Below, one piece after another: positions 1-64,000 of a DNA stretch of 64,000 bases. This stretch comes from an uncultured Dokdonia sp. (GTDB lineage Bacteria; Bacteroidota; Bacteroidia; Flavobacteriales; Flavobacteriaceae): NCBI RefSeq assembly GCF_947492535.1, contig NZ_CANLNH010000002.1, positions 1 to 64,000 of the forward strand, given 5' to 3'. The first letter of the stretch is position 1, and each line of letters opens with the position of its first letter. The translations under genes and the position numbers were made by a program. The notes under the pieces were generated by a model. It ran no database searches and was not told the DNA's origin. It worked only from the letters and a program-made list of their open reading frames with translations.

Positions 1-593
1 CTGTCTGAATGATGTATTAATGGTCTTTCCTTATACACTCTATTTTTTATAGCCATATTTAAGGCTCTTAAAGCACCGTCCAGTGATAAACTATTAGATA
101 CATCATATCCTACTATTTTCTTAGAATAGGCATCTGTAACTAAAGCTAGGTATGATGGATTGATTCTAGTTCCAACATAAGTTATATCGCTTACCCATAC
201 AGATTCTGGATTTTCTATTTCTATAGTACTCACAAGGTTCTTATGCTTTTTAAAACGGTGATGAGAGTCTGTTGTAATATGATAACTTCGCTTTGGTTTT
301 ATCAGCATATGGTTAGCGCGTAATATTCTAAAAAGTCTATCTCTACCCACATTTAATACGGATAGTTTGTCTTTAAGTATATGATACAATTTTCGTGTTC
401 CTAACTTAGGCATAGAACTTCGTATGGTGTTAACTAATACAATCACCTTTTGAGCGATTGACTGTTTATGGGCTCTTGATTTAATAGATCTGTAGTAAAC
501 CTGTCTGTTCACCCCGAGTAAATCACAGGTAGAAACTAAGGTTTCTTTGTGTTCTTCTTTAAAGTGGTCGATAACTCGGGTTTGTAATTTTTT
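1..593 (-). CDS. IS3-family transposase OrfB (rve/DDE integrase), partial, made by -1 frameshift
   Basis: Translated by hand from the minus strand. The frame is open from 593 to the window edge and gives an IS3 OrfB: an N-terminal helical region with STCDLLGVNRQVYYRS, then MPKLGTRKLYHIL, then the catalytic core with the first Asp in VWVSDIT, the second in LVTDAYSKK, and the LIHHSDR motif at the edge. The DDE glutamate lies beyond the window. A TAG stop in this frame at 596-594 lies directly before the open frame, and no ATG occurs near its beginning, so expression by frameshifting from orfA is likely. No internal stop is seen; the element looks intact as far as it is visible. Confidence 0.85.
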
Positions 594-970
594 CTAATCT
601 GGATGTCATATTCCTTTTCAGCCATATCAACAAGCATATCAAATATGATGACCTTCTTATCTGCTCGTTCAGCAAGATGTTCTGCTCTAGCCTTTTGCTT
701 TTCTAACAATTTAACTTTAGCCTCTAGTTCTAATATTTTCTGCTCGGGAGTTTTTGACATAATTCTAGGAGATTGATTCTCCCAATCAAAAGTACCATAT
801 TTTTGCAACCATTTAGAGACTGTAGAATCCCCTTGAATACCATACTTGAGCTTTGCCTGTGATTTTGACAACAAACCCAATTCTACTTCTTCAACTAATT
901 GAAGCTTAAAAGAGAGGGAGTAATCTTTTTGAGTGCGTTTGACAATCCCTGTGTTTACTGATGTTTTCAT
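536..970 (-). CDS. IS3-family transposase OrfA (helix-turn-helix)
   Basis: A 144-residue protein with an N-terminal helix-turn-helix of the IS3/IS150 type (residues about 15-60, with VSKWLQKYG) and a leucine-zipper-like coiled coil (about 73-105, LELEAKVKLLEKQKARAEHL), the usual OrfA architecture for DNA-end binding and multimerisation. Near the 3' end the heptamer A AAA AAT (593-587) lies in the zero frame, a standard X XXY YYZ slippery site that would give the OrfAB transposase. The ATG at 970 follows immediately after a 9-bp hairpin (971-990). Confidence 0.85.
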   Translation of the reverse strand: MKTSVNTGIVKRTQKDYSLSFKLQLVEEVELGLLSKSQAKLKYGIQGDSTVSKWLQKYGTFDWENQSPRIMSKTPEQKILELEAKVKLLEKQKARAEHLAERADKKVIIFDMLVDMAEKEYDIQIRKNYKPELSTTLKKNTKKP

Positions 971-990
971 TACACTAAAGTTTTAGTGTA
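971..990 (-). promoter_or_regulatory. Hairpin at the IS start codon
   Basis: TACACTAAA and TTTAGTGTA pair perfectly around a 2-base loop, ending one base before the orfA ATG. In several IS families such a structure near the transposase start lowers translation from read-through transcripts. That role is inferred here; the inverted repeat itself is seen directly. Confidence 0.45.
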
Positions 991-1022
991 TCGATATTTC
1001 AGGACGAGACACTTCTGAAATA

Positions 1023-1057
1023 AAAGAGGCTGTCTAAAGAGTCAAGACAGCCTCTTT
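1023..1057 (-). terminator. Rho-independent terminator of glmS
   Basis: AAAGAGGCTGTCT pairs perfectly with AGACAGCCTCTTT around a 9-base loop, in the 60 bases after the glmS stop codon. Its A/T-rich edges give a short U tract in the minus direction. Confidence 0.8.
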
Positions 1058-1081
1058 TTATATTCTATATGATACTTGCTA

Positions 1082-2929
1082 TTATTCTACTGTAACTGAT
1101 TTAGCTAAGTTTCTAGGTTGATCTACATTCTTATCTAACATTACTGCAATATGGTAGGATAATAATTGCAAAGGAATTGTAGCTAATAATGGTGTAAATG
1201 GCTCTAACGTTTCTGGTATTTCAATAACATGATCTGCCAGTTTTCTCACCTCTTTATCACCTTCGGTTACAATACCTATTATTTTTCCACTTCTTGCCTT
1301 AATCTCTTCTACGTTACTAACCACTTTTTCATAATGTCCTTTTTTTGTAGCAATAACAACTACTGGCATTTGCTCATCAATTAATGCAATGGGTCCATGT
1401 TTCATTTCGGCAGCGGGATATCCTTCTGCATGGATATATGAAATTTCCTTAAGCTTTAATGCTCCTTCTAAGGCAACGGGGAAATTATATCCTCTACCTA
1501 GATATAAAGCATTAGATGCATCTTTATATTGTGCTGCAACATACTCTGCTTGTTCATTACAGGTTAAAGCCTTAGCAACTTTTGCTGGTATACGCTCTAA
1601 TTCTTGTAAATACGCTCTAAATTCAGAATTTGAAAGCTTCCCTTTATGTTTTGCTAATTTCAGAGCAATTAATGTAAGGATTGTAATCTGAGTTGTGAAT
1701 GCTTTTGTTGAAGCCACTCCTATTTCTGGACCTGCATGTGTATATGCACCTGCATGAGTCTCTCTAGAAATTGACGAACCAACAACATTACACACACCAA
1801 AGACAAATGCTCCTTGAGCTTTTGCTAACTTAATTGCTGCCATTGTATCTGCTGTTTCTCCACTTTGAGAAATGGCAATAACAACATCGTCTTTATATAC
1901 GATTGGATTTCTATATCTAAATTCTGAAGCATATTCTACTTCTACTGGAACCCTAGCAAATTCTTCAAAAATATACTCAGCAACAAGACCTGCATGCCAT
2001 GAAGTACCACAAGCAACTATAATAATACGTCTAGCATTTAAAAACTTATCTAAATGATCATCGATCCCTGCCATTTTTATAATACCCTTATCTACAAGCA
2101 TACGTCCTCTAAACGTATCTGTAATAGCGTCGGGTTGCTCGTAAATTTCTTTAAGCATAAAATGATCATACCCTCCTTTTTCAATCTGTTCTAGATTTAA
2201 TTGGAGTTCTTGAATATATGGATCTACAAGAGAATCATCTTTAATCTTACGTATTTTTAATTTCTTATGGTTACGCACAACAGCCATTTCACCATCTTCA
2301 AGATAGATAGCGTTGTTTGTATACTCTATAAAAGGAGTGGCATCAGATGCAATAAAAAATTCATTTTCACCTACACCTATTGCTAGAGGACTTCCCAATC
2401 TAGCTACTACAATTTCATTAGGTTTGGTTTTATCAAAAACAGCTACAGCATAAGCTCCAATTGTTTGATTAAGTGCTATCTGTACAGCTTTCCCTAATTT
2501 TACGCCTTCTTTTATCTTTACATCTTCAATCAAGTTTACAAGTACTTCTGTATCTGTATCTGATGTAAAAGAGTACCCTCTATTAATAAGCTCTTTACGT
2601 AATGGATCATAATTTTCTATAATTCCATTGTGTATTATCACTAGATTTCCAGAATTTGATATATGAGGATGTGAGTTAATATCATTAGGCACACCATGTG
2701 TTGCCCATCTCGTATGTCCTATTCCTATAGAGCCATTTGTAGAAATCTCACTCTCTAAACGATTTTTTAAATCTTCAACTTTTCCTTTTGTCTTTGATAC
2801 TTTAAGATTTTCACCATCATAAAGCGCTATTCCAGCACTATCATATCCTCTATATTCAAGACGTTGTAATCCTTGTAAAATAATAGGATACGCGTCTCTG
2901 TATCCTATGTAACCAACAATTCCGCACAT
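1082..2929 (-). CDS. glmS: Glutamine--fructose-6-phosphate aminotransferase (isomerizing)
   Basis: Makes glucosamine-6-phosphate from fructose-6-phosphate and glutamine, the first step toward UDP-GlcNAc for peptidoglycan and LPS. The 615 residues match the usual family length. The N-terminal glutaminase domain begins MCGIVGYIG, with Cys2 as nucleophile, and shows GHTRWATHG and HNGIIENY. Two SIS sugar-isomerase domains follow (SQSGETADT, then GRGYNFPVALEGALKLKEISYIHAEGY), and the chain ends in the family's DQPRNLAKSVTVE. It is last in a minus-strand run with the DUF4270 lipoprotein and the glycogen-synthase-like gene, followed by a terminator. No glmS ribozyme is seen in the 23-base gap upstream. 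Confidence 0.98.
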   Translation of the reverse strand: MCGIVGYIGYRDAYPIILQGLQRLEYRGYDSAGIALYDGENLKVSKTKGKVEDLKNRLESEISTNGSIGIGHTRWATHGVPNDINSHPHISNSGNLVIIHNGIIENYDPLRKELINRGYSFTSDTDTEVLVNLIEDVKIKEGVKLGKAVQIALNQTIGAYAVAVFDKTKPNEIVVARLGSPLAIGVGENEFFIASDATPFIEYTNNAIYLEDGEMAVVRNHKKLKIRKIKDDSLVDPYIQELQLNLEQIEKGGYDHFMLKEIYEQPDAITDTFRGRMLVDKGIIKMAGIDDHLDKFLNARRIIIVACGTSWHAGLVAEYIFEEFARVPVEVEYASEFRYRNPIVYKDDVVIAISQSGETADTMAAIKLAKAQGAFVFGVCNVVGSSISRETHAGAYTHAGPEIGVASTKAFTTQITILTLIALKLAKHKGKLSNSEFRAYLQELERIPAKVAKALTCNEQAEYVAAQYKDASNALYLGRGYNFPVALEGALKLKEISYIHAEGYPAAEMKHGPIALIDEQMPVVVIATKKGHYEKVVSNVEEIKARSGKIIGIVTEGDKEVRKLADHVIEIPETLEPFTPLLATIPLQLLSYHIAVMLDKNVDQPRNLAKSVTVE

Positions 2930-2952
2930 ACTGCTATATGTTATTCGATTAT

Positions 2953-4650
2953 TTAATTATCTAAACCTAATATCTGACCACAAGGGCTATTAGGATCTAT
3001 ATCTCCTGTTAAAGTATAGAATATCCTTAATTTTAATTTTTTGGCTTCATCAGTACTTAAATTACCATGAAGAATTGTTCCTTCTGGAGAGATTACACTA
3101 GAAATAGGTGTTCTTCGAGCATCTTCTATTCCTCCTGTACCTGCTATGATAGCAGTATTATCAACATTTACGTTTTGTGATACCGCTAGCGCCAGACGCA
3201 CATTTGTAGAATCATTTTTAATAATATTATTTACGTGCTGTGTAATTCGTATTCTATAACTCTGGCCTAAACTTGACTCATTACCATCTTCTTCTCTAAC
3301 AAGTCTTCCTAAATGATTTGTTCTTGTATTAATAGGGCCGTTAATTCCAGCAGTATTATCAATCAAGTTATCAATTAATAGACTATTATTATCAAAGTCT
3401 ACTACAAATAATCTTTCAGGCTCTAAAGCACCTCCGCCAGCTCCTAAATCATCTTGATCTACATAGAAAGTTAAGTTTGCTTCGTTAATAATAATATTAT
3501 CACACGTACGAAGTACTTCCAATTGATCTGCTACCTCATCTCCGTCAAAATCTGGACCAAAAAGTTCTATAATAGCAATACTACCATCACCTCCTTTTAA
3601 ATACAAGTTATCTTCTCCATCATCTGTATTAGCGTTTTCTATAGCATCGACGATAGAAGGATTAAAATCATTTTGATAGTCTATAACACTAACCCCACTA
3701 AAATTTAAACTGATTTCTCCAAACCCATCATTACTAGGCTCACCAGGATCACCTGAATCATCATCGCCTTCAAAACTATAGTAAAGGGTAATATTTGCTT
3801 GGTTGAAATCAAATAAGAATAAATTCCCATTATTATCAGGATCTTCTGCTTGTAGATAAAGACCTCTAAAGTAGTCATTAAACGTATTTATATTTAATAA
3901 TACATCATCTCCCTCCCTTTGTATAATGTTTTGATTCCAATAATCAACATTAAGCGGCAGTCTTAATGCTGGAGAAATACGTTCAGAAAATTCTTTAACA
4001 ATCTCTCCATCTTCATCTAAAACAGGATCTCCATCTTCATCAAAAGTAACTTCTGTTAGAATAATTTCATCAGGTTGTGGAACAAAATCAGTTACTTGAA
4101 ATAATAAGTCTCCTTGTATTCCTTGAAAATTTGGAACATCATTAGAAAAATAGATTTCAGGATCTTCAAAGTTTGAATCTGGATCAAGGTCATTTAAGAA
4201 AAAGTTAGATCGATATACAGATAATGTAATCCCTCCTGAATTACCAAATATAGAATCAAGCTCAAACGTATTATTACCATCTTCGTCCACCTCTACTTGT
4301 CTAGAAAAATGTGGCATTGTAAATATCACACTATCAAGCACTGTATTTTCTCCAAAATCTGGATTTGTTCTTGAGAGTACCACTTGAGATAAGTAAGAAG
4401 CTGTTGTTTTACCATATACAGGGTCATTATAAACTCCTAAAACTCCTACAGGAGCTCCATTCGTTTGAACTCCTAAAGGATAATTCATACTGTAGGCAGT
4501 AACACTTAAATCATCAATCATTTCGGTATCAAAATTTACCTCTCCTACAATTCCAGTACCTACTTCTCCTAAATCTTCTTCACAGGCAATAAATGCCAAT
4601 ACGAAAAGTAAGGCCACTAGGCCTTTACTTATATAATTATAAATTTTCAT
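2953..4650 (-). CDS. DUF4270 family surface lipoprotein
   Basis: A 565-residue predicted lipoprotein. A signal peptide (residues about 9-22) ends in the lipobox FIAC with Cys23, followed by acidic residues (CEEDLGE), which could act as a lipoprotein surface-export signal as known in other Bacteroidota. The body is acidic, rich in Asp and Asn, and predicted beta, as in the DUF4270 family that flanks glycogen synthase and glmS in many Flavobacteriaceae. The function is not known. It begins 7 bases after the upstream glycogen-synthase-like gene and ends 23 bases before glmS, so the three probably form one operon. Confidence 0.85.
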   Translation of the reverse strand: MKIYNYISKGLVALLFVLAFIACEEDLGEVGTGIVGEVNFDTEMIDDLSVTAYSMNYPLGVQTNGAPVGVLGVYNDPVYGKTTASYLSQVVLSRTNPDFGENTVLDSVIFTMPHFSRQVEVDEDGNNTFELDSIFGNSGGITLSVYRSNFFLNDLDPDSNFEDPEIYFSNDVPNFQGIQGDLLFQVTDFVPQPDEIILTEVTFDEDGDPVLDEDGEIVKEFSERISPALRLPLNVDYWNQNIIQREGDDVLLNINTFNDYFRGLYLQAEDPDNNGNLFLFDFNQANITLYYSFEGDDDSGDPGEPSNDGFGEISLNFSGVSVIDYQNDFNPSIVDAIENANTDDGEDNLYLKGGDGSIAIIELFGPDFDGDEVADQLEVLRTCDNIIINEANLTFYVDQDDLGAGGGALEPERLFVVDFDNNSLLIDNLIDNTAGINGPINTRTNHLGRLVREEDGNESSLGQSYRIRITQHVNNIIKNDSTNVRLALAVSQNVNVDNTAIIAGTGGIEDARRTPISSVISPEGTILHGNLSTDEAKKLKLRIFYTLTGDIDPNSPCGQILGLDN

Positions 4651-4657
4651 AGTCCTT

Positions 4658-5467
4658 TTACTCTAGTACTTTGGTGGTATAAAATTCTTCGTACGCTTGT
4701 GGAAATTCCTCTTTCTTTTTATATGGTAAAACAGGAATCTTAGATGTATTAAGTATTTTAGCTAAGTCTTCATTTAATTCTGGAGACCCAATAATAGCAG
4801 CATCAGAATTTTTTACAACTACTTTCATAAGATTCTCATAAGTAGGATCTTGTAACTCTGAAATACTTTCTGTATCAACACCATCAAAAGCGATCTTATT
4901 GATCATCTCTTTATTCAATGAACCTTCAAACCCTTGATTATAAATAGATGTTACTATTTTACTCTGGCTAAAAAGAGGCTCACTAGCATAATATTGCTTA
5001 AGATATAATGGTAATAATGAAGCCAACCATCCATGTACATGGATAATATCTGGCGACCAATTTAATTTCTTTACAGTTTCAACAACTCCTTTCGCAAAGA
5101 AAATAGCACGCTCATCATTATCAGGGAAAAGATTTCCATCTTCATCTGTAAATGTAGCTTTTCTTTTAAAGTACTCTTCATTATCTATAAAGTATACTTG
5201 TATGCGTTCTTTTGGAATTGAAGCAACTTTTATAATAAGAGGCATGTCAAAGTCATTAATGACTAGGTTCATTCCTGAAAGCCTTATTACTTCATGTAGT
5301 TGGTGCCTGCGCTCATTGATATTGCCATAGCGAGGCATAAAAATGCGTATTTGTCCCCCCTTTGAGTTAACCATTTGAGGAGCTTCAAACGACATAGAGG
5401 CAATTTCGGTCTCTGGTAAATAGGGAATAACTTCAGATGACACGTACAATATCCTCTTATCTTTCAT
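4658..5467 (-). CDS. Glycogen/starch synthase catalytic-domain protein, single GT5 domain
   Basis: The 269 residues align with the N-terminal half of GT5 glycogen synthases: RILYVSSEV at the start, IRIFMPRYG, then DIIHVHGWLASLLPLYLK. Full GT5 enzymes are about 450-500 residues with a second Rossmann domain that binds ADP-glucose; that half is absent. The N-terminal KxGGL nucleotide-sugar motif is also missing (PETEIAS stands in its place). The gene is probably a conserved flavobacterial derivative and not a fresh truncation, because its stop is followed after 7 bases by the next operon gene. It may be non-catalytic or have a new substrate. First gene of the operon with DUF4270 and glmS. Confidence 0.8.
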   Translation of the reverse strand: MKDKRILYVSSEVIPYLPETEIASMSFEAPQMVNSKGGQIRIFMPRYGNINERRHQLHEVIRLSGMNLVINDFDMPLIIKVASIPKERIQVYFIDNEEYFKRKATFTDEDGNLFPDNDERAIFFAKGVVETVKKLNWSPDIIHVHGWLASLLPLYLKQYYASEPLFSQSKIVTSIYNQGFEGSLNKEMINKIAFDGVDTESISELQDPTYENLMKVVVKNSDAAIIGSPELNEDLAKILNTSKIPVLPYKKKEEFPQAYEEFYTTKVLE

Positions 5468-5493
5468 ATATATATTGTTGATTTAAAAACACG

Positions 5494-5501
5494 CAAAAAT
5501 A
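5494..5501 (-). promoter_or_regulatory. Probable sigma-A -7 box for the glycogen-synthase-like/DUF4270/glmS operon
   Basis: The minus strand reads TATTTTTG, matching the flavobacterial TAnnTTTG box, 26 bases before the ATG at 5467 and back to back with the panC promoter. No clear TTG -33 element at the expected spacing. Confidence 0.5.
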
Positions 5502-5532
5502 CTAAATTTTATGCAATCTCCCTTTAATATAG

Positions 5533-5540
5533 TAAGTTTG
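5533..5540 (+). promoter_or_regulatory. Probable sigma-A -7 box for panC
   Basis: TAAGTTTG matches TAnnTTTG, 22 bases before the GTG start at 5563. Confidence 0.5.
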
Positions 5541-5562
5541 CAGGCGTTAATTTTTTGATAAA

Positions 5563-6411
5563 GTGAACTTAATAAAAACAAAAACTGAAATAGCTAATTA
5601 CGTTTCAGAGAAAAGAAAGCAAAAATCTTCTATAGGCTTTGTACCTACAATGGGGGCTTTACACCAAGGACATGCATCCCTCATTGAGTATGGTTTACAA
5701 CATCATGATTATGTAATTGTAAGCATTTTTGTAAATCCTACGCAGTTTAATAATGCTTCTGATTTAGAAAAATATCCTCGCACTTTAGACAAAGATGCCT
5801 CATTTCTAGGCAAATACAAAGACCGCGTTACTATTTATGCCCCTACAGCTCAAGAAGTCTATGGTGATAACGTACAATCAAAACAATATAACTTTAAAGG
5901 GATCGAAGTTGTTATGGAAGGCACACATAGACCTGGACATTTTGATGGTGTTGGAACGGTGTTAAATCATTTATTTAGACACGTAAATCCTGATGAAGCT
6001 TTTTTTGGAGAAAAAGATTTTCAGCAACTACTTATTGTAAAAAAACTTGTCGAAATAGAAAAATTACCTCTTAAAATAACAGGATGTCCCATTCATAGAC
6101 AAGAAAATGGTCTTGCTATGAGCAGTCGTAATGCCAGATTAACACCTCAACAATTAGAAGAAGCAACCTTTATTTATAAAATACTTAATCAAGTAAAAGA
6201 GGATTTTGATTCAAAAAGTGCTAAGACACTCAGAGATTGGGTTACTACTCAATTTAAAAACAATCCTCATCTTAGGTTAGAATATTTTGAAATATCAAAT
6301 GTAAAGAATCTGAGACCGCTTTCGCGAAAGCGTACACATCAAAAATACCGTGCCTTTATTGCTGCTTTTGCAGGAGAAATACGTCTCATAGACAATATGG
6401 CTATTAACTAA
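5563..6411 (+). CDS. panC: Pantothenate synthetase
   Basis: Condenses pantoate and beta-alanine with ATP, the last step of vitamin B5 synthesis. The 282 residues have the family landmarks: [14 protein letters not shown] (HIGH-type nucleotide motif), [29 protein letters not shown] and SSRNARL (KMSKS-type loop). The start is GTG, chosen because the homologous N-terminus begins there and a -7 box lies 22 bases upstream. Near the C-terminus the iterated palindrome (6317-6332) is in frame and encodes LSRKR in a surface loop where other PanC proteins are shorter. panD follows after 19 bases. Confidence 0.97.
6317..6332. repeat. Iterated palindrome CGCTTTCGCGAAAGCG (in panC)
   Basis: Perfect 16-bp palindrome, in frame, encoding LSRKR. 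One of 13 full-length or nearly full-length copies in the window. Confidence 0.9.
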
Positions 6412-6417
6412 AATACC

Positions 6418-6425
6418 TATCTTTG
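6418..6425 (+). promoter_or_regulatory. Possible panD promoter, nearly leaderless
   Basis: TATCTTTG matches TAnnTTTG but ends only 5 bases before the panD ATG, so a transcript started from it would have little or no leader. It may be a chance match, since panD can also be read from the panC promoter. Confidence 0.35.
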
Positions 6426-6430
6426 CCCCC

Positions 6431-6781
6431 ATGTTAGTAAATGTAGTAAAATCTAAAATTCACCGTGTTAAAGTAACAGGAGCTGAATTACATTATATAG
6501 GAAGTATCACCATAGATGAAGATCTTTTGGATGCTGCAAATATTATTGAAGGAGAACGTGTTCAAATTGTAAACGTGACCAATGGAGAACGTTTAGAAAC
6601 CTATGCGATTCCTGGCCCTAGAAAAAGTGGAGAAATCACCCTAAACGGTGCCGCTGCTAGAAAGGTTTCTAAAGGAGACATCTTAATTCTTATTGTTTAT
6701 GCATTTATGGATTTTGATGAAGCAAAAAAATTCAAGCCTACACTTTGTTTCCCAGACGAGAGCACAAATTTATTAAAGTAA
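6431..6781 (+). CDS. panD: Aspartate 1-decarboxylase (pyruvoyl-dependent)
   Basis: Makes beta-alanine from aspartate for the PanC reaction. The 116-residue proenzyme has the self-cleavage site Gly24-Ser25 in YIGSIT; Ser25 becomes the pyruvoyl group. The substrate pocket motif NGERLETY and NGAAAR are also present. It lies 19 bases after panC, so the last two pantothenate steps are co-located, and the following membrane gene starts 4 bases after the stop. Confidence 0.97.
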
Positions 6782-6785
6782 ACTT

Positions 6786-7748
6786 GTGGCTTATAAAAAA
6801 GCTTTAAAAACACTTAAAATTTTACTCCCACTTGCTTTGGGAGTTTTTTTAATGTGGTATTGGCTTGGAGGGATGACCCCGCAAGAAAGAATTGACTTGT
6901 GGAATACCATAAAAAATGCAGATCCTATTTGGATTATACTTTCTTTTATATTTTCTATCCTAAGCCACATGTCTAGAGCCTATAGGTGGAAGTTTATGTT
7001 AGAACCTATGGGGTACGAACCTAAATTTGGGAATAGCCTTGCTGCAGTAATGACAGGATATTTTGCAAATACATTTGTACTAAGATCTGGCGAGGTATTA
7101 CGTGCTGTATCTATACAGCGCACAGACAAGATCCCTTTTGAAAAAGCATTTGGAACTGTAGTTTCTGAACGTATTGCAGACTTAGTGATGCTTCTTTTTA
7201 TAATGATTACCGCAGTCATATTACAGTCTACAGCTTTAATAGATCTATTTAAAGAAAAAGCAAACCCTATATCTTCCATTATAAGCCTAGCAATCCTTCT
7301 CATAATAGGAATTGTAGGGCTTCGTATTTTAAAAAAATCATCACATCCATTTATTGTAAAAGTTCGCGAATTCGGTTTAGGTGTTTTAGAAGGCGTAAAA
7401 AGCATTTTATCTATGAAAAAAAATGCTGCTTTTATTTTCCATACTTTATTTATTTGGGCCATGTATATTGCTATGTTCTGGATTGTAACGCTTACCGTTC
7501 CAGGACTTCAAGGTATCTCTACGGGCATAACACTTGCAGCCTTTGTCGTAGGTGCTTTTGCAATGAGCGCAACCAATGCAGGAATGGGTGCCTATCCTAT
7601 TGCTATGGTCACTGTCTTTTCCTTTTTTGGATATAACGAAGCAGATGGGAATGCCTTTGGATCTATTATCTGGGGAACACAAACCATATTCAATATACTT
7701 ATTGGTGGTATTTGTGCTCTTTATGTATTTGTAATACGCCGCAGATAA
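6786..7748 (+). CDS. Lysylphosphatidylglycerol synthase transmembrane-region (flippase-like) protein
   Basis: A 320-residue integral membrane protein with about 8 hydrophobic segments and the UPF0104/LPG_synthase_TM signature (SRAYRWKFMLEPMGY, then GYFANTFVLRSGEVLRA, then GAFAMSATNAGMGAYP). MprF-type proteins join this region to a cytosolic aminoacyl transferase domain, which is absent here, so lipid translocation or an unknown membrane role is more likely than lysyl transfer. The start is GTG, 4 bases after the panD stop, which suggests translational coupling in the panC-panD operon. Confidence 0.85.
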   Translation: MAYKKALKTLKILLPLALGVFLMWYWLGGMTPQERIDLWNTIKNADPIWIILSFIFSILSHMSRAYRWKFMLEPMGYEPKFGNSLAAVMTGYFANTFVLRSGEVLRAVSIQRTDKIPFEKAFGTVVSERIADLVMLLFIMITAVILQSTALIDLFKEKANPISSIISLAILLIIGIVGLRILKKSSHPFIVKVREFGLGVLEGVKSILSMKKNAAFIFHTLFIWAMYIAMFWIVTLTVPGLQGISTGITLAAFVVGAFAMSATNAGMGAYPIAMVTVFSFFGYNEADGNAFGSIIWGTQTIFNILIGGICALYVFVIRRR

Positions 7749-7787
7749 AATTTTGTATTTTAGGGCACTTATTAAAAAACAGCCCTA

Positions 7788-8936
7788 ATGAAATCAATTC
7801 TTTTTTCAATTTTATGTGTATGCTTATCATTTACAAGTATCGCACAAACACAATATGAAGAAATCTCTTCTATAAAGCTAGATGGAGGTCGCCAACTTAA
7901 AATACAATTACCGCGTAACTACGATTCTAATGTTGAAAAAACATATCCTGTCATTATTGTGTTAGACGGAGATTATTTATTTGAACCTGTAGCTGGTAAT
8001 GTAGATTACTATAGTTACTGGGAAGAAATGCCAGAAGCCATTGTTGTTGGCATTAATCAAGTAGATACAAGAGATGATGACACCTATTATGACGATGTAA
8101 GTTATTTACCTGTAGATGAAGGTGCTGCTTTTTTTGAGTTTATAGGCCTAGAATTAATGCCATGGCTTGATGAAAAATACCGTACCAATCAGTTTAGAAT
8201 GGTGGTAGGTCATGATCTTACAGCAAACTTCATGAATTATTATCTTATGAAAAGTCCTGCACTATTTCAAGGATATGTATCATTAAGTCCTGACCTTGCC
8301 CCAGAAATGGAAACACGTCTTGTAGCAAGACTAGGAGCATCTGATCAAAAAATATTTTATTATTTAGCAACCGCTACAGAAGACATACGTGTATTACGAG
8401 AAACCATAGAGCCTCTAAACAATCAAATAAAATTGGTTTCAAACTCCAACTTAAAGTATTACTACGATAACTTTGAGGGCGCAACACACTATTCTCTTGT
8501 AGGACGTGCGATTCCTAAAGCAATCGAAGAAATTTTTTCTATATATCGCCCTATTAGCAAAAAAGAATATAAAGAAGTCCTTCTAAAATTAGATGGCTCT
8601 CCTTATGACTATCTCATTGACAAGTACACTACCGTAAAACAACTTTTTGGACTCGATGATCCTATGCGAGTTAATGACATTGTCGCTGTTGGAAAAGCAT
8701 TAGAAAAAAAATCAAACTGGGATGGCATGGAACAATTAGGTCAACTTGCCAGAAAACAATATCCAGAAACCATGTTAGGGAATTATTACCTCGCTTTATC
8801 TTTTGAAAAATCTGGGGAACCTAAAAAAGCAATGCGTACCTACCAAAATGCATATTTACTAGAAGAAATATCTTTCTTAACCAAAGACTTAATGCTTGAC
8901 AAAGCAGATAAAATTAAAGCCGATTTCGGATATTAA
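7788..8936 (+). CDS. Exported alpha/beta-hydrolase, esterase D type, with Asp at the nucleophile position
   Basis: A 382-residue secreted or periplasmic protein with a signal peptide (residues 1-19, ending SIAQ). Residues about 25-270 follow the esterase D / enterochelin-esterase fold: PVIIVLDGDYLF, a nucleophile elbow, and THYSLV as the catalytic His region. The elbow reads VVGHDLTANF, so Asp143 takes the place of the Ser of GHSxGG. The enzyme is therefore either inactive as a serine esterase or uses an Asp nucleophile, as dehalogenases and epoxide hydrolases do. The C-terminal 100 residues resemble a TPR pair (YYLALSFEKSGEPKKAMRTYQNAY). It is followed by a terminator. Confidence 0.8.
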   Translation: MKSILFSILCVCLSFTSIAQTQYEEISSIKLDGGRQLKIQLPRNYDSNVEKTYPVIIVLDGDYLFEPVAGNVDYYSYWEEMPEAIVVGINQVDTRDDDTYYDDVSYLPVDEGAAFFEFIGLELMPWLDEKYRTNQFRMVVGHDLTANFMNYYLMKSPALFQGYVSLSPDLAPEMETRLVARLGASDQKIFYYLATATEDIRVLRETIEPLNNQIKLVSNSNLKYYYDNFEGATHYSLVGRAIPKAIEEIFSIYRPISKKEYKEVLLKLDGSPYDYLIDKYTTVKQLFGLDDPMRVNDIVAVGKALEKKSNWDGMEQLGQLARKQYPETMLGNYYLALSFEKSGEPKKAMRTYQNAYLLEEISFLTKDLMLDKADKIKADFGY

Positions 8937-8961
8937 GACACTTATACAACTTATCTAAAAC

Positions 8962-8994
8962 AAAAGAGAGCAGTTACTAAGTAACTGCTCTTTT
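8962..8994 (+). terminator. Terminator after the esterase gene
   Basis: AGAGCAGTTAC pairs with GTAACTGCTCT around a TAA-containing loop, followed by TTTTG, 25 bases after the stop codon. Confidence 0.8.
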
Positions 8995-9167
8995 GCATAA
9001 TATTCAATCCCCCAATCAAATATTTTTATCAAAACACGACATGTTTTTTGATGAAGACAAATATAGAACGTCCTTATTATTAAAAAACACGTATTTCTAC
9101 CTATTTTTATGCTAGCTAGCAATTAAATTTACTCGAAAAAAAACGATAACTCTTCCCTTTATAGGAG

Positions 9168-9211
9168 AAAGAAAAATAAAATATAGTCTTACCTACGTTT
9201 TATTTTTCTTT
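9168..9211. repeat. AT-only inverted repeat upstream of radA
   Basis: AAAGAAAAATAAAA at 9168-9181 is the exact reverse complement of TTTTATTTTTCTTT at 9198-9211, with a 16-base loop. The function is unknown; it could be a weak bidirectional terminator or a protein-binding site. Confidence 0.5.
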
Positions 9212-9279
9212 TGAAATAGGAAGAAAAGAAGGGTGTTTTATCACAGCAAATTCAACTGATAGGTGGTATTATTTAGTAT

Positions 9280-9296
9280 TTTCGCTTAAAGCGAAA
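9280..9296. repeat. Variant palindrome TTTCGCTTAAAGCGAAA before radA
   Basis: An inverted repeat with TTTCGCTT and AAGCGAAA around one A, 7 bases before the radA ATG. It shares its half-sites with the iterated 16-bp palindrome but has a TTA centre in place of CG. A second copy is at 15507-15525. Confidence 0.55.
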
Positions 9297-9303
9297 TGTA
9301 ACA

Positions 9304-10674
9304 ATGGCAAAAACAAAAACTTCATTTTTCTGTCAAAACTGTGGCACACAACACGCTAAATGGCAAGGTCAGTGTCATGCCTGTAAAGAATGGAACACTA
9401 TTGTTGAAGAAATCATCCAAAAGGAAGATAAAAAAGATTGGAAACAGGATACCGCTTTCGCGAAAGCGAATACTCGCACCAATAAACCGTTGAAAATAAA
9501 TGAGATTACTGCCTCTGCCGAAACAAGGTTAGATACAAAAAATGGGGAACTCAACCGTGTTTTAGGAGGAGGTCTTGTACCTGGATCATTAACGCTTTTA
9601 GGAGGAGAACCAGGTATTGGAAAAAGTACATTATGTCTTCAGATATCTTTAAACCTTCCCTATAAAACATTGTATGTTTCTGGCGAAGAAAGTCAGCAAC
9701 AGATTAAAATGCGTGCAGATCGTATTCATCCTGATAGTGATCAATGCTATATTCTTGCAGAAACCAAAACACAAAATATCTTTAGACATATTTCAGAAAT
9801 ACAACCTGATATTGTCATTATAGACTCCATACAAACACTACACACCAATCATATAGAAAGCAGTCCCGGAAGCATCTCACAAATACGTGAAACTACCTCA
9901 GAACTCATCAAATATGCAAAAGAAACAGCAACCCCTGTCATTTTAATTGGCCACATCACTAAAGACGGAAATATTGCGGGACCAAAAATTTTAGAACATA
10001 TGGTAGATACGGTACTCCAGTTTGAAGGAGATCGTAATCACGTATATCGAATTTTAAGAGCTCATAAAAATCGTTTTGGAAGTACCAATGAGTTAGGTAT
10101 TTATGAAATGCAAGGAAGCGGTTTACGCGAAGTATCTAATCCTAGTGAAATCTTAATATCAAAAAATGATGAAGAGTTAAGTGGTACAGCTATAGCAGCA
10201 ACATTAGAGGGTTTGCGTCCTCTCATGATTGAAATTCAAGCGTTGGTAAGTACGGCTGTGTATGGAACACCGCAACGTAGTGCTACTGGCTATAATGTAA
10301 AACGCCTCAATATGCTACTCGCTGTGTTGGAAAAAAGAGCAGGTTTTAAATTAGGTGCAAAAGATGTGTTTCTAAATGTTACAGGAGGAATTTCTGTAGA
10401 TGATCCTGCTATTGATCTTGCTGTGGTTGCCGCTGTATTATCTAGCAATGTAGATATCGCCATAGACAAGTCACTATGCCTCGCTGCCGAAATTGGACTT
10501 GCAGGTGAAGTACGCCCAATTACACGAGTAGAGCAACGTATCCATGAAGCGGAAAAATTAGGATTCAGTGGAATTATTGTTTCTAAATATTGTAAAATTC
10601 CAGATCATGACTACAAAATCTCCATTATTAAAGTAGCCAAAGTACATGATGTTGTAAGACATTTATTTGGGTAA
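9304..10674 (+). CDS. radA: DNA repair protein RadA (Sms)
   Basis: RecA-related branch-migration ATPase acting in recombination and repair. The 456 residues are full length. The order is: N-terminal four-cysteine zinc finger (FFCQNCGTQHAKWQGQCHAC), ATPase with Walker A GGEPGIGKST (about 97-106) and IIDSIQTL Walker B, the RadA-specific HKNRFGSTNELGIYEM motif, and a Lon-like C-terminal domain (GGISVDDPAIDLAV). The iterated palindrome (9453-9468) encodes AFAKA in the linker between zinc finger and ATPase, the least constrained part of the protein. Transcribed alone; the leader contains a variant palindrome. Confidence 0.98.
   Translation: MAKTKTSFFCQNCGTQHAKWQGQCHACKEWNTIVEEIIQKEDKKDWKQDTAFAKANTRTNKPLKINEITASAETRLDTKNGELNRVLGGGLVPGSLTLLGGEPGIGKSTLCLQISLNLPYKTLYVSGEESQQQIKMRADRIHPDSDQCYILAETKTQNIFRHISEIQPDIVIIDSIQTLHTNHIESSPGSISQIRETTSELIKYAKETATPVILIGHITKDGNIAGPKILEHMVDTVLQFEGDRNHVYRILRAHKNRFGSTNELGIYEMQGSGLREVSNPSEILISKNDEELSGTAIAATLEGLRPLMIEIQALVSTAVYGTPQRSATGYNVKRLNMLLAVLEKRAGFKLGAKDVFLNVTGGISVDDPAIDLAVVAAVLSSNVDIAIDKSLCLAAEIGLAGEVRPITRVEQRIHEAEKLGFSGIIVSKYCKIPDHDYKISIIKVAKVHDVVRHLFG
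9453..9468. repeat. Iterated palindrome (in radA linker)
   Basis: Perfect CGCTTTCGCGAAAGCG, in frame, encoding AFAKA between two RadA domains. Confidence 0.9.
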
Positions 10675-10752
10675 CCCCTTAGCAATAGATATGTTATTCG
10701 TAAGCGCATATATAGGCTTACGACTGAAATGCAAAACAATAACATATATATT

Positions 10753-11511
10753 ATGACAAAAAACTACACGTTACCTTATATTTTTTTATTCCTTGTTGCT
10801 TTTATGCCTTCCTCAATACAGGCGCAATGTACCTTTGGAAATGACGTAGGATCATTTGACCCTCAAAACAATTTTGACTGGGCACAATCATTTACAGCAG
10901 AGTGTGATGGCTTTTTAGAATATGTAGAGTTTATCACTGGAAGTGGTGGTACTCAACAAGCAAGAACCTTAGAGATTTTTGAAGGTGCAACGGTATCTGG
11001 CGAACCTATTTACACACAAGAATTTCCAGTGATGAATTTTGGAGCTGCAGGTGAGAGTTTACGAATCAATCTTGCAGAAGAATTTCCGATCACTAGTGGA
11101 GATATTTTTACATTTCAAATTCCAGGAGTTACGGTAAATCTTCTAGTAGATATTAATAATCCCTATCCAGGAGGCTTTGCTTTTGAAAACGGTGGAGAAT
11201 TTGGTCAAGTAGTAGATTTTGTATTTAACGTTAGTATTACTGATGAGTTTTTAGCTTTAGATGATTTAGACCTTATGATCATTTCAGCATATCCAAATCC
11301 TACCTCTGAAATTATTGATGTCTCGCTAGGAAGCTTCCAACAAGAAATCACTATACGCACCTATAATTTTATTGGAGAGCTCGTCATGGAAGAACGAATA
11401 ACAAACACAAATCTTCTAAGAATGGATATTGCTCCATTAGCAATGGGAACGTATTATTCTATTGTGATGACACCTTCGAATAGAGGCATATTTCGATTTA
11501 TAAAATCGTAA
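10753..11511 (+). CDS. Secreted protein with type IX secretion sorting tail
   Basis: A protein of about 252 residues with a signal peptide ending SIQAQ and a C-terminal T9SS type A domain (ISAYPNPTSE near residue 182, then a beta-rich tail ending RFIKS). The middle is beta-rich with two cysteines near the N-terminus; I do not recognise a domain. An in-frame ATG at 10729 would add 8 residues before the signal peptide; the ATG at 10753 gives a cleaner signal sequence (MTKNYTLPYIFLF). The protein is probably exported across the outer membrane and attached to the cell surface or released. Followed by a terminator and a palindrome. Confidence 0.75.
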   Translation: MTKNYTLPYIFLFLVAFMPSSIQAQCTFGNDVGSFDPQNNFDWAQSFTAECDGFLEYVEFITGSGGTQQARTLEIFEGATVSGEPIYTQEFPVMNFGAAGESLRINLAEEFPITSGDIFTFQIPGVTVNLLVDINNPYPGGFAFENGGEFGQVVDFVFNVSITDEFLALDDLDLMIISAYPNPTSEIIDVSLGSFQQEITIRTYNFIGELVMEERITNTNLLRMDIAPLAMGTYYSIVMTPSNRGIFRFIKS

Positions 11512-11533
11512 TCAATATATACCAAAATTAAAA

Positions 11534-11563
11534 AGCCTTCATAGCATGTAGACTATGAAGGCT
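11534..11563 (+). terminator. Terminator after the T9SS gene
   Basis: AGCCTTCATAG pairs with CTATGAAGGCT around an 8-base loop, 22 bases after the stop. The U tract is weak (TTCTAAAT), but the A-rich upstream flank suits either strand. Confidence 0.65.
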
Positions 11564-11571
11564 TCTAAATA

Positions 11572-11587
11572 CGCTTTCGCGAAAGCG
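11572..11587. repeat. Iterated palindrome (intergenic)
   Basis: Perfect 16-bp copy, here in the extended form TACGCTTTCGCGAAAGCGTA, placed directly after a terminator between convergent genes. Confidence 0.9.
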
Positions 11588-11706
11588 TATAATACCATTT
11601 ACTATTTTATTGGCCCCGCCAAAGGGTTTAATATCCCGAGTCCTGTATCGAAATTAAAATTCAGTTTCGTATAAATGCCTCGTGAGCTTGTCCCAAGGTA
11701 GTTTAC

Positions 11707-12741
11707 TTAAGGCGCAGGATTAGGAATTGCCGCATGTACTTCTTCTATAGCTTTTAAAACTTCTTCAGATAATTCAACATCAATACTTCCTATGTTTTCA
11801 GCAAGTTGTTCTACCGAAGTAGCTCCAATTATATTTGCCGTCACAAAAGGACGTGTATTTACAAAAGCAAGAGACATTTGTGTCAAACTTAATCCATGAG
11901 CATCTGCAATGGTTTTATAACGTCTCGTTGCTTCAAATGAATTTTCATTATGGTATCTACTGTAGTTAGGAAATAACGTAACTCTCGCATTTGGAGGATA
12001 TCCATCAAGATACTTTCCAGTTAATTGTCCAAAACCAAGAGGAGAATATGGTAAGTGCCCTACGTCTTCTCTATGCATAATTTCCGTAAGTCCTACCTCG
12101 TCTTTTCTATTTAATAAACTATACGGATTCTGTACTGTAATCATTTTAGGAGCTCCTTTACGCGCTTCTTCTAGATATCTTGATAATCCATAAGGTGTTT
12201 CATTAGAAAGTCCAACATTTCTAATTTTCCCTACTTTTACTAAGCCATCTAAATCTTCTAAGATTTGCGCAAAATTATCTTCCCAGCCATCATTTTCATT
12301 ATGCGTATATCCCAATTGACCAAAAAAGTTTGTTGGTCGTTCTGGCCAATGCAACTGATACAAATCAATATAATCTGTTCCGAGACGCTCTAAACTTTTA
12401 TTAACGGCATCTTCTAATTCATGTTTTGCAAACCCTCCTGTACGGATATGCTTTGTAAACTCCGCTGGACCTGCAATTTTAGAAGCGATTACTACTTGAT
12501 CGCGCTTTCCTGTTTTCTTTAGCCAACTTCCTATGATACGCTCTGTGCTTCCATAGGTTTCTGCTCGTGCATTAGGCACACTGTATAGCTCTGCCGTATC
12601 AATAAAATTAACACCTTGTGATATAGCATAGTCTAATTGTGCATGCCCTTCGGCTTCGGTATTTTGTTCTCCCCAAGTCATAGAACCTAGGCATATTTTT
12701 GAGACTTTAATGTCTGTGTTTGGTAAGTGGGTGTATTTCAT
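11707..12741 (-). CDS. NADP(H)-dependent aldo/keto reductase, Tas-like
   Basis: A 344-residue cytosolic oxidoreductase with the TIM-barrel aldo/keto reductase signature: DTAELY (catalytic Asp and Tyr), the catalytic Lys in VIASKIAG, the catalytic His in LYQLHWPERP, the subfamily's GKIRNVGLSNETPYGL, and a C-terminal NADP-binding region ending NIIGATSVEQL. Length and motifs match the E. coli Tas group. The physiological substrate is not clear. Transcribed alone on the minus strand, with a 45-base gap to the next gene. Confidence 0.92.
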   Translation of the reverse strand: MKYTHLPNTDIKVSKICLGSMTWGEQNTEAEGHAQLDYAISQGVNFIDTAELYSVPNARAETYGSTERIIGSWLKKTGKRDQVVIASKIAGPAEFTKHIRTGGFAKHELEDAVNKSLERLGTDYIDLYQLHWPERPTNFFGQLGYTHNENDGWEDNFAQILEDLDGLVKVGKIRNVGLSNETPYGLSRYLEEARKGAPKMITVQNPYSLLNRKDEVGLTEIMHREDVGHLPYSPLGFGQLTGKYLDGYPPNARVTLFPNYSRYHNENSFEATRRYKTIADAHGLSLTQMSLAFVNTRPFVTANIIGATSVEQLAENIGSIDVELSEEVLKAIEEVHAAIPNPAP

Positions 12742-12786
12742 TTTTCAATTTCCGCAACAACGGTTTTTTAATTATAACTAGAGTAT

Positions 12787-13197
12787 TTAATCTAGTCCTA
12801 TTTCATATTTTTCTACAAAATTATCATCATTTAACCAGATTAGCAAAAACTCACTATCTATACTGAAGTAACCTCTCTCTGGTCCTAAATAATAGATCAT
12901 ATCATGACCTAGTTGATAAAAATAACAGTCTTCGTCTGGCATACCTAGAAGAGTAATCACCTGCCATGCTGGTAAATCATCTATTACTTTTTTACTTATA
13001 AGATCATCTATCATTTCTACTCGCTTATTTTCATCTTTTTTCCAAACTTTAGACGAAAATTCGCGCTCAACAAAATGATTTCCCATTGTATTTATTAATA
13101 ATAAAAAAACTAATAAAGACACACATACCAGTGCGATAAGGCTATAAAAAAGAATACGTAGGAACTCCTTAATGGTCAAATCCTTATATTCTTTCAT
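12787..13197 (-). CDS. Single-pass membrane protein of unknown function
   Basis: A 136-residue protein with a short cytosolic N-terminus, one strong membrane segment (about residues 13-35, FYSLIALVCVSLLVFLLLI) and a charged external domain. The motif WQVITLLGMPDE followed by YYLGPERGYFSIDSEFLLIWL is reminiscent of small outer-membrane-assembly (SmpA/BamE-like) domains, but too weak to call. It lies 19 bases after the OmpA lipoprotein gene on the same strand, so an envelope role is plausible. Confidence 0.6.
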   Translation of the reverse strand: MKEYKDLTIKEFLRILFYSLIALVCVSLLVFLLLINTMGNHFVEREFSSKVWKKDENKRVEMIDDLISKKVIDDLPAWQVITLLGMPDEDCYFYQLGHDMIYYLGPERGYFSIDSEFLLIWLNDDNFVEKYEIGLD

Positions 13198-13216
13198 TGT
13201 CTCATTATTTAATCAC

Positions 13217-14203
13217 TTAATCTATATCTTGTAATAACGCAGTGACTTCATCAAGTTTTGGCGTTAGAATCACTTCGATACGTCTATTTTTTGCTTTGTT
13301 TTCAGCAGTATCATTAGGTGCAACAGGCGCATATTCTCCACGACCCGCAGCTGTTAAATTCTTCGGATCAATGCTTTTATTTTCTCGTAATATATTCACA
13401 ATAGCCGTGGCTCTTTTTGCTGATAAATCCCAATTTCCTTTTAAGTTTCCACTTCCAGAATAGGGAACATCATCTGTATGTCCTTCTATCAACACTGCGA
13501 TATCTGGATTATCACCAAGTACATTTCCTAATTGTTTTACTGCTGTTTTTCCGTTGGCTCCTACGGTCCAACTACCACTATCAAATAATAGTTTATTTTC
13601 TAATGAGACATATACTTTTCCATCTCTTTGTTCTACTGTAAGTCCTTTTCCTTCAAAGTCAGTAAGGGCTTTTGAAATAGCATCTTTTAAATTACGCAAA
13701 TTGGCATCTTTTGCTGCAATTACAGCTTCTAGTTCATCAATACGATTAGAGCGATCTGCAAGGTCTTTTTGTAACTGCTCTAGTCGTTTGCGTTCTGCTT
13801 CTAAAGCTTCTTTATTTGCAGCAAGTGCTGCTTGCTTTACTTCTAATTCAGCGAGCAATTCTCTATTTTTCTTTGAATTTGCTGCAATACTCGCACTGCT
13901 ATTGGCTTCTAATGCATCATACGATGCTTGAAGGCTTTCTAAACTTGCTTGTGTACTTTCATATTTACTTTTATAATCAGCCAAAGAAGATTGTGCTGCT
14001 TCTAAATCTTTAGAAGCTACTTCGTAATCACTGGTCATTTTAGCTAAGTCTTTTTTCGCGGAAGCGAGATCACTTGATAAATTGCGATTTTCTTTACGAA
14101 GTCGTGCGTATTTTGACTCAAGGTCTTCAAAGACTTTTTTTGAAACACAAGAACTTAGGGTAATTCCTGCAAGGCATAGTAGTAGGACTTTCTTCATCAT
14201 CAT
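13217..14203 (-). CDS. OmpA-family lipoprotein with long coiled coil
   Basis: About 328 residues. The signal peptide ends in lipobox LSSC, residues about 25-180 are a nearly continuous coiled coil, and the C-terminal OmpA domain (about 195-320) has IEGHTDDVPY, NWDLSAKRA and NRRIEVIL, the peptidoglycan-binding residues. It probably links outer membrane and cell wall. The start is placed at the ATG at 14203 (three ATGs in a row); an upstream TTG at 14215 gives only four more residues and is less likely. Several long ORFs on the opposite strand are shadows caused by the biased coiled-coil sequence. Confidence 0.88.
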   Translation of the reverse strand: MMMKKVLLLCLAGITLSSCVSKKVFEDLESKYARLRKENRNLSSDLASAKKDLAKMTSDYEVASKDLEAAQSSLADYKSKYESTQASLESLQASYDALEANSSASIAANSKKNRELLAELEVKQAALAANKEALEAERKRLEQLQKDLADRSNRIDELEAVIAAKDANLRNLKDAISKALTDFEGKGLTVEQRDGKVYVSLENKLLFDSGSWTVGANGKTAVKQLGNVLGDNPDIAVLIEGHTDDVPYSGSGNLKGNWDLSAKRATAIVNILRENKSIDPKNLTAAGRGEYAPVAPNDTAENKAKNRRIEVILTPKLDEVTALLQDID

Positions 14204-14241
14204 AGGTATTCTCAATTTTTGGGTTATTGTTGTTTTTTTAT

Positions 14242-15006
14242 TTAGTGGAGTGATAATTCAACCATATGTGGGCAGTGATCACTATGCATCGCATCTTTTA
14301 AAATGACGGCACGTGCAATTTTATCTTTTAAAGGTGTACTGACCATATTGTAATCGATACGCCATCCTTTATTATTGGCTCTTGAATTTGCTCTATAACT
14401 CCACCACGTATAATTATCGGGTTCTTTATTTAAATGACGGAAAGAATCTATAAAACCACTTTCCATAAAATTACCAATCCATTCTCGCTCTACAGGAAGG
14501 AAACCACTCGTATTTTTATTACGTATTGGGTCATGTATATCTATCGCTTCATGACAAATATTATAATCGCCTCCTATCACAAGATTAGGGTATTCTTTTG
14601 TTAAATCAGTAATGTACGATTGGAATAAATCCATGTATTCTAGTTTGTGTTCTAATCGAGCACTATTGGTTCCTGATGGGAGATATAAACTCATTACAGA
14701 TACGTCATCAAAGTCTACGCGGATGTTACGACCTTCAAAATCCATAGACTCAATGCCTGTACCATACTCGACATGATTGGGCTTTTGCTTGGTTAGAATA
14801 GCCACCCCACTATATCCTTTTTTTTGTGCACTAAACCAATAATGGTGATAGCCTAACGCTTCAAAAACAGCCACATCTACCTGATCTACAGTTGCTTTTG
14901 TTTCTTGAAGTAATACTACATCTGGATCTGTAGCTTGTAACCAAGTATCAAACCCTTTACGGAGGGCTGCTCGGATTCCATTTACATTGTAAGAAATAAT
15001 CTTCAT
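14242..15006 (-). CDS. xth: Exodeoxyribonuclease III
   Basis: AP endonuclease / 3'-5' exonuclease of base excision repair. The 254 residues contain the EEP-fold motifs: SYNVNGIRAAL, LLQETKA (metal-binding Glu), YSGVAILTK, GGDYNICHEAIDIHDP (catalytic Asp and Asn), TWWSYRANSRANNKGWRIDY and C-terminal MHSDHCPHMVEL (Asp-His pair). It lies 38 bases upstream of the OmpA gene on the same strand. Confidence 0.96.
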   Translation of the reverse strand: MKIISYNVNGIRAALRKGFDTWLQATDPDVVLLQETKATVDQVDVAVFEALGYHHYWFSAQKKGYSGVAILTKQKPNHVEYGTGIESMDFEGRNIRVDFDDVSVMSLYLPSGTNSARLEHKLEYMDLFQSYITDLTKEYPNLVIGGDYNICHEAIDIHDPIRNKNTSGFLPVEREWIGNFMESGFIDSFRHLNKEPDNYTWWSYRANSRANNKGWRIDYNMVSTPLKDKIARAVILKDAMHSDHCPHMVELSLH

Positions 15007-15248
15007 AAGTGTCTAAAATGTTATCTCAAAACTATGAATTAGAACTTCATAATGAAGCGTAAAACAACATTAAATACTAACATTTTCTTGTTTTTAGCAT
15101 AGCATCGCTACGGTTAAAATAAAAAATGTAGCGTAGCAATAGTATTTCCTATTGTTTTATGATGTAATAGATTTTCTAATACATATTTTGGGTAAAATGC
15201 TAATTTATAAAAGTAGTACACATAAGAAGTTAAAAAGGCTATAAAGTT

Positions 15249-15256
15249 TACCTTTG
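15249..15256 (+). promoter_or_regulatory. Probable sigma-A -7 box for the large barrel gene
   Basis: TACCTTTG matches TAnnTTTG, 49 bases before the ATG at 15306. The rest of the approximately 300-base divergent region holds an imperfect hairpin (15106-15133, CGCTAC/GTAGCG). Confidence 0.45.
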
Positions 15257-15305
15257 ATTTCTAATACCTACAAAATATTTTTAACACAAGAGAGTTCTAG
15301 TTATA

Positions 15306-18300
15306 ATGCGGAATCTTTACTTTTTGCTTTTCTTCTTATGCACAGCTACACTCGTAGCCCAAGAGGTACGTACCAAAAGAATTCCGTTGCGAGATACGAT
15401 ACAATTAGATTCGGTAAGTATCAATCCTTCTCTATTTAAAATAGAAACACGAGAAGGTGCTACATTAGATAGTACAAAATATACCGTTGATTATGCAAAT
15501 AGTCTGCTTTCGCTTAAAGCGAAAGAAACCATACCCACAGACACTTTAGTCATTACATACAGAGTATATCCCAACTTTCTCACTCGAAAATATGTCCAGT
15601 TTGATCCAAAGCGTATTGTAACAAGTTCTGGAAATCTAGACCGACTTACCAATTTAAGAAATCAAAAAAAACGAACAGGATTTACACCTTTTAATGGCTT
15701 AAATACGAGTGGTAGTATTGTACGTGGCGTAACCGTTGGAAGCAATCAAAATAGCACTGTAAACTCTGAATTAGATTTACAATTAAGCGGGAAACTGAGT
15801 GATAAGGTTACCTTACGAGCCTCTATCCAAGATGCAAATATTCCAAGTCAAGAAGGTGGTTTTTCTCAAAATCTAGATGAGTTTGATCAAATTTTTATTG
15901 AGCTTTTTAGTGATAACTGGAATATCAGAGCGGGAGATATTAATCTTCAAGACACAGAATCGTATTACGGACAGTTTACTAAAAAAATACAAGGACTATC
16001 ATTACGTGGAGATATTAACCATTCTGAAGACAGTAAAACGAGTCTATTTGCAACAGGTGCTTTGGTACGAGGCGTTTTTAATACGAGTGTATTTACAGGA
16101 CAGGAAGGAAACCAAGGACCATATAAACTTACAGGTCCAAACGGCGAACTTTTTGTGTTGATTGTTTCTGGAAGTGAGGCTGTATATGTAAATGGAATTC
16201 TTCTGGAACGTGGAGAAGCAAAAGATTATATCATTGATTATAATGCAGGAGAGATTCGTTTTAACTCTACATTTCCTATTACAAGTGAGATGCGTATCAC
16301 GGTAGATTACCAGTTTAGTGAACGTAATTTTACTCGTTTTGTGGCGTATGGCGGTGGTAGCTTTCGCGAAAGCGATACTTTTAAGATTGCCGCACAAGTG
16401 TATTCAGAATCTGATGCTAAAAATCAACCGTTACAACAAACGTTAAGTGAAGATCAAGTGACAGTTCTAGCAAATGCGGGAGATGACCCCAATCAAATGG
16501 TAGCGCAAAGTGCCGTGCCTGATACCTTTAGTGACAATAAAGTATTGTATCGTCAAATTACTGTAAATGGTGTTGAGGTATTTGAATTTAGTACCGATCC
16601 TGAAGAGGAACTATTTAATGTTCGGTTTAGTAATGTAGGGCCTAATCAAGGTGATTATATACTGAGCACAACGAATACATTACGACGTACTTTTGAATAT
16701 GTAGCGCCTATTGATGGTGTACCACAAGGGTCTTTTGCACCACAAATACGTCTTTTTGCGCCTACCTTATTGCAACTTGCTATTGTAAATGGAAGTTATA
16801 CCCCTTCAGAAAAAACAGCAATCACATTTGAGGCGGCAGGAAGCAAAAATGATCTCAATCTTTTTTCTAATCTAGATGATGATGACAATAATGCATTTGC
16901 TACCCATCTAAAGGCTAAACAACAACTATTTAAAAAAGACAGTACGGCAACCTTAGAAGCTTTTGGGAAATGGGATTATATCCAAGAGAGTTTTACCAAT
17001 GTAGAAGGATTATATAATGTAGAATTTAATCGTGACTGGAACTTGGACACAGACCTTCAAAATACAAATGGCAACGGACTTATAATCGTAGGCGATCAAA
17101 GTTTTTTAACCACAGGGTTACGATACGAAAACAGGAAATTAGGATCTATCATATATAGTTTTGAAAATCTAGATTTTAATACCACATATTCAGGAACTAG
17201 ACATTCTGTAGCAAGTACTATTAATGCTAAAAAACTGAAAGGTGCTATTAATGGAAGTATATTAAATACAAACGATCTGAATGTAACATCTAATTTTTCT
17301 AAGTTATACAGTAGTGCTGTATATGACCTTAAAAAAGCTTGGGTAGGTGGTAAATTTTATACAGAAGATAATGTTAGGACAACTAAAATAAATGATTCTA
17401 TCACTCCCGATAGTCAGCGATTTCAATTGTATGAAGGGTTTGTAGGTATTGGAGATAGTACCAATGTGTATGTAGAAGCTGGATATCGCTACCGTGTGAA
17501 TGATAGTTTACGAACTAATAGGATAGAACGTGTAAATACATCCAACACCTACTTTTTAAAATCACAATTACTAAAAAATAAAAAAACCAATCTTTCGGTA
17601 TTTATTAATTACCGAACATTAGCTTTTGAAGATACCGAGATAGAAACTCAAAATTCACTAAACTCAAGATTATTATACGACCAGCGTTTTGCAAAAGACA
17701 TCATAAGACTCAATACTGTTTTTGAGACCAATAGTGGTACACAACCACAGCAAGAATTTACATTTATTGCGGTAGATGAAGGACAAGGGACGCATACCTG
17801 GAACGATTTTAATGGCGATGGAATTCAGCAATTAGAAGAATTTGATCTTGCTCAATTTCAAGATCAAGCAGATTTTATACGTGTATTATTACCCAATCAA
17901 TTATTCTTACAAACACATCAAAACAAACTAAGCAGTCAGTTGACTTTGAATCCGCAACAATGGAATGGCCAGAAAGGCCTAAAGAAGTTTCTCTCGCGCT
18001 TTTATAACCAAACTAATTATAGTATAGATAGAAGAGCGTTACGCGAAGGAGAAAGCTTTACAATCAATCCATTTGAAGCAGATGAAAATGAAATAGGGTT
18101 AGGATTGAATTTTCGGAATGCATTTACATTTAATCGCGGGAAGCAAAACTACACCACAACCTACAGTTATGTTTCTAATAAATCAACCAATCTACTTTCT
18201 ACAGGTCTTCAGGATAATGAATTAGAAACACATCAAATCAATTTTTTACATAAGATAAAAGAAAGTTGGCTTTTCAACTTCAAAGCAGAAACTGGAACTA

Positions 18301-18743
18301 CTGAAAGTGTAGCAGAAAATTTTCCATCGCGAAATTTTAGTATTGATAATGCTAATGTAAATCCTAAGATTTCCTACCTTATTAGTAAGACTTCTAGAGT
18401 ATCATTATTCTATACCTATCAAGACAAGCAAAACACGAATGAAGGATTGGAAGCTTTACAGCAAAATAGTTTTGGCACTTCTTTTGCCATAGCAGATGGT
18501 GAGAAACTATCACTTATGGGAGAATTTAATTATATAGACAATCAATTTGAAGGAAGTGCATTTAGTCCTGTTGCTTTTCAAATACTGGAAGGGTTACAAC
18601 CAGGTACTAATTTTACTTGGAATCTAATTGCTCAAAAGAGATTGACTAAATTCTTAGATTTAAACATCTCCTATTTTGGTAGAAAAAGTGAAGATTCTAG
18701 AACGATACACACTGGTAACATTCAGTTGAAAGCGTTATTCTAA
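15306..18743 (+). CDS. Very large outer-membrane beta-barrel protein, unknown function
   Basis: A 1145-residue protein with a signal peptide (residues 1-18, ending LVAQ). The N-terminal 110 residues look like a beta-sandwich. From residue about 130 the chain is an alternating, Asn/Thr/Gly-rich beta pattern typical of large outer-membrane barrels, ending in aromatic-rich strands and a C-terminal LKALF, a common barrel end. A calcium-loop-like motif DFNGDGIQQLEE lies at 834-845. I recognise it only as a conserved flavobacterial large envelope protein; segments such as GSIVRGVTVGSNQNS recall gliding/secretion barrels, which is inference. Palindrome sequences are in frame at 15507 and 16360 (SFRES). 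Confidence 0.75.
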   Translation: MRNLYFLLFFLCTATLVAQEVRTKRIPLRDTIQLDSVSINPSLFKIETREGATLDSTKYTVDYANSLLSLKAKETIPTDTLVITYRVYPNFLTRKYVQFDPKRIVTSSGNLDRLTNLRNQKKRTGFTPFNGLNTSGSIVRGVTVGSNQNSTVNSELDLQLSGKLSDKVTLRASIQDANIPSQEGGFSQNLDEFDQIFIELFSDNWNIRAGDINLQDTESYYGQFTKKIQGLSLRGDINHSEDSKTSLFATGALVRGVFNTSVFTGQEGNQGPYKLTGPNGELFVLIVSGSEAVYVNGILLERGEAKDYIIDYNAGEIRFNSTFPITSEMRITVDYQFSERNFTRFVAYGGGSFRESDTFKIAAQVYSESDAKNQPLQQTLSEDQVTVLANAGDDPNQMVAQSAVPDTFSDNKVLYRQITVNGVEVFEFSTDPEEELFNVRFSNVGPNQGDYILSTTNTLRRTFEYVAPIDGVPQGSFAPQIRLFAPTLLQLAIVNGSYTPSEKTAITFEAAGSKNDLNLFSNLDDDDNNAFATHLKAKQQLFKKDSTATLEAFGKWDYIQESFTNVEGLYNVEFNRDWNLDTDLQNTNGNGLIIVGDQSFLTTGLRYENRKLGSIIYSFENLDFNTTYSGTRHSVASTINAKKLKGAINGSILNTNDLNVTSNFSKLYSSAVYDLKKAWVGGKFYTEDNVRTTKINDSITPDSQRFQLYEGFVGIGDSTNVYVEAGYRYRVNDSLRTNRIERVNTSNTYFLKSQLLKNKKTNLSVFINYRTLAFEDTEIETQNSLNSRLLYDQRFAKDIIRLNTVFETNSGTQPQQEFTFIAVDEGQGTHTWNDFNGDGIQQLEEFDLAQFQDQADFIRVLLPNQLFLQTHQNKLSSQLTLNPQQWNGQKGLKKFLSRFYNQTNYSIDRRALREGESFTINPFEADENEIGLGLNFRNAFTFNRGKQNYTTTYSYVSNKSTNLLSTGLQDNELETHQINFLHKIKESWLFNFKAETGTTESVAENFPSRNFSIDNANVNPKISYLISKTSRVSLFYTYQDKQNTNEGLEALQQNSFGTSFAIADGEKLSLMGEFNYIDNQFEGSAFSPVAFQILEGLQPGTNFTWNLIAQKRLTKFLDLNISYFGRKSEDSRTIHTGNIQLKALF
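15507..15525. repeat. Variant palindrome CTTTCGCTTAAAGCGAAAG
   Basis: A 9-bp inverted repeat around one A inside the large barrel gene, encoding LSLKAKE. Same variant centre as the copy before radA at 9280-9296. Confidence 0.55.
16360..16374. repeat. Iterated palindrome (in barrel gene)
   Basis: GCTTTCGCGAAAGCG, missing the outer C on the left, in frame as SFRES, the third of the three possible readings. Confidence 0.85.
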
Positions 18744-18784
18744 TATTTTTACGACCTTTAAATTTTTAAAATCAAACCATTATT

Positions 18785-19132
18785 ATGAAAACTACATTAA
18801 TAGTATTAGGAGCAGCAGCATTATTATGTTTTGTTTCTTGTAAAAACACAGAAGAAGTGACAAAAGATAACATTGAAGAAAAAGCAACTGAAGAAACATT
18901 TGACTCAACAGGGTATACTTCAGGTGTCATTGAGTATTCTCAAGAAAAAGAGGATTGTGAGTATACCATCAAATTAAAAGACGGATTATATTATGATCCT
19001 ATCAATCTAGAAGACGGATATAAGAAAGATGGAATGACTGTTTATTTTAAATTTAGTCCGCTACGCATGAAGAATCGTTGTAATAAAGCTAATCCTGTAT
19101 CTATAAAGGAAATGCTTCCGGCAAAAAAATAG
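18785..19132 (+). CDS. Small lipoprotein
   Basis: 115 residues with a signal peptide and lipobox FVSC (Cys20), a short acidic linker, then a compact domain with two more cysteines (KEDCEYTIKLKDG and MKNRCNKANP). The pair could form a disulfide. I do not recognise the family. It lies 41 bases after the large barrel gene and may be co-transcribed with it, which would make it a candidate accessory lipoprotein for the barrel. Confidence 0.7.
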   Translation: MKTTLIVLGAAALLCFVSCKNTEEVTKDNIEEKATEETFDSTGYTSGVIEYSQEKEDCEYTIKLKDGLYYDPINLEDGYKKDGMTVYFKFSPLRMKNRCNKANPVSIKEMLPAKK

Positions 19133-19151
19133 TATTATATCATTTTGGGTG

Positions 19152-19167
19152 CGCTTTCGCGAAAGCG
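19152..19167. repeat. Iterated palindrome (intergenic)
   Basis: Perfect 16-bp copy, 19 bases after a stop codon and upstream of the shared terminator, between convergent genes. Confidence 0.9.
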
Positions 19168-19213
19168 AATACAGAAAATTTCTACTATTTTATAAGTAAT
19201 TGGTTATAAAATT

Positions 19214-19259
19214 AAATAAGGAAAGGGCGAAAGCATATGCTTTCGCCCTTTCCTTATTT
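19214..19259. terminator. Strong bidirectional terminator
   Basis: A 21-bp perfect stem (AAATAAGGAAAGGGCGAAAGC with its complement) around an ATAT loop between convergent genes, with A and T tracts that serve both strands. The loop-proximal stem GCGAAAGC / GCTTTCGC resembles the iterated palindrome. Confidence 0.9.
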
Positions 19260-19275
19260 TAATAAAATGACTTAA

Positions 19276-21162
19276 TTACTTAACAATAATCTTTTTATTT
19301 AATTTTGTCTTAGAATTACCAATAGTAACAATATAAACACCAGAACTCATTCCCGATAAATCAACAAGTTTTCTATACGTATTACCTTGTCTTTCTATTT
19401 GATTATATACGACTCTTTGACCTAATGTATTATGTACTGATAATCTTAAAATATCATTAGTTGATTCTGTACGTAATGCAACTTCAAAATTTCTATTATC
19501 TAAAGTATTTACTGTAAAATCTGAATCATTAGCTACTAATTCGTCTACAGATAAAAAATCTGATATTTTGAATGATGCGATTTGTGTCCTTCTAGGCTGT
19601 CCAGAATATTCAGAAGTATACCAAAAAGTTAAATCATCTACAGGATCTCTAGTGAGTTGTCCATAATCTCCATAGCGATCATTAGTTGTTACAGAATTTG
19701 TTCCTTCTATGATCAATTGTTCTGCAATTGTCATTTCTCCAAGTGGGTCATTAGGACCTCTTCCTGTATAATATAACGAAGGGAATGTATCATTTCCAGT
19801 CTTAATATATCCCATTGCAATATTTCCTTCTTGATCCATACCCATAGCACCCATAAATACACTTTCATCACCTGTTGGGTCTACAAACGTTCCTTCTTGG
19901 TATAATTCCCAATCATTACCAGGAGTTCTTCTAAGCTCTATCCATCGTAAACCAGCTTTACGACTTCCATTTGTTACTTCTACTACAAAATTGACAATTA
20001 TAGATTCATGAGTTCCAAAATCATAACGATGTGTTTGATAATTCACAACATTTACTAAAGCATCAATTCTATTATTAGTATTCGGCTGATCTAAGTTTGC
20101 AAACGGATTATTACCTGTCCCTGCTATAAAACTGTCAAAAGGGGCAATCGGGATAGCCAATGGTCCTGTTACAGTAGCTGTTGAAGGGTCACTCCAATCA
20201 ACGTCAAAATCCCAAACACTAATATTATCTGTCGTTACTCCAGGAAAAATATTGTCTTGCATCCAAACAATAGGAACTGGACCAGATGCCATTCCTGCAC
20301 CTTCAGAATGTGCAGGTTGTGGTGCAGAAAATGCTACTCCAGGGTTAAAATCAGGCATAAATACCTCTACAAATGCAACATCAGTATCCCCGTTTAGCAT
20401 TGCTTCTCGATCTATGGCATACATTCTTCCGTCTGGAATTGTATTACCATTTTGAGCGAAATTACCTGTTATTACAATACTATTTCCCCAAATACCAAAA
20501 TGAGGGTAATCAATTGCAGCAATAGGATTGAACGAGTATACAGTATAGGTACCTGTAGGATCTGGTGTATTAGAAATAGCTACTGTAAATCTACTAGCAC
20601 TAGGATTAAAAGGGTTTCTAAATTCGCTTATTAACCAACGGTCTGCTTCTCTATCATAAAGCACAATTGGATCACCATCACCTCCAGCCCCTAAAGGATC
20701 TGATAAATTTCTTGGAAAACCTGATGCCTGCACTCCTTGTTTATCCCATACACTCCAAAGACCATTGGTCATTTGCACATAGTGGTTAGGTCCAACAGCA
20801 CCTGATGGATCTGGAGGACTTACATTAAGAGGAATTCCGGGAAAATTTTGAATAGGAGCCCTACTTATTCTTGTTGGCGGAGATGTTTGTGCTAATGGAT
20901 CTTCCTGAATATCACTATCTTCAACTGAATTAAGGTGATCTGCTAGTCTTTGCCTATGTCCACTAAACATTCCTCTTGGAACTTCCTTTTCAGGAATTTG
21001 ATCTGCTGTAACTGTAGGATACGAATCCATACGTTGAGTTACATATACTTCTACGGGTCGAAGGACGGTTACTTCATTTGTAGTATTGGGTGTTTCTTGA
21101 GCAAGAGCACTAAAGCCTGTGGCTAATAATGCTACCGCCATTAATTTGATGTGTTTTTTCAT
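19276..21162 (-). CDS. Secreted T9SS-sorted protein
   Basis: 628 residues: signal peptide (ending ALAQE), a central region of about 420 residues with an internal NHYVQMTNGLWSVWDKQG and repeated Trp/Asp-rich strands that suggest a beta-propeller-like domain, and a C-terminal T9SS type A sorting domain (about 545-628) ending NKKIIVK. Family members are typically annotated only as T9SS-sorted exoproteins, and I see no catalytic motif. Likely surface-exposed or released. Confidence 0.8.
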   Translation of the reverse strand: MKKHIKLMAVALLATGFSALAQETPNTTNEVTVLRPVEVYVTQRMDSYPTVTADQIPEKEVPRGMFSGHRQRLADHLNSVEDSDIQEDPLAQTSPPTRISRAPIQNFPGIPLNVSPPDPSGAVGPNHYVQMTNGLWSVWDKQGVQASGFPRNLSDPLGAGGDGDPIVLYDREADRWLISEFRNPFNPSASRFTVAISNTPDPTGTYTVYSFNPIAAIDYPHFGIWGNSIVITGNFAQNGNTIPDGRMYAIDREAMLNGDTDVAFVEVFMPDFNPGVAFSAPQPAHSEGAGMASGPVPIVWMQDNIFPGVTTDNISVWDFDVDWSDPSTATVTGPLAIPIAPFDSFIAGTGNNPFANLDQPNTNNRIDALVNVVNYQTHRYDFGTHESIIVNFVVEVTNGSRKAGLRWIELRRTPGNDWELYQEGTFVDPTGDESVFMGAMGMDQEGNIAMGYIKTGNDTFPSLYYTGRGPNDPLGEMTIAEQLIIEGTNSVTTNDRYGDYGQLTRDPVDDLTFWYTSEYSGQPRRTQIASFKISDFLSVDELVANDSDFTVNTLDNRNFEVALRTESTNDILRLSVHNTLGQRVVYNQIERQGNTYRKLVDLSGMSSGVYIVTIGNSKTKLNKKIIVK

Positions 21163-21286
21163 CGCGTGTAGTTTTTATTTGTAGTAAGATTTTTGTTAAA
21201 AAGTTAACAAATTTACGTAAAACCCCGTTATTTATAGTATAAAACCACTAAAAACACCCTATTTCATTATGTATGCATAATTCTTT

Positions 21287-22828
21287 TTAAGAGTCCATCC
21301 AATTTTTAAAATGAATTTGCTGATCAATAATTCCTTTAATTTCTTCTATAGCAATTCGTTCTTGTTTCATAGAATCACGATGACGTATCGTTACTGTTTT
21401 TGTTTCGACAGTATCATGATCTATTGTAATACAAAATGGTGTTCCTGCGGCATCTTGACGGCGGTATCTGCGACCAATACTATCTTTTTTGTCATCATAA
21501 GTCACTTCAAAGTCAAACTTTAAGTCATCTACTATTTGTTGTGCTATTTCTGGCAACCCATCTTTATTCACAAGTGGCAAGATAGCAGCTTTAACAGGAG
21601 CTAGTATAGAAGGTAACTTTAAGACCACCCTTGATGTTCCATCTTCTAATTCTTCATCTTGTAAAGATGTAGAAAGCACAGCTAAAAACATACGATCAAG
21701 TCCTATAGACGTTTCTACCACATAAGGAACATAGCTTTCATTTAACTCTGGATCAAAGAATTGCAGTTTTTTGCCTGAATGCTTTTCATGTGCTTTAAGG
21801 TCAAAATCAGTACGAGAATGAATTCCTTCTAATTCTTTAAAACCGAATGGGAAATTAAATTCAATATCGGCAGCAGCATTAGCATAATGAGCTAGTTTAT
21901 CATGATCATGAAAACGATAGTTTTCTTCTCCTAATCCTAATGACTTATGCCAATTTAAACGTGTTTCTTTCCAATACTCGTACCATTTCATTTCTTCTCC
22001 TGGACGTACAAAAAATTGCATTTCCATTTGTTCAAATTCTCTCATACGGAAAATAAACTGTCTTGCCACAATCTCATTTCTAAATGCTTTCCCCGTCTGT
22101 GCAATTCCAAAAGGAATTTTCATTCTTCCCGTTTTCTGAACATTCAAAAAATTAACAAAAATACCTTGAGCAGTTTCCGGGCGTAAATACAAATCTGTAG
22201 CAGTTTCTGCAGAGGCTCCTAACTTTGTTCCAAACATTAGGTTAAACTGACGTACATCTGTCCAGTTTTTAGACCCAGAAACCGGACACACTATTCCAAG
22301 ATCTTCGATAAGCTGTTTAAATCCAGCTAAGTCTTCTTCTTCTTGAACACGTGTTAATTCCAGTGTAATTTTATCGATCTCTTTTTGACGGCGTAGTACA
22401 TTAGGATTTGTACTTCTAAATTCGTTTTCATTAAAGGCATCTCCAAATCGTTTTTTTGCTTTGGCAATGTCTTTCTCTATTTTCTGATTTATTTTTTCTC
22501 TATAATCTTCTACTAGCACATCTGCTCTATAGCGTTTTTTAGAGTCTTTATTATCTATAAGAGGATCACTAAAGGCATCTACGTGACCAGAAGCTTTCCA
22601 AGTGGTAGGATGCATAAAGATAGCCGCATCAAGCCCTACAATATTTTGGTGCATTTGCACCATACTTTTCCACCAATATTCACGTATGTTCTTTTTAAGC
22701 TCTACTCCATTCTGACCATAGTCATATACGGCACTTAATCCATCATAAATCTCACTGCTTCCAAAAATATATCCGTATTCTTTTGCGTGAGAGATTACTT
22801 TCTTGAATTTATCTTCTTGCTTAGCCAT
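21287..22828 (-). CDS. glyS: Glycine--tRNA ligase
   Basis: Class II dimeric (eukaryotic/archaeal-like alpha2) glycyl-tRNA synthetase, 513 residues. Recognisable parts are the N-terminal EYGYIFGSSEIYDGLSAVYDYGQNG, motif 2 region FRMREFEQMEMQFF, RPETAQGIFVNF, and the C-terminal anticodon-binding domain (PVKAAILPLVNKDG ... DAAGTPFCITIDHDT). Leader about 120 bases, with a possible -7 box at 22948-22955 and a 24-base palindrome at 22881-22904. I do not see the conserved stem and specifier layout of a T-box. Confidence 0.97.
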   Translation of the reverse strand: MAKQEDKFKKVISHAKEYGYIFGSSEIYDGLSAVYDYGQNGVELKKNIREYWWKSMVQMHQNIVGLDAAIFMHPTTWKASGHVDAFSDPLIDNKDSKKRYRADVLVEDYREKINQKIEKDIAKAKKRFGDAFNENEFRSTNPNVLRRQKEIDKITLELTRVQEEEDLAGFKQLIEDLGIVCPVSGSKNWTDVRQFNLMFGTKLGASAETATDLYLRPETAQGIFVNFLNVQKTGRMKIPFGIAQTGKAFRNEIVARQFIFRMREFEQMEMQFFVRPGEEMKWYEYWKETRLNWHKSLGLGEENYRFHDHDKLAHYANAAADIEFNFPFGFKELEGIHSRTDFDLKAHEKHSGKKLQFFDPELNESYVPYVVETSIGLDRMFLAVLSTSLQDEELEDGTSRVVLKLPSILAPVKAAILPLVNKDGLPEIAQQIVDDLKFDFEVTYDDKKDSIGRRYRRQDAAGTPFCITIDHDTVETKTVTIRHRDSMKQERIAIEEIKGIIDQQIHFKNWMDS

Positions 22829-22880
22829 AATCTATTTCCTATTTCTTTTATGATGTTGCTATATTATTGTTTTGTTTCTT

Positions 22881-22904
22881 TATACGCTTTCGCGAAAGCG
22901 TATA
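22881..22904. repeat. Iterated palindrome, longest form (glyS leader)
   Basis: TATACGCTTTCG and its exact reverse complement make a 24-base perfect palindrome in the glyS 5' untranslated region, 53 bases before the ATG. Confidence 0.9.
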
Positions 22905-22947
22905 CATCTTTATTAGAAATCACAGGAGTAACTTCGTAATAAGATCG

Positions 22948-22955
22948 CAAAAATA
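22948..22955 (-). promoter_or_regulatory. Possible glyS promoter -7 box
   Basis: The minus strand reads TATTTTTG. If used, the transcript has a leader of about 115 bases that contains the palindrome. Confidence 0.4.
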
Positions 22956-22990
22956 GGGATACCGCTTAATTTGAAGAAATTGAAGGTGTG

Positions 22991-23872
22991 TTATTTTAAT
23001 TCAAGTACTGATGTTAATAGAAGTCTTCCTTCATGAAATACATTAACAGTATACGCTCCTTTTTCAAACGTTTGTACTGGCAGCACTAATTCACATACAT
23101 TAAAAGGTTTATTTGTGTAGGGAATTGTTGTGCGTGAATTAAAACTGATTTTTTGTCCATTAGAAAAGGTTTCTTCTCTTGGGATGCCTATCATTTTCCC
23201 ATCACTATTAAGTACTTGCACAAAGAAATCTAGATCACCCGCTTTGGCTAGTTTATTTTCATTTACTTCATAACAAATACGCACCATTTTGGCTCTATTG
23301 GCTCTAGAGGTATTAAAAAATTTACCGCTATTACGCTGTATAACACCACGAACTACGAGATTACTGGCTGTGATCTGTGCACCCAAGCTTATCTTTTCTT
23401 CAAGAGCTCTTTTATCGTCTTCTAATGTACTTTGTGCTTTTGTTGCTTTCTCTAAAGCATCTTGCGTCTCTGCTTGCAGTTTTGCTAATCGCTCTGTTTC
23501 ATTAAGAAGGCTATCATTTTGTTTAAATAACAACTCCCGCTCTCGACGCATTTTATTAAGTTCTATCCTATAGCCTCTTACAGTAGATTGTGTGATCTCG
23601 TTACTGTCTAATCGTTTCTGTAGTGCCTCCAAATTTTCTTTAGCATCAGAAAGTTCGTTTGAAAGGATATTCTTTTCGGTTAAAATATCATTGTACTTCT
23701 TTATTTCTTCTTTTAATTCTTGTTCAATAAGTGCTTTTTCTTCTTTAAGGCGTGACTCATTTTCTTGCATCTCACCATGAACCTTTAGGGTGTATGCGCC
23801 TAGTCCCACAACTACTAAGCAAAGTAGTATCGTGAGTATGAGAAGTGTGTTTTTAGTACTTTTAGTACCCAT
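22991..23872 (-). CDS. Membrane-anchored coiled-coil protein, unknown function
   Basis: 293 residues: one N-terminal membrane segment (about 8-28), a long coiled coil (about 30-165) and a C-terminal beta-rich domain (about 170-293, with ASNLVVRGVIQRNSGK and VCELVLPVQTFEKGAYTVNVFHEG). The topology suggests a periplasmic rod with a terminal sandwich domain. No catalytic motif. Looks like a conserved flavobacterial hypothetical; it is divergent from comF. Confidence 0.7.
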   Translation of the reverse strand: MGTKSTKNTLLILTILLCLVVVGLGAYTLKVHGEMQENESRLKEEKALIEQELKEEIKKYNDILTEKNILSNELSDAKENLEALQKRLDSNEITQSTVRGYRIELNKMRRERELLFKQNDSLLNETERLAKLQAETQDALEKATKAQSTLEDDKRALEEKISLGAQITASNLVVRGVIQRNSGKFFNTSRANRAKMVRICYEVNENKLAKAGDLDFFVQVLNSDGKMIGIPREETFSNGQKISFNSRTTIPYTNKPFNVCELVLPVQTFEKGAYTVNVFHEGRLLLTSVLELK

Positions 23873-23926
23873 AGAAGCTATCTATTCTTTCAAAAGTGGT
23901 TAAATTAGAAAAAAAATAACAAATGC

Positions 23927-24607
23927 ATGTTGCAATCGTTACGCTATTTTTTATTTCCAAAGGCTTGTCATGCGTGTTCTGAGAGCTTACAAGCATCAGA
24001 ATATATGATTTGCACACAGTGCAGACATTATTTACCACTTACTCAATTTCATTTGTATAACGAAAGGGTTGTTCAAAAAGTATTTTACGGACGTATTATG
24101 CTAGAACAAGCTACTGCTTTGCTTTATTTTGAGAAGAAAGGTCCTGTGCAATCATTATTACATAACCTAAAGTATAATGATAAAGAGGAGATCAGTTCCT
24201 TTTTAGGAGATTGGCTAGGTCAAGAATTAGCACAATTACCTTCATATCAAGCTATAGATGCTGTCATACCAGTTCCTATACATCCTAAAAAGAGAAAAAA
24301 GCGTGGGTATAATCAAGTAACAGGTTTTGCAATTGCATTAGCCAAACATTTAGAAGCTATGTGTGTAGAAGATATTTTAATAAAATCTAAAAATACCAAA
24401 ACACAAGTTTTTAAAGGTCGTTTTTCTAGAAGCGATGAAATCTTGGATGCTTTTTCAATTACAGAACATCAATCTCTTGAAGGAAAACATATTCTATTAG
24501 TAGACGATATTCTCACAACGGGAGCTACTTTAGAAGCCTGCGCTTTGCAATTACTTAAAATTCCTAAAATAAAGTTAAGTATCGCTACAATGGCAATAGC
24601 GCAATAA
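23927..24607 (+). CDS. comF: ComF family phosphoribosyltransferase-like protein
   Basis: 226 residues with a ComF N-terminal zinc-ribbon-like region (CHACSES and CTQC, four cysteines), the signature KKRKKRGYNQ, and the PRPP-binding loop ILLVDDILTTGAT near residue 190. Homologues are needed for DNA uptake in naturally competent bacteria and may act as phosphoribosyltransferases in others. The next gene starts 44 bases later. Confidence 0.92.
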   Translation: MLQSLRYFLFPKACHACSESLQASEYMICTQCRHYLPLTQFHLYNERVVQKVFYGRIMLEQATALLYFEKKGPVQSLLHNLKYNDKEEISSFLGDWLGQELAQLPSYQAIDAVIPVPIHPKKRKKRGYNQVTGFAIALAKHLEAMCVEDILIKSKNTKTQVFKGRFSRSDEILDAFSITEHQSLEGKHILLVDDILTTGATLEACALQLLKIPKIKLSIATMAIAQ

Positions 24608-24651
24608 GTATTTCGTTTGGCTAAAAATTAGTTGTTTCTTTGCTGTATTAA

Positions 24652-26292
24652 ATGAATACTACATCTCCATATATTTTGAAAGTAAAAAAGTGCCTCTATT
24701 ATTTTGGTATGATAGCGTTTATGTCGCTTACGTTAGTGAATTGTGCAAAGAGAGGTTCTATTACTGGTGGGCCTCAAGACAGTATCCCTCCTGTGTTTAT
24801 TAAATCGGAGCCTCCTAATTTTACGACAAACTTTGACGGCAATAGAATACGCATCTATTTTGACGAGTATATCAAGCTTAAAGAGTATCAAAAGCAATTG
24901 ATTATATCGCCTCCATTAGAAAACAGTGTGATTTCTCCTCAAGGATCTGCTTCTAAATTTGTAAATATTGAGATTAAAGACACATTAGAACCTAATACAA
25001 CTTATGTATTTAATTTTGGACAGAGCATTGTAGACAATAATGAAAGCAATCCTTTCTCCTATTTTAAATATGTCTTTTCTACCGGAGATTATATAGATAG
25101 TCTTACTGTTACTGGAACGATTACAGATGAATTAAAAACAGAGCCTGATAATTTTGTATCTGTCATGCTATATGCTGTAGACAGCACATTTAATGACTCT
25201 ATTATTTATAAGGAACGGCCTAGATATGTGACAAGCACATTAGATAGTTTGACCACATTTGAAATTGGAAATATTAAAGAAGGGAAATACATGCTCATTG
25301 CTATGAAAGATGAGGATGCCAATTTTACATTCCAACCTAATAAAGACAAAGTTGCTTTTTTAGAAGACTTTATTACCATTCCAACAGATAGTTCGTATAC
25401 GTTAAAGCTATTTAAAGAAGTTCCAGAGACTAAGGTCTCTCGACCTAGACATTCAGCCTTAAACAGACTCACTTTTGGAGTTTCAGGGCCTATAGATAGT
25501 ATTTCGATAGACTTACTTACAGAGACTCCTCCAAATTTTAAATCTAAGATTACTAGAAAAACCAATGCAGACACATTATACTATTGGTTTGATCCTAAAC
25601 CAGAGATAGACTCCCTTGTTTTTGAAGTAAAAGGTCCTAAATATAGAGATACATTGGTTGCCAAATTACGCACCCCTGATGTAGACTCTTTACAATTTTC
25701 TTCAAAAAATGGAAGGACACTTGTGCTAGGAACTCCCTTTGAGCTAAAAAGTAACATCCCTTTAACTACTGTAAAAGATAGCCTTATTCGTGTACTTCAA
25801 GATTCTATTCCAATAGATTATGAAATGCTCATCTCAGAAAGAGACACAAAGCTTTCTATGTCTTTTGATACCCAAGAAAAATCCACATATACAGTTGCTG
25901 CTTTACCTGGTGCTATGACAGATTTTTTTGGAAATACGAATGATACATTATCCTTTACAACCACAACAAAAGAAACGTCTGACTATGGGAATATTAAGTT
26001 TTTCATTACAAATGCAAAACATTTTCCATATATCATTCAACTGACAGATCAAAAAGGAAAAGTCATCGAAGAACGCTATACTACTAATGAAACTGAAACT
26101 GAATTCGATTTCAATTTATTACAGCCTGCTTCTTACCTTATACAAGTGATAGAAGATAAAAACCAGAATAAAATCTATGATACTGGAAATTATCTTGAAA
26201 AAAGACAGCCCGAAAAAGTAATTCATTTTGGAGAAGTCATTGAAGTAAATACAAGTTGGTCTCTTATTAAAACTCTTGAACTTAAAGATTAA
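24652..26292 (+). CDS. Ig-like-domain lipoprotein
   Basis: 546 residues with an N-terminal lipoprotein signal (LVNC near residue 31), then GGPQDSIPPVFIKSEPPNFTTNF, the hallmark start of the bacterial Ig-like (Big_5) domain common in Bacteroidota, covering about residues 40-145. The remainder is beta-rich. A cell-surface or periplasmic structural role is likely; no enzyme motif is seen. Its TAA stop directly abuts the stop of the convergent amidase gene with no base between. Confidence 0.8.
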   Translation: MNTTSPYILKVKKCLYYFGMIAFMSLTLVNCAKRGSITGGPQDSIPPVFIKSEPPNFTTNFDGNRIRIYFDEYIKLKEYQKQLIISPPLENSVISPQGSASKFVNIEIKDTLEPNTTYVFNFGQSIVDNNESNPFSYFKYVFSTGDYIDSLTVTGTITDELKTEPDNFVSVMLYAVDSTFNDSIIYKERPRYVTSTLDSLTTFEIGNIKEGKYMLIAMKDEDANFTFQPNKDKVAFLEDFITIPTDSSYTLKLFKEVPETKVSRPRHSALNRLTFGVSGPIDSISIDLLTETPPNFKSKITRKTNADTLYYWFDPKPEIDSLVFEVKGPKYRDTLVAKLRTPDVDSLQFSSKNGRTLVLGTPFELKSNIPLTTVKDSLIRVLQDSIPIDYEMLISERDTKLSMSFDTQEKSTYTVAALPGAMTDFFGNTNDTLSFTTTTKETSDYGNIKFFITNAKHFPYIIQLTDQKGKVIEERYTTNETETEFDFNLLQPASYLIQVIEDKNQNKIYDTGNYLEKRQPEKVIHFGEVIEVNTSWSLIKTLELKD

Positions 26293-27072
26293 TTAGGTTT
26301 CCAAAGTAAATACATCTTGGTCTTCAAGAAAAGGCAACTTTTTTCGTGTTGCTTCTATATGAGTTTTTGATAAGGTCGTCGTAATAATTTTTTCTTCCGC
26401 TTTCGCGAAAGCGATCTCATCTCCTAATACATTATATACTCCTGAATGCCCTACATATTCCAATCCATTTCCATCAAGGCCTATACGATTTACACCTATA
26501 GCATAACTCATATTTTCTATCGCTCTTGCTTTCAATAAGGCGTCCCATGCTGCCACACGAGGTTTTGGCCAATTTGCTACATATAATACAACATCATAAT
26601 CTACCGTATTACGTGCAAAAACAGGGAAACGTAAATCATAACATATTTGTGGAAATAATTTCCATCCCTCATATTCTATAACCACTTGAGTATCTCCAGC
26701 GGTATATAGTTCTCCTTCTCCAGCCATCATAAATCGATGACGCTTATCATAATGGGTAATTGTACCGTCTGGTTTTACAAATAAAAATCGGTTATAATAG
26801 GCATTATTTTCTGTTATAATAATGCTCCCACAAATAGCCATATTTTTTTGTGTAGCCCATTGCTTCATCCATTGTACCGTAGGGCCTTCCATCGTTTCTG
26901 ATAGACGTACAGGATCCATACTAAAACCTGTAGTAAACATTTCTGGCAAAATAGCGAGTTGTACCGTATCTGGCACTTGTGCCAATAAAACCGCTAAATT
27001 CTTACGATTTGCGATGGCATTTTCCCAGACAAGATGTGTCTGAATAATAGCAATTTGAAGTGTATCTGTCAT
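26293..27072 (-). CDS. Nitrilase-superfamily amidohydrolase, omega-amidase type
   Basis: 259 residues from the ATG at 27072; an upstream in-frame ATG at 27138 would add 22 residues without homology and is rejected. The catalytic triad is visible: Glu in LPEMFTTGFSM, Lys in YDKRHRFMMAGE, Cys in PQICYDLRFPVFARN. This matches the YafV/Nit2 group, which hydrolyses 2-oxoglutaramate and related omega-amides from transamination. The iterated palindrome at 26398-26413 is in frame as AFAKA near the C-terminus. Confidence 0.92.
   Translation of the reverse strand: MTDTLQIAIIQTHLVWENAIANRKNLAVLLAQVPDTVQLAILPEMFTTGFSMDPVRLSETMEGPTVQWMKQWATQKNMAICGSIIITENNAYYNRFLFVKPDGTITHYDKRHRFMMAGEGELYTAGDTQVVIEYEGWKLFPQICYDLRFPVFARNTVDYDVVLYVANWPKPRVAAWDALLKARAIENMSYAIGVNRIGLDGNGLEYVGHSGVYNVLGDEIAFAKAEEKIITTTLSKTHIEATRKKLPFLEDQDVFTLET
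26398..26413. repeat. Iterated palindrome (in amidase gene)
   Basis: Perfect 16-bp copy, in frame on the minus strand as AFAKA. Confidence 0.9.
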
Positions 27073-27200
27073 AAACTCAAAGATACGAGAAGTTAAAAAA
27101 ATAATACTAGCACATTTTACATTAATGTAATATTGCAATATTAAAATTATATAATACCAAATAACAAAAACCTGTTGTTTCCAAATGCTTAAATTCTATG

Positions 27201-27208
27201 TAACTTTG
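27201..27208 (+). promoter_or_regulatory. Promoter of the orphan gene
   Basis: TAACTTTG matches the -7 box, with TTG at 27175-27177 at 23-base spacing, 26 bases before the ATG. One of the better complete promoters in the window. Confidence 0.6.
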
Positions 27209-27234
27209 AGAAGAAAGCATGTACTATTTTTAAT

Positions 27235-27651
27235 ATGGATACAAACAAAACAAATTCTGTAAAGCTCTATAAAATTTCTGGTGAATCAAAAATTACTAAC
27301 TTCTCATTATTAGACAACGGAAGGACTTCTTTCTATTGTGAAAATCAAGGTGAAAAATTTTGGGTAAGAGCCGTAATAAACGGATTTGAAGACAAACCAT
27401 ATAAAGAAGGATATTGGCCTGGCGGATTGTACTTCAATGAAGAATTAATAGAAGTTCACTCTGGAAAAGAAAAGCGAATAATTGATATATTATCAAAAAT
27501 TAAAGCCTCTGAAGAATGGCATTCTAAATATTGGAAATTATCAAATAAAAGTGATGGGGAAAGAGTTGAGGAATTAATACAATACGTTATTAATTTTTTA
27601 AACTCAGAAAAATACATTTCATTAGCAAAAAAAACAGGACGATTATCGTAA
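27235..27651 (+). CDS. Hypothetical protein, unrecognised
   Basis: 138 residues, soluble, no signal peptide or membrane segment. Mixed alpha/beta pattern with aromatic-rich stretches (FWVRAVINGFED, YWPGGLYFNEELIEV) and a Lys-rich C-terminal helix. I recognise no family. It stands alone between a divergent amidase gene and a following operon, has its own promoter, and has no copy of the iterated palindrome. It could be a recently acquired single gene; this is weak inference. Confidence 0.65.
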   Translation: MDTNKTNSVKLYKISGESKITNFSLLDNGRTSFYCENQGEKFWVRAVINGFEDKPYKEGYWPGGLYFNEELIEVHSGKEKRIIDILSKIKASEEWHSKYWKLSNKSDGERVEELIQYVINFLNSEKYISLAKKTGRLS

Positions 27652-27704
27652 CAAATTATATACTAATTAATAGATTAGTATATGTAAATATATAGCTATC
27701 ACCC

Positions 27705-29612
27705 ATGAAAAATACGATTGCTTATCGTATCTATGATTTCTTAAAACAGTTTCCGCCATTTCAATTTATGGCAAAAAGAGATTTGTTAGAAATTTCTGAG
27801 TTAGCGCAAGTACAGTACCTAGATAAAGATCAAGTACTCTTTGAACGAGATGCTTCTTACAACACTCATTTTTATATTGTACATCAAGGAGCTATAAAGC
27901 TTTCTAGACCTTCTAATGAAGGCGTTAAAGTCGTAGATATTTGTGATGAAGGAGATCTCTTAGGATTACGAGTAACGAGAGAAGACACGTATCGCACTAC
28001 TGCAATCGCTAATGAAGAAACCATTTTATATGCGCTTCCTATGGAAGCATTTTCTACACTTACAAAGGCAAATAAAGCTGTATCCAATTACCTCATCACA
28101 AGTTTTGCTTCTAATATAAAAGACCCATATACTCTTGAAAACAGCGGACAACTTCTAAGTGAATATGATCCTGAAAGATTTCAAAATATATACGGTGTTT
28201 CAAAAGCTCGTTTTACTGAAAAAGTGATTCAAAGCTCGGAAGATATTTCTATTCAAGAAGCCGCTAGCCAGATGCAAAAACATCAGATAAGCTGTTTAGT
28301 GGTAGCAGAAAATAATATCCCCATAGGAATTCTAACTAATAGAGATTTACGTAATGTCATTGCTTCTGGAGCATTTACAGCAACTACATTGGTAAAAGAT
28401 GTCATGGTCACTCCTGTAATTTGTGCTTCTCCAGATATTAATGTGACTCAAACACAACTTATACTACTCAAAAACGGCATAAGTCACCTCGTAATCACAA
28501 AAGACGGAACGCCTCAAACAACGATTGTTGGCATTTTAAGCAAACATGATATTGTGATCTCTTTTGGGAATAGTCCTATCGGACTTCTTAAAGAAATAAA
28601 ACGAGCGACACGTACAAAACACTTACGAGAAGCTTGGGATAAAACGATGGTATTATTAAAGCGATATTTAGATCAAAATTTACCGCTCTCGCAAATTCTT
28701 AAAATATTTAGCGAACTTAAAGATGCGCTTATCCATCAAGCGATGCAACTATCATTACGTAAAATGGAAACACCTCCACCGGTTTCTTTTGCATGGTTAG
28801 CTTTAGGAAGTCAGGGGCGTAAAGAGCAATTATTATATACCGATCAAGATAATGCATTGATATATGCAGATCATGACACAGAAAATACTGAACAAGCAAA
28901 ACAGTATTTCTTAAAGCTTGCCAATAGAATGAACAAGCGATTGCATAAAGTAGGTTATGATTACTGCCCAGCAGATATGATGGCTAGTAATCCTTTGTAT
29001 TGCCTTTCGCTTTCAGAATGGGAAACGCAATTCTCTACGTGGATTACTCGTCCCACACCAGAAAATATATTATTATCAGGTATTTTCTTTGATTATACAT
29101 ATACCTACGGAGATCAAACATTGGTAAAAAAACTTACGGATCATATTTCGCAAAAACTCTCAAATCAGAAAATTTTACTCCGCCATATGGCAAAGCATTC
29201 TCTTAAAAATTTGCCTCCTATTAGCTTTTTCAGGCAGTTCATTGTAGAATCCAATGGAGAGCATAAAGACTTTTTTGACATTAAACATAGAGCCATTGCG
29301 CCTTTAAGTGATGCCGCCAGAGTACTAGCACTTGGTCAAGGGATTTTACATACCAAAAACACTTCCGAACGCTTTACTGCATTAGCACAACTAGATCCTC
29401 CTAATCGAGAATTATTTGAAAATTGTTCGTATGCATTTAAAGCATTATTAAAGTTTCGAACTAAAAGAGGCATCGCACAAAATGACAGCGGTCGTTTTAT
29501 CAATCTGGAAGCCCTCACAAAAGCTGAAAAACTAAAATTAAAACGATGCTTTAAACCTTTACGTGATGTTCAAGAAGTGCTTCGTGTACGCTATCAAACA
29601 CAGCATATTTAA
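27705..29612 (+). CDS. DUF294 nucleotidyltransferase-like signalling protein with cNMP and CBS domains
   Basis: 635 residues: cyclic-nucleotide-binding domain (about 15-135), two CBS domains (about 165-285, with ISCLVVAENNIPIGILTNRDLRN), a DUF294 GlnD-like nucleotidyltransferase core (about 310-450, with LGSQGRKEQLLYTDQDNALIY carrying the GS and DxD elements) and a DUF294 C-terminal helical domain. Proteins of this layout are thought to sense adenylate/cNMP and modify a partner, often near acetate metabolism; no acs gene is visible here. The next gene overlaps by one base (TAATG), so it is co-translated with the exonuclease. Confidence 0.88.
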   Translation: MKNTIAYRIYDFLKQFPPFQFMAKRDLLEISELAQVQYLDKDQVLFERDASYNTHFYIVHQGAIKLSRPSNEGVKVVDICDEGDLLGLRVTREDTYRTTAIANEETILYALPMEAFSTLTKANKAVSNYLITSFASNIKDPYTLENSGQLLSEYDPERFQNIYGVSKARFTEKVIQSSEDISIQEAASQMQKHQISCLVVAENNIPIGILTNRDLRNVIASGAFTATTLVKDVMVTPVICASPDINVTQTQLILLKNGISHLVITKDGTPQTTIVGILSKHDIVISFGNSPIGLLKEIKRATRTKHLREAWDKTMVLLKRYLDQNLPLSQILKIFSELKDALIHQAMQLSLRKMETPPPVSFAWLALGSQGRKEQLLYTDQDNALIYADHDTENTEQAKQYFLKLANRMNKRLHKVGYDYCPADMMASNPLYCLSLSEWETQFSTWITRPTPENILLSGIFFDYTYTYGDQTLVKKLTDHISQKLSNQKILLRHMAKHSLKNLPPISFFRQFIVESNGEHKDFFDIKHRAIAPLSDAARVLALGQGILHTKNTSERFTALAQLDPPNRELFENCSYAFKALLKFRTKRGIAQNDSGRFINLEALTKAEKLKLKRCFKPLRDVQEVLRVRYQTQHI

Positions 29613-30268
29613 TGAAATGGCCTTGGCAACATACGAAAGAATATCCTCCATTTTGGAAGGCGTATGAGTCTGCTTTCGCGAAAGCGGAACAAAAATCAGT
29701 ACCCGAGATACGTTTTGTTGCCTTAGATACAGAAACCACAGGCCTAGACATCAAAAAAGATCGTATTTTATCTATAGGTGCTATTGCCATAAAGGGAAAT
29801 GCTATTATTGTTTCTGATAGTTTGGAGCTATATGTTGCGCAAGAACATTATGATCCTAAGAGCACTCCAATACACGGTATTTTAAAGAACGGAAGCTTTG
29901 ATAAAGTATCAGAGCTAGAAGCGATACAACAAACCTTAGATTTTATAGGCACTGATATTATTGTTGGACATCATATTGGTTTTGACATTGCCGTTATCAA
30001 TAAAATGTTACAAAGACACCATCTTGGAAAACTAAAAAATAACGTAATCGACACAGGGGTTTTGTATAAAAAACTACAACATCCTGTACATAGAATGCCA
30101 ATGCAGCAAGGATATAGTTTAGATCAATTAAGTGAAGCCTTAAAAATACCTTTATATGATAGACATACAGCTTCTGGAGATGCTATGATTACAGCTCTTG
30201 CATTTATTAAAATAAGCAAACGCCTTGCTCATAAAGGCACATTAAAACTCAAAGAATTAGTTACATGA
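29612..30268 (+). CDS. 3'-5' exonuclease, DnaQ-like
   Basis: 218 residues with DEDD-family motifs: Exo I FVALDTETTGLD, Exo II GHHIGFDIAVINK, and Exo III YDRHTASGDAMITA with the His-x4-Asp pair (DEDDh). Similar to the DNA polymerase III epsilon proofreading domain but a free-standing gene. It starts within the stop codon of the DUF294 gene and overlaps the next gene by 4 bases. The iterated palindrome gives AFAKA in its N-terminal helix. The DUF294 plus exonuclease pairing recurs in other bacteria. Confidence 0.9.
   Translation: MKWPWQHTKEYPPFWKAYESAFAKAEQKSVPEIRFVALDTETTGLDIKKDRILSIGAIAIKGNAIIVSDSLELYVAQEHYDPKSTPIHGILKNGSFDKVSELEAIQQTLDFIGTDIIVGHHIGFDIAVINKMLQRHHLGKLKNNVIDTGVLYKKLQHPVHRMPMQQGYSLDQLSEALKIPLYDRHTASGDAMITALAFIKISKRLAHKGTLKLKELVT
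29672..29685. repeat. Iterated palindrome (in exonuclease gene)
   Basis: 14-base core GCTTTCGCGAAAGC, in frame as AFAKA; the outermost pair is lost. Confidence 0.85.
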
Positions 30269-30912
30269 ACATTGCTGATACATTATATATTTTTGATATA
30301 GATGGCACCTTAACAGATAGTATTCCTACCTACTTAAAAGTCATCACTAACGTGCTTTCAGATATTGGTTTGAAAGATATTGATACAGATTATGACAATT
30401 ATTTACATCATACAGATCGGTATGCATTAGAATATAATTATGAGCGAAATTTCGGAAAGAAAGCACCCGATTCTTTGCGATTTGAGTTAGATACATTACT
30501 AGAAATTGAACTCAAAAAACAGGATCCTGTGGTAGAGATCCCTGGCGCGAGAGAGCTGCTGTTACAATTTCAAGATCAAAAAATTCCTTTTGCTTATGGA
30601 ACAGGTGCTTTCCCTAAAGCAACGGCTATTAAAATGAATGATGCTCAGATTCCTTTTATTCCAGAAGTTTTAGCAACTTCAATAACAAGTGTTTCTAGAG
30701 TAGGTTTTGTAAAAGAAGCGATAACTAAGTCTAAAGAATTTTACAATCGAGATTTTACTAAAATCGTGGCTGTGGGTGATGGATTATGGGATTTAAAAGC
30801 TGCGCAAGAATTAAATATCGATTTTCTAGGGGTAGGTCTAAAGAACAAAGAAGTAATGTTACAACATGGGTGTACAGATTGGATAGAAAATTTTAGAAAT
30901 TATAAAATTTAA
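30265..30912 (+). CDS. HAD-family hydrolase (phosphatase)
   Basis: 215 residues with HAD motif I YIFDIDGTLTDS (nucleophile Asp), a helical cap, motif II near FAYGTGAF, Lys in GFVKEAI and motif IV VAVGDGLWDLKAA. Likely a small phosphomonoesterase of the phosphoglycolate-phosphatase type; the substrate is unknown. It overlaps the exonuclease gene by ATGA, the third member of a tightly coupled operon. Confidence 0.88.
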   Translation: MNIADTLYIFDIDGTLTDSIPTYLKVITNVLSDIGLKDIDTDYDNYLHHTDRYALEYNYERNFGKKAPDSLRFELDTLLEIELKKQDPVVEIPGARELLLQFQDQKIPFAYGTGAFPKATAIKMNDAQIPFIPEVLATSITSVSRVGFVKEAITKSKEFYNRDFTKIVAVGDGLWDLKAAQELNIDFLGVGLKNKEVMLQHGCTDWIENFRNYKI

Positions 30913-30967
30913 AAAAAGCTATCTTTAACATTGACATGCAATTAATTGACTAACCATCTTCTTTATT

Positions 30968-33900
30968 ATGAATCCAAGGGTTTATACATATATCCTTTTT
31001 ATGATTACTTTTTTGTGTACTAGTATTATTGGCTATTCACAATCTATTCAAGAACGCTTAGATCTTACTATATCTGAATTTGAGCTCATGTATAAAACAG
31101 GAGCTATGAGTAAACAAGATTCTTTACTTACCTCTTTTCAACACATAGAACAGCAAACTCAAAATGCTCCTCTTCAAAATACAAAAGCAACAGTATATAT
31201 TGCACGTATTCTATCAAACAAGAGGCGTTTTAATGAAGCGGAAATACTCATAAAAAAAGCAAAAAAAAGCTATGAAGCAGCTTCTCTTAATGACCTAAGA
31301 ATAAAGCATACTATTGCCTATTATGAGATGTATCTAGATATTCAAGTTTCAAAAAAATACGATACTGAAAAAATTAAAACATACGTTACAACTTATAAAA
31401 ACAAACCTGGTAATGATCCTTTTATAGAGGCCTTAAGCTATGAGTATATGGGAAGGATTAAACAAGACTGGAGAGAGTATGAAATGTCTATTTCAAATCT
31501 TACAAAAGCTATTGAATTATTTTCAAATCTAGGCTATAAATATCAGGTAAGTATTGCATATAGTATTATGGGAGCTACCTATGATCTCATAGAAGATTTT
31601 GAAATGGCTGCAAAATACTATGAAAAATCTTTACAAATAGGAGATCAACTTCAAGAACCAAGTCTTGATGTATTGGCAAGTACTAGTTATAATCTTGCAC
31701 TTTTGTTTGGCGATCGGTTAGGGAATAATCAAAAAGGTCTTTTTTATGCTCAAGAAGCTGTAAAATATGACTCAAAAGCTAATGAGAAAAATCCTTATCT
31801 GGCATTAGATTATAATCAAGTAGCCACTTCATATATGAAAATAGGCGATTATACCAAAGCACAGATTTATGGAGAAAAAGCATTGGAACATGCAAAGTTG
31901 TATTTAAATCAACAACCATCTCGTATTGCAGAATCACTCCGCACCCTTGGTAAGGTATATGCCCAAATAGGGAGGAAAGAAGAAGCTATTTCATTAGCAG
32001 AGGAAGCAATAGATATTGTTATCAAAGTAGTGCCTGAAAACCATCATTGGGTTTGTGCAGGATATCTTCATCTTGCAAACACGTATAAATATTTAGGAAT
32101 GTTAGATAAAGCTGAAGTTTATTTCTTAAAAACAGAGCGTGTTGCACAAGCCATAAATAGAGATTTATTTTTAATAGATGTATACAATAGTCTTCCTGAA
32201 CTCTATTTGAAAACCAATCAATTAGAGAAAGTACCTCCTTTACTAGAAAAATCTCAAGAGGTCTTACAGGATCGTTTTAAAGATGCCGATTACTTTCATA
32301 GACGTGATGAGATGAATACTATCATATATTACACAGCAATAAATGACATTCAAAACGCAACACAGGCTCTCAAATCGATCAGAGAAAAAATTCCTCAAAA
32401 ATATACATATCCAGATATAGAGTTAAAAATTGAAGCTTATGAACTTCTTTTAAATACTAGCCCAACAAGTAAGGAGTATGAACACTTTTTAAGAACAATT
32501 ATTGATCATAAAAACAGATTTCCAAATCAGTTTAATAAAATCATGTATGGTAATACAATAAAAGAACTTCTAGCTAAAATTATTTCAAAAATTTATGACC
32601 GTATACAACTGGAAGATTCTGAAGACTTGAAGTCAATTTTTTTCAGATATCTAGAAATCAATAAAAATTCAGTTTTATTAGAGGGAATTCAAGGGACACG
32701 ATTTAAAAAAGTAGCGGGTATTCCAGAAGAATTACTGTATACTGAAGCACAATTATTAGACTCCCTACAGCGTAATAATAAACGTATTTACAATACAAAA
32801 CAATCTAAGTATAAAGATTCAGATAAAATACAAAAGCTATATAATAGACAGCTTCTATTTGAACATACATACGATAGTTTACAGAGTGTCATTCTAAATA
32901 CATATCCTAAATTAAAAAACCTTAAATACTTATCTGCTACAAAAGATTTTAATGATTTTACAAATGTACATCTTCAGGAAGAAGAAGCTATTATTATGTA
33001 TTTTATCGATACTCATACATGGTATCGATTTACTATCACTAAAAACAAAAACCAAATAGAACAATTTTCTACGTCTAAGTTACTAAAAGAGGATATTAAT
33101 CAATTAGTAACTTCTATATCTAAACAAAAATTCAATAGCTCTTTATCACAAAAAATGTATGATCAGCTATTGCCAGAACTTCCAGATGAAATCACAAAAT
33201 TAACATTCATTACAGATGATATTTTAAGTTTACTTCCTTTTGAGGTATTACAACAAAAAGAAACATTTCTTATAGAGAAGTATGCGATTAGTTATGCTGG
33301 ATCTTTACAATTATTAGAAGAACAAATCAACCTAAATAATAGAGGAAAAGGGTGGTTAGGTTTTGCCCCAAAATACTATAAAAATCCGCTGCCTAATAAT
33401 GCGAAAGAAGTAAAAGAAATTGAAAAAATAACAAACGGGAAATCCTATCTTGGAGAAGAGGCCACCAAAGAAAATTTTATCGCCCTGAGTAAAGAGTATA
33501 ATATTCTTCATCTTGCAACTCATACAGAAGTAGATCAAAACAACCCACTTTATAATAAAATGCTTTTTTCTCAGAAGCAAGGAGATAGTCTACTTACAGC
33601 TTCTGAAATTTATGGACTTAACCTCAAGGCAAACCTTGCTGTTTTAAGTTCGTGTAATACTGGCTTTGGAAAACTAGAGAAAGGAGAGGGCGTCATGAGT
33701 ATGTCTCGCGCATTTACCTATGCAGGTGTGGGCAGTACTTTAATGACTTTATGGAAAGTTCCAGATCAAGAAACAGCGACAATCACCACTTATTTTTATA
33801 CTAATTTAGAATCTGAGATGACAAAGGATAAAGCATTACAAGAGGCAAAACGATTATACTTAAGCACAACCACAGATCAGGATTTAAAACAACCTTATTA

Positions 33901-34039
33901 CTGGGCTGGGTTTATACTTAGTGGTGACACCTCCCCTATTGGAAACGCTTCGTATATGTGGTGGTATATTGCAGGTGGAATTCTCCTTTTAGGATTGTTG
34001 TATACGCTTTCGCGAAAGCGTACAAAAGCTAACGAATAG
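30968..34039 (+). CDS. Exported TPR-CHAT protease with C-terminal membrane anchor
   Basis: 1023 residues. A signal peptide (about 1-25) is followed by many TPR repeats (about 55-450) and an alpha-helical linker. The CHAT caspase-like domain (about 740-985) carries the catalytic dyad His852 (in LHLATHTE, with His848) and Cys896 (in LSSCNTGFG), plus the family end WKVPDQET. A membrane segment at about 998-1014 follows, then a basic cytosolic tail SRKRTKANE. The topology places TPRs and protease in the periplasm. The tail basic residues are encoded by the palindrome at 34005-34020. It is convergent to, and overlaps by 11 bases, the TPR anti-sigma-like gene next to a sigma factor. A role in activating that sigma factor is inference. 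Confidence 0.9.
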   Translation: MNPRVYTYILFMITFLCTSIIGYSQSIQERLDLTISEFELMYKTGAMSKQDSLLTSFQHIEQQTQNAPLQNTKATVYIARILSNKRRFNEAEILIKKAKKSYEAASLNDLRIKHTIAYYEMYLDIQVSKKYDTEKIKTYVTTYKNKPGNDPFIEALSYEYMGRIKQDWREYEMSISNLTKAIELFSNLGYKYQVSIAYSIMGATYDLIEDFEMAAKYYEKSLQIGDQLQEPSLDVLASTSYNLALLFGDRLGNNQKGLFYAQEAVKYDSKANEKNPYLALDYNQVATSYMKIGDYTKAQIYGEKALEHAKLYLNQQPSRIAESLRTLGKVYAQIGRKEEAISLAEEAIDIVIKVVPENHHWVCAGYLHLANTYKYLGMLDKAEVYFLKTERVAQAINRDLFLIDVYNSLPELYLKTNQLEKVPPLLEKSQEVLQDRFKDADYFHRRDEMNTIIYYTAINDIQNATQALKSIREKIPQKYTYPDIELKIEAYELLLNTSPTSKEYEHFLRTIIDHKNRFPNQFNKIMYGNTIKELLAKIISKIYDRIQLEDSEDLKSIFFRYLEINKNSVLLEGIQGTRFKKVAGIPEELLYTEAQLLDSLQRNNKRIYNTKQSKYKDSDKIQKLYNRQLLFEHTYDSLQSVILNTYPKLKNLKYLSATKDFNDFTNVHLQEEEAIIMYFIDTHTWYRFTITKNKNQIEQFSTSKLLKEDINQLVTSISKQKFNSSLSQKMYDQLLPELPDEITKLTFITDDILSLLPFEVLQQKETFLIEKYAISYAGSLQLLEEQINLNNRGKGWLGFAPKYYKNPLPNNAKEVKEIEKITNGKSYLGEEATKENFIALSKEYNILHLATHTEVDQNNPLYNKMLFSQKQGDSLLTASEIYGLNLKANLAVLSSCNTGFGKLEKGEGVMSMSRAFTYAGVGSTLMTLWKVPDQETATITTYFYTNLESEMTKDKALQEAKRLYLSTTTDQDLKQPYYWAGFILSGDTSPIGNASYMWWYIAGGILLLGLLYTLSRKRTKANE
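34005..34020. repeat. Iterated palindrome (CHAT gene 3' end)
   Basis: Perfect 16-bp copy in the context TATACGC...GCGTACA, encoding TLSRKR at the membrane-cytosol boundary of the CHAT protein. Confidence 0.9.
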
Positions 34040-34757
34040 CATTTAAGAGAGTTCCCGCTTCTTTATTATTGTATCCGTCACCAGTACTGATCTCTTCTAA
34101 AAGCATTACACTCTTCTCTTTGTTTTTTTCTTTAAGGTATGCTAATGCTAAATACCATCGTGATTTTTCATAAAAATCATCTTTAAAATTTTGGTGCTTT
34201 TCAAGTAGTGATATTGCTTGTTTTGTCTCATTTAATGCCAAATATGCATTTGCCATATAAAATAGATAGTAAGGTTCTTTTGTTTTTTCAAATTCAGCTT
34301 CAAATCCTTTTATCGCAGCTGTGTATTCTTTCATTTCATACTTAAAAAAAGCCTCTTCTTGAGGCGTATCTATCCCTTCTCCTCGTTCTATAGGAAGTAC
34401 AATATTTCGGTATGCTGCAAAGTTTTCAGCAAAAAGATCATCTGTATTTGTAGTATCTATAAAATATTTAGAAGCAAAAACACTAAGTCCTATAATAACA
34501 CACGCTGCAATGGCGTATTTTAAGAAGGAAGGAAAAGATGTTTCTGATTGTGGTTCGTATTCTTGGTTTTCAAAATCAACAAATTGCTGTTTTAAATGTT
34601 CTTTACCTGTGTCTATCAGTACCGTATTCAGATCTTTCTCAAGTTCAAAAGTCGCTTTAAATTCAGGATCATTTTCCAATAATTCATTCAGAGCTACTTG
34701 CTCTTCGTCAGAAAGCTTCTGATGGAAATAGTTATGTATAAGTATATCCCTATCCAT
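34029..34757 (-). CDS. Membrane TPR protein, probable anti-sigma factor
   Basis: 242 residues: a cytosolic N-terminal helical region (residues 1-60, DRDILIHNYFHQKLSDEEQ, similar in layout to zinc-free anti-sigma domains), one membrane segment (about 80-99) and a periplasmic TPR region (about 125-235). The start overlaps the end of the sigma-factor gene by 8 bases, the usual coupling of sigma/anti-sigma pairs. I infer that the N-terminal part holds the sigma factor and the outside TPR part senses or binds the CHAT protein. No biochemical evidence can be read from the sequence. Confidence 0.7.
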   Translation of the reverse strand: MDRDILIHNYFHQKLSDEEQVALNELLENDPEFKATFELEKDLNTVLIDTGKEHLKQQFVDFENQEYEPQSETSFPSFLKYAIAACVIIGLSVFASKYFIDTTNTDDLFAENFAAYRNIVLPIERGEGIDTPQEEAFFKYEMKEYTAAIKGFEAEFEKTKEPYYLFYMANAYLALNETKQAISLLEKHQNFKDDFYEKSRWYLALAYLKEKNKEKSVMLLEEISTGDGYNNKEAGTLLNAIR

Positions 34758-35292
34758 AATTTTGGGGGTTCATCATTGTTTTAAGTTGTTTAAGGCATCG
34801 TGATTTTTGTGCTTTCACGGTATTCTCATTTTCATAATTGGCGGCAATCATAATTTCTTTAATTCGTAAACCATTCAAATAAAAAAGTTCTAATATATTA
34901 CGACAGCGATCTCCTAAATTCTGAAAATGTTTCTTTAATGCCTTTTGTTGTGATGTTAATTCCATGGTTTCTATCTCTTCTATTTCCCCTTGCTCTGGAA
35001 AATCATCTACTAACACCATTTTTTTTTGAGCTCTTAGCTGCTCATATAATTTCAACTTACCTATACCAAAAAGATAAGTCTTTATACTGCTGCTAAAGTC
35101 TTTCACCTTTCCGCTCATCACATTTTCATACAAGGCAAGCATACTTTCTTGATAGACATCTAGAATAGTATCCTGCTGTATATCATATTTACTAGCAAAA
35201 CCAATAAAAGCATCTCTATAACCTTCATAAATCACTTGATATGCAACCGGATCTCCAGTCCTAAGTGTAGTGATAGAGGGTTCATTTTTCAT
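34750..35292 (-). CDS. RNA polymerase sigma factor, ECF type
   Basis: 180 residues with sigma region 2 (about 20-90, including DVYQESMLALYENV and IKTYLFGIGKLKLYEQLR) and region 4 (about 120-175, NILELFYLNGLRIKEIMIAANYENENTVKAQKSRCLKQL with the helix-turn-helix). Regions 1 and 3 are absent, as in ECF factors. It is translationally coupled to the TPR membrane protein. The divergent upstream region holds two head-to-head AGGTTAACA...AGTCT boxes, one pointing at this gene and one at the OmpA gene, a plausible self-regulated promoter pair. Confidence 0.9.
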   Translation of the reverse strand: MKNEPSITTLRTGDPVAYQVIYEGYRDAFIGFASKYDIQQDTILDVYQESMLALYENVMSGKVKDFSSSIKTYLFGIGKLKLYEQLRAQKKMVLVDDFPEQGEIEEIETMELTSQQKALKKHFQNLGDRCRNILELFYLNGLRIKEIMIAANYENENTVKAQKSRCLKQLKTMMNPQNYG

Positions 35293-35312
35293 TTATGTAA
35301 ATAAAGTGTAAG

Positions 35313-35363
35313 AGGTTAACAAAAAGTCTAAAGTAATTTTTTTTTCTGAGACTATGTTAACCT
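35313..35363. promoter_or_regulatory. Head-to-head AGGTTAAC boxes in the sigma/OmpA divergent promoter
   Basis: AGGTTAAC at 35313-35320 (plus) and its reverse complement at 35356-35363. On each strand the box continues as AGGTTAACA, 2-4 bases, AGTCT. Each points toward one of the divergent genes, as would -35 elements of the encoded sigma factor or a two-sided operator. Confidence 0.5.
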
Positions 35364-35409
35364 TTTTAAAATCCTACTCATAAAGAGGTGAGATTAACAA
35401 CAATTTATT

Positions 35410-36705
35410 ATGAAACATACATCTTTAGTAATTGTCTTAATTGCATTATTATGCAGCACACAGGCAGAGGCACAGCTTTTTAAAAAAATCAAAAACAAGG
35501 TAGAACGAAAAATTGAACAAAAAGTCGATCAGCAAGTAGACAAAGAAATCGACGATGTTTTTGACGGTGAAAAAAAAGAAAAGAAAAAGCGTAAGAAGAA
35601 AAAATCTTCAAACCCTGAAGTAGATGATACTTCTGAAATGGAAACAACAACCCCAGAAGTAAGTTTTAAAGCCTATTCTAAATATGATTTTATACCTGGA
35701 GAAAAGTTAGTTGCCTATGAAGATTTTTCGAATGATATGGTAGGAGATTTACCCCAAAAATGGAATACTAATTTAAGTTCTGAGATCGTCACTATAAATA
35801 CAACTCCTGGAAATTGGATGCGCATAGGAAAAGGAGTTGGCGTGTACGTATTTTCAGAAATACCAAGTGATATTCCAGAAGACTTTACCTTAGAATTTGA
35901 TATTATTTATGACTTCAAACCAGATTCATGGGCATTTAAAAGGCACCTAAATATTCTATTGTCAGATTTAGAAGATCCCAATACGTATATGGGAAAACAC
36001 AACCAAGGAAAAAACTTTGCTAAAGTAGGACTTGCTGTAGGTAGCGGTAGTGGAAGAGGTGTTTTTTTCACAAAGAAAACGCCTAATAAAGGCTTAAATA
36101 TGACTAGTAAGAGCTATCCTATTCCTTTTACAAAAAAGGGAACTCCATATGAAATTATACATATTTCTATTCTAAAAAAGGGAACGCGTATCAAGATATA
36201 TTCCAATGAAGAAAAAGTCATAGATATTCCAAGAGCTGCAGAACCTGACATCTTATTCAAAACCATTCGTTTTGAATCTGAAATCACTACTGAAAATGAG
36301 CATTTTTATCTCAATAATATCAAATTTGCCACAGGGGTTAATAGTTCAGATCGTTTATTTGAAAACGGAAGCTATCAAGCGCATGGGATTACTTTTGATA
36401 GCGGATCTGCAAGTATCAAAGCATCTTCATATGCTACACTCAAACAAATTGCTCAAGTCATGAAAGCAAATCCTGACAAATCGTATACGATTGTAGGGCA
36501 CACAGATAATGATGGTAGTGATAGTGTTAATATCCCATTATCAGAAAATAGAGCCATTGCAGTACAGAAAATATTAAAGAAAGAATTTGACATTGACTCC
36601 TCCAGACTTCAAACCCTAGGAAAAGGATCGTCAGAACCTCTTTCTAATGAAAACACCGTAACAGCGAAAGCTCAAAACAGACGTGTAGAAATCATCCAGT
36701 TATAA
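35410..36705 (+). CDS. OmpA-family outer-membrane protein
   Basis: 431 residues: signal peptide (ending AEAQ), a highly charged Lys/Glu-rich coiled stretch (about 22-75), a beta-sandwich region of about 200 residues (YDFIPGEKLVAYEDFSND, resembling a jelly-roll/LamG-like fold) and a C-terminal OmpA domain (about 325-431) with IVGHTDNDGSD and AQNRRVEIIQL. Likely anchored to peptidoglycan. It is divergent from the sigma-factor operon and shares its promoter region, so it is a candidate member of that regulon. Confidence 0.85.
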   Translation: MKHTSLVIVLIALLCSTQAEAQLFKKIKNKVERKIEQKVDQQVDKEIDDVFDGEKKEKKKRKKKKSSNPEVDDTSEMETTTPEVSFKAYSKYDFIPGEKLVAYEDFSNDMVGDLPQKWNTNLSSEIVTINTTPGNWMRIGKGVGVYVFSEIPSDIPEDFTLEFDIIYDFKPDSWAFKRHLNILLSDLEDPNTYMGKHNQGKNFAKVGLAVGSGSGRGVFFTKKTPNKGLNMTSKSYPIPFTKKGTPYEIIHISILKKGTRIKIYSNEEKVIDIPRAAEPDILFKTIRFESEITTENEHFYLNNIKFATGVNSSDRLFENGSYQAHGITFDSGSASIKASSYATLKQIAQVMKANPDKSYTIVGHTDNDGSDSVNIPLSENRAIAVQKILKKEFDIDSSRLQTLGKGSSEPLSNENTVTAKAQNRRVEIIQL

Positions 36706-36825
36706 TATTAGAATTGCCATCTCTAAATGGGGACTAATTACACTGCTATATAAATTGATACGTGATGAAGAACCCGCTTATCAATATAGTAACCTTATCT
36801 CACTAAAACACCCCATTTTTTGTTT

Positions 36826-36851
36826 GTTTGCGCCTTTAATTAGGCGCAAAC
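36826..36851. terminator. Strong hairpin between the OmpA gene and the next lipoprotein gene
   Basis: GTTTGCGCCT pairs perfectly with AGGCGCAAAC around TTAATT, 24 bases before the ATG at 36875. The T-rich tract is on its upstream side, so it fits a minus-strand terminator or a leader hairpin of the following gene better than a terminator of the OmpA gene. Confidence 0.5.
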
Positions 36852-36874
36852 ATTAACAAATTAAAACGCAACAT

Positions 36875-37345
36875 ATGAAAGTTAAAAACTATATATACAT
36901 CTCATTCTTTTTTCTACTATGTTTATTTACGACGAGTAGTTGTAACCAACAAAAAGACACAAAAAGTGTTTCTGGCACAACCAATAGTTTAACAGCTGCT
37001 GTAAATGGAAAATCATATAACGCTATTCACGTTACGGGTTTTATGGCTACAATACCTAATACACTTTTACTTACGGGAGCCATGGGTACAGGAGAAGATA
37101 TACAGTTATTTCTACCTAAAGAAGTAACTCCCGGAGCCTATAAATTTGAAGACCTCCTTGTTCAAGGGAAATATCAGGAAAATGAGGAGCTTTCAGGATT
37201 TGCTACTCGCGGTACGGTAACCATTACAACACACGATATAGGGAAAAAGCAGATAGAAGGCACTTTCTATTTTACTACAAAACCATTAGTAAAAGGAAAT
37301 CCTTCTTTTGATATTACTGAAGGTATGTTTAAGATAGCGTATTAA
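36875..37345 (+). CDS. Small lipoprotein, DUF6252-like
   Basis: 156 residues: lipoprotein signal (lipobox TSSC near residue 23) and a beta-sandwich body beginning LTAAVNGKSYNA and including GTVTITTHDIGKKQIEGTFYFTT, a pattern shared with the small DUF6252 lipoproteins of Bacteroidota. Function unknown. The leader contains a 10-bp hairpin. Confidence 0.7.
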   Translation: MKVKNYIYISFFFLLCLFTTSSCNQQKDTKSVSGTTNSLTAAVNGKSYNAIHVTGFMATIPNTLLLTGAMGTGEDIQLFLPKEVTPGAYKFEDLLVQGKYQENEELSGFATRGTVTITTHDIGKKQIEGTFYFTTKPLVKGNPSFDITEGMFKIAY

Positions 37346-37355
37346 TATATTCTGT

Positions 37356-37820
37356 TTAAGACAAAATCTCCATAAGTGCAGTCACTCCTTGCATTTTAGC
37401 ATGATCGTACGCAGTATGCCCTCGATCATCTTTATGATTTTTATCGGCACCTTTTTCAATTAATAATTTTGCAATTTCAGACTGTGCAAACGTTGCTGCA
37501 TAAATAAGTGCAGTAGCATTATTAAAGTTAATAGCATTTACATCTGCACCAGCATCTATAAGAAGCCTTGCAATTTCAGGATATCCCTTAAAACACACAC
37601 CCATGAGCGGTGTATTACCCGAACCGTCTTTTGCATTTACATCTGGTTTGTGCTTTAATAGTTCTTCAGAAATATCTTTATGTCCATAATAAGTTGCTAA
37701 TAATAAAGGTGTAGATCCTCTCGGATCTTTTATATCAACTAGTTCTGGATGCGCATTCAATATTTTTGAAACCGTTTCTAAATCTGCAGAGCGTATAGCA
37801 TCAAATAGTGAGTTATTCAT
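37356..37820 (-). CDS. Ankyrin-repeat protein
   Basis: 154 residues built of about four ankyrin repeats (GSTPLLLATYYGHKDISEELL, GNTPLMGVCFKGYPEIARLLI, NATALIYAATFAQSEIAKLLI, GHTAYDHAKMQG). The ATG at 37820 matches the repeat start; the upstream ATG at 37844 adds only a hydrophobic octapeptide. Cytosolic, probably a protein-binding module; in other bacteria such small ankyrin proteins accompany catalase or stress genes, none of which is adjacent here. Confidence 0.85.
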   Translation of the reverse strand: MNNSLFDAIRSADLETVSKILNAHPELVDIKDPRGSTPLLLATYYGHKDISEELLKHKPDVNAKDGSGNTPLMGVCFKGYPEIARLLIDAGADVNAINFNNATALIYAATFAQSEIAKLLIEKGADKNHKDDRGHTAYDHAKMQGVTALMEILS

Positions 37821-38053
37821 GGGTATTAAGATATAAAAAAACAAGATACGTACTCTTCTTTTTTATGTAAGCTATTTAATTTTTCGAAAAATCATAAATT
37901 AGGGATACAAATACCGTAAAATTCATACTTAATTATCAAAAAATCAATTAAAACTGATATTCTTCATAACTAAATCTTAAACAGTTTTCCTTTTTTTCTT
38001 TATAAAAAGTAAAATAGTACTTTTAAAGTCTATGAAATAGAAATTTAAAAGTA

Positions 38054-39202
38054 ATGAAAACACTTAGTATTCTTTTTATTGTTGCCCTTACATGTTCTCA
38101 AGGGATCGCTCAAAACTATTATTTTCCTGAACGCAATGCCACATGGGAAGAGATAACTGCCAAAGAGGCTAACATAAATACCCAAGGTCTTGCTGATGTG
38201 ATCGCTTTCGCGAAAGCGAACGAATATTCAGGCTCTAGAGACTTACGTATTGCTATTTTGGAAGGATTTAAACGAGAACCATTCCATCAAATTTTAGGTC
38301 CTACAAAAAAACGTGGAGGTCCTGCGGGTATGATCTTAAAAAACGGAAAATTGGTAGCGCAGTGGGGAGATACCAAACGGGTAGACATGACATTTTCTGT
38401 CACCAAAAGTTTCTTATCTACCATGGCGGGACTTGCTATAGATCACAATCTGATTGCTAGTGTAGACGATCCTGTAAAAAACTATATATGGGACGGCACA
38501 TTTAATGGACGTCATAATTCTCAAATTACGTGGCGCCATTTATTACAGCAAAATAGTGCTTGGCAAGGCATTCTTTGGGGTGGTAAAGATTGGGCGGACC
38601 GTCCGCCAAGAGAAGGTGATCTTGATGACTGGCAATATGCCGCTCCCAAAACTCCTGGCAGTGTTATGGAATATAATGACGTGCGCGTAAATGTATTATC
38701 CTATAGTCTTTTGAATGTATGGCGTAAACCGTTACCACAGGTTTTAAAAGATGAAGTCATGGATAAAATAGGAGCTTCAACAACGTGGAGATGGCACGGA
38801 TACAAAGATGCATGGGCAGAAATAGATGGTGTCAATATGAAATCTGTTACTGGTGGAGGACATAGTGGTGCTGGCCTATTTATAAGTGCTGAAGATATGG
38901 CTCGCTTTGGACTATTATTTTTAAATGACGGTGTTTGGAATGACCAACGTCTTATTTCTTCTAAATGGATACAAGATGCTATACAACCCTCTAAACCTAA
39001 TGTAAATTATGGATTTATGTGGTGGTTAAATAAACAAGGACCTAGACATTGGAAAAATGTAGGAGAAGATGTGTATTATGCTGCTGGTTTTGGAGGAAAT
39101 TTTATTATTGTAGATCGTGCACATGATCTTGTGGTCGTTACTCGCTGGTTAGAGCCAAGTAAAGTTGGCGAATTTATGGCAAAACTCACAAAAGCATTAT
39201 AA
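38054..39202 (+). CDS. Exported serine hydrolase, class C beta-lactamase fold
   Basis: 382 residues with a signal peptide (ending IAQ). Penicillin-binding/beta-lactamase-family motifs: Ser115-x-x-Lys118 in SVTKSFLS, Tyr-x-Asn in MEYNDVRVN, and HSGAGLF as the third motif. Typical of esterases or D-aminopeptidases of the beta-lactamase class C (PF00144) family, not of resistance enzymes. The palindrome (38203) gives AFAKA in an N-terminal helix. Next gene begins 3 bases later. Confidence 0.88.
   Translation: MKTLSILFIVALTCSQGIAQNYYFPERNATWEEITAKEANINTQGLADVIAFAKANEYSGSRDLRIAILEGFKREPFHQILGPTKKRGGPAGMILKNGKLVAQWGDTKRVDMTFSVTKSFLSTMAGLAIDHNLIASVDDPVKNYIWDGTFNGRHNSQITWRHLLQQNSAWQGILWGGKDWADRPPREGDLDDWQYAAPKTPGSVMEYNDVRVNVLSYSLLNVWRKPLPQVLKDEVMDKIGASTTWRWHGYKDAWAEIDGVNMKSVTGGGHSGAGLFISAEDMARFGLLFLNDGVWNDQRLISSKWIQDAIQPSKPNVNYGFMWWLNKQGPRHWKNVGEDVYYAAGFGGNFIIVDRAHDLVVVTRWLEPSKVGEFMAKLTKAL
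38203..38218. repeat. Iterated palindrome (in serine hydrolase gene)
   Basis: Perfect 16-bp copy, in frame as AFAKA. Confidence 0.9.
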
Positions 39203-39205
39203 TAG

Positions 39206-39856
39206 ATGCGATATGTAAAGCTTTTTTTGAAAGGTATTGGGTATATTTTACTTATACCTATTACCTATATTCTTGTGTCATTACTTTTGACCTATATTCC
39301 TATTGATGAAAAAACAAAAAATGCTTCAAAAAAACATACCATATATCTCACAACCAACGGTGTTCATAGTGATATTATACTCCCGAAAAAACTGATAACA
39401 CCTACACTCCTTAAGGGACAAAAATATCATCCTAAAGAGCAGTATTTTGCTTTTGGCTGGGGAGAAGAAAACTTTTATATCAACACACCTACTTGGGGCG
39501 ACCTTACCTTTTCTACAGCGTTTAGAGCTGCTTTTTTAAAAAGTAAAACATTGGTTCATGTGACACGATATCGCACCAAACGAGATAAATGGATTGCAGT
39601 TCCTGTAACAGATAATCAGCTTCAAAAACTCAATGCATATATTCTAAGTGCGTTTAATGAAAATGAAAACGGAAAACAACTTGTAGAAGGCGCTACCTAT
39701 ACACCAGACCGAGATAATTTTTATAGAGCAAAAGGGAATTACATGTTTTATAAAACCTGTAATACATGGGCAAATTCTGCTCTTAAAGAAAGTGATATGA
39801 AAGCGAGTTTATGGACGCCTTTTGATTTTGGGGTTTTAAGATGGCATGAAGAATAG
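39206..39856 (+). CDS. TIGR02117/DUF2459 family protein
   Basis: 216 residues with one N-terminal membrane segment (about 7-29) and a conserved external domain: TTNGVHSDIILP, FGWGEENFYINTPTWGDL and YKTCNTWANSAL. The conserved His, Cys and Asn suggest a thiol-dependent hydrolase fold, but the family's activity is not known. It starts 3 bases after the serine hydrolase stop and is almost certainly co-translated. Confidence 0.85.
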   Translation: MRYVKLFLKGIGYILLIPITYILVSLLLTYIPIDEKTKNASKKHTIYLTTNGVHSDIILPKKLITPTLLKGQKYHPKEQYFAFGWGEENFYINTPTWGDLTFSTAFRAAFLKSKTLVHVTRYRTKRDKWIAVPVTDNQLQKLNAYILSAFNENENGKQLVEGATYTPDRDNFYRAKGNYMFYKTCNTWANSALKESDMKASLWTPFDFGVLRWHEE

Positions 39857-39861
39857 TAAAA

Positions 39862-40749
39862 TTATTCTACAAACACGCGTTCCATAAACTTCAAAATCAA
39901 AGGCTTCATCAATTCAGGACGTCCCCATGCGATTTCATGGCCTGTATTTGGAGTTGTGATGATTTCGATATCAGGAAATACCTCTTTAGTATACTTCACA
40001 TTTTCATAAGGAACGATATCATCTATATCCCCGTGAATATGTAATACAGGAACCGTAACTTCATCCCAATCATCGGCAATGAATGCGAGTTCTTGTGCGT
40101 GTATTGTTTTTTCATCTCCTGCAACACGATATCCTGTAGGACATAACCAACGTGTAATCCACCATTGTGTAAACTTAGATTGCCAGATTTTCTTTTCATT
40201 ATTGGGATCAATCGCTGGTGAGATCATAACAACGCCTTTTACACGAGGATTTTCATATGCAAGTCGAGCAGCTAATGGCCCGCCATAGGAAGAGCCGATG
40301 GCAATCACATTATCAAGCTCATAATCATCTAACAGCAGACTCATAACTTTGGCTTGTGTGTCTATGGACGTCATGGCATCACCAAAATTAGAATACCCAT
40401 ATCCAGGTCTATCTACCGCGTGAATCGTTGCTTCTTTTATAAATGTAGTATCATTTAAATACCCATTCCATGCAGACAACGAACTTGGAGAGCCATGAAA
40501 AAAGACAATATGTATATCTGTGTCAGACTGTTTAATATGTTGCACACGAATTTTCAGATCCATGCTATCAATCTCAAAATAACTGATTTCTGTAGGAATC
40601 TCTTTTTTAGCAAAATACGCTTGGATTTCTTCATCATTAGATCGCCATTGTAATACGGTGCAGGAAGAACATAACATGACAAGCATAAAATGTACCCAGA
40701 GTCTTTGTAGTACCCTGCATTTCAAAATAGCTATAGTCATATTGAGCAT
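39862..40749 (-). CDS. Alpha/beta hydrolase lipoprotein
   Basis: About 295 residues. The N-terminal hydrophobic stretch ends in MLCSSC, a likely lipobox (Cys near residue 30). The hydrolase fold shows the oxyanion HGSPSSLSAWNG, DRPGYGYS, nucleophile Ser in AIGSSYGGPLA, the acid in HGDIDDIVP and His in NTGHEIAWG. Any of three in-frame ATGs (40749, 40740, 40686) could start it; the first two give a proper positively charged signal peptide. Substrate unknown. Confidence 0.85.
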   Translation of the reverse strand: MLNMTIAILKCRVLQRLWVHFMLVMLCSSCTVLQWRSNDEEIQAYFAKKEIPTEISYFEIDSMDLKIRVQHIKQSDTDIHIVFFHGSPSSLSAWNGYLNDTTFIKEATIHAVDRPGYGYSNFGDAMTSIDTQAKVMSLLLDDYELDNVIAIGSSYGGPLAARLAYENPRVKGVVMISPAIDPNNEKKIWQSKFTQWWITRWLCPTGYRVAGDEKTIHAQELAFIADDWDEVTVPVLHIHGDIDDIVPYENVKYTKEVFPDIEIITTPNTGHEIAWGRPELMKPLILKFMERVFVE

Positions 40750-40810
40750 TTCATCATCTTTTGTAAAACAAAACAGCGTTTGAAATGTAAACTAGTTTAT
40801 GTTTTTAAGT

Positions 40811-40893
40811 GAACGCTTTCGCGAAAGCTAACTTATGAGATCTATCTGCCGGAAGGCAGGTTCACGATCACAGGAGGGCAAAGCGATAAAGCA
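40811..40893 (+). repeat. Composite intergenic repeat, copy 1
   Basis: Palindrome followed by GAGATC, a short GC stem (CTGCCGGAAGGCAG), TTCACGA and GGGCAAAGCGATAAA. A diverged second copy lies at 44411-44491 in the same orientation relative to its flanking genes. Confidence 0.7.
40814..40828. repeat. Iterated palindrome (intergenic, part of a longer repeat)
   Basis: CGCTTTCGCGAAAGC, the head of the composite repeat at 40811-40893. Confidence 0.9.
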
Positions 40894-40912
40894 TATACCA
40901 AATAAAACAAAA

Positions 40913-40943
40913 AAAGGCCATCTATCAAAAATAGACGGCCTTT
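40913..40943 (-). terminator. Terminator of the 701-residue T9SS gene
   Basis: AAAGGCC.TCTAT pairs with ATAGA.GGCCTTT around CAAAA, 19 bases after the stop codon on the minus strand, followed in that direction by a run of T. Confidence 0.85.
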
Positions 40944-40961
40944 AAAAATCAACGTTGTCAA

Positions 40962-43067
40962 TTATTTTTTAATCAGTTTTTTAGTAATAAAACTAGTTTC
41001 TGAATATAAGGTTACAAAATACACTCCTGAAGATAACTTTGAAATATTAATCTCCGCTACGGGATTGCTAGTAAGTACCAATTGTCCGTTAATATTGTAC
41101 ACCTCAACATTTGTAAGCGCTATTTCAGATGTTATCTGAATAACGTCTGTTGCGGGATTAGGATATAATGAAATTGCACTCTCTATAGAAACATCTTGAA
41201 CACTTAATACTTCTTCAATAATAAGGTTTTGTGTACATGTTTCTGTGTTACCACTTGCATCAGTTGCTGTAAACGTAAGTTGGTATGTATCTGCTACTAA
41301 CACTGTCCCAGCTGCTGGATCTTGGGTAATCGTTACTGAACAATTATCGGTTGCTGTGGTATCACCATCTGCTACATAATCTGGCAACGTAAACGTTTCC
41401 CCTTCGTTTACCTCTATCGTCTCTAAGACAACACAATCAAGAATCGGAGCTTCATTATCTACTACCGTTACATTAAAAGTGTCTGTAGCGATATTTCCTG
41501 AATCATCCATTCCTGTAACAGTAACTACCGTAGTACCTACAGGAAAAATTTGACCTGCTGGTGCATCTGTCGTAAAGCTTGTACTAGAACAGTTATCGTT
41601 TACAATAATTACTGGAAACGAAACCATAGCACTACACATACCTGTATCTACATTTTCTGTAATATCTGCTACAGAAACAATGGTAGGATTTATAGTGTCT
41701 ACTACCGTTACTGTTGCTGTACAAGTATCTGTATTTCCAGCTGTATCCACTACTGTTAATGTCACAGTATTTGCTCCAATATCATCGCAATCAAATCCAG
41801 ATGGTGTTACAGAAAAGGCACCAATCCCAACATCATCTGTAGAACCATTATCTATATCACTTGTTAATATGGTTGCATTACCATTTGCATCAAGCTGTAT
41901 TGTAATATCTTGACATACCGCTACTGGAGGTGTTGTGTCTGTATTTGAACTACAATTTAAACTAAAACTTGTCTGAGTATCAATATTTGTCCAGTTAGCA
42001 TCACTATAAGCAACATCATCTACGGTAATACAAGATAAGTTAGGGTTGTTGTTAGCAAAAAAATCTGAATCCGTAATAGCAGTATTATTACCATTTGCCA
42101 CATTTAGATCTTCAAGTTGAGCATTATTACTAACCACTATTCTTGATAGCATAGAATTTGCACTTACATCTAAGCTTGTTAGAGAAGTATTTACTCCAAT
42201 AAATTCATTAAGTAGATTATTAGAGCTCAAATCCAATATTGTTATCTGAGTGTTAGCTATATTTAATTCAGTCAAAGCAATGTTAGCGCTTACATTTAAA
42301 CTTGTAAGTAACGTTTCTGAGCAATTAAGAGAAGTCAATGATGTAAATGCTTCGATACCTGTTAAATCTTGTATATTAAGAACTGTCAAAAATAGTTCTC
42401 CAGTAAACGATGCAGCCTCACTACACTCTATCTCATTGTTCCCATTAGTATTCACAATTGCAGACCCTAAAAGAACACTTTTAAAAATAGGGTCTGGTAT
42501 ATCTACAATACACGTAAATTCAGGACAAGTCTCACTATAAGAAGCACTTGCGTCTATTAACCAATTAGCACTAGGTGTAAAGCCAGAATCTATCTGTACA
42601 CAGGTAACTGGGGTATCTTGCACCTCAAACCTTGTCATATTAACATTATTACCGTTAGCCATATTAACAGCTGTTAAGTTTGTAGTATGTCCTTTAAAAT
42701 CGGTAAGCTGGGTAAGCATACTTAAGTCCAATTCTCCAGAAATATTTGTTTGTTCTATAAGTAACTGGGTTAACTGTGTATTTTGAGAAATATCTATACT
42801 CGATATAGGGTTAAAAAACGCTTGTAATGCTACAATTTCTGTAAAAGCTTCTATTCCCGTAAGATCTTGTATGTTTTGATTTGGAACAGAAATACCTCCT
42901 GTATAAGACATGGCTTCAGCTACTTGTATTTCTCCATCTCCATTGGTATTAATGTTTGAATTTGCTACTAATAGCGATTTAAAATTAGCATCTGGTATGT
43001 TCACATTTTGTGCATAACCATATAGATTAATGATTAGACATACTGTAATAAGTAATTTTGATTTCAT
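40962..43067 (-). CDS. T9SS-sorted surface protein with leucine-rich and HYR-like domains
   Basis: 701 residues: signal peptide (ending YAQ), two similar N-terminal blocks (about 20-180 and 185-375) each starting with IPDANFKSLL/IPDPIFKSVLL, NTNGDGEIQ and irregular leucine-rich strands (NIQDLTGIEAFT), then HYR-type beta domains (about 375-615, PVAVCQDITIQLDANG and PTIVSVADITENVD), and a T9SS type A tail (SLYPNPATDVIQI to KKLIKK). The duplication of the N-terminal block is clear. Probably an adhesin-like or polymer-binding surface protein. Confidence 0.88.
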   Translation of the reverse strand: MKSKLLITVCLIINLYGYAQNVNIPDANFKSLLVANSNINTNGDGEIQVAEAMSYTGGISVPNQNIQDLTGIEAFTEIVALQAFFNPISSIDISQNTQLTQLLIEQTNISGELDLSMLTQLTDFKGHTTNLTAVNMANGNNVNMTRFEVQDTPVTCVQIDSGFTPSANWLIDASASYSETCPEFTCIVDIPDPIFKSVLLGSAIVNTNGNNEIECSEAASFTGELFLTVLNIQDLTGIEAFTSLTSLNCSETLLTSLNVSANIALTELNIANTQITILDLSSNNLLNEFIGVNTSLTSLDVSANSMLSRIVVSNNAQLEDLNVANGNNTAITDSDFFANNNPNLSCITVDDVAYSDANWTNIDTQTSFSLNCSSNTDTTPPVAVCQDITIQLDANGNATILTSDIDNGSTDDVGIGAFSVTPSGFDCDDIGANTVTLTVVDTAGNTDTCTATVTVVDTINPTIVSVADITENVDTGMCSAMVSFPVIIVNDNCSSTSFTTDAPAGQIFPVGTTVVTVTGMDDSGNIATDTFNVTVVDNEAPILDCVVLETIEVNEGETFTLPDYVADGDTTATDNCSVTITQDPAAGTVLVADTYQLTFTATDASGNTETCTQNLIIEEVLSVQDVSIESAISLYPNPATDVIQITSEIALTNVEVYNINGQLVLTSNPVAEINISKLSSGVYFVTLYSETSFITKKLIKK

Positions 43068-43193
43068 AAGTTCTTGGTTTTTAATCTTTATTTATGGCTA
43101 AATAACATAGAGATCGACAGTCATTTTGATCTCAGTTTCTGAATAGTAGCTTTGAATTTCTAAATTTTTAAAAAAGTAGTGGTTATGTATAAA

Positions 43194-43243
43194 CTTTCGG
43201 AGAGGCTGAAGTTTACACTGAGTTTATCGAAGCACGAAAGCAT
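43194..43243 (+). repeat. Spacer-type repeat, copy 1
   Basis: CTTTCGG and CGAAAGCATATA bracket a segment that contains GTTTACACTGAGTTTATCGAAG. Its reverse complement matches the element at 51364-51422 closely over about 45 bases. Confidence 0.65.
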
Positions 43244-43250
43244 ATAAAAA

Positions 43251-43272
43251 ATCCCACTATTACAGTGGGATT
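43251..43272 (-). terminator. Terminator of the 43306-44289 gene
   Basis: ATCCCACT and AGTGGGAT pair around a 6-base loop, with a run of T following in the minus direction, 33 bases after the stop codon. Confidence 0.8.
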
Positions 43273-43305
43273 ATATATTAATAATTGATGTAAGGGTGAA
43301 AGACT

Positions 43306-44289
43306 TTAGTTTATAGATACTGTACTACCGCATCCAGCATTTGAACTATATACCAGACGGTTTGTAGAACTATAATTATAGCTTCCTCCCGAAACGGTTT
43401 CAGATTGTAGATAACCATCTGTAGTACAATCCCATCGTGCGGTATCCCCTGGATTGATTTTAGTACCACGATTACGACTCCCTGAAGTCCCTACATAAAT
43501 AATACTGCCTGTATTGTTTTTAAGAGTTACAATGTTATTACTTTCCATACGCTCCATGCGCGCTTGGTGCTCTTTTAATTTTTTATATTCAGGTGTTTTT
43601 CTAATGGAGTCGTTATACTTTTTAATTTCCTCATCTCCTGCGTTACGTGCTGCTTTTATGGCAGCAATATTCATCTTGTCTTTTGAGGTAAGTGTATATG
43701 CATCTTGCTTTGCTTTCATAGCTGTTACATAGTCTGTAAATAGTTGTTCAATATTTACACTTTTTATGTATTTCTGTACAGAATTTTGCCCTGTATTCCC
43801 TAACTTCTTTTTCATTTTTGAGAGAAGACCACCTTTCTTTTTCTTTCCTTTTTTGGTCTTGTCTTGATTGCTTTGTCCTTCTTTTTTCAATAGATATATT
43901 ACAGTCACATTTTCAAACTTAGGTAATCCATCATTAGGAATATTATCAACTGCAAAAATCACATTGTCTATCACCACATACCCATCGTTGGTATAGGTGT
44001 GTTTCATATTCATAGCTAGCGGATAATGATCCATTCTCCCATAATCACTTAATTCTGTCTGGCCAATAGATCCCCAATCTTCTGTTACGGGTTCTCCAGT
44101 AAATCCTACAGGAATCCCTCCTGCAATACGCTGGATACTTACTTTTATGGTAGGCCTACTTCTGCCTCCGCCAAATCCCTCGTAGACTGCATTTTCTCCA
44201 TTTGCGGCCAAGGCTTCAAAAAATGATTGTTGTGCTTGTGTATTTATAACAAAAGCAAAAAAAACAAATAGTGCTAAAATATTTTTCAT
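43306..44289 (-). CDS. Exported protein of unknown function
   Basis: 327 residues from the ATG at 44289 (an upstream ATG at 44316 is weaker). Signal peptide ending TQAQQ, a beta-rich N-terminal domain (about 20-130), a strongly basic stretch (KKGKKKKGGLLSKMKKKLGN), a helical middle, and a C-terminal domain with ITLKNNT-like beta strands and two cysteines (WDCTTDGY, SNAGCGST) that may be linked. I recognise no family. Followed by a terminator. Confidence 0.7.
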   Translation of the reverse strand: MKNILALFVFFAFVINTQAQQSFFEALAANGENAVYEGFGGGRSRPTIKVSIQRIAGGIPVGFTGEPVTEDWGSIGQTELSDYGRMDHYPLAMNMKHTYTNDGYVVIDNVIFAVDNIPNDGLPKFENVTVIYLLKKEGQSNQDKTKKGKKKKGGLLSKMKKKLGNTGQNSVQKYIKSVNIEQLFTDYVTAMKAKQDAYTLTSKDKMNIAAIKAARNAGDEEIKKYNDSIRKTPEYKKLKEHQARMERMESNNIVTLKNNTGSIIYVGTSGSRNRGTKINPGDTARWDCTTDGYLQSETVSGGSYNYSSTNRLVYSSNAGCGSTVSIN

Positions 44290-44410
44290 GAGTGTATTTT
44301 TAGTTAGTAACACCACAAATAACCTCCTCTTTAGGGTAATTAATACTTTCTAATTTCTGAAAGTCACAGTTGGGTTGCTAAACTTTTAAAATAGGTTCTT
44401 TTTTGAAGGT

Positions 44411-44491
44411 GTTCGCTTTCGCGAAAGCGAACATGCGAGATCCGCATACCGCCAGGAAGATTCACGACCAAAGGAAGAGCAAAGCGATAAA
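44411..44491 (+). repeat. Composite intergenic repeat, copy 2
   Basis: Palindrome, GAGATC, then TTCACGA and GAGCAAAGCGATAAA, aligned with copy 1 at 40811-40893 with a few substitutions. The first 22 bases (GTTCGCTTTCGCGAAAGCGAAC) form a perfect palindrome. Confidence 0.7.
44414..44429. repeat. Iterated palindrome (intergenic)
   Basis: Perfect 16-bp copy at the head of composite repeat 2. Confidence 0.9.
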
Positions 44492-44508
44492 ACGTAAAAA
44501 ACCAAACC

Positions 44509-44524
44509 CCATTATGTATAATGG
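44509..44524 (-). terminator. Terminator of the two-component operon
   Basis: CCATTAT pairs with ATAATGG around GT; in the minus direction it is followed after a few bases by a T tract. About 118 bases after the regulator stop. Confidence 0.5.
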
Positions 44525-44641
44525 AGCTTGATCATAGTAACATCTAATTTTAGTGAGATATAATCATATGATAAATCTCTAATTAAAAAATAATAGTTCG
44601 CTCTAACAGTTTCTGAAATCTAATTTTCGATTTTTTAAAAC

Positions 44642-45388
44642 CTAAATAGTATTTACCAGTTCTAAAAACGCTTCTTTTTTGTCTTTGGATATGGAAACAC
44701 TCTTTCCATTATCCATCAAAATATAACCTCCATCACTTTTTACATACTGCTGTATGAATGAAAGATTGATAAGAAAAGAACGATGGGGTCTGTAAAAAGT
44801 GGGGATCTTATCTAATAAACCTACAAAATGGCGTAAGGGTTTGCTTATGAGAATTTCTTCTTGAATGGTACTTATTTTTGTATACATTCCATCTGCTTCT
44901 AAAAGCATAATTTCCTCAAAAGGCACAAAACGAATTCCATTAGACACTGGGAGTGCAATTTTTTTAAATTGAGCACTGTTTAAAGTTTCCTTAAGCTCTT
45001 CAAGTTTAAGGTTTATTCGACTCGCGCCAAGATTTGTGATGGCTTTTTCTACAGCAGTTAAAACATTTTGAGCCCTTAATGGTTTAAGCAAATAATCTAC
45101 CGCAGATAATTCAAAAGCTTGTATCGCATATTCACTATATGCTGTTGTGAATATAATCTCAAAATTAAAAGACTCCTTATCTATAAAGTTTAAAATTTCT
45201 AGTCCTGAGTGTTCTGGCATTTCTATATCAAGAAAAACCAACTGAGGTTGTTCTTCTTTGATTAAAGCAACACCACTTAGTAAATCTTCAGCTTGAATTA
45301 TCTGCTTAATTTTTGGGCAGTTTTCTCTCAGAAGAACTTCTAAAAGTCTACGAGCTTTAGGTTCATCATCTATAAGTATTACTTTCAT
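44642..45388 (-). CDS. LytTR-family response regulator
   Basis: 248 residues: receiver domain with IDDEPKARR and phospho-acceptor Asp54 in VFLDIEMPEHSGLEIL, then TTAYSEYAIQAFELSAVDYLLKPL, and a C-terminal LytTR DNA-binding domain (about 145-246, ending FIQQYVKSDGGYILMDNGKSVSISKDKKEAFLEL). It starts 5 bases after its kinase. Probably regulates a small target set; no AgrA-like direct repeats were found nearby. Confidence 0.95.
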   Translation of the reverse strand: MKVILIDDEPKARRLLEVLLRENCPKIKQIIQAEDLLSGVALIKEEQPQLVFLDIEMPEHSGLEILNFIDKESFNFEIIFTTAYSEYAIQAFELSAVDYLLKPLRAQNVLTAVEKAITNLGASRINLKLEELKETLNSAQFKKIALPVSNGIRFVPFEEIMLLEADGMYTKISTIQEEILISKPLRHFVGLLDKIPTFYRPHRSFLINLSFIQQYVKSDGGYILMDNGKSVSISKDKKEAFLELVNTI

Positions 45389-45393
45389 TATAT

Positions 45394-48330
45394 TTAAATT
45401 TTATAAGGTATTTCAATGGCAACTTCTGTTCCCAGAGCATTATCATTACTGTCTTTTAAATCCTTAATATGTACACCTACTTTGTGATCTCTATTTAAGT
45501 TGATCAATTGAAGTCTATTGTCTGTTGCTTTTGTAGCAAAAGATGTATGTGCAGGATTGCGACTCTTTTTTATTTCACTTGCCTTCTCCCGACCAATACC
45601 ATTATCTATCACTTGACATTGTATTGTATTTTTAGTTTTTGAGGGTTGAAAAAGAATCGTAAGCCGTCGTTGGGATTTTTTATGAAGAAGTCCGTGCTTA
45701 ATTGCATTTTCTACATAAGGCTGTACGAGCATTGTTGGAATTGTAATGTCTTGAGTATCTATAGAATTATCTACCGTAATAGAAAACATCAATTTGTCTT
45801 CAAATCGCAGTTTTTCTAACTCTAAATACATTTGCAAACAATCTATTTCTTCTCTAAGAGTGATACTCCCTTTATTACTATGATTCAAATATTTACGAAC
45901 AAGATCTGCAAATTTTCCCAGATAATCACTTGCTAAATCTTTTTGATTCAACACAATATACTCTTGAATGGAGTTAAGTGCATTAAATATAAAGTGAGGA
46001 TTCATTTGCGAGCGTAAATTCTCAAGCTTTAGACTTGTAAGTCTGTTACTTTGCTGTAGTTGCTTTACTTCAATAAGTTGTAATCGTTTTCTTTTTGTAA
46101 TAATACTACGTACATAAAAATATACAATTAATACTACAGATAACAGAGTTAACAAGATAAACCACCATTGTGCCCAAAATGGCAATGCGATTACAAATGA
46201 AATATGTTGTAAAGGCGACACCTCATTATTGTATCTGTTTTTGGCTCTTAATTTAAGATTATAGGTTCCATTTTTTAGATTTTTTAAATCAAGATAGTCT
46301 ACTCCTTTGTCTAATGAGGTAAAAGGCTCAGCATTGAGTTTGTATTGATAAACGATATGCTCACTTGACTGAAAACTATTTGCTCTAAAGTCTAGACGTA
46401 CACTATTTTGATCATGCGCTAATTTATAATTGGGTTTATAAACAGTATCCGTGTCAGCAATTTTAATCGCTGTAAAGTAAAGTTCCGGTAAAGGTCTACT
46501 GTAAAATGTTTTTTCTTTATCTACACTAAAGATGCCTACATTACTGGCACAAACAATATGATCTTCAAAAACAATCATACCAGATATTTTATAGGAAGGT
46601 ATACCGTCTCGTTTTGTGAGTGTCTTAATAGAGCCTGTAGTCCTATTAATAAGTTGTATGCCTTTATTTGTGGCAATCCATAAGTTGTTCTCATCATTTG
46701 TAATGGCTACAATTTCATTAGCAACAAGATCATTATCTGTAGAGAAGTGCCTTATCACTTGATTACCTCTTATACCGAACACACCATCTTTAAACGTAGA
46801 GACCCATATAATTCCATCTCTTGTTTGAGTGATTTGCTTACCTAAAATAGGAGCTCCATTGTATAAAATTTTGTGTGCTATTAGTTTCCTATCATATTGA
46901 ATTAAGTTATCTATAGTTGCTATGTATGTGTTTTTTAGGGTTTTGTCATAGAAACCCGCATAAGCTCTTTTCTTAGTGAGCGTATACGTAAAAGAGATTC
47001 TCTTCTCTAAATCATTTCTAGCCACAAAATAAGATTTACCACCCCCTATAATAAGCAGTGTATCTCTTCCTTTAATAACAAGATCTTTTGCTCCAACTCC
47101 GTTAAGTCTAGATCCAAAAAATCCTGTTTTTAGATCCAACTCATAAGCATCAGTATCGTGGCTTATGTATAATTTATGATAGTATGCATTATAACTCAAA
47201 GAAGAGACTTTACTTCCGGAAGAAGACTTTAAGATTTTAATATCATTGTTGTGGAGGTTATACACACCTATATCACCACGTACCGTCCCAAAGGCAAAAG
47301 TTTGCTCATCTATCTTTTCTAGCGTACTTACATTTGATACTGATTTTTGAATGTTATAATTTTCTACATAAATATTTGTGATTATAAAGACTCCATTACG
47401 TAGTGTTGTTAACCAATAATTGTTATCCTTATCTATCACTATTTTAGTAACAAATTCATTAGACAAATACGTTTGTTCATATAAGAGTTCATTATTAGTC
47501 ATTTTAAAAACATGAGCTCCTGTACTTGTTAAAAACCAAAGTTTATCATTAAGTTCGATCACACGAGTGATGAGGCATGATTTTAAAATTTCTGGAGTTC
47601 TGGTTTTATGAAGAGTATTACTTTTTCGCGAAAGCGTATAAAATATATTTTCTTTACTAATAGTATGAAAAAAAAACAGCCTTTCACCCACTTGAAATAT
47701 TGTTGTTTTCTTTGTAGGGATGGCATTTTTTGCGGTTAAATCTTCAAATAAGGCTGTTGCAGCCGCAACTCTTGTCTTTTCAAAATTAAAATCTAACTTA
47801 AAAATATCTTTCTCATCTTTAAATAAAATTCCGTCCGGCACCGAAAAAGGAGAACCTATAACACTCTTCTCTTTTTGAGAAATCACTTTTTTAGAACCAT
47901 CTGCTAGAGAAACTTTAATGATTTGCCCATCTCCAAAAATAATGAGTGCTTTATTAATTATTTTATAGTTTGCCAATGACCCTTTTAGATTGTCAGAGAC
48001 ATCGATAAACGTGTGAAGCTTATCATTTTCCACATAAAGAAACTGACCAGAAATATTAGTACACCAGATACGACCTTTATCATCTTCAAATAGTTCAAAA
48101 ACTGAGAGTCCTTTTTTTGAGGCATTACTGTAGCTTTTAAATTCTTTACCATCATATCTAAAAAGTCCTTTATCTGCTGCAAACCATATAAAACCATTAC
48201 GATCTTCTAGCATATCATAAAACTCAATATCTGGCAATCCGTCTTTTTCTGTAAGATGTATATAAACAGGACTCTGGCCAAAACTAAAACAAGAGCTAAT
48301 AAAAAATAATATGAAAACAAGATTCTTCAA
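45394..48330 (-). CDS. LytS-type sensor histidine kinase with beta-propeller sensor
   Basis: 978 residues: signal peptide, a long periplasmic propeller of two-component-regulator repeats (about 20-610; for example NGFIWFAADKGLFRYDG and NNLWIATNKGIQLINR), a Y_Y_Y domain (about 620-725), one membrane segment (about 730-750), and a cytosolic HisKA_LytS region with NPHFIFNALNSIQEYI and an ATPase domain with VQPYVENAIKHGL and DNGIGREKA. The start is TTG at 48330, chosen because the signal peptide begins exactly there and no ATG is near. A degenerate palindrome at 47621-47640 encodes YTLSRKS. Confidence 0.92.
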   Translation of the reverse strand: MKNLVFILFFISSCFSFGQSPVYIHLTEKDGLPDIEFYDMLEDRNGFIWFAADKGLFRYDGKEFKSYSNASKKGLSVFELFEDDKGRIWCTNISGQFLYVENDKLHTFIDVSDNLKGSLANYKIINKALIIFGDGQIIKVSLADGSKKVISQKEKSVIGSPFSVPDGILFKDEKDIFKLDFNFEKTRVAAATALFEDLTAKNAIPTKKTTIFQVGERLFFFHTISKENIFYTLSRKSNTLHKTRTPEILKSCLITRVIELNDKLWFLTSTGAHVFKMTNNELLYEQTYLSNEFVTKIVIDKDNNYWLTTLRNGVFIITNIYVENYNIQKSVSNVSTLEKIDEQTFAFGTVRGDIGVYNLHNNDIKILKSSSGSKVSSLSYNAYYHKLYISHDTDAYELDLKTGFFGSRLNGVGAKDLVIKGRDTLLIIGGGKSYFVARNDLEKRISFTYTLTKKRAYAGFYDKTLKNTYIATIDNLIQYDRKLIAHKILYNGAPILGKQITQTRDGIIWVSTFKDGVFGIRGNQVIRHFSTDNDLVANEIVAITNDENNLWIATNKGIQLINRTTGSIKTLTKRDGIPSYKISGMIVFEDHIVCASNVGIFSVDKEKTFYSRPLPELYFTAIKIADTDTVYKPNYKLAHDQNSVRLDFRANSFQSSEHIVYQYKLNAEPFTSLDKGVDYLDLKNLKNGTYNLKLRAKNRYNNEVSPLQHISFVIALPFWAQWWFILLTLLSVVLIVYFYVRSIITKRKRLQLIEVKQLQQSNRLTSLKLENLRSQMNPHFIFNALNSIQEYIVLNQKDLASDYLGKFADLVRKYLNHSNKGSITLREEIDCLQMYLELEKLRFEDKLMFSITVDNSIDTQDITIPTMLVQPYVENAIKHGLLHKKSQRRLTILFQPSKTKNTIQCQVIDNGIGREKASEIKKSRNPAHTSFATKATDNRLQLINLNRDHKVGVHIKDLKDSNDNALGTEVAIEIPYKI
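47621..47640. repeat. Degenerate iterated palindrome (in histidine kinase)
   Basis: On the minus strand TATACGCTTTCGCGAAA is intact, then AAG replaces GCG. Two bases away from a full copy; in frame as YTLSRKS. Confidence 0.7.
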
Positions 48331-48361
48331 TAAAACTTAAAAGGTGTTAGACACAGGCAAA

Positions 48362-49324
48362 TTAATCTTTAAATTTTTGATCATAGCCACTCATTTGTAA
48401 AAAGTGTAAAGGGTTATCCATTTCTAATATATCTATAATAGCTTGTTGTTTATCTGTAGCTTGCTCATAGTACGATTTAGTAATTTGGTATCCTATGTAA
48501 TATCCAAGATCTGCAGGTTTTTCTTTTACAGTTGTAAAATTGTACAACCAGTTTTCATCAGAAACATTACATAGTTCATTTTTAAAAGAATTCCAAAGTG
48601 CTTCTTCATGTTGATCTCCATAGGATTTTGCGATGGTATTAATTTGACCGCCAGCAAGAAGTTCTCCTATAAAATCACACTGTCCTTCCTCTAGTGTATT
48701 CTTTAGCAGTGAACATGTTACTGCATTATCACTATACATTATTTTCTGTTGTGTGTGAACATACTCGTGCGCAATCATATTACGTATTTTCTGTTTCACA
48801 CTAGTACCAGATGATAACACTTTTTTAAAAGCATCATTATCAATTTCAGAAAGATCGGTAGCATTTGTAGAAGCTGCAATCTCTGAACCTATTAATAAGA
48901 AATCTTCAGAGATGGTTCCGCCTGTATTAAGCATTCCTATCGCAAAACAAATCCCTTTTTCTTCAAACCTAGGGTATACATTTTTAAAAGCGGTAACAAT
49001 ACTTTCTAGCTCGGGAAGTATTTTGGAAATAGTAAGCGTATTTGCTCTAATAGATTGATAATATTTTGGATATGTAGCAATCACTTCTACAAACCCCTCG
49101 GCAGTAAAATCTCTTACTTTTGCAAAATCTTTTAAACCTCTTGTCGCGCGATCTAAATACAATCGCTGCATGGTCTGTATACTATCTGTATTGGTTTTAC
49201 AGGTAGCTAGCGCATCAAAAGCTTCCCAAAAATGGGTGATGTCTTTTGTTTGAACTGTTGTACTATTCTGGGCTTGTAATGTTCCTAAATATATCAGAAA
49301 GAAAAAAAGAAAAAATCGTTTCAT
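48362..49324 (-). CDS. Exported zinc peptidase-like protein
   Basis: 320 residues: signal peptide (ending LQAQ) and a gluzincin-like core with HEYVH (HExxH zinc motif) and TLEEGQCDFIGELLAGG about 25 residues later, supplying the third ligand Glu. Resembles the DUF2268 predicted Zn-dependent proteases and gliding-associated GldB-like proteins. It lies 31 bases upstream of the sensor kinase in the same direction, so it may share its signal context. Confidence 0.75.
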   Translation of the reverse strand: MKRFFLFFFLIYLGTLQAQNSTTVQTKDITHFWEAFDALATCKTNTDSIQTMQRLYLDRATRGLKDFAKVRDFTAEGFVEVIATYPKYYQSIRANTLTISKILPELESIVTAFKNVYPRFEEKGICFAIGMLNTGGTISEDFLLIGSEIAASTNATDLSEIDNDAFKKVLSSGTSVKQKIRNMIAHEYVHTQQKIMYSDNAVTCSLLKNTLEEGQCDFIGELLAGGQINTIAKSYGDQHEEALWNSFKNELCNVSDENWLYNFTTVKEKPADLGYYIGYQITKSYYEQATDKQQAIIDILEMDNPLHFLQMSGYDQKFKD

Positions 49325-49478
49325 TGTGTTTAGAATAAAAGGTTCATCTGCTTAAAATGAATAATCATTACATAAAAATAAGAGTATCCTACTCAAAACG
49401 ATTTACAAACTGCTCAAAGCAGATTCATACTTGTTGAAATACGCCTTTGCATTTCTTAACTAAACACATAAAATTTAA

Positions 49479-50621
49479 TTAAATCGAATTCAAAATTTCT
49501 GCAGCTTGCTCTAATGTCTCATCTGTTTTAGCAAAGCAAAAACGTAACATTTTAAAATCTTCTTGATCCAAATTAAATACAGATGTTGGTATAGAAGCAA
49601 TTCCTTTTTCTTTAATCAGCCTTTCAGCGAAAACAATGTCAGATTCTTCTGTAATGGCACTATAATCTACTAATTGAAAATAGGTTCCTAAAGAAGGAGT
49701 CATTTTAAATCGAGAGCCCTTTATAAGCTCTAAAAATAAATCCCTTTTGCGTTGGTAAAATGCTCCTAATTTCAAATAATGATTGGGTGTTTTTAAATAC
49801 GTAGCAAATGCTTTTTGCGTAGGGTGATGTACTGAAAAAACAGCAAACTGATGCACTTTTTGAAATTCTTCCATCAACGTTTTAGGTGCCACTGCATAGC
49901 CCATTTTCCAGCCTGTATTGTGAAATGTTTTCCCAAAAGAAGCTGTTATAAAAGCTCGCTCTGCTAGCTTAGGATATTTAGCAACACTTTCATGAGTGAC
50001 TCCATCAAAAACAATATGTTCATATACTTCATCACTCAGTAATATGATATTGGTTCCTTCTAAAATAGTTTGTAAAGCGATCATATCTGCTTTTGTCAAT
50101 ACCGTTCCTGTAGGATTATGAGGCGTATTGATGATCAACATTTTTGTAGCTGGTGTGATGGCTTGTTGCACGGCTTTCCAATCTACTTTATATGTTGGAG
50201 CTTTAAGCTGTATAGGCACTACCTTCCCTCCATTTACTAAAATTGCAGGTTCATAAGAGTCATATGCGGGTTTTAGTACAATCACCTCATCATTCACATG
50301 TATAAAAGCAGAGATCGCTGTATAAATTGCTTGAGTCGCGCCAACAGTTACTGTTACTTCTGTTTCTGGATGATAATCACTCCCATAAAGCGTGTTAAGT
50401 TTTGACGTTATTTGTTCTCTAAGACTATATACGCCTTGCATAGGGGCATATTGATTATGCCCAGAAGCCATCGCCTCAGTAACTAATGCATGCAATTCAG
50501 GATCGGTGTCAAAGCCCGGAAATCCTTGTGAAAGATTAATTGCATTATGCGTATGTGCCATTTGTCCCATCACACTAAAAATAGAGGAGGTTACTTCTGG
50601 CAATTTGGAAGTGTTTTTCAT
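49479..50621 (-). CDS. Methionine aminotransferase (class I/II, PLP-dependent)
   Basis: 380 residues from the ATG at 50621; the upstream ATG at 50639 would add 6. Motifs: INLSQGFPGFDTDPELH, VGATQAIYTAISA, NTPHNPTGTVL, SDEVYEHIVFDG and the PLP lysine in TASFGKTFHNTGWKMGY. Closest in pattern to the YbdL group, which prefers methionine and aromatic amino acids. Likely acts in methionine salvage/transamination; the omega-amidase at 26293-27072 completes the same kind of pathway, which is inference. Confidence 0.9.
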   Translation of the reverse strand: MKNTSKLPEVTSSIFSVMGQMAHTHNAINLSQGFPGFDTDPELHALVTEAMASGHNQYAPMQGVYSLREQITSKLNTLYGSDYHPETEVTVTVGATQAIYTAISAFIHVNDEVIVLKPAYDSYEPAILVNGGKVVPIQLKAPTYKVDWKAVQQAITPATKMLIINTPHNPTGTVLTKADMIALQTILEGTNIILLSDEVYEHIVFDGVTHESVAKYPKLAERAFITASFGKTFHNTGWKMGYAVAPKTLMEEFQKVHQFAVFSVHHPTQKAFATYLKTPNHYLKLGAFYQRKRDLFLELIKGSRFKMTPSLGTYFQLVDYSAITEESDIVFAERLIKEKGIASIPTSVFNLDQEDFKMLRFCFAKTDETLEQAAEILNSI

Positions 50622-50685
50622 AGTGTATTTTCTTTCCATTGGAAGTATGGATCACAGTAATATGATCCTTATAGCATGTTAGACT

Positions 50686-51255
50686 TTACGGTCTAATACC
50701 TTTTGCAACTTTTTCTAGCTCTTCATACCAAGCTTCTCCAAATTTACGAATAAGCGCATCTTTTGTAAACTTATAAACAGGCACTTGTAATTCTTTCCCT
50801 AAGGTACAAGCATCATCACAAATAGGCCATTTATGATAGTTTACTGCCGAAAACGAACTATATTTTTGTACACGCACAGGGTATAAATGACAGGAAATAG
50901 GTTTTTTAAAATCTACTTTCCCAGCATTGTATGCATCTTCTATTCCACAACTAGCAAACCCTTTGTCATTAAACGTGACATACGCACACTCAGCACCATT
51001 TACCAAAGTGGTTTCTAATTCTCCTAAATCTGTTACAATAGACGTTCCTTGTTGTTCTATAGCAGCGATGCCTTCAGGTCTTAGAAAAGGTTTTACATCT
51101 TCATAAATAGCTTCTAATATTTGAACTTCTTCTTTTTCAAGTGGCGCTCCTGCTTCACCTGCAATACAGCATTCACCTTTACAAGCATTCAGATTACAGA
51201 CAAAATCTTTCTCTATAATTTCTTCAGATACGATGGTATTTTTAAGCTGAAACAT
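50686..51255 (-). CDS. DUF3109 family cysteine-rich protein
   Basis: 189 residues with about 8 cysteines in CNLNACKGECC, GAECAYV, GFASCGIED, ISCHLYP and ICDDACTLG, the pattern of YkgJ/DUF3109 proteins thought to bind a zinc or Fe-S centre. Function not known. The ATG is only 4 bases after a TATCTTTG box. Confidence 0.88.
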   Translation of the reverse strand: MFQLKNTIVSEEIIEKDFVCNLNACKGECCIAGEAGAPLEKEEVQILEAIYEDVKPFLRPEGIAAIEQQGTSIVTDLGELETTLVNGAECAYVTFNDKGFASCGIEDAYNAGKVDFKKPISCHLYPVRVQKYSSFSAVNYHKWPICDDACTLGKELQVPVYKFTKDALIRKFGEAWYEELEKVAKGIRP

Positions 51256-51259
51256 ATCA

Positions 51260-51267
51260 CAAAGATA
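51260..51267 (-). promoter_or_regulatory. Promoter box directly before the DUF3109 gene
   Basis: The minus strand reads TATCTTTG followed by TGAT and the ATG; a transcript from it would be almost leaderless. Confidence 0.4.
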
Positions 51268-51363
51268 CCTCGAAAGTATGAGCTAAAAAATAGCCTTAGT
51301 AAGATTAAAAAAATACTTTTTATAGAATCTCTAAACAAATTCTCTTGATATGTAGTATTGTCA

Positions 51364-51422
51364 TATACGCTTTCGTACTTCGGTAAACTCAGCATAAACT
51401 TTGACTCTGTCAAAAGCGTATA
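51364..51422 (-). repeat. Spacer-type repeat, copy 2 (split palindrome)
   Basis: TATACGCTTTCG at the left and AAAGCGTATA at the right are the two halves of the iterated palindrome, separated by about 37 bases. On the minus strand the spacer contains GTTTATGCTGAGTTTACCGAAG, matching the element at 43194-43243. Confidence 0.7.
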
Positions 51423-51485
51423 AATTCACATATATTTTACCTTAATTTCACATGAAATATACAAGTAAGATCCTATAATTTATAG

Positions 51486-51493
51486 TAATTTTG
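51486..51493 (+). promoter_or_regulatory. Probable -7 box for marC
   Basis: TAATTTTG matches TAnnTTTG, 24 bases before the ATG at 51518. It also shows that an in-frame TTG at 51491 is not the start. Confidence 0.5.
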
Positions 51494-51517
51494 CCGCGAA
51501 TTTTAAAACCTCAGGTT

Positions 51518-52099
51518 ATGAACTTTGATTTTAAAGAAATAACAGCGGCAACAATGATTTTATTTGCCGTTATTGATATTGTAGGGAATATTCCTATTGT
51601 GATCAAACTACGCAAAAAGGCAGGGCATATTCAAAGTGCCAAAGCATCTATTGTGGCATTAGTAATTATGATTGCTTTTGTTTTTTTGGGAGAGCGTATT
51701 TTAAATGTAATTGGCGTGCAAGTAAATGAATTTGCTGTAGCGGGTTCTTTTATTTTATTTTTTATTGCTTTGGAAATGATCTTAGGGATTACCTTATTTA
51801 AAGATGAAGAAGTAAGTCCTAAAACAGTGACGGTTTTCCCACTTGCTTTTCCTTTACTTGCAGGACCTGGAAGTCTTACCTCTCTAGTTGCATTACGTGC
51901 AGAATACAAAATTGAAAATATTATCGTGGCTATCACAATAAACATTTTACTCATCTATATTGTTCTAAAAACATCTAGACATATTGAGCGTTTTATGGGT
52001 AAAAACGGAATTGCTGTGATTCAAAAAGTTTTTGGCGTAATTTTGCTAGCCATTGCTGTAAAATTATTTACCGCAAATATTCAGGAATTATTTAAATAG
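51518..52099 (+). CDS. MarC-family integral membrane protein
   Basis: 193 residues from the ATG at 51518, with six hydrophobic segments and the MarC signature (FAVIDIVGNIPIVI, then FPLAFPLLAGPGSLTS). MarC-type proteins are membrane proteins of unsettled function, formerly linked to multiple antibiotic resistance. The next small gene starts 5 bases later. Confidence 0.92.
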   Translation: MNFDFKEITAATMILFAVIDIVGNIPIVIKLRKKAGHIQSAKASIVALVIMIAFVFLGERILNVIGVQVNEFAVAGSFILFFIALEMILGITLFKDEEVSPKTVTVFPLAFPLLAGPGSLTSLVALRAEYKIENIIVAITINILLIYIVLKTSRHIERFMGKNGIAVIQKVFGVILLAIAVKLFTANIQELFK

Positions 52100-52104
52100 A
52101 TCAT

Positions 52105-52320
52105 ATGCGTATTGCTATTCCACTATTTATTGCACTTGCAATAATCTTACTTATTTACAATATAACACAGGTTAATTTTGATGCTCCGTTTCAAGGGAAC
52201 AGTAGTATAGCTCTTATAGGTATTTTAGGAAGTGCTTGTGCGATTATATTACTTCTTATTTTACAGCTGTCTAGAAAAATTGCAAGAAAGCAAAAGGAAC
52301 ATAGAAGAAGCGCTAAGTAA
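52105..52320 (+). CDS. Small membrane protein
   Basis: 71 residues with two hydrophobic segments (about 3-20 and 34-55) and a basic C-terminus (RKIARKQKEHRRSAK). Co-transcribed with marC (5-base gap). I do not recognise the family. Confidence 0.65.
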   Translation: MRIAIPLFIALAIILLIYNITQVNFDAPFQGNSSIALIGILGSACAIILLLILQLSRKIARKQKEHRRSAK

Positions 52321-52336
52321 GTCTGTAATATATATC

Positions 52337-52630
52337 TTAGAATAAATGTATAAGCTCGGGCTTATATATTTCTAAACCTATTCCTACAAGAAGTGTTATA
52401 ATAGAGAGTATAGTAAATAGCTTATGTAATTTTTGATATAATAAATTACGCTTTAGTTTTTGCTTTAGTTTTTCATCGTCAAGCTTATTCATCTCTTCGA
52501 TGACCGTTTCTGCCGATAAATAAAACGGACTTACTGATATTCCATTTGAAATAAACAGTTTTGCACTGTTATCTAGTAATCTAAAAATAACAGCGATAAT
52601 AAAAACAAATACTGATGCAATTATAACCAT
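52337..52630 (-). CDS. Small membrane protein, unknown function
   Basis: 97 residues with a hydrophobic segment at each end (residues 2-18 and about 72-88) and a charged middle (EMNKLDDEKLKQKLKRN). It lies 13 bases after the S41 peptidase stop and is probably the last gene of that operon. Confidence 0.65.
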   Translation of the reverse strand: MVIIASVFVFIIAVIFRLLDNSAKLFISNGISVSPFYLSAETVIEEMNKLDDEKLKQKLKRNLLYQKLHKLFTILSIITLLVGIGLEIYKPELIHLF

Positions 52631-52643
52631 AATAATTTATCCC

Positions 52644-54230
52644 CTAATTGGCACTTATACTTATCACTTTCTGGATAATCGCATCATCTTGATTAACCAT
52701 TTGTTCAAAAGCATTATTACCGAAGAGCTGTTTTGCCATAGTGGCTTTGAGGTAGCTTTTATAGACCTCTTTATATTTTTCTGCTCTTAAATTAATTCCC
52801 CTTATTTTGGCGTAAGATATAAAATCTTCTACACTTGCATCAGATATCGTAATTTCATTTTGAAATTCTTCTAATGAAAGGCTATTATAATACGGGCGAT
52901 CTTTCTCTAATTTTTCAAAAATAAACATACGCATGTCTCCAGATCTAAGTAAATAATTAAGATTCTGAATTTCATAATCTATATTTTTAGGAACAAATAC
53001 ATCAGGAATAATACCTCCTCCGCCATACACTACTTTTCCTAAAGGTGTTTTAAATTTAAGGGAATCTGCTACTTTAATACTATCTGCACTACGCAATTCT
53101 CCATTTTCATAACGTTCTAGATAATCTTCAAAATAGTCTTTATTTCCTAATTCATAGGGTTTTTGGATTGATCTTCCTGTAGGTGTGTAATATCTAGCAA
53201 TCGTAAGGCGTACGGCACTACCATCTCCCAGAGACATTTCTCTTTGTACGAGTCCTTTTCCAAAAGAACGTCTTCCTATAATAAGTCCTTTGTCATTATC
53301 TTGTAATGCTCCTGCAACAATTTCGCTGGCAGAAGCAGAATTTTCATTAATTAAAATAAACACTTCACCATCTTCAAAAATACCACCTCTATTTGAGTAC
53401 GTTTTATTAATCTTTCCTGTTTTATTTTTAGTGAATAAAATGAGTTTATTTTTCTCTAAAAACTCATCAGCAATTGCTTCTGCGCTTGAAACATACCCTC
53501 CTGGATTATCTCTTAAATCAAGTGCCAATTGTGTAGCTCCGTTAGCTTTCAGAGCTTTTAAAGCTGTCTTAAACTCATCATAGGTAGATTCTGCAAATCT
53601 ATTAATCTTAATATACCCTAATTGATCTGTGAGCATGTAGCTTGCCACCACACTTGATATAGGGACAATATCTCTCTTTACACGGTAAGATATAAGCTCC
53701 TCTTCTCCTTGCCTTTTTACTTTAAGGTTTACCGATGTATTTACGCGTCCTTTTAAAATTTTAGATAAGGAGTCGTCATCTATTGTTTTTCCTGAAAGTG
53801 GGATATCATCTGCATATACGATACGATCACCTGCGCGTATTCCCGCTTTGGCACTAGGGCCCTCTTCTATTGCATGTATAACAGCTACAGAGTCTTTATA
53901 AGGATAGAAACGAATACCAATCCCTACAAAATCTCCCTTCATATTTTCTTCAATCTCTTTTAATTCTTCAGGAGGAATATACGTAGAGTGAGGATCGAGA
54001 TTATCTAAAATTCCATTTACCGTTACTTCTACAATACTATCTGTATTGACCGTATCTACATATTCATAATCTATATAATCTATAAGTTTATTGAGTTTTT
54101 CTTTTTTGCTATTTGCACTAAAGAAAGCGGTATCTGAGGAAGTACCGAAGTTTAAAAAACTCCCTAATATAATTCCAAAGACAATGCCTAAGCTAAAAAG
54201 AGCGGGTACGTATTTCTTTTTTAATTTCAT
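52644..54230 (-). CDS. S41-family C-terminal processing peptidase
   Basis: 528 residues: N-terminal membrane anchor or signal (about 8-28), PDZ domain (about 95-165, GIGIRFYPYKDSVAVIHAIEEGPSAKAGIRAGDRI) and tail-specific protease core with Ser in NENSASASEIVAGAL and Lys in GRRSFGKGLVQ. Acts in the periplasm on C-termini of envelope proteins. Its ATG overlaps the stop codon of the dCMP deaminase gene (TAATG). Confidence 0.95.
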   Translation of the reverse strand: MKLKKKYVPALFSLGIVFGIILGSFLNFGTSSDTAFFSANSKKEKLNKLIDYIDYEYVDTVNTDSIVEVTVNGILDNLDPHSTYIPPEELKEIEENMKGDFVGIGIRFYPYKDSVAVIHAIEEGPSAKAGIRAGDRIVYADDIPLSGKTIDDDSLSKILKGRVNTSVNLKVKRQGEEELISYRVKRDIVPISSVVASYMLTDQLGYIKINRFAESTYDEFKTALKALKANGATQLALDLRDNPGGYVSSAEAIADEFLEKNKLILFTKNKTGKINKTYSNRGGIFEDGEVFILINENSASASEIVAGALQDNDKGLIIGRRSFGKGLVQREMSLGDGSAVRLTIARYYTPTGRSIQKPYELGNKDYFEDYLERYENGELRSADSIKVADSLKFKTPLGKVVYGGGGIIPDVFVPKNIDYEIQNLNYLLRSGDMRMFIFEKLEKDRPYYNSLSLEEFQNEITISDASVEDFISYAKIRGINLRAEKYKEVYKSYLKATMAKQLFGNNAFEQMVNQDDAIIQKVISISAN

Positions 54231-54658
54231 TAATCTTCTAAGTTTGAAAGATGTACTATCTCAACGCCTGCTTTTTCTAAAAATTTCACACCACTCTGGT
54301 CTTTATATCCTTCTTTAAAAACAACACGTCTTATTCCTGCTTGATGAATAAGCTTACTACATTCTTTACAAGGACTTAATGTGATGTATAATGTGGCTCC
54401 TTTACAGGATTGTGTAGATGAGGCTACTTTTAAAATAGCATTTGCTTCGGCATGAAGCACATACCACTTTGTATATCCTTCTTCATCTTCGCAAAAATTT
54501 TCAAACCCTGTAGGCGTACCATTATATCCATCTGATATAATCATTTTATCTTTTACGATGATTGCTCCTACTTGCTTACGCTCACAATAGGAAAGTTTTC
54601 CCCATTCGCGAGCCATTCTTAAATAAGCGATATCGTATTTGTGTTGCTTTGAAGCCAT
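54230..54658 (-). CDS. dCMP deaminase family protein
   Basis: 142 residues with the zinc-binding HAEANAI and PCKECSK motifs of cytidine/deoxycytidylate deaminases, and the ComEB-like N-terminus (AREWGKLSYCERKQVGAIIVKD). Converts dCMP to dUMP for dTTP synthesis. It is the first gene of a minus-strand operon with the S41 peptidase and a small membrane protein. Confidence 0.93.
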   Translation of the reverse strand: MASKQHKYDIAYLRMAREWGKLSYCERKQVGAIIVKDKMIISDGYNGTPTGFENFCEDEEGYTKWYVLHAEANAILKVASSTQSCKGATLYITLSPCKECSKLIHQAGIRRVVFKEGYKDQSGVKFLEKAGVEIVHLSNLED

Positions 54659-54673
54659 GTATTTACGGTGCGG

Positions 54674-54697
54674 TATACGCTTTCGCGAAAGCGTATA
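54674..54697. repeat. Iterated palindrome, longest form
   Basis: TATACGCTTTCG plus its complement, 24 bases, just upstream of the dCMP deaminase start. Confidence 0.9.
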
Positions 54698-54760
54698 AAA
54701 AAATAAAACTAATTTACAACCACTAAAGTAAGTGCCTCTTATGGGATACGCAACCGATTA

Positions 54761-55354
54761 TTAAATATTTAACGCAATTAATGCATTTCTAAAAATAGGA
54801 ATCGCAACTCCAATGACAATAGCAGAGATAACCATAATCCAATCTCTTAATGAAAAACGGAATATAAACTGCCCTACAAAACTCAATATAAGTACTAAAA
54901 GCACTATAATAATTTGAGAGGCTTCAATACCTAATGTATATTCTAATAATGGCAAAAACTTGTTCTCTGTACTGGCGGTCATCATTTTGAAATAGGTTGA
55001 AAAACCAAAACCATGAATGAGACCAAAAAACAATGTTGAGATAAAATAAACACCCACTTGCTCTTTTCTGCCTTTTCTTCCTGCAGTAAAAATATTATAA
55101 AATGCTGTAATTAATATCGTTACAGGAATTAAAAATTCTATAAGGGTGGTATTAATCTTAACAACATCGTATGCAGAAAGACTCAAAGAAATAGTATGTC
55201 CTACTGTAAAAATGGTGACTAATGAGAGTAATCTTTTCCAGCTAGAAAAGGTATATGGTACTGTTAGAACTATAATAAAAAGGATATGATCATAGGCATT
55301 CCAATCGAGTACATGAAAAAGCCCTTCTTTAAAATAAAACCAAAAAGTATCCAT
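54761..55354 (-). CDS. HupE/UreJ-like membrane protein
   Basis: About 197 residues from the ATG at 55354 (an upstream ATG at 55387 is less likely). Six or so hydrophobic segments and the conserved GLFHVLDWNAYDHILFI, FTVGHTISLSL and LIHGFGFS, with His residues typical of HupE/UreJ proteins thought to move nickel or cobalt. No urease or hydrogenase gene is nearby, so the ion is not known. Confidence 0.82.
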   Translation of the reverse strand: MDTFWFYFKEGLFHVLDWNAYDHILFIIVLTVPYTFSSWKRLLSLVTIFTVGHTISLSLSAYDVVKINTTLIEFLIPVTILITAFYNIFTAGRKGRKEQVGVYFISTLFFGLIHGFGFSTYFKMMTASTENKFLPLLEYTLGIEASQIIIVLLVLILSFVGQFIFRFSLRDWIMVISAIVIGVAIPIFRNALIALNI

Positions 55355-55410
55355 CAAAAATATATTAGGGGTTTTCCAAATGTACAAATTAAAAATGATG
55401 CAAGAATAGC

Positions 55411-55418
55411 TATATTTG
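55411..55418 (+). promoter_or_regulatory. Probable -7 box for the TerB-like gene
   Basis: TATATTTG, 24 bases before the ATG at 55443. It argues against the in-frame TTG at 55416. Confidence 0.5.
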
Positions 55419-55442
55419 CGACTTAATTATAAAGATAAAACT

Positions 55443-55874
55443 ATGTCTATTTCAGATTTGTATGATAGCGGTTTCCGCAAGCGTAATGAAGATCATTTTG
55501 CAGCTATGGTACGTATTGCAATGAGTGATACCATAATCACTGAAGATGAAAAAAAATTCCTAGATAGAACAGCTCGTAATCTTGATATTTCAGAAGAAGA
55601 TTATAAAGCGATATTAAAAGAGTATAAAACTCATAAGATTAATCCGCCTATTACGTATGAGAATCGTTTAGAACGCCTCTTTGACTTAGGAAGAATGGTA
55701 TATGCAGATGATGAGCTTGGAGATAAGCAAGTAGTAATGCTAGAAAGACTTGCTGTGGGATTAGGTTTTACAGTAAACAATGTAAAGTATGTTGTTGATA
55801 AAGCATTATCTCTTGTAAATGAAGGTGTAGATTTAGATACCTTTAAAGAAGAAATCAAATTAATGAATCGTTAA
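55443..55874 (+). CDS. TerB-like (tellurite resistance B) protein
   Basis: 143 residues, all helical. EDHFAAMVRIAMSDTIITEDEKKFLDR and GRMVYADDELGDKQVVMLERLAVGLGF show the TerB repeats with acidic metal-binding clusters. Proteins of this type sit at the membrane or bind metal in stress responses; no other ter genes are present. Ends before a shared terminator. Confidence 0.85.
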   Translation: MSISDLYDSGFRKRNEDHFAAMVRIAMSDTIITEDEKKFLDRTARNLDISEEDYKAILKEYKTHKINPPITYENRLERLFDLGRMVYADDELGDKQVVMLERLAVGLGFTVNNVKYVVDKALSLVNEGVDLDTFKEEIKLMNR

Positions 55875-55897
55875 TTAATATAACGATCATATTCTAT

Positions 55898-55931
55898 AAA
55901 AAAAGCGACATATATATATGTCGCTTTTTTT
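55898..55931. terminator. Bidirectional terminator
   Basis: AAAAAAGCGACATA pairs with TATGTCGCTTTTTT around TATA between convergent genes; it serves both the TerB-like gene and the GTPase-kinase operon. Confidence 0.9.
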
Positions 55932-55932
55932 A

Positions 55933-57495
55933 TTATTCTACACTCTCTTCAGTCTTTTTATTCTTATAGCGATGTAATAATCGATCTATTGTTTTAAATA
56001 GGATTTCAGCATTTACTGGTTTTGTTAAATAGGCATTCATCCCACTTTCTTTTGCGGCTTCTCTTTCTTCTTCTGTTGTACGAGCCGTTAATGCAATAAT
56101 AGGAATTTTCTTTATTTTCTTATCCTTATGATTTCGGATTCGCAATGTGGCATCATATCCATCCATAACCGGCATAGAAAGATCCATCAAAATTAAATCG
56201 TATTGATATTTTTCAAGGAACAGTACGAGTTGTTCTCCATTTTTAGCAATGTCTAAACTATAGCTCCCTTCATCTGCAAATAAACGCATCATAAGAAGTT
56301 GATTTACTTCTATATCTTCTCCTAAAAGGATGCGATATTTTTTTCCTTTTGGGCCTGAACTTTTCTTTACCCTTCTTGTAGTGACTTTCTTCTCTTCTTT
56401 TTGGTCATGAGAAACACCCATAGAAATTGTAAATCTAAACGTAGATCCTTCGTTCTCTATACTTTCTACTTCAAGATCACTATCCATTAATTGGGTAAGC
56501 TGCTTTACAATACTAAGTCCTAACCCTGAACCTCCAAACAAACCACGTTTTTCTAATTGTGTGAAGCTTTCAAAAATGGTAGTCAGGTGTTCTTTAGGAA
56601 TTCCTATTCCAGTATCTCTAATTTCAAAAGTAACTGGGATACGACGCATATTCCTAGAGCTCGTCGATATGCGAAATGTAACAGAACCCTTATGGGTAAA
56701 CTTCAATGCGTTTTCAAGTAAATTAATTAAGATTTGATTCAATCTAAGTTGATCTCCAATAAGAAAACGAGGAAGATTTGTTCCTATATCTGAAATAAGT
56801 TCTAATCGCTTTTCTTCAGCCTGTAATTCATACGTTTTTACAAGTGAATCTGTAAACTTCTTGAAGTTAAATCGCTTATTCTTAATTTCTAGCCTTCCAG
56901 CTTCTATTTTTGAAATGTCTAAAAGATCATCTACAATAGAAACAAGGTTTTTAGAAGAGTCTTTAACTATCCTTACCAAGTCTAATTGTTCTCTATCTAA
57001 GTTTGTGTTTTCAAGCACACTTAAAAAACCTAGAATACTATTAAGAGGTGTCCTAATCTCGTGGCTAACATTTGCAAGAAATTTATTTTTAAACCCTCTT
57101 TGAACATTTAGTTCATGATTAAGTTCTTGTGTAATGTTAAAATTAATGATAGACTCATTACGCACCTGTTTTATTTGGTGTACTGTTTTGTAATGATCTG
57201 TAAGATCTTCCACAAACAATACTACTTGTTTTTTATCAAAATCAACAATTGACCTGATATCATAAAAACAAGTTCGTCCTTTTACCTCAATCTGGACACA
57301 ATAGAATTTCTGCTCTTTCCTATCTTCTTCAAAAAGAGATGAAATAACATAAAAAAAGGGATGAAATTCAGTAATGTCAGAGTTCTTCTTTATATAAAAT
57401 AAAGAGTTGTCGGTCTCTAAAACTCGATTCGTGTTGTCTATAATAAGTATCTGAGTGGTGTTCTCTAAGAATTCTTGTCTAAGCTTTTCAAGCAT
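55933..57495 (-). CDS. Cytosolic hybrid histidine kinase, end of the GTPase operon
   Basis: 520 residues from the ATG at 57495 (a TTG two codons upstream is less likely). Order: PAS-like sensor (about 10-120), HisKA with phospho-acceptor His in FLANVSHEIRTPLNSILGF, ATPase with QILINLLENALKFTHKG and DTGIGIPKE, and a C-terminal receiver with LILMDLSMPVMDGYDA and the lysine in YLTKPVNAEI. No membrane segment. It overlaps the Ras-like GTPase gene by 8 bases (ATGCTTGA), so it is translated together with it. No output domain besides the receiver. Confidence 0.9.
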   Translation of the reverse strand: MLEKLRQEFLENTTQILIIDNTNRVLETDNSLFYIKKNSDITEFHPFFYVISSLFEEDRKEQKFYCVQIEVKGRTCFYDIRSIVDFDKKQVVLFVEDLTDHYKTVHQIKQVRNESIINFNITQELNHELNVQRGFKNKFLANVSHEIRTPLNSILGFLSVLENTNLDREQLDLVRIVKDSSKNLVSIVDDLLDISKIEAGRLEIKNKRFNFKKFTDSLVKTYELQAEEKRLELISDIGTNLPRFLIGDQLRLNQILINLLENALKFTHKGSVTFRISTSSRNMRRIPVTFEIRDTGIGIPKEHLTTIFESFTQLEKRGLFGGSGLGLSIVKQLTQLMDSDLEVESIENEGSTFRFTISMGVSHDQKEEKKVTTRRVKKSSGPKGKKYRILLGEDIEVNQLLMMRLFADEGSYSLDIAKNGEQLVLFLEKYQYDLILMDLSMPVMDGYDATLRIRNHKDKKIKKIPIIALTARTTEEEREAAKESGMNAYLTKPVNAEILFKTIDRLLHRYKNKKTEESVE

Positions 57496-57982
57496 TTTCA
57501 AGTAATTGTGCTGCTACATCTTTGAACAGCAATTCAACATTTTCTCCAGTTTTTGCACTAGAAAGATAAGAATGCTGAATATCTTGTGCGTTTAAATCAT
57601 TTATTAACACTTCAGAATCGACCAAATCCACTTTATTCCCGATAATGTGCACAGAAACATGAGGAAACTTCTCTTTTAAATGTTCTAAATTATATTTTAT
57701 ATCACTATAAGTGACTGATCTAGAAGCATCAAACACATATATAAAACTAGAAGCACCCATGAGATAGGAAGGTCTATACTTCGTAAAATCATCTGTTCCT
57801 TCAACATCCCATATCACTAAAGTAATGTTCTCCTTTTCTAAATGTACTTCCTTTTTCATGATATGTACTCCTATCGTAACTGTATAACTTTCTGAAAAAG
57901 TATTTTCTACAAAACGTCTAAGAAGTGAAGATTTTCCTACGCCAAAATGCCCTAACAATACAACTTTTTTAGATACGCTCAT
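57488..57982 (-). CDS. Ras/Rab-like small GTPase
   Basis: 164 residues, a complete small GTPase. G1/P-loop GHFGVGKSS (11-19), G2 Thr36 region, G3 WDVEG (58-62) with Thr63 where Ras has catalytic Gln61, G4 NKVD (116-119), G5 SAK (142-144). There is no lipid-modification tail. The missing Gln suggests slow hydrolysis and dependence on a partner, as in bacterial MglA-like GTPases. It overlaps the upstream gene by 14 bases and the kinase by 8 bases, so the four proteins are likely made at fixed ratio. Confidence 0.92.
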   Translation of the reverse strand: MSVSKKVVLLGHFGVGKSSLLRRFVENTFSESYTVTIGVHIMKKEVHLEKENITLVIWDVEGTDDFTKYRPSYLMGASSFIYVFDASRSVTYSDIKYNLEHLKEKFPHVSVHIIGNKVDLVDSEVLINDLNAQDIQHSYLSSAKTGENVELLFKDVAAQLLENA

Positions 57983-58766
57983 CAGTAAAATATGATTTTA
58001 ATTTTTTGGTAAAAGTTTCTGGATTTTCTAAATCACTTTTATTTACAACAAATTGTGCAAAATCCAATAGCACATCCTCTAATTTGTCTTTATAATCATC
58101 ATCATAGATACCAGTAATAACTACTGCAATATAATAATTTGAAAAGTTTTGGAGATGAATTGTAAATAATTCATAATCAATTCTCTCCAATTCCATCTCT
58201 CCCTGATTATAAGCATCTTCCACAAAACTTTTGATAGCGGTTAACATCCCTGCTAACATATCTTCGTCTAGCGTAGGTCTTTTTGCATAATTTGCTTTGA
58301 GCAGTCCTGATCCTTTTTCAATGATCATAATTTGCTCAATCCTTGCTTTATATTGCTCGTACATTAATGCCGCTGCATCAATATTTTTATCGTTTCCTGA
58401 AAACCAATTTCTAAACGAGAATGTTTTATTAAGCCTTTTATTAATATCGTCGTTTAGCTTTTTAATCTCAGCTTGAACATATTTTTTAATCATTTTACCC
58501 ATTACTGGATATAAAGCTTCAGCTACGGCTTCTTGTGATTTTTTTATTTCTGTCTTAAGAGTTTCTGTAATTACAGGACCTAAGGCTCTAGGCATTTTTT
58601 CTACAAAATCATCCATGCGTTCATCAAGGATTGGAGTTACCCTATCAGAAAGGTTTTCTTGTTCTGATTTTAATTGCTCAATTTTAAGCACAAGATCTCT
58701 GTCAAACTCACGTTCTTCTGTAAGTAAGATTTCCTTTAAAATCTCAAGTCTTTCCTTAGAATCCAT
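57969..58766 (-). CDS. GTPase-operon protein resembling the N-terminal part of certain OmpA-like proteins
   Basis: 265 residues. The N-terminal half (about 1-120) is helical, with PILDERMDDFVEKMPRALGP and EALYPVMGKMIKKYVQAE; the C-terminal half (about 140-262) has IEQIMIIEKGSGLLKANY, DEDMLAGMLTAIKSFVEDAY and a beta/helix pattern like a roadblock/longin-type domain. From memory of these families, the same two blocks form the N-terminus of OmpA-family proteins in proteobacteria and cyanobacteria, without the OmpA domain here. A GTPase regulator or effector is a reasonable inference. Confidence 0.75.
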   Translation of the reverse strand: MDSKERLEILKEILLTEEREFDRDLVLKIEQLKSEQENLSDRVTPILDERMDDFVEKMPRALGPVITETLKTEIKKSQEAVAEALYPVMGKMIKKYVQAEIKKLNDDINKRLNKTFSFRNWFSGNDKNIDAAALMYEQYKARIEQIMIIEKGSGLLKANYAKRPTLDEDMLAGMLTAIKSFVEDAYNQGEMELERIDYELFTIHLQNFSNYYIAVVITGIYDDDYKDKLEDVLLDFAQFVVNKSDLENPETFTKKLKSYFTDERI

Positions 58767-58787
58767 TACAGAGAAGAGTTAGAACTA

Positions 58788-59138
58788 TTAAGATTTTATA
58801 CTCTCGCCTAACTTTATTAGTAAATTACCTAATTGCGATCTATCTACTTTTTTCTCATCGAGAGATGCTGCTTTATCATTTAATGATTCTTCTAAGTCAG
58901 AAATACGAATATTCAAATCTGTACTTAGATTATCAATAGCAGTCATAAGTTCTTTTCGAGTATCGTCAATATAATCTGATAATTCTTGACGTCTCTTTTC
59001 TAGTTCTTTTTTTAGAGTATCAAATTCTTGGCTGTATTCAGCCATATTTTCTCCAAAAATAAGCTGTTTGATTGCGTCAATTTTAGAATTTGCTTCTAAT
59101 TGACTCTGATTGCTTTGCTCTTTATTTCCTTTAGACAT
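58788..59138 (-). CDS. Coiled-coil protein, first gene of the GTPase operon
   Basis: 116 residues, mostly coiled coil (about 30-95), beginning with LIFGENMAEYSQEFDTLKKEL and ending VDRSQLGNLLIKLGESI. Short conserved head and tail around a rod suggest an adaptor. I recognise it from context with the OmpA-N-like protein, not by a named domain. It has its own -7 box upstream. Confidence 0.7.
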   Translation of the reverse strand: MSKGNKEQSNQSQLEANSKIDAIKQLIFGENMAEYSQEFDTLKKELEKRRQELSDYIDDTRKELMTAIDNLSTDLNIRISDLEESLNDKAASLDEKKVDRSQLGNLLIKLGESIKS

Positions 59139-59173
59139 AATATTGATCAGGGATTCATTGCGTTATAGCAAAT

Positions 59174-59181
59174 CAAATATA
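59174..59181 (-). promoter_or_regulatory. Probable promoter of the GTPase/kinase operon
   Basis: The minus strand reads TATATTTG 35 bases before the ATG at 59138, separating this operon from fbp. Confidence 0.5.
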
Positions 59182-59216
59182 TAAAAAATGACGATAAGCG
59201 CCTAAACATATAGGTA

Positions 59217-60224
59217 TTATAATGATTCTGCCATAAAAGCTTCTGCTTTTTCAACCATATTTTTACTTCCACAAAAGAAAGGAACTCTCTCATGTAATTC
59301 TGTAGGTTGGAGATCTAATATTGAAGTATACCCATCACTTGCTTTCCCTCCAGCTTGCTCAGTAATAAATGCCATAGGGTTACATTCATATAATAATCTA
59401 AGTTTTCCTTTAGCATTAAGAGAACTTTTTGGGTACATATAAATACCCCCTTTAATCATATTACGATGTATATCAGAAACTAACGAACCAATATATCTAG
59501 ATGTATACGGACGATTTTCTGATTCTTCCTGACAATATTTAATATAATTTTTAACTCCTTGAGGGAAATGCGTGTAATTCCCTTCATTTACTGAGTAAAT
59601 ATTTCCTTCTTCAGGAAATTGCATATTAGGATGTGATAAGTAAAATGTTCCAATTGCTGGATTTAATGTAAATCCATTAACGCCATGACCTGTTGTATAT
59701 ACTAACATGGTACTTGTTCCATAAATAATATATCCTGCTGCTACTTGGTTACGTCCTGGTTGTAAAAAATCATCAATAGTTACAGGAGTACCTGAAGGAG
59801 TAATCCTTCTATAAACAGAAAAAATAGTCCCTACAGAAACATTTACATCTATATTTGAAGATCCATCTAGAGGATCCATCAACACTACATATTTATTTTG
59901 ATGATCGTCATTATGCCCTTCTATCGTAATAAAATCATCATTTTCTTCACTTCCTATACCACAAACAATCTCTCTATTTTTAAGGGTATTTATAAAAGTC
60001 TCGTTTGCAATTACATCTAATTTTTGCTGATCTTCTCCTTGTATATTTGTATCTCCAGCCTCACCTAATATATCTACTAATCCAGCTTTATTTACTTGGT
60101 GATTTACCACTTTTGCAGCTAATCGAATCGAATTAATTAATCGAGATAACTCCCCAGAAGAATACTTAAACTCTGATTGATTTTCAATTATAAATTCTCC
60201 TAAAGTTTGATTTTTACGTGCCAT
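59217..60224 (-). CDS. fbp: Fructose-1,6-bisphosphatase, class I
   Basis: 335 residues from the ATG at 60224. Motifs: GSEENDDFI, metal site [38 protein letters not shown], and [16 protein letters not shown]. Key gluconeogenic enzyme. The ATG at 60272 would place the start before the promoter (-7 box at 60248-60255) and is rejected. Confidence 0.97.
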
Positions 60225-60247
60225 GTAGTGTCTATCATTATTTTTTG

Positions 60248-60255
60248 CAAAAATA
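60248..60255 (-). promoter_or_regulatory. fbp promoter
   Basis: The minus strand reads TATTTTTG, with TTG candidates at 60280-60278 (22-base gap) and 60274-60272 (16-base gap), 23 bases before the chosen ATG. Confidence 0.6.
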
Positions 60256-60341
60256 TTCAAAAAAAACACCACAACTACAACGATTTCGTATTCTTTTATC
60301 TATATATTTTTTTACTTTAGCTCGCTTAGATCGGATTTCTT

Positions 60342-60824
60342 ATGGATTATATTATTCGCAGGGCAGAGGTAGAGGATATGCCAGCTGTTCTTGCTCTTAT
60401 CAATGAGCTTGCTGTTTTTGAAAAAGAACCAGATGCTGTTCACATCTCTGTAGATACGCTTATTAAAAATGGCACAGGAACAAATCCTTTATTTACCTGT
60501 TTTGTAGCAGAACAGGAAGAAACAATTGTAGGAATGGCGCTTGTTTATTTTAGATTTTCTACTTGGGAAGGAAAATCTTTACACCTTGAAGACCTTATTG
60601 TATCACAAAATTATAGAGGAAAAGGCTTTGGCAGCGCATTATATAATGAAGTTATGCGTTATGCTATAGACCAAAATGTAAATAGAGTCGAATGGGTTGT
60701 GTTAGATTGGAATACGCCAGCCATTACTTTTTACGAAAATAGTGGCGCACTATTACTAAAAAATTGGCATCTTGTTCAAATGAATAAAGAAAGATTACAT
60801 AACTATATTCGTTCCATATCATAA
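60342..60824 (+). CDS. GNAT-family N-acetyltransferase
   Basis: 160 residues: the acetyl-CoA site is QNYRGKGFGSALYNEVM (about 86-102), followed by the VLDWNTPAITFYENSGA motif. Similar in pattern to the diamine/thialysine (SSAT2-like) acetyltransferases. The aspartate kinase gene starts 12 bases later. Confidence 0.9.
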   Translation: MDYIIRRAEVEDMPAVLALINELAVFEKEPDAVHISVDTLIKNGTGTNPLFTCFVAEQEETIVGMALVYFRFSTWEGKSLHLEDLIVSQNYRGKGFGSALYNEVMRYAIDQNVNRVEWVVLDWNTPAITFYENSGALLLKNWHLVQMNKERLHNYIRSIS

Positions 60825-60836
60825 TTACGATATATA

Positions 60837-62090
60837 ATGCAGGTATTTAAATTTGGAGGAGCTTCTGTAAAAGATGCAGAAAGTGTAAAAAACATAGTGA
60901 CTGTCTTACAAAAGACAGGTCTCACAAATAAATTAATTGTGATTTCTGCTATGGGTAAAACTACCAATGCATTAGAAAAAGTAATACATGCTTATTTTAA
61001 TGATCCTACCCACCTTTCTGAAACAATTGAAGTATGTCTAAAATATCATCTAGATATAGTTGCTGCTCTTTTTTCTCAAGGACATTCTATTTTTGAAAGT
61101 GTACATACCTTATTTAAAAATCTTAAAAATTTCCTAGACCTTAATAAATCTCCTAATTATGATTTTGTATATGATCAAGTGATTTGTTACGGAGAACTCA
61201 CCTCTACAAAGATTGTAAGTGCTTTTCTTTCTGAAAACAACATCAAAAATAAATGGGTAGATGCTCGCGAACTCATAAAAACAGACACCAATTATAGAGA
61301 TGCTAAAGTAGACTGGGAAGTAACGCAAAAAAATATTCAAAAATCAATTCAAAAAGAAGGTCTCTTTATCACACAAGGATTTGTAGGCTCTGAAGCTAAT
61401 AACTTTACGACAACACTTGGTAGAGAAGGAAGTGATTATACGGGAGCTATCTTTGCATACTGCCTAAATGCAGATAACCTTACGATATGGAAAGATGTTC
61501 CTGGTGTATTAAACGGCGATCCTAGAGTATTTAAAAACACCAAACTATTAAAACGAATCTCTTATAATGAAGCTATCGAAATGGCATTTTATGGAGCTTC
61601 AGTAATACACCCAAAAACACTTCAACCATTACAGAGAAAAGAAATACCGCTATATGTAAAATCATTTATTACTCCCGAAGATTCTGGAACATTTATAGGA
61701 AAAGGCATTCAATTAGATCCTATGGTTGCCTGCTTTATTGTAAAGAAAAACCAGATACTCATTTCCTTATCTTCCATAGATTTTAGTTTTATCATGGAAG
61801 AAAATATAAGCGATATCTTTAATTTATTACATATCTATAAAATGAAAGTAACCATGATGCAAAACTCTGCTATTAGCTTTTCTGTTTGCATTGAAAATAA
61901 GTTTAACACATTAGAACCGTTACTTAAAAAATTGAGAGCGACATACAAGGTACGATGGAATGAAGGAGTCACATTACTTACGGCTAGACATGCTTCAGCA
62001 AATGAAATGAATATGCTTTTACACGGCAGAAAAGTGCTTTTAAAGCAAGAAAATAGAACAGTTACGCAGTATGTACTAAAAGAAGAGTAA
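60837..62090 (+). CDS. lysC: Aspartate kinase
   Basis: 417 residues: KFGGASVKDAESVKN at the start (the family usually has KFGGTSV), LGREGSDYTGAIFAYCL, IWKDVPGVLNGDPRV and SYNEAIEMAFYGASVIHPKTL. A short C-terminal ACT-like region (about 295-390) could bind lysine or threonine. First step from aspartate to lysine, threonine, methionine and diaminopimelate. Confidence 0.93.
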   Translation: MQVFKFGGASVKDAESVKNIVTVLQKTGLTNKLIVISAMGKTTNALEKVIHAYFNDPTHLSETIEVCLKYHLDIVAALFSQGHSIFESVHTLFKNLKNFLDLNKSPNYDFVYDQVICYGELTSTKIVSAFLSENNIKNKWVDARELIKTDTNYRDAKVDWEVTQKNIQKSIQKEGLFITQGFVGSEANNFTTTLGREGSDYTGAIFAYCLNADNLTIWKDVPGVLNGDPRVFKNTKLLKRISYNEAIEMAFYGASVIHPKTLQPLQRKEIPLYVKSFITPEDSGTFIGKGIQLDPMVACFIVKKNQILISLSSIDFSFIMEENISDIFNLLHIYKMKVTMMQNSAISFSVCIENKFNTLEPLLKKLRATYKVRWNEGVTLLTARHASANEMNMLLHGRKVLLKQENRTVTQYVLKEE

Positions 62091-62097
62091 GTATTGC

Positions 62098-62105
62098 TAT
62101 ATTTG
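62098..62105 (+). promoter_or_regulatory. Probable promoter of the acyltransferase gene
   Basis: TATATTTG, 24 bases before the ATG at 62130. Confidence 0.5.
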
Positions 62106-62129
62106 ATTATAGAGTTTAAATAATAATGT

Positions 62130-63944
62130 ATGAGTCTAGTTACTGCAAAAGAAGTTGCTCAAGCCATAAACGTCGATAAATTTGGCTTTTTAGGTACGTT
62201 CTTAGGGTGGTCACTCATGAAAACACTCAAAATTTCGAGCTTAAATAAGATTTATGATCGAAATAAACATTTGAGTGATCTTGATTTTTTAAATGCTTTA
62301 TTAGATGAATTTCAAATCAAATTTGATATTCCTGAAGAAGATCTTAAACGACTTCCTAAAAGCGGAGCCTATATTACTATATCAAATCACCCATTAGGAG
62401 GTATCGATGGTATCTTATTACTTAAACTTATGCTTGAACAGCGTGAGGACTTTAAAATCATAGCAAATTTCCTATTGCATCGCATAGATCCCTTAAAGCC
62501 CTATGTAATGCCTGTAAATCCTTTTGAAGATCGTAAAGATGTAAAATCAAGTATTGCTGGTTTTAAAAATGCATTACTACATCTCCAAAACGGATCCCCG
62601 TTAGGCATTTTCCCAGCAGGAGAGGTATCTACGTATAAAGATGATAAACTCATTATTGATAAACCTTGGGAAGAAGCCGCTATAAAACTTATCAAAAAGG
62701 CTGAAGTTCCAATTGTACCGATCTATTTTCATGCAAAAAACAGCAGACTCTTTTATCAATTATCACGTATAAGCAGCACCTTACGTACCGCTAAACTTCC
62801 AAGTGAATTACTCACTCAAAAAAATAGAGTCATAAAAGTACGTATTGGACACCCTATAAAAGTTACGGCCCAAAAGGAGTATACAGATTTGCCTAGTTTT
62901 ACTGAGTTTCTTCGTAAGAAAACATATATGCTCGCAAAGTCTTTTGAAACAAAAAGTCGTCTTAGTAATATACCTCAAACCCTTAAAGTCCCTAAAGAAC
63001 CTAAAGAAATTGCTGTTTCGATAAGTAGTGATTTAATTTATGAAGAGATTGATAAATTACGTTCTAATGATCGTCGTTTATTACAATCCAAAAACTACGA
63101 AGTTTTTCTTGCTCCTGCCGATGAAATGCTTAATACCCTTAGAGAAATAGGCCGCTTGCGCGAAATCACATTTAGAGCCATAGGAGAAGGTACTAACGAA
63201 GCGACTGATCTAGATAAATTTGATCGCTACTATCATCATATGTTTTTATGGGATAGTGATGCCAAAAAAATAGCAGGAGCCTATCGTATGGGATTAGGAT
63301 CAGAAATTTTTGAAAAATATGGTATTGACGGATTTTACCTTCAAGACCTTTTTCGTTTTGACACCGAATTACATACTATGATGAGTCAAAGTATCGAGAT
63401 GGGACGTGCTTTTATCATCAAAGAATATCAACAAAAGCCAATGCCCCTATTCCTATTATGGAAAGGAATTGTTCATACCACACTACGCTTCCCAAAACAC
63501 AAATATCTCATTGGAGGTGTGAGTATTTCAAATCAATTTTCAAATTTCTCAAAATCGTTGATGATTGAATTTATGAAATCTCATTATTGGGATCCCTATG
63601 TAGCCCAATACATTCGTCCTAAAAAAGAATTTAAAGTCCGTCTTAAAGACGCAGATAAGGAATTTGTTTTTGATGAAAGTGCTGCCGACCTCAATAAGTT
63701 TGATAAACTTATTGATGAAGTAGAACCAGGCTCTTTACGACTTCCTGTTCTTATCAAAAAATACATAAAACAAAATGCAAAAGTGGTCGCTTTTAATGTA
63801 GACCCCTTATTTAATAATGCCGTAGACGGTCTTATGTATATACGTATTGCAGACTTACCTGAAAGCACGGTAAAACCTGTTATGGAAGAGTTCCAAGCTG
63901 AACTTGAAAAAAAATATGGACATAGAAATCTAGAAGAGGAATAG
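62130..63944 (+). CDS. olsF: Two-domain lipid acyltransferase, OlsF-like (ornithine/glycine lipid synthesis)
   Basis: 604 residues. The N-terminal domain (about 70-270) is a PlsC/hemolysin-type O-acyltransferase with NHPLGGIDG (His87 and Asp93) and GIFPAGEVSTYKD. The C-terminal domain (about 300-540) resembles OlsB-type N-acyltransferases (REITFRAIGEGTNE, IAGAYRMGLGSEIF, FYLQDLFRFD). This order matches OlsF, the bifunctional enzyme that makes acyl-oxyacyl amino-acid lipids in some gammaproteobacteria and Bacteroidota. The product could be ornithine, glycine or another aminolipid; that cannot be told from the sequence. Confidence 0.78.
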   Translation: MSLVTAKEVAQAINVDKFGFLGTFLGWSLMKTLKISSLNKIYDRNKHLSDLDFLNALLDEFQIKFDIPEEDLKRLPKSGAYITISNHPLGGIDGILLLKLMLEQREDFKIIANFLLHRIDPLKPYVMPVNPFEDRKDVKSSIAGFKNALLHLQNGSPLGIFPAGEVSTYKDDKLIIDKPWEEAAIKLIKKAEVPIVPIYFHAKNSRLFYQLSRISSTLRTAKLPSELLTQKNRVIKVRIGHPIKVTAQKEYTDLPSFTEFLRKKTYMLAKSFETKSRLSNIPQTLKVPKEPKEIAVSISSDLIYEEIDKLRSNDRRLLQSKNYEVFLAPADEMLNTLREIGRLREITFRAIGEGTNEATDLDKFDRYYHHMFLWDSDAKKIAGAYRMGLGSEIFEKYGIDGFYLQDLFRFDTELHTMMSQSIEMGRAFIIKEYQQKPMPLFLLWKGIVHTTLRFPKHKYLIGGVSISNQFSNFSKSLMIEFMKSHYWDPYVAQYIRPKKEFKVRLKDADKEFVFDESAADLNKFDKLIDEVEPGSLRLPVLIKKYIKQNAKVVAFNVDPLFNNAVDGLMYIRIADLPESTVKPVMEEFQAELEKKYGHRNLEEE

Positions 63945-63988
63945 CCTTCGATTTCTACAGTTTTAATTTTTAACCTATCCTATTTCAT

Positions 63989-64000
63989 TATACGCTTTCG
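63989..64000. repeat. Iterated palindrome cut by window edge
   Basis: TATACGCTTTCG, the left half of the 24-base form, ends the window; the right half lies outside. Confidence 0.75.

Follow-up and report, generated by a model that had tools for sequence, protein, structure and literature searches.

A Group 1 Rup-type GTPase operon of Dokdonia with a predicted longin/roadblock-like partner and a hybrid kinase with a predicted PAS domain

Background

What controls a bacterial GTPase of the Rup type, and on what does such a GTPase act? The question is raised by a set of four minus-strand open reading frames (55933-59138) in a 64,000-nucleotide stretch of DNA from an uncultured Dokdonia sp., the whole of which we term the window. 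An earlier note on this DNA regarded the set as a Ras-like GTPase and a hybrid kinase joined to two uncharacterised partners; it matches, in fact, the neighbourhood of the Group 1 Rup GTPases that Wuichet and Sogaard-Andersen described from genomes in 2014 (PMC4316618). This comprises a coiled-coil gene, a gene for a domain of unknown function, a Rup GTPase lacking the Gln of G3, and an output protein, either a histidine kinase or of the GGDEF/EAL type, whose N-terminal region bears an invariant Gln; Bacteroidetes are among the hosts of this neighbourhood. In the sections of that survey dealing with Rup, the partner is said to carry "often" a transmembrane (TM) segment and an OmpA domain and is given no named fold, none of the Rup sequences is coupled to MglB, and the family had, as of 2014, neither a characterised member nor an identified GAP (PMC4316618). 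Our search of the PMC literature returned neither an experimental study of Rup after that survey nor a paper assigning a longin fold to its partner.

On balance, we consider it probable that the locus is a Group 1 Rup operon belonging to a mostly Bacteroidota subtype whose partner lacks the tail, in which a longin-like partner controls the GTPase and the GTPase in turn targets the kinase where its PAS domain joins the helix.

Results and discussion

Organization and surroundings of the gene set

The positions given previously for the four genes hold when checked against the open reading frames, as do the two overlaps (14 and 8 bases). In order of transcription, the minus-strand genes code for a 116-aa coiled-coil protein (58788-59138), recognized from its ORF, related ORFs and a shared N-terminal motif; a 265-aa protein (57969-58766), the family of which we call RUPB; a 164-aa Rup-type GTPase of the Ras family with Thr63 at the place of the G3 Gln (57488-57982); and a 520-aa hybrid histidine kinase (55933-57495), its length being counted from an ATG (the listed TTG start gives 522 aa). 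Uncultured Dokdonia are the closest named relatives.

A terminator-like hairpin (55896-55933; -19.8 kcal/mol, z -8.4) lies 3' of the kinase gene, between convergent genes, in agreement with the strong terminator proposed earlier, and is absent from the list of a generic terminator scan; its stem holds an A-run and a T-run, such that it could serve both strands. The promoter ascribed to the operon in the earlier note fared less well, as promoter-like matches occur at chance level (20 versus 23.6 expected), and a Bacteroides-type pattern occurs five times in the whole window (5.7 expected), none of the five falling between the first gene and its upstream neighbour. Given that the upstream gene on the same strand stops only 78 bases before the first gene, read-through transcription into the operon is possible. 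This upstream gene (59217-60272) presumably codes, judging by likeness, for a fructose-1,6-bisphosphatase (fbp-like). Relatives of it are present on the same pieces as the Dokdonia loci and five others (L024, L033, L038, L039 and L040), while the convergent TerB-like gene (55416-55874 in the window) is kept in 11 loci; both flanking genes hold their position around the set in the Flavobacteriaceae loci examined.

Linkage and co-occurrence of the GTPase and its partner

Among 80 loci picked by likeness of the GTPase (the best 80 of 374 confirmed), a RUPB-family match was found on the fetched piece in 73, upstream on the same strand and within 2.7 kb of the GTPase gene in 67, and in the order coiled coil-RUPB-GTPase in 64; coiled-coil matches, the least specific of the family matches, were present at 67. 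No ORF fusing the GTPase to RUPB was found in the first 105 loci. In sampled genomes the 265-aa protein was present in 16 of 17 from the same genus, three of 18 others of the family and two of 23 of the order. Across 395 Bacteroidota genomes, the RUPB profile and the GTPase (E <=1e-12) were each detected in 14, and these were the identical 14, an overlap with a chance of 4.9e-26 if kinship is ignored (the 14 genomes represent 11 genera). In several genomes the two genes are divergent or split rather than in one operon: they lie on separate contigs in three genomes of a single genus (G187, G091 and G070) and are divergent in G274. One of the 14, G152, has an in-frame TGA within its GTPase match. 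The first three of these genomes also show a coiled-coil gene paired with RUPB (about 600 aa) on a piece devoid of the GTPase (L124, L125 and L126), the long RUPB of L124 displaying an OmpA domain. The conserved linkage anticipated by the earlier note is thus strong, both by neighbourhood counts in the 80 loci and by co-occurrence in 14 of the 395 genomes.

The Rup-type GTPase and its G3 position

The window GTPase matches the Pfam Ras family with E 4.5e-34, and its best PDB sequence match is Rab-6B (E 2.5e-23). It is complete, as had been claimed, with G1 (GHFGVGKS), G3 (DVEG), G4 (NKVD) and G5 (SAK) intact, and its G3 stretch, D59-V-E-G62-T63, keeps the Asp and lacks the Gln, which is the Rup-type pattern.

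Position 63 is other than Gln in 72 of 74 RUPB-linked GTPases, with Glu the commonest residue (35/74) and Thr in nine. The Ras change that corresponds to Glu at this place raises intrinsic hydrolysis. The two linked GTPases with Gln63 (L071 and L097) both have unusual neighbourhoods. Conversely, Gln occupies the position in five of seven unlinked GTPases (linked versus unlinked, Fisher P 1.6e-5, uncorrected), a correlation blurred by the presence elsewhere in six of these seven genomes of RUPB (three) or its C-terminal domain alone (three). The L069 GTPase is situated at a contig end. In a tree of 81 GTPases from the loci gathered here, 46 rows whose partner is short (ORF <330 aa), including the window, form one clade with support of 95/90; two more short-partner rows, L086 and L093, fall outside it. 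The tree supports this clade as that of GTPases whose partner is without a membrane/OmpA tail.

A predicted longin/roadblock-like domain in the partner

The 265-aa protein consists of a helical N-terminal half and, from about residue 140 to about residue 262, a C-terminal domain, encoded at about 57981-58349 on the minus strand of the window. In its AlphaFold model (mean pLDDT 70), the former is at about 46-61, while the block means of the latter are 72-93, and the modelled domain runs strand-strand-helix-three strands-helices. Foldseek searches with this model gave a best E of 3.6e-5, with MglB at 1.3e-4; the 50 matches listed (3.6e-5 to 8e-4) were, except for eight axonemal or dynein entries the titles of which do not name the chain, all entries of AP sigma and mu, zeta-COP, p14/MP1, Ragulator, MglB, TRAPP, Mon1-Ccz1, Fuzzy-Inturned, Ykt6 and Rag complexes. 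These E-values are moderate, and the rmsd values are often large, since the alignment takes in only one half of the model. We take the matched complexes (AP sigma, MglB, TRAPP, Mon1-Ccz1 and so on) to be carriers of roadblock/longin-fold chains.

A profile-profile comparison points the same way. Against a profile built from 24 of 25 Bacteroidota Robl_LC7 proteins (L144 being too short), hhalign gave P 4.9e-5 over 84 columns, as against 0.077 for the N-terminal half. The RUPB alignment drawn from L026-L105 comprises 72 segments, each scoring 150 bits or more, with L097 and weak second segments dropped. In searches by sequence, neither Pfam nor NCBIfam had a family that the 265-aa protein matched over cut-off, and there was no roadblock/longin chain among its PDB profile matches; beneath the cut-off, the 73 RUPB members yielded Intu_longin_1 in five, Fuz_longin_1 in four and Robl_LC7 in three. 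The model, Foldseek and hhalign agree in predicting the roadblock/longin-like C-terminal half that the earlier note had surmised and for which it had asked for a structure prediction, with longin and roadblock not told apart with certainty. A longin fold, as predicted here, would be new for the RUPB partner, to whose domain the published description assigned no function. Of the outcomes that the earlier note held to count against its reading, the two concerning fold and linkage were examined: the fold is predicted and the linkage is conserved.

The Dokdonia protein has neither a TM segment nor an OmpA domain. In other lineages the RUPB region is followed by a TM segment near residue 300, and seven of the 10 long-form relatives chosen for this comparison have an OmpA domain; the likeness to the N-terminus of OmpA-tailed proteins remarked on previously is real.

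The coiled-coil protein and the RUPB family have in common an N-terminal motif like LxxLRxILxG (hhalign P 1.1e-4, 29 columns), which is perhaps a docking or co-assembly element.

The hybrid kinase and its PAS module

Pfam matches to HisKA, HATPase_c and Response_reg, with the expected box motifs, bear out the earlier identification of a soluble, cytosolic hybrid histidine kinase. Ahead of these domains are a predicted PAS domain (about residues 14-97) and, from residue 99, a signal helix containing Q110. The model of this N-terminal region (pLDDT 87) shows a PAS-type fold and then a helix (99-131) at lower confidence, with block means of 61-73. Its best Foldseek match is the Aer2 PAS-HAMP structure (3.4e-4), and the nine matches with E <=0.001 comprise eight PAS entries and one dynein chain.

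In the column aligned with Q110, 58 of 61 rows have Gln and the other three a gap, across kinases and GGDEF/EAL proteins alike. The Gln is also invariant in an alignment of selected rows, which used 51 of 54 segments (two L078 half-matches and L082 were left out), the count over 61 rows being the fuller one; the alignment of downstream ORFs covers 71 of 74 (excluding L071, L092 and L097). The window kinase thus has the N-terminal Gln expected of a Group 1 Rup output, and Q110 is most likely the very residue described as invariant in PMC4316618. Behind the PAS module, 52 relatives have a histidine kinase with receiver (19), a histidine kinase (13), GGDEF+EAL (seven) or no recognised output domain (13). 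Since other outputs take the place of the catalytic part while the PAS module is conserved, we favour reading the kinase as an output and not as an input. Small stand-alone PAS-type proteins with no recognised output domain occur in or adjoining the gene set in L039 (5473-5901, assigned by reading only), L052, L055, L057 and L059.

A proposed mechanism and its alternatives

The gene set, its linkage and co-occurrence, the predicted longin-like and PAS folds, the invariant Q110 and the interchangeable outputs are the products of computation; from them we infer physical contacts, a direction of signalling and a role in catalysis for each part, as follows. The roadblock/longin-like domain of the 265-aa protein would bind and control the Rup GTPase, whether as GAP, GEF or platform, and the coiled-coil protein may help to assemble or place the 265-aa protein, perhaps via the shared N-terminal motif. 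In one of its nucleotide states, the GTPase would act on the kinase at its PAS domain and at the signal helix around Q110, and this action may change phosphotransfer.

Other readings of the same parts deserve weighing. The longin protein might be a platform only, like Ragulator, with neither GAP nor GEF activity, which we consider rather unlikely, albeit with points in its favour: platform and coat proteins (p14/MP1, Ragulator, AP sigma) make up many of the Foldseek matches, and the prevalence of Glu at the G3 Gln place (35/74) suits a partner of this sort. MglB, a GAP, and Mon1-Ccz1, a GEF, are nevertheless among these matches too, such that the fold cannot decide. A different division of labour, which we regard as unlikely, would make the kinase N-terminus the GAP, with Q110 supplied in trans for the missing G3 Gln and the longin protein reduced to a scaffold; such replacement by a Gln of the output was suggested for Group 1 Rup (PMC4316618). 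The conservation of Q110 across kinases and GGDEF/EAL proteins speaks for it, as does the absence of the G3 Gln in linked GTPases and its presence in most unlinked ones, but RUPB or its C-terminal domain is found elsewhere in six of those seven "unlinked" genomes. Moreover, the modelled Q110 lies within the long post-PAS helix, a setting more in keeping with a coiled-coil signal junction than with a finger, though weakly so, given the helix block means of 61-73.

The direction of signalling could also be reversed, with the kinase as input and the GTPase as output. A precedent exists in the actinobacterial conservons, where a histidine kinase is found together with a roadblock protein and with a GTPase that is read as their output in the pertinent part of PMC4316618, and the PAS domain of the kinase could sense a ligand. 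Against this, the Dokdonia kinase has its own receiver, and the same PAS module precedes GGDEF+EAL in seven of 52 relatives, a swapping that fits an output; we judge this reversal improbable. We accordingly retain the reading in which the longin-like partner controls the GTPase and the GTPase acts on the kinase. The predicted longin/roadblock protein that travels with the GTPase provides a named, testable candidate for the regulator of Rup, and, if the proposal is true, the MglA, Rup and Rab/Rag GTPases share one kind of partner. None of the four Dokdonia proteins has a predicted membrane part, and this version of the system thus seems well suited to biochemical work.

Archaeal relatives of the longin-like domain

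The profile of the RUPB C-terminal domain matches 56 of 59 Asgard genomes, at up to 39 places each, a count that is not independent of the profile, which includes seven archaeal rows. Two large archaeal proteins are encoded close to Rup-like GTPases on the same strand. One, of 1336 aa, is from a Thermoplasmata archaeon (L180:6933-11549), with a TM segment at 1183, a domain match at 1209-1316 and a gene about 45 bases from that of the GTPase; the other, of 1302 aa, is Lokiarchaeial (L184:2127-6624), with a TM segment at 1049, a domain match at 1097-1191 and a distance of about 40 bases. Both begin with a hydrophobic segment near the N-terminus and have a TM segment late in the chain as well as a cytosolic longin-like domain.

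In 30 Asgard loci, being the best match per genome in 30 of the 56 matching genomes, a predicted TM segment precedes the longin-like domain in 16 and follows it in none, the archaeal TM calls being those of a simple hydropathy scan, with several ORFs truncated by the ends of the piece; nine of the 16 have a single segment 20-39 residues ahead of the domain and seven have many. In seven of the Asgard proteins (L186, L188, L189, L191, L192, L193 and L211), the longin-like domain comes after 7-9 predicted membrane segments, and a Pfam scan of L186, the one scanned among the seven many-span proteins, found no family. Three of the 30 loci show the domain and a Ras-family GTPase fused in one ORF (L207:847-1863, L208:832-1854 and L213:1480-2496); no GTPase was found on the fetched piece at the other 27, implying that adjacency to a GTPase is rare there. 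Sybindin and Fuz_longin_1 were matched weakly, under cut-off, in two Asgard copies.

Asgard longin domains, some of them fused to GTPases, have already been published (PMC10933270 and PMC4917890, in the parts concerned with them); the words "transmembrane" and "receptor" are absent from the main text of PMC10933270, and a search of the PMC literature for receptors with longin domains found nothing relevant. We tentatively suggest, as a conjecture somewhat short of even likelihood, that the RUPB domain is of the longin type and homologous to the Asgard domains, and that it often lies just inside the membrane in receptor-like proteins, these being OmpA-tailed in bacteria and large, single- or many-span, and in some cases GTPase-adjacent or fused, in archaea. 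Longin coupling of receptors to Ras-like GTPases would then be an old prokaryotic arrangement, of which the tail-less Dokdonia operon might be a soluble offshoot.

Comparison with known systems

The Dokdonia set shares with the Group 1 Rup neighbourhood the coiled-coil and conserved-domain genes beside the GTPase, the missing G3 Gln and the Gln-bearing output. It differs in a partner that has no TM segment or OmpA tail, features which the relevant text of PMC4316618 gives as frequent rather than strict, and that has a predicted roadblock/longin domain. With MglA/MglB it has in common a small GTPase and a partner of roadblock fold, predicted in the Dokdonia case, MglB being among the Foldseek matches listed. 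However, the window GTPase keeps the G3 Asp (D59), which MglA lacks according to the passages of PMC3000849 that treat it, and there was no Robl_LC7 match in the Dokdonia genome; together these rule out membership in the MglA/MglB system.

The actinobacterial conservons (Cvn) likewise unite a histidine kinase, a roadblock-fold protein and a small GTPase in one operon, but their GTPases are of the MglA family, as far as the account in PMC4316618 goes, whereas the Dokdonia operon has a hybrid kinase with a receiver and no membrane part. Finally, the longin/roadblock regulators of Rab and Rag in eukaryotes and Asgard archaea resemble it in the predicted fold of the partner, the Rab-like GTPase and the Asgard GTPase fusions. 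In contrast to these, the present system is a bacterial operon with phosphotransfer or c-di-GMP-type outputs, and its partner in many other bacteria carries a TM segment and an OmpA domain.
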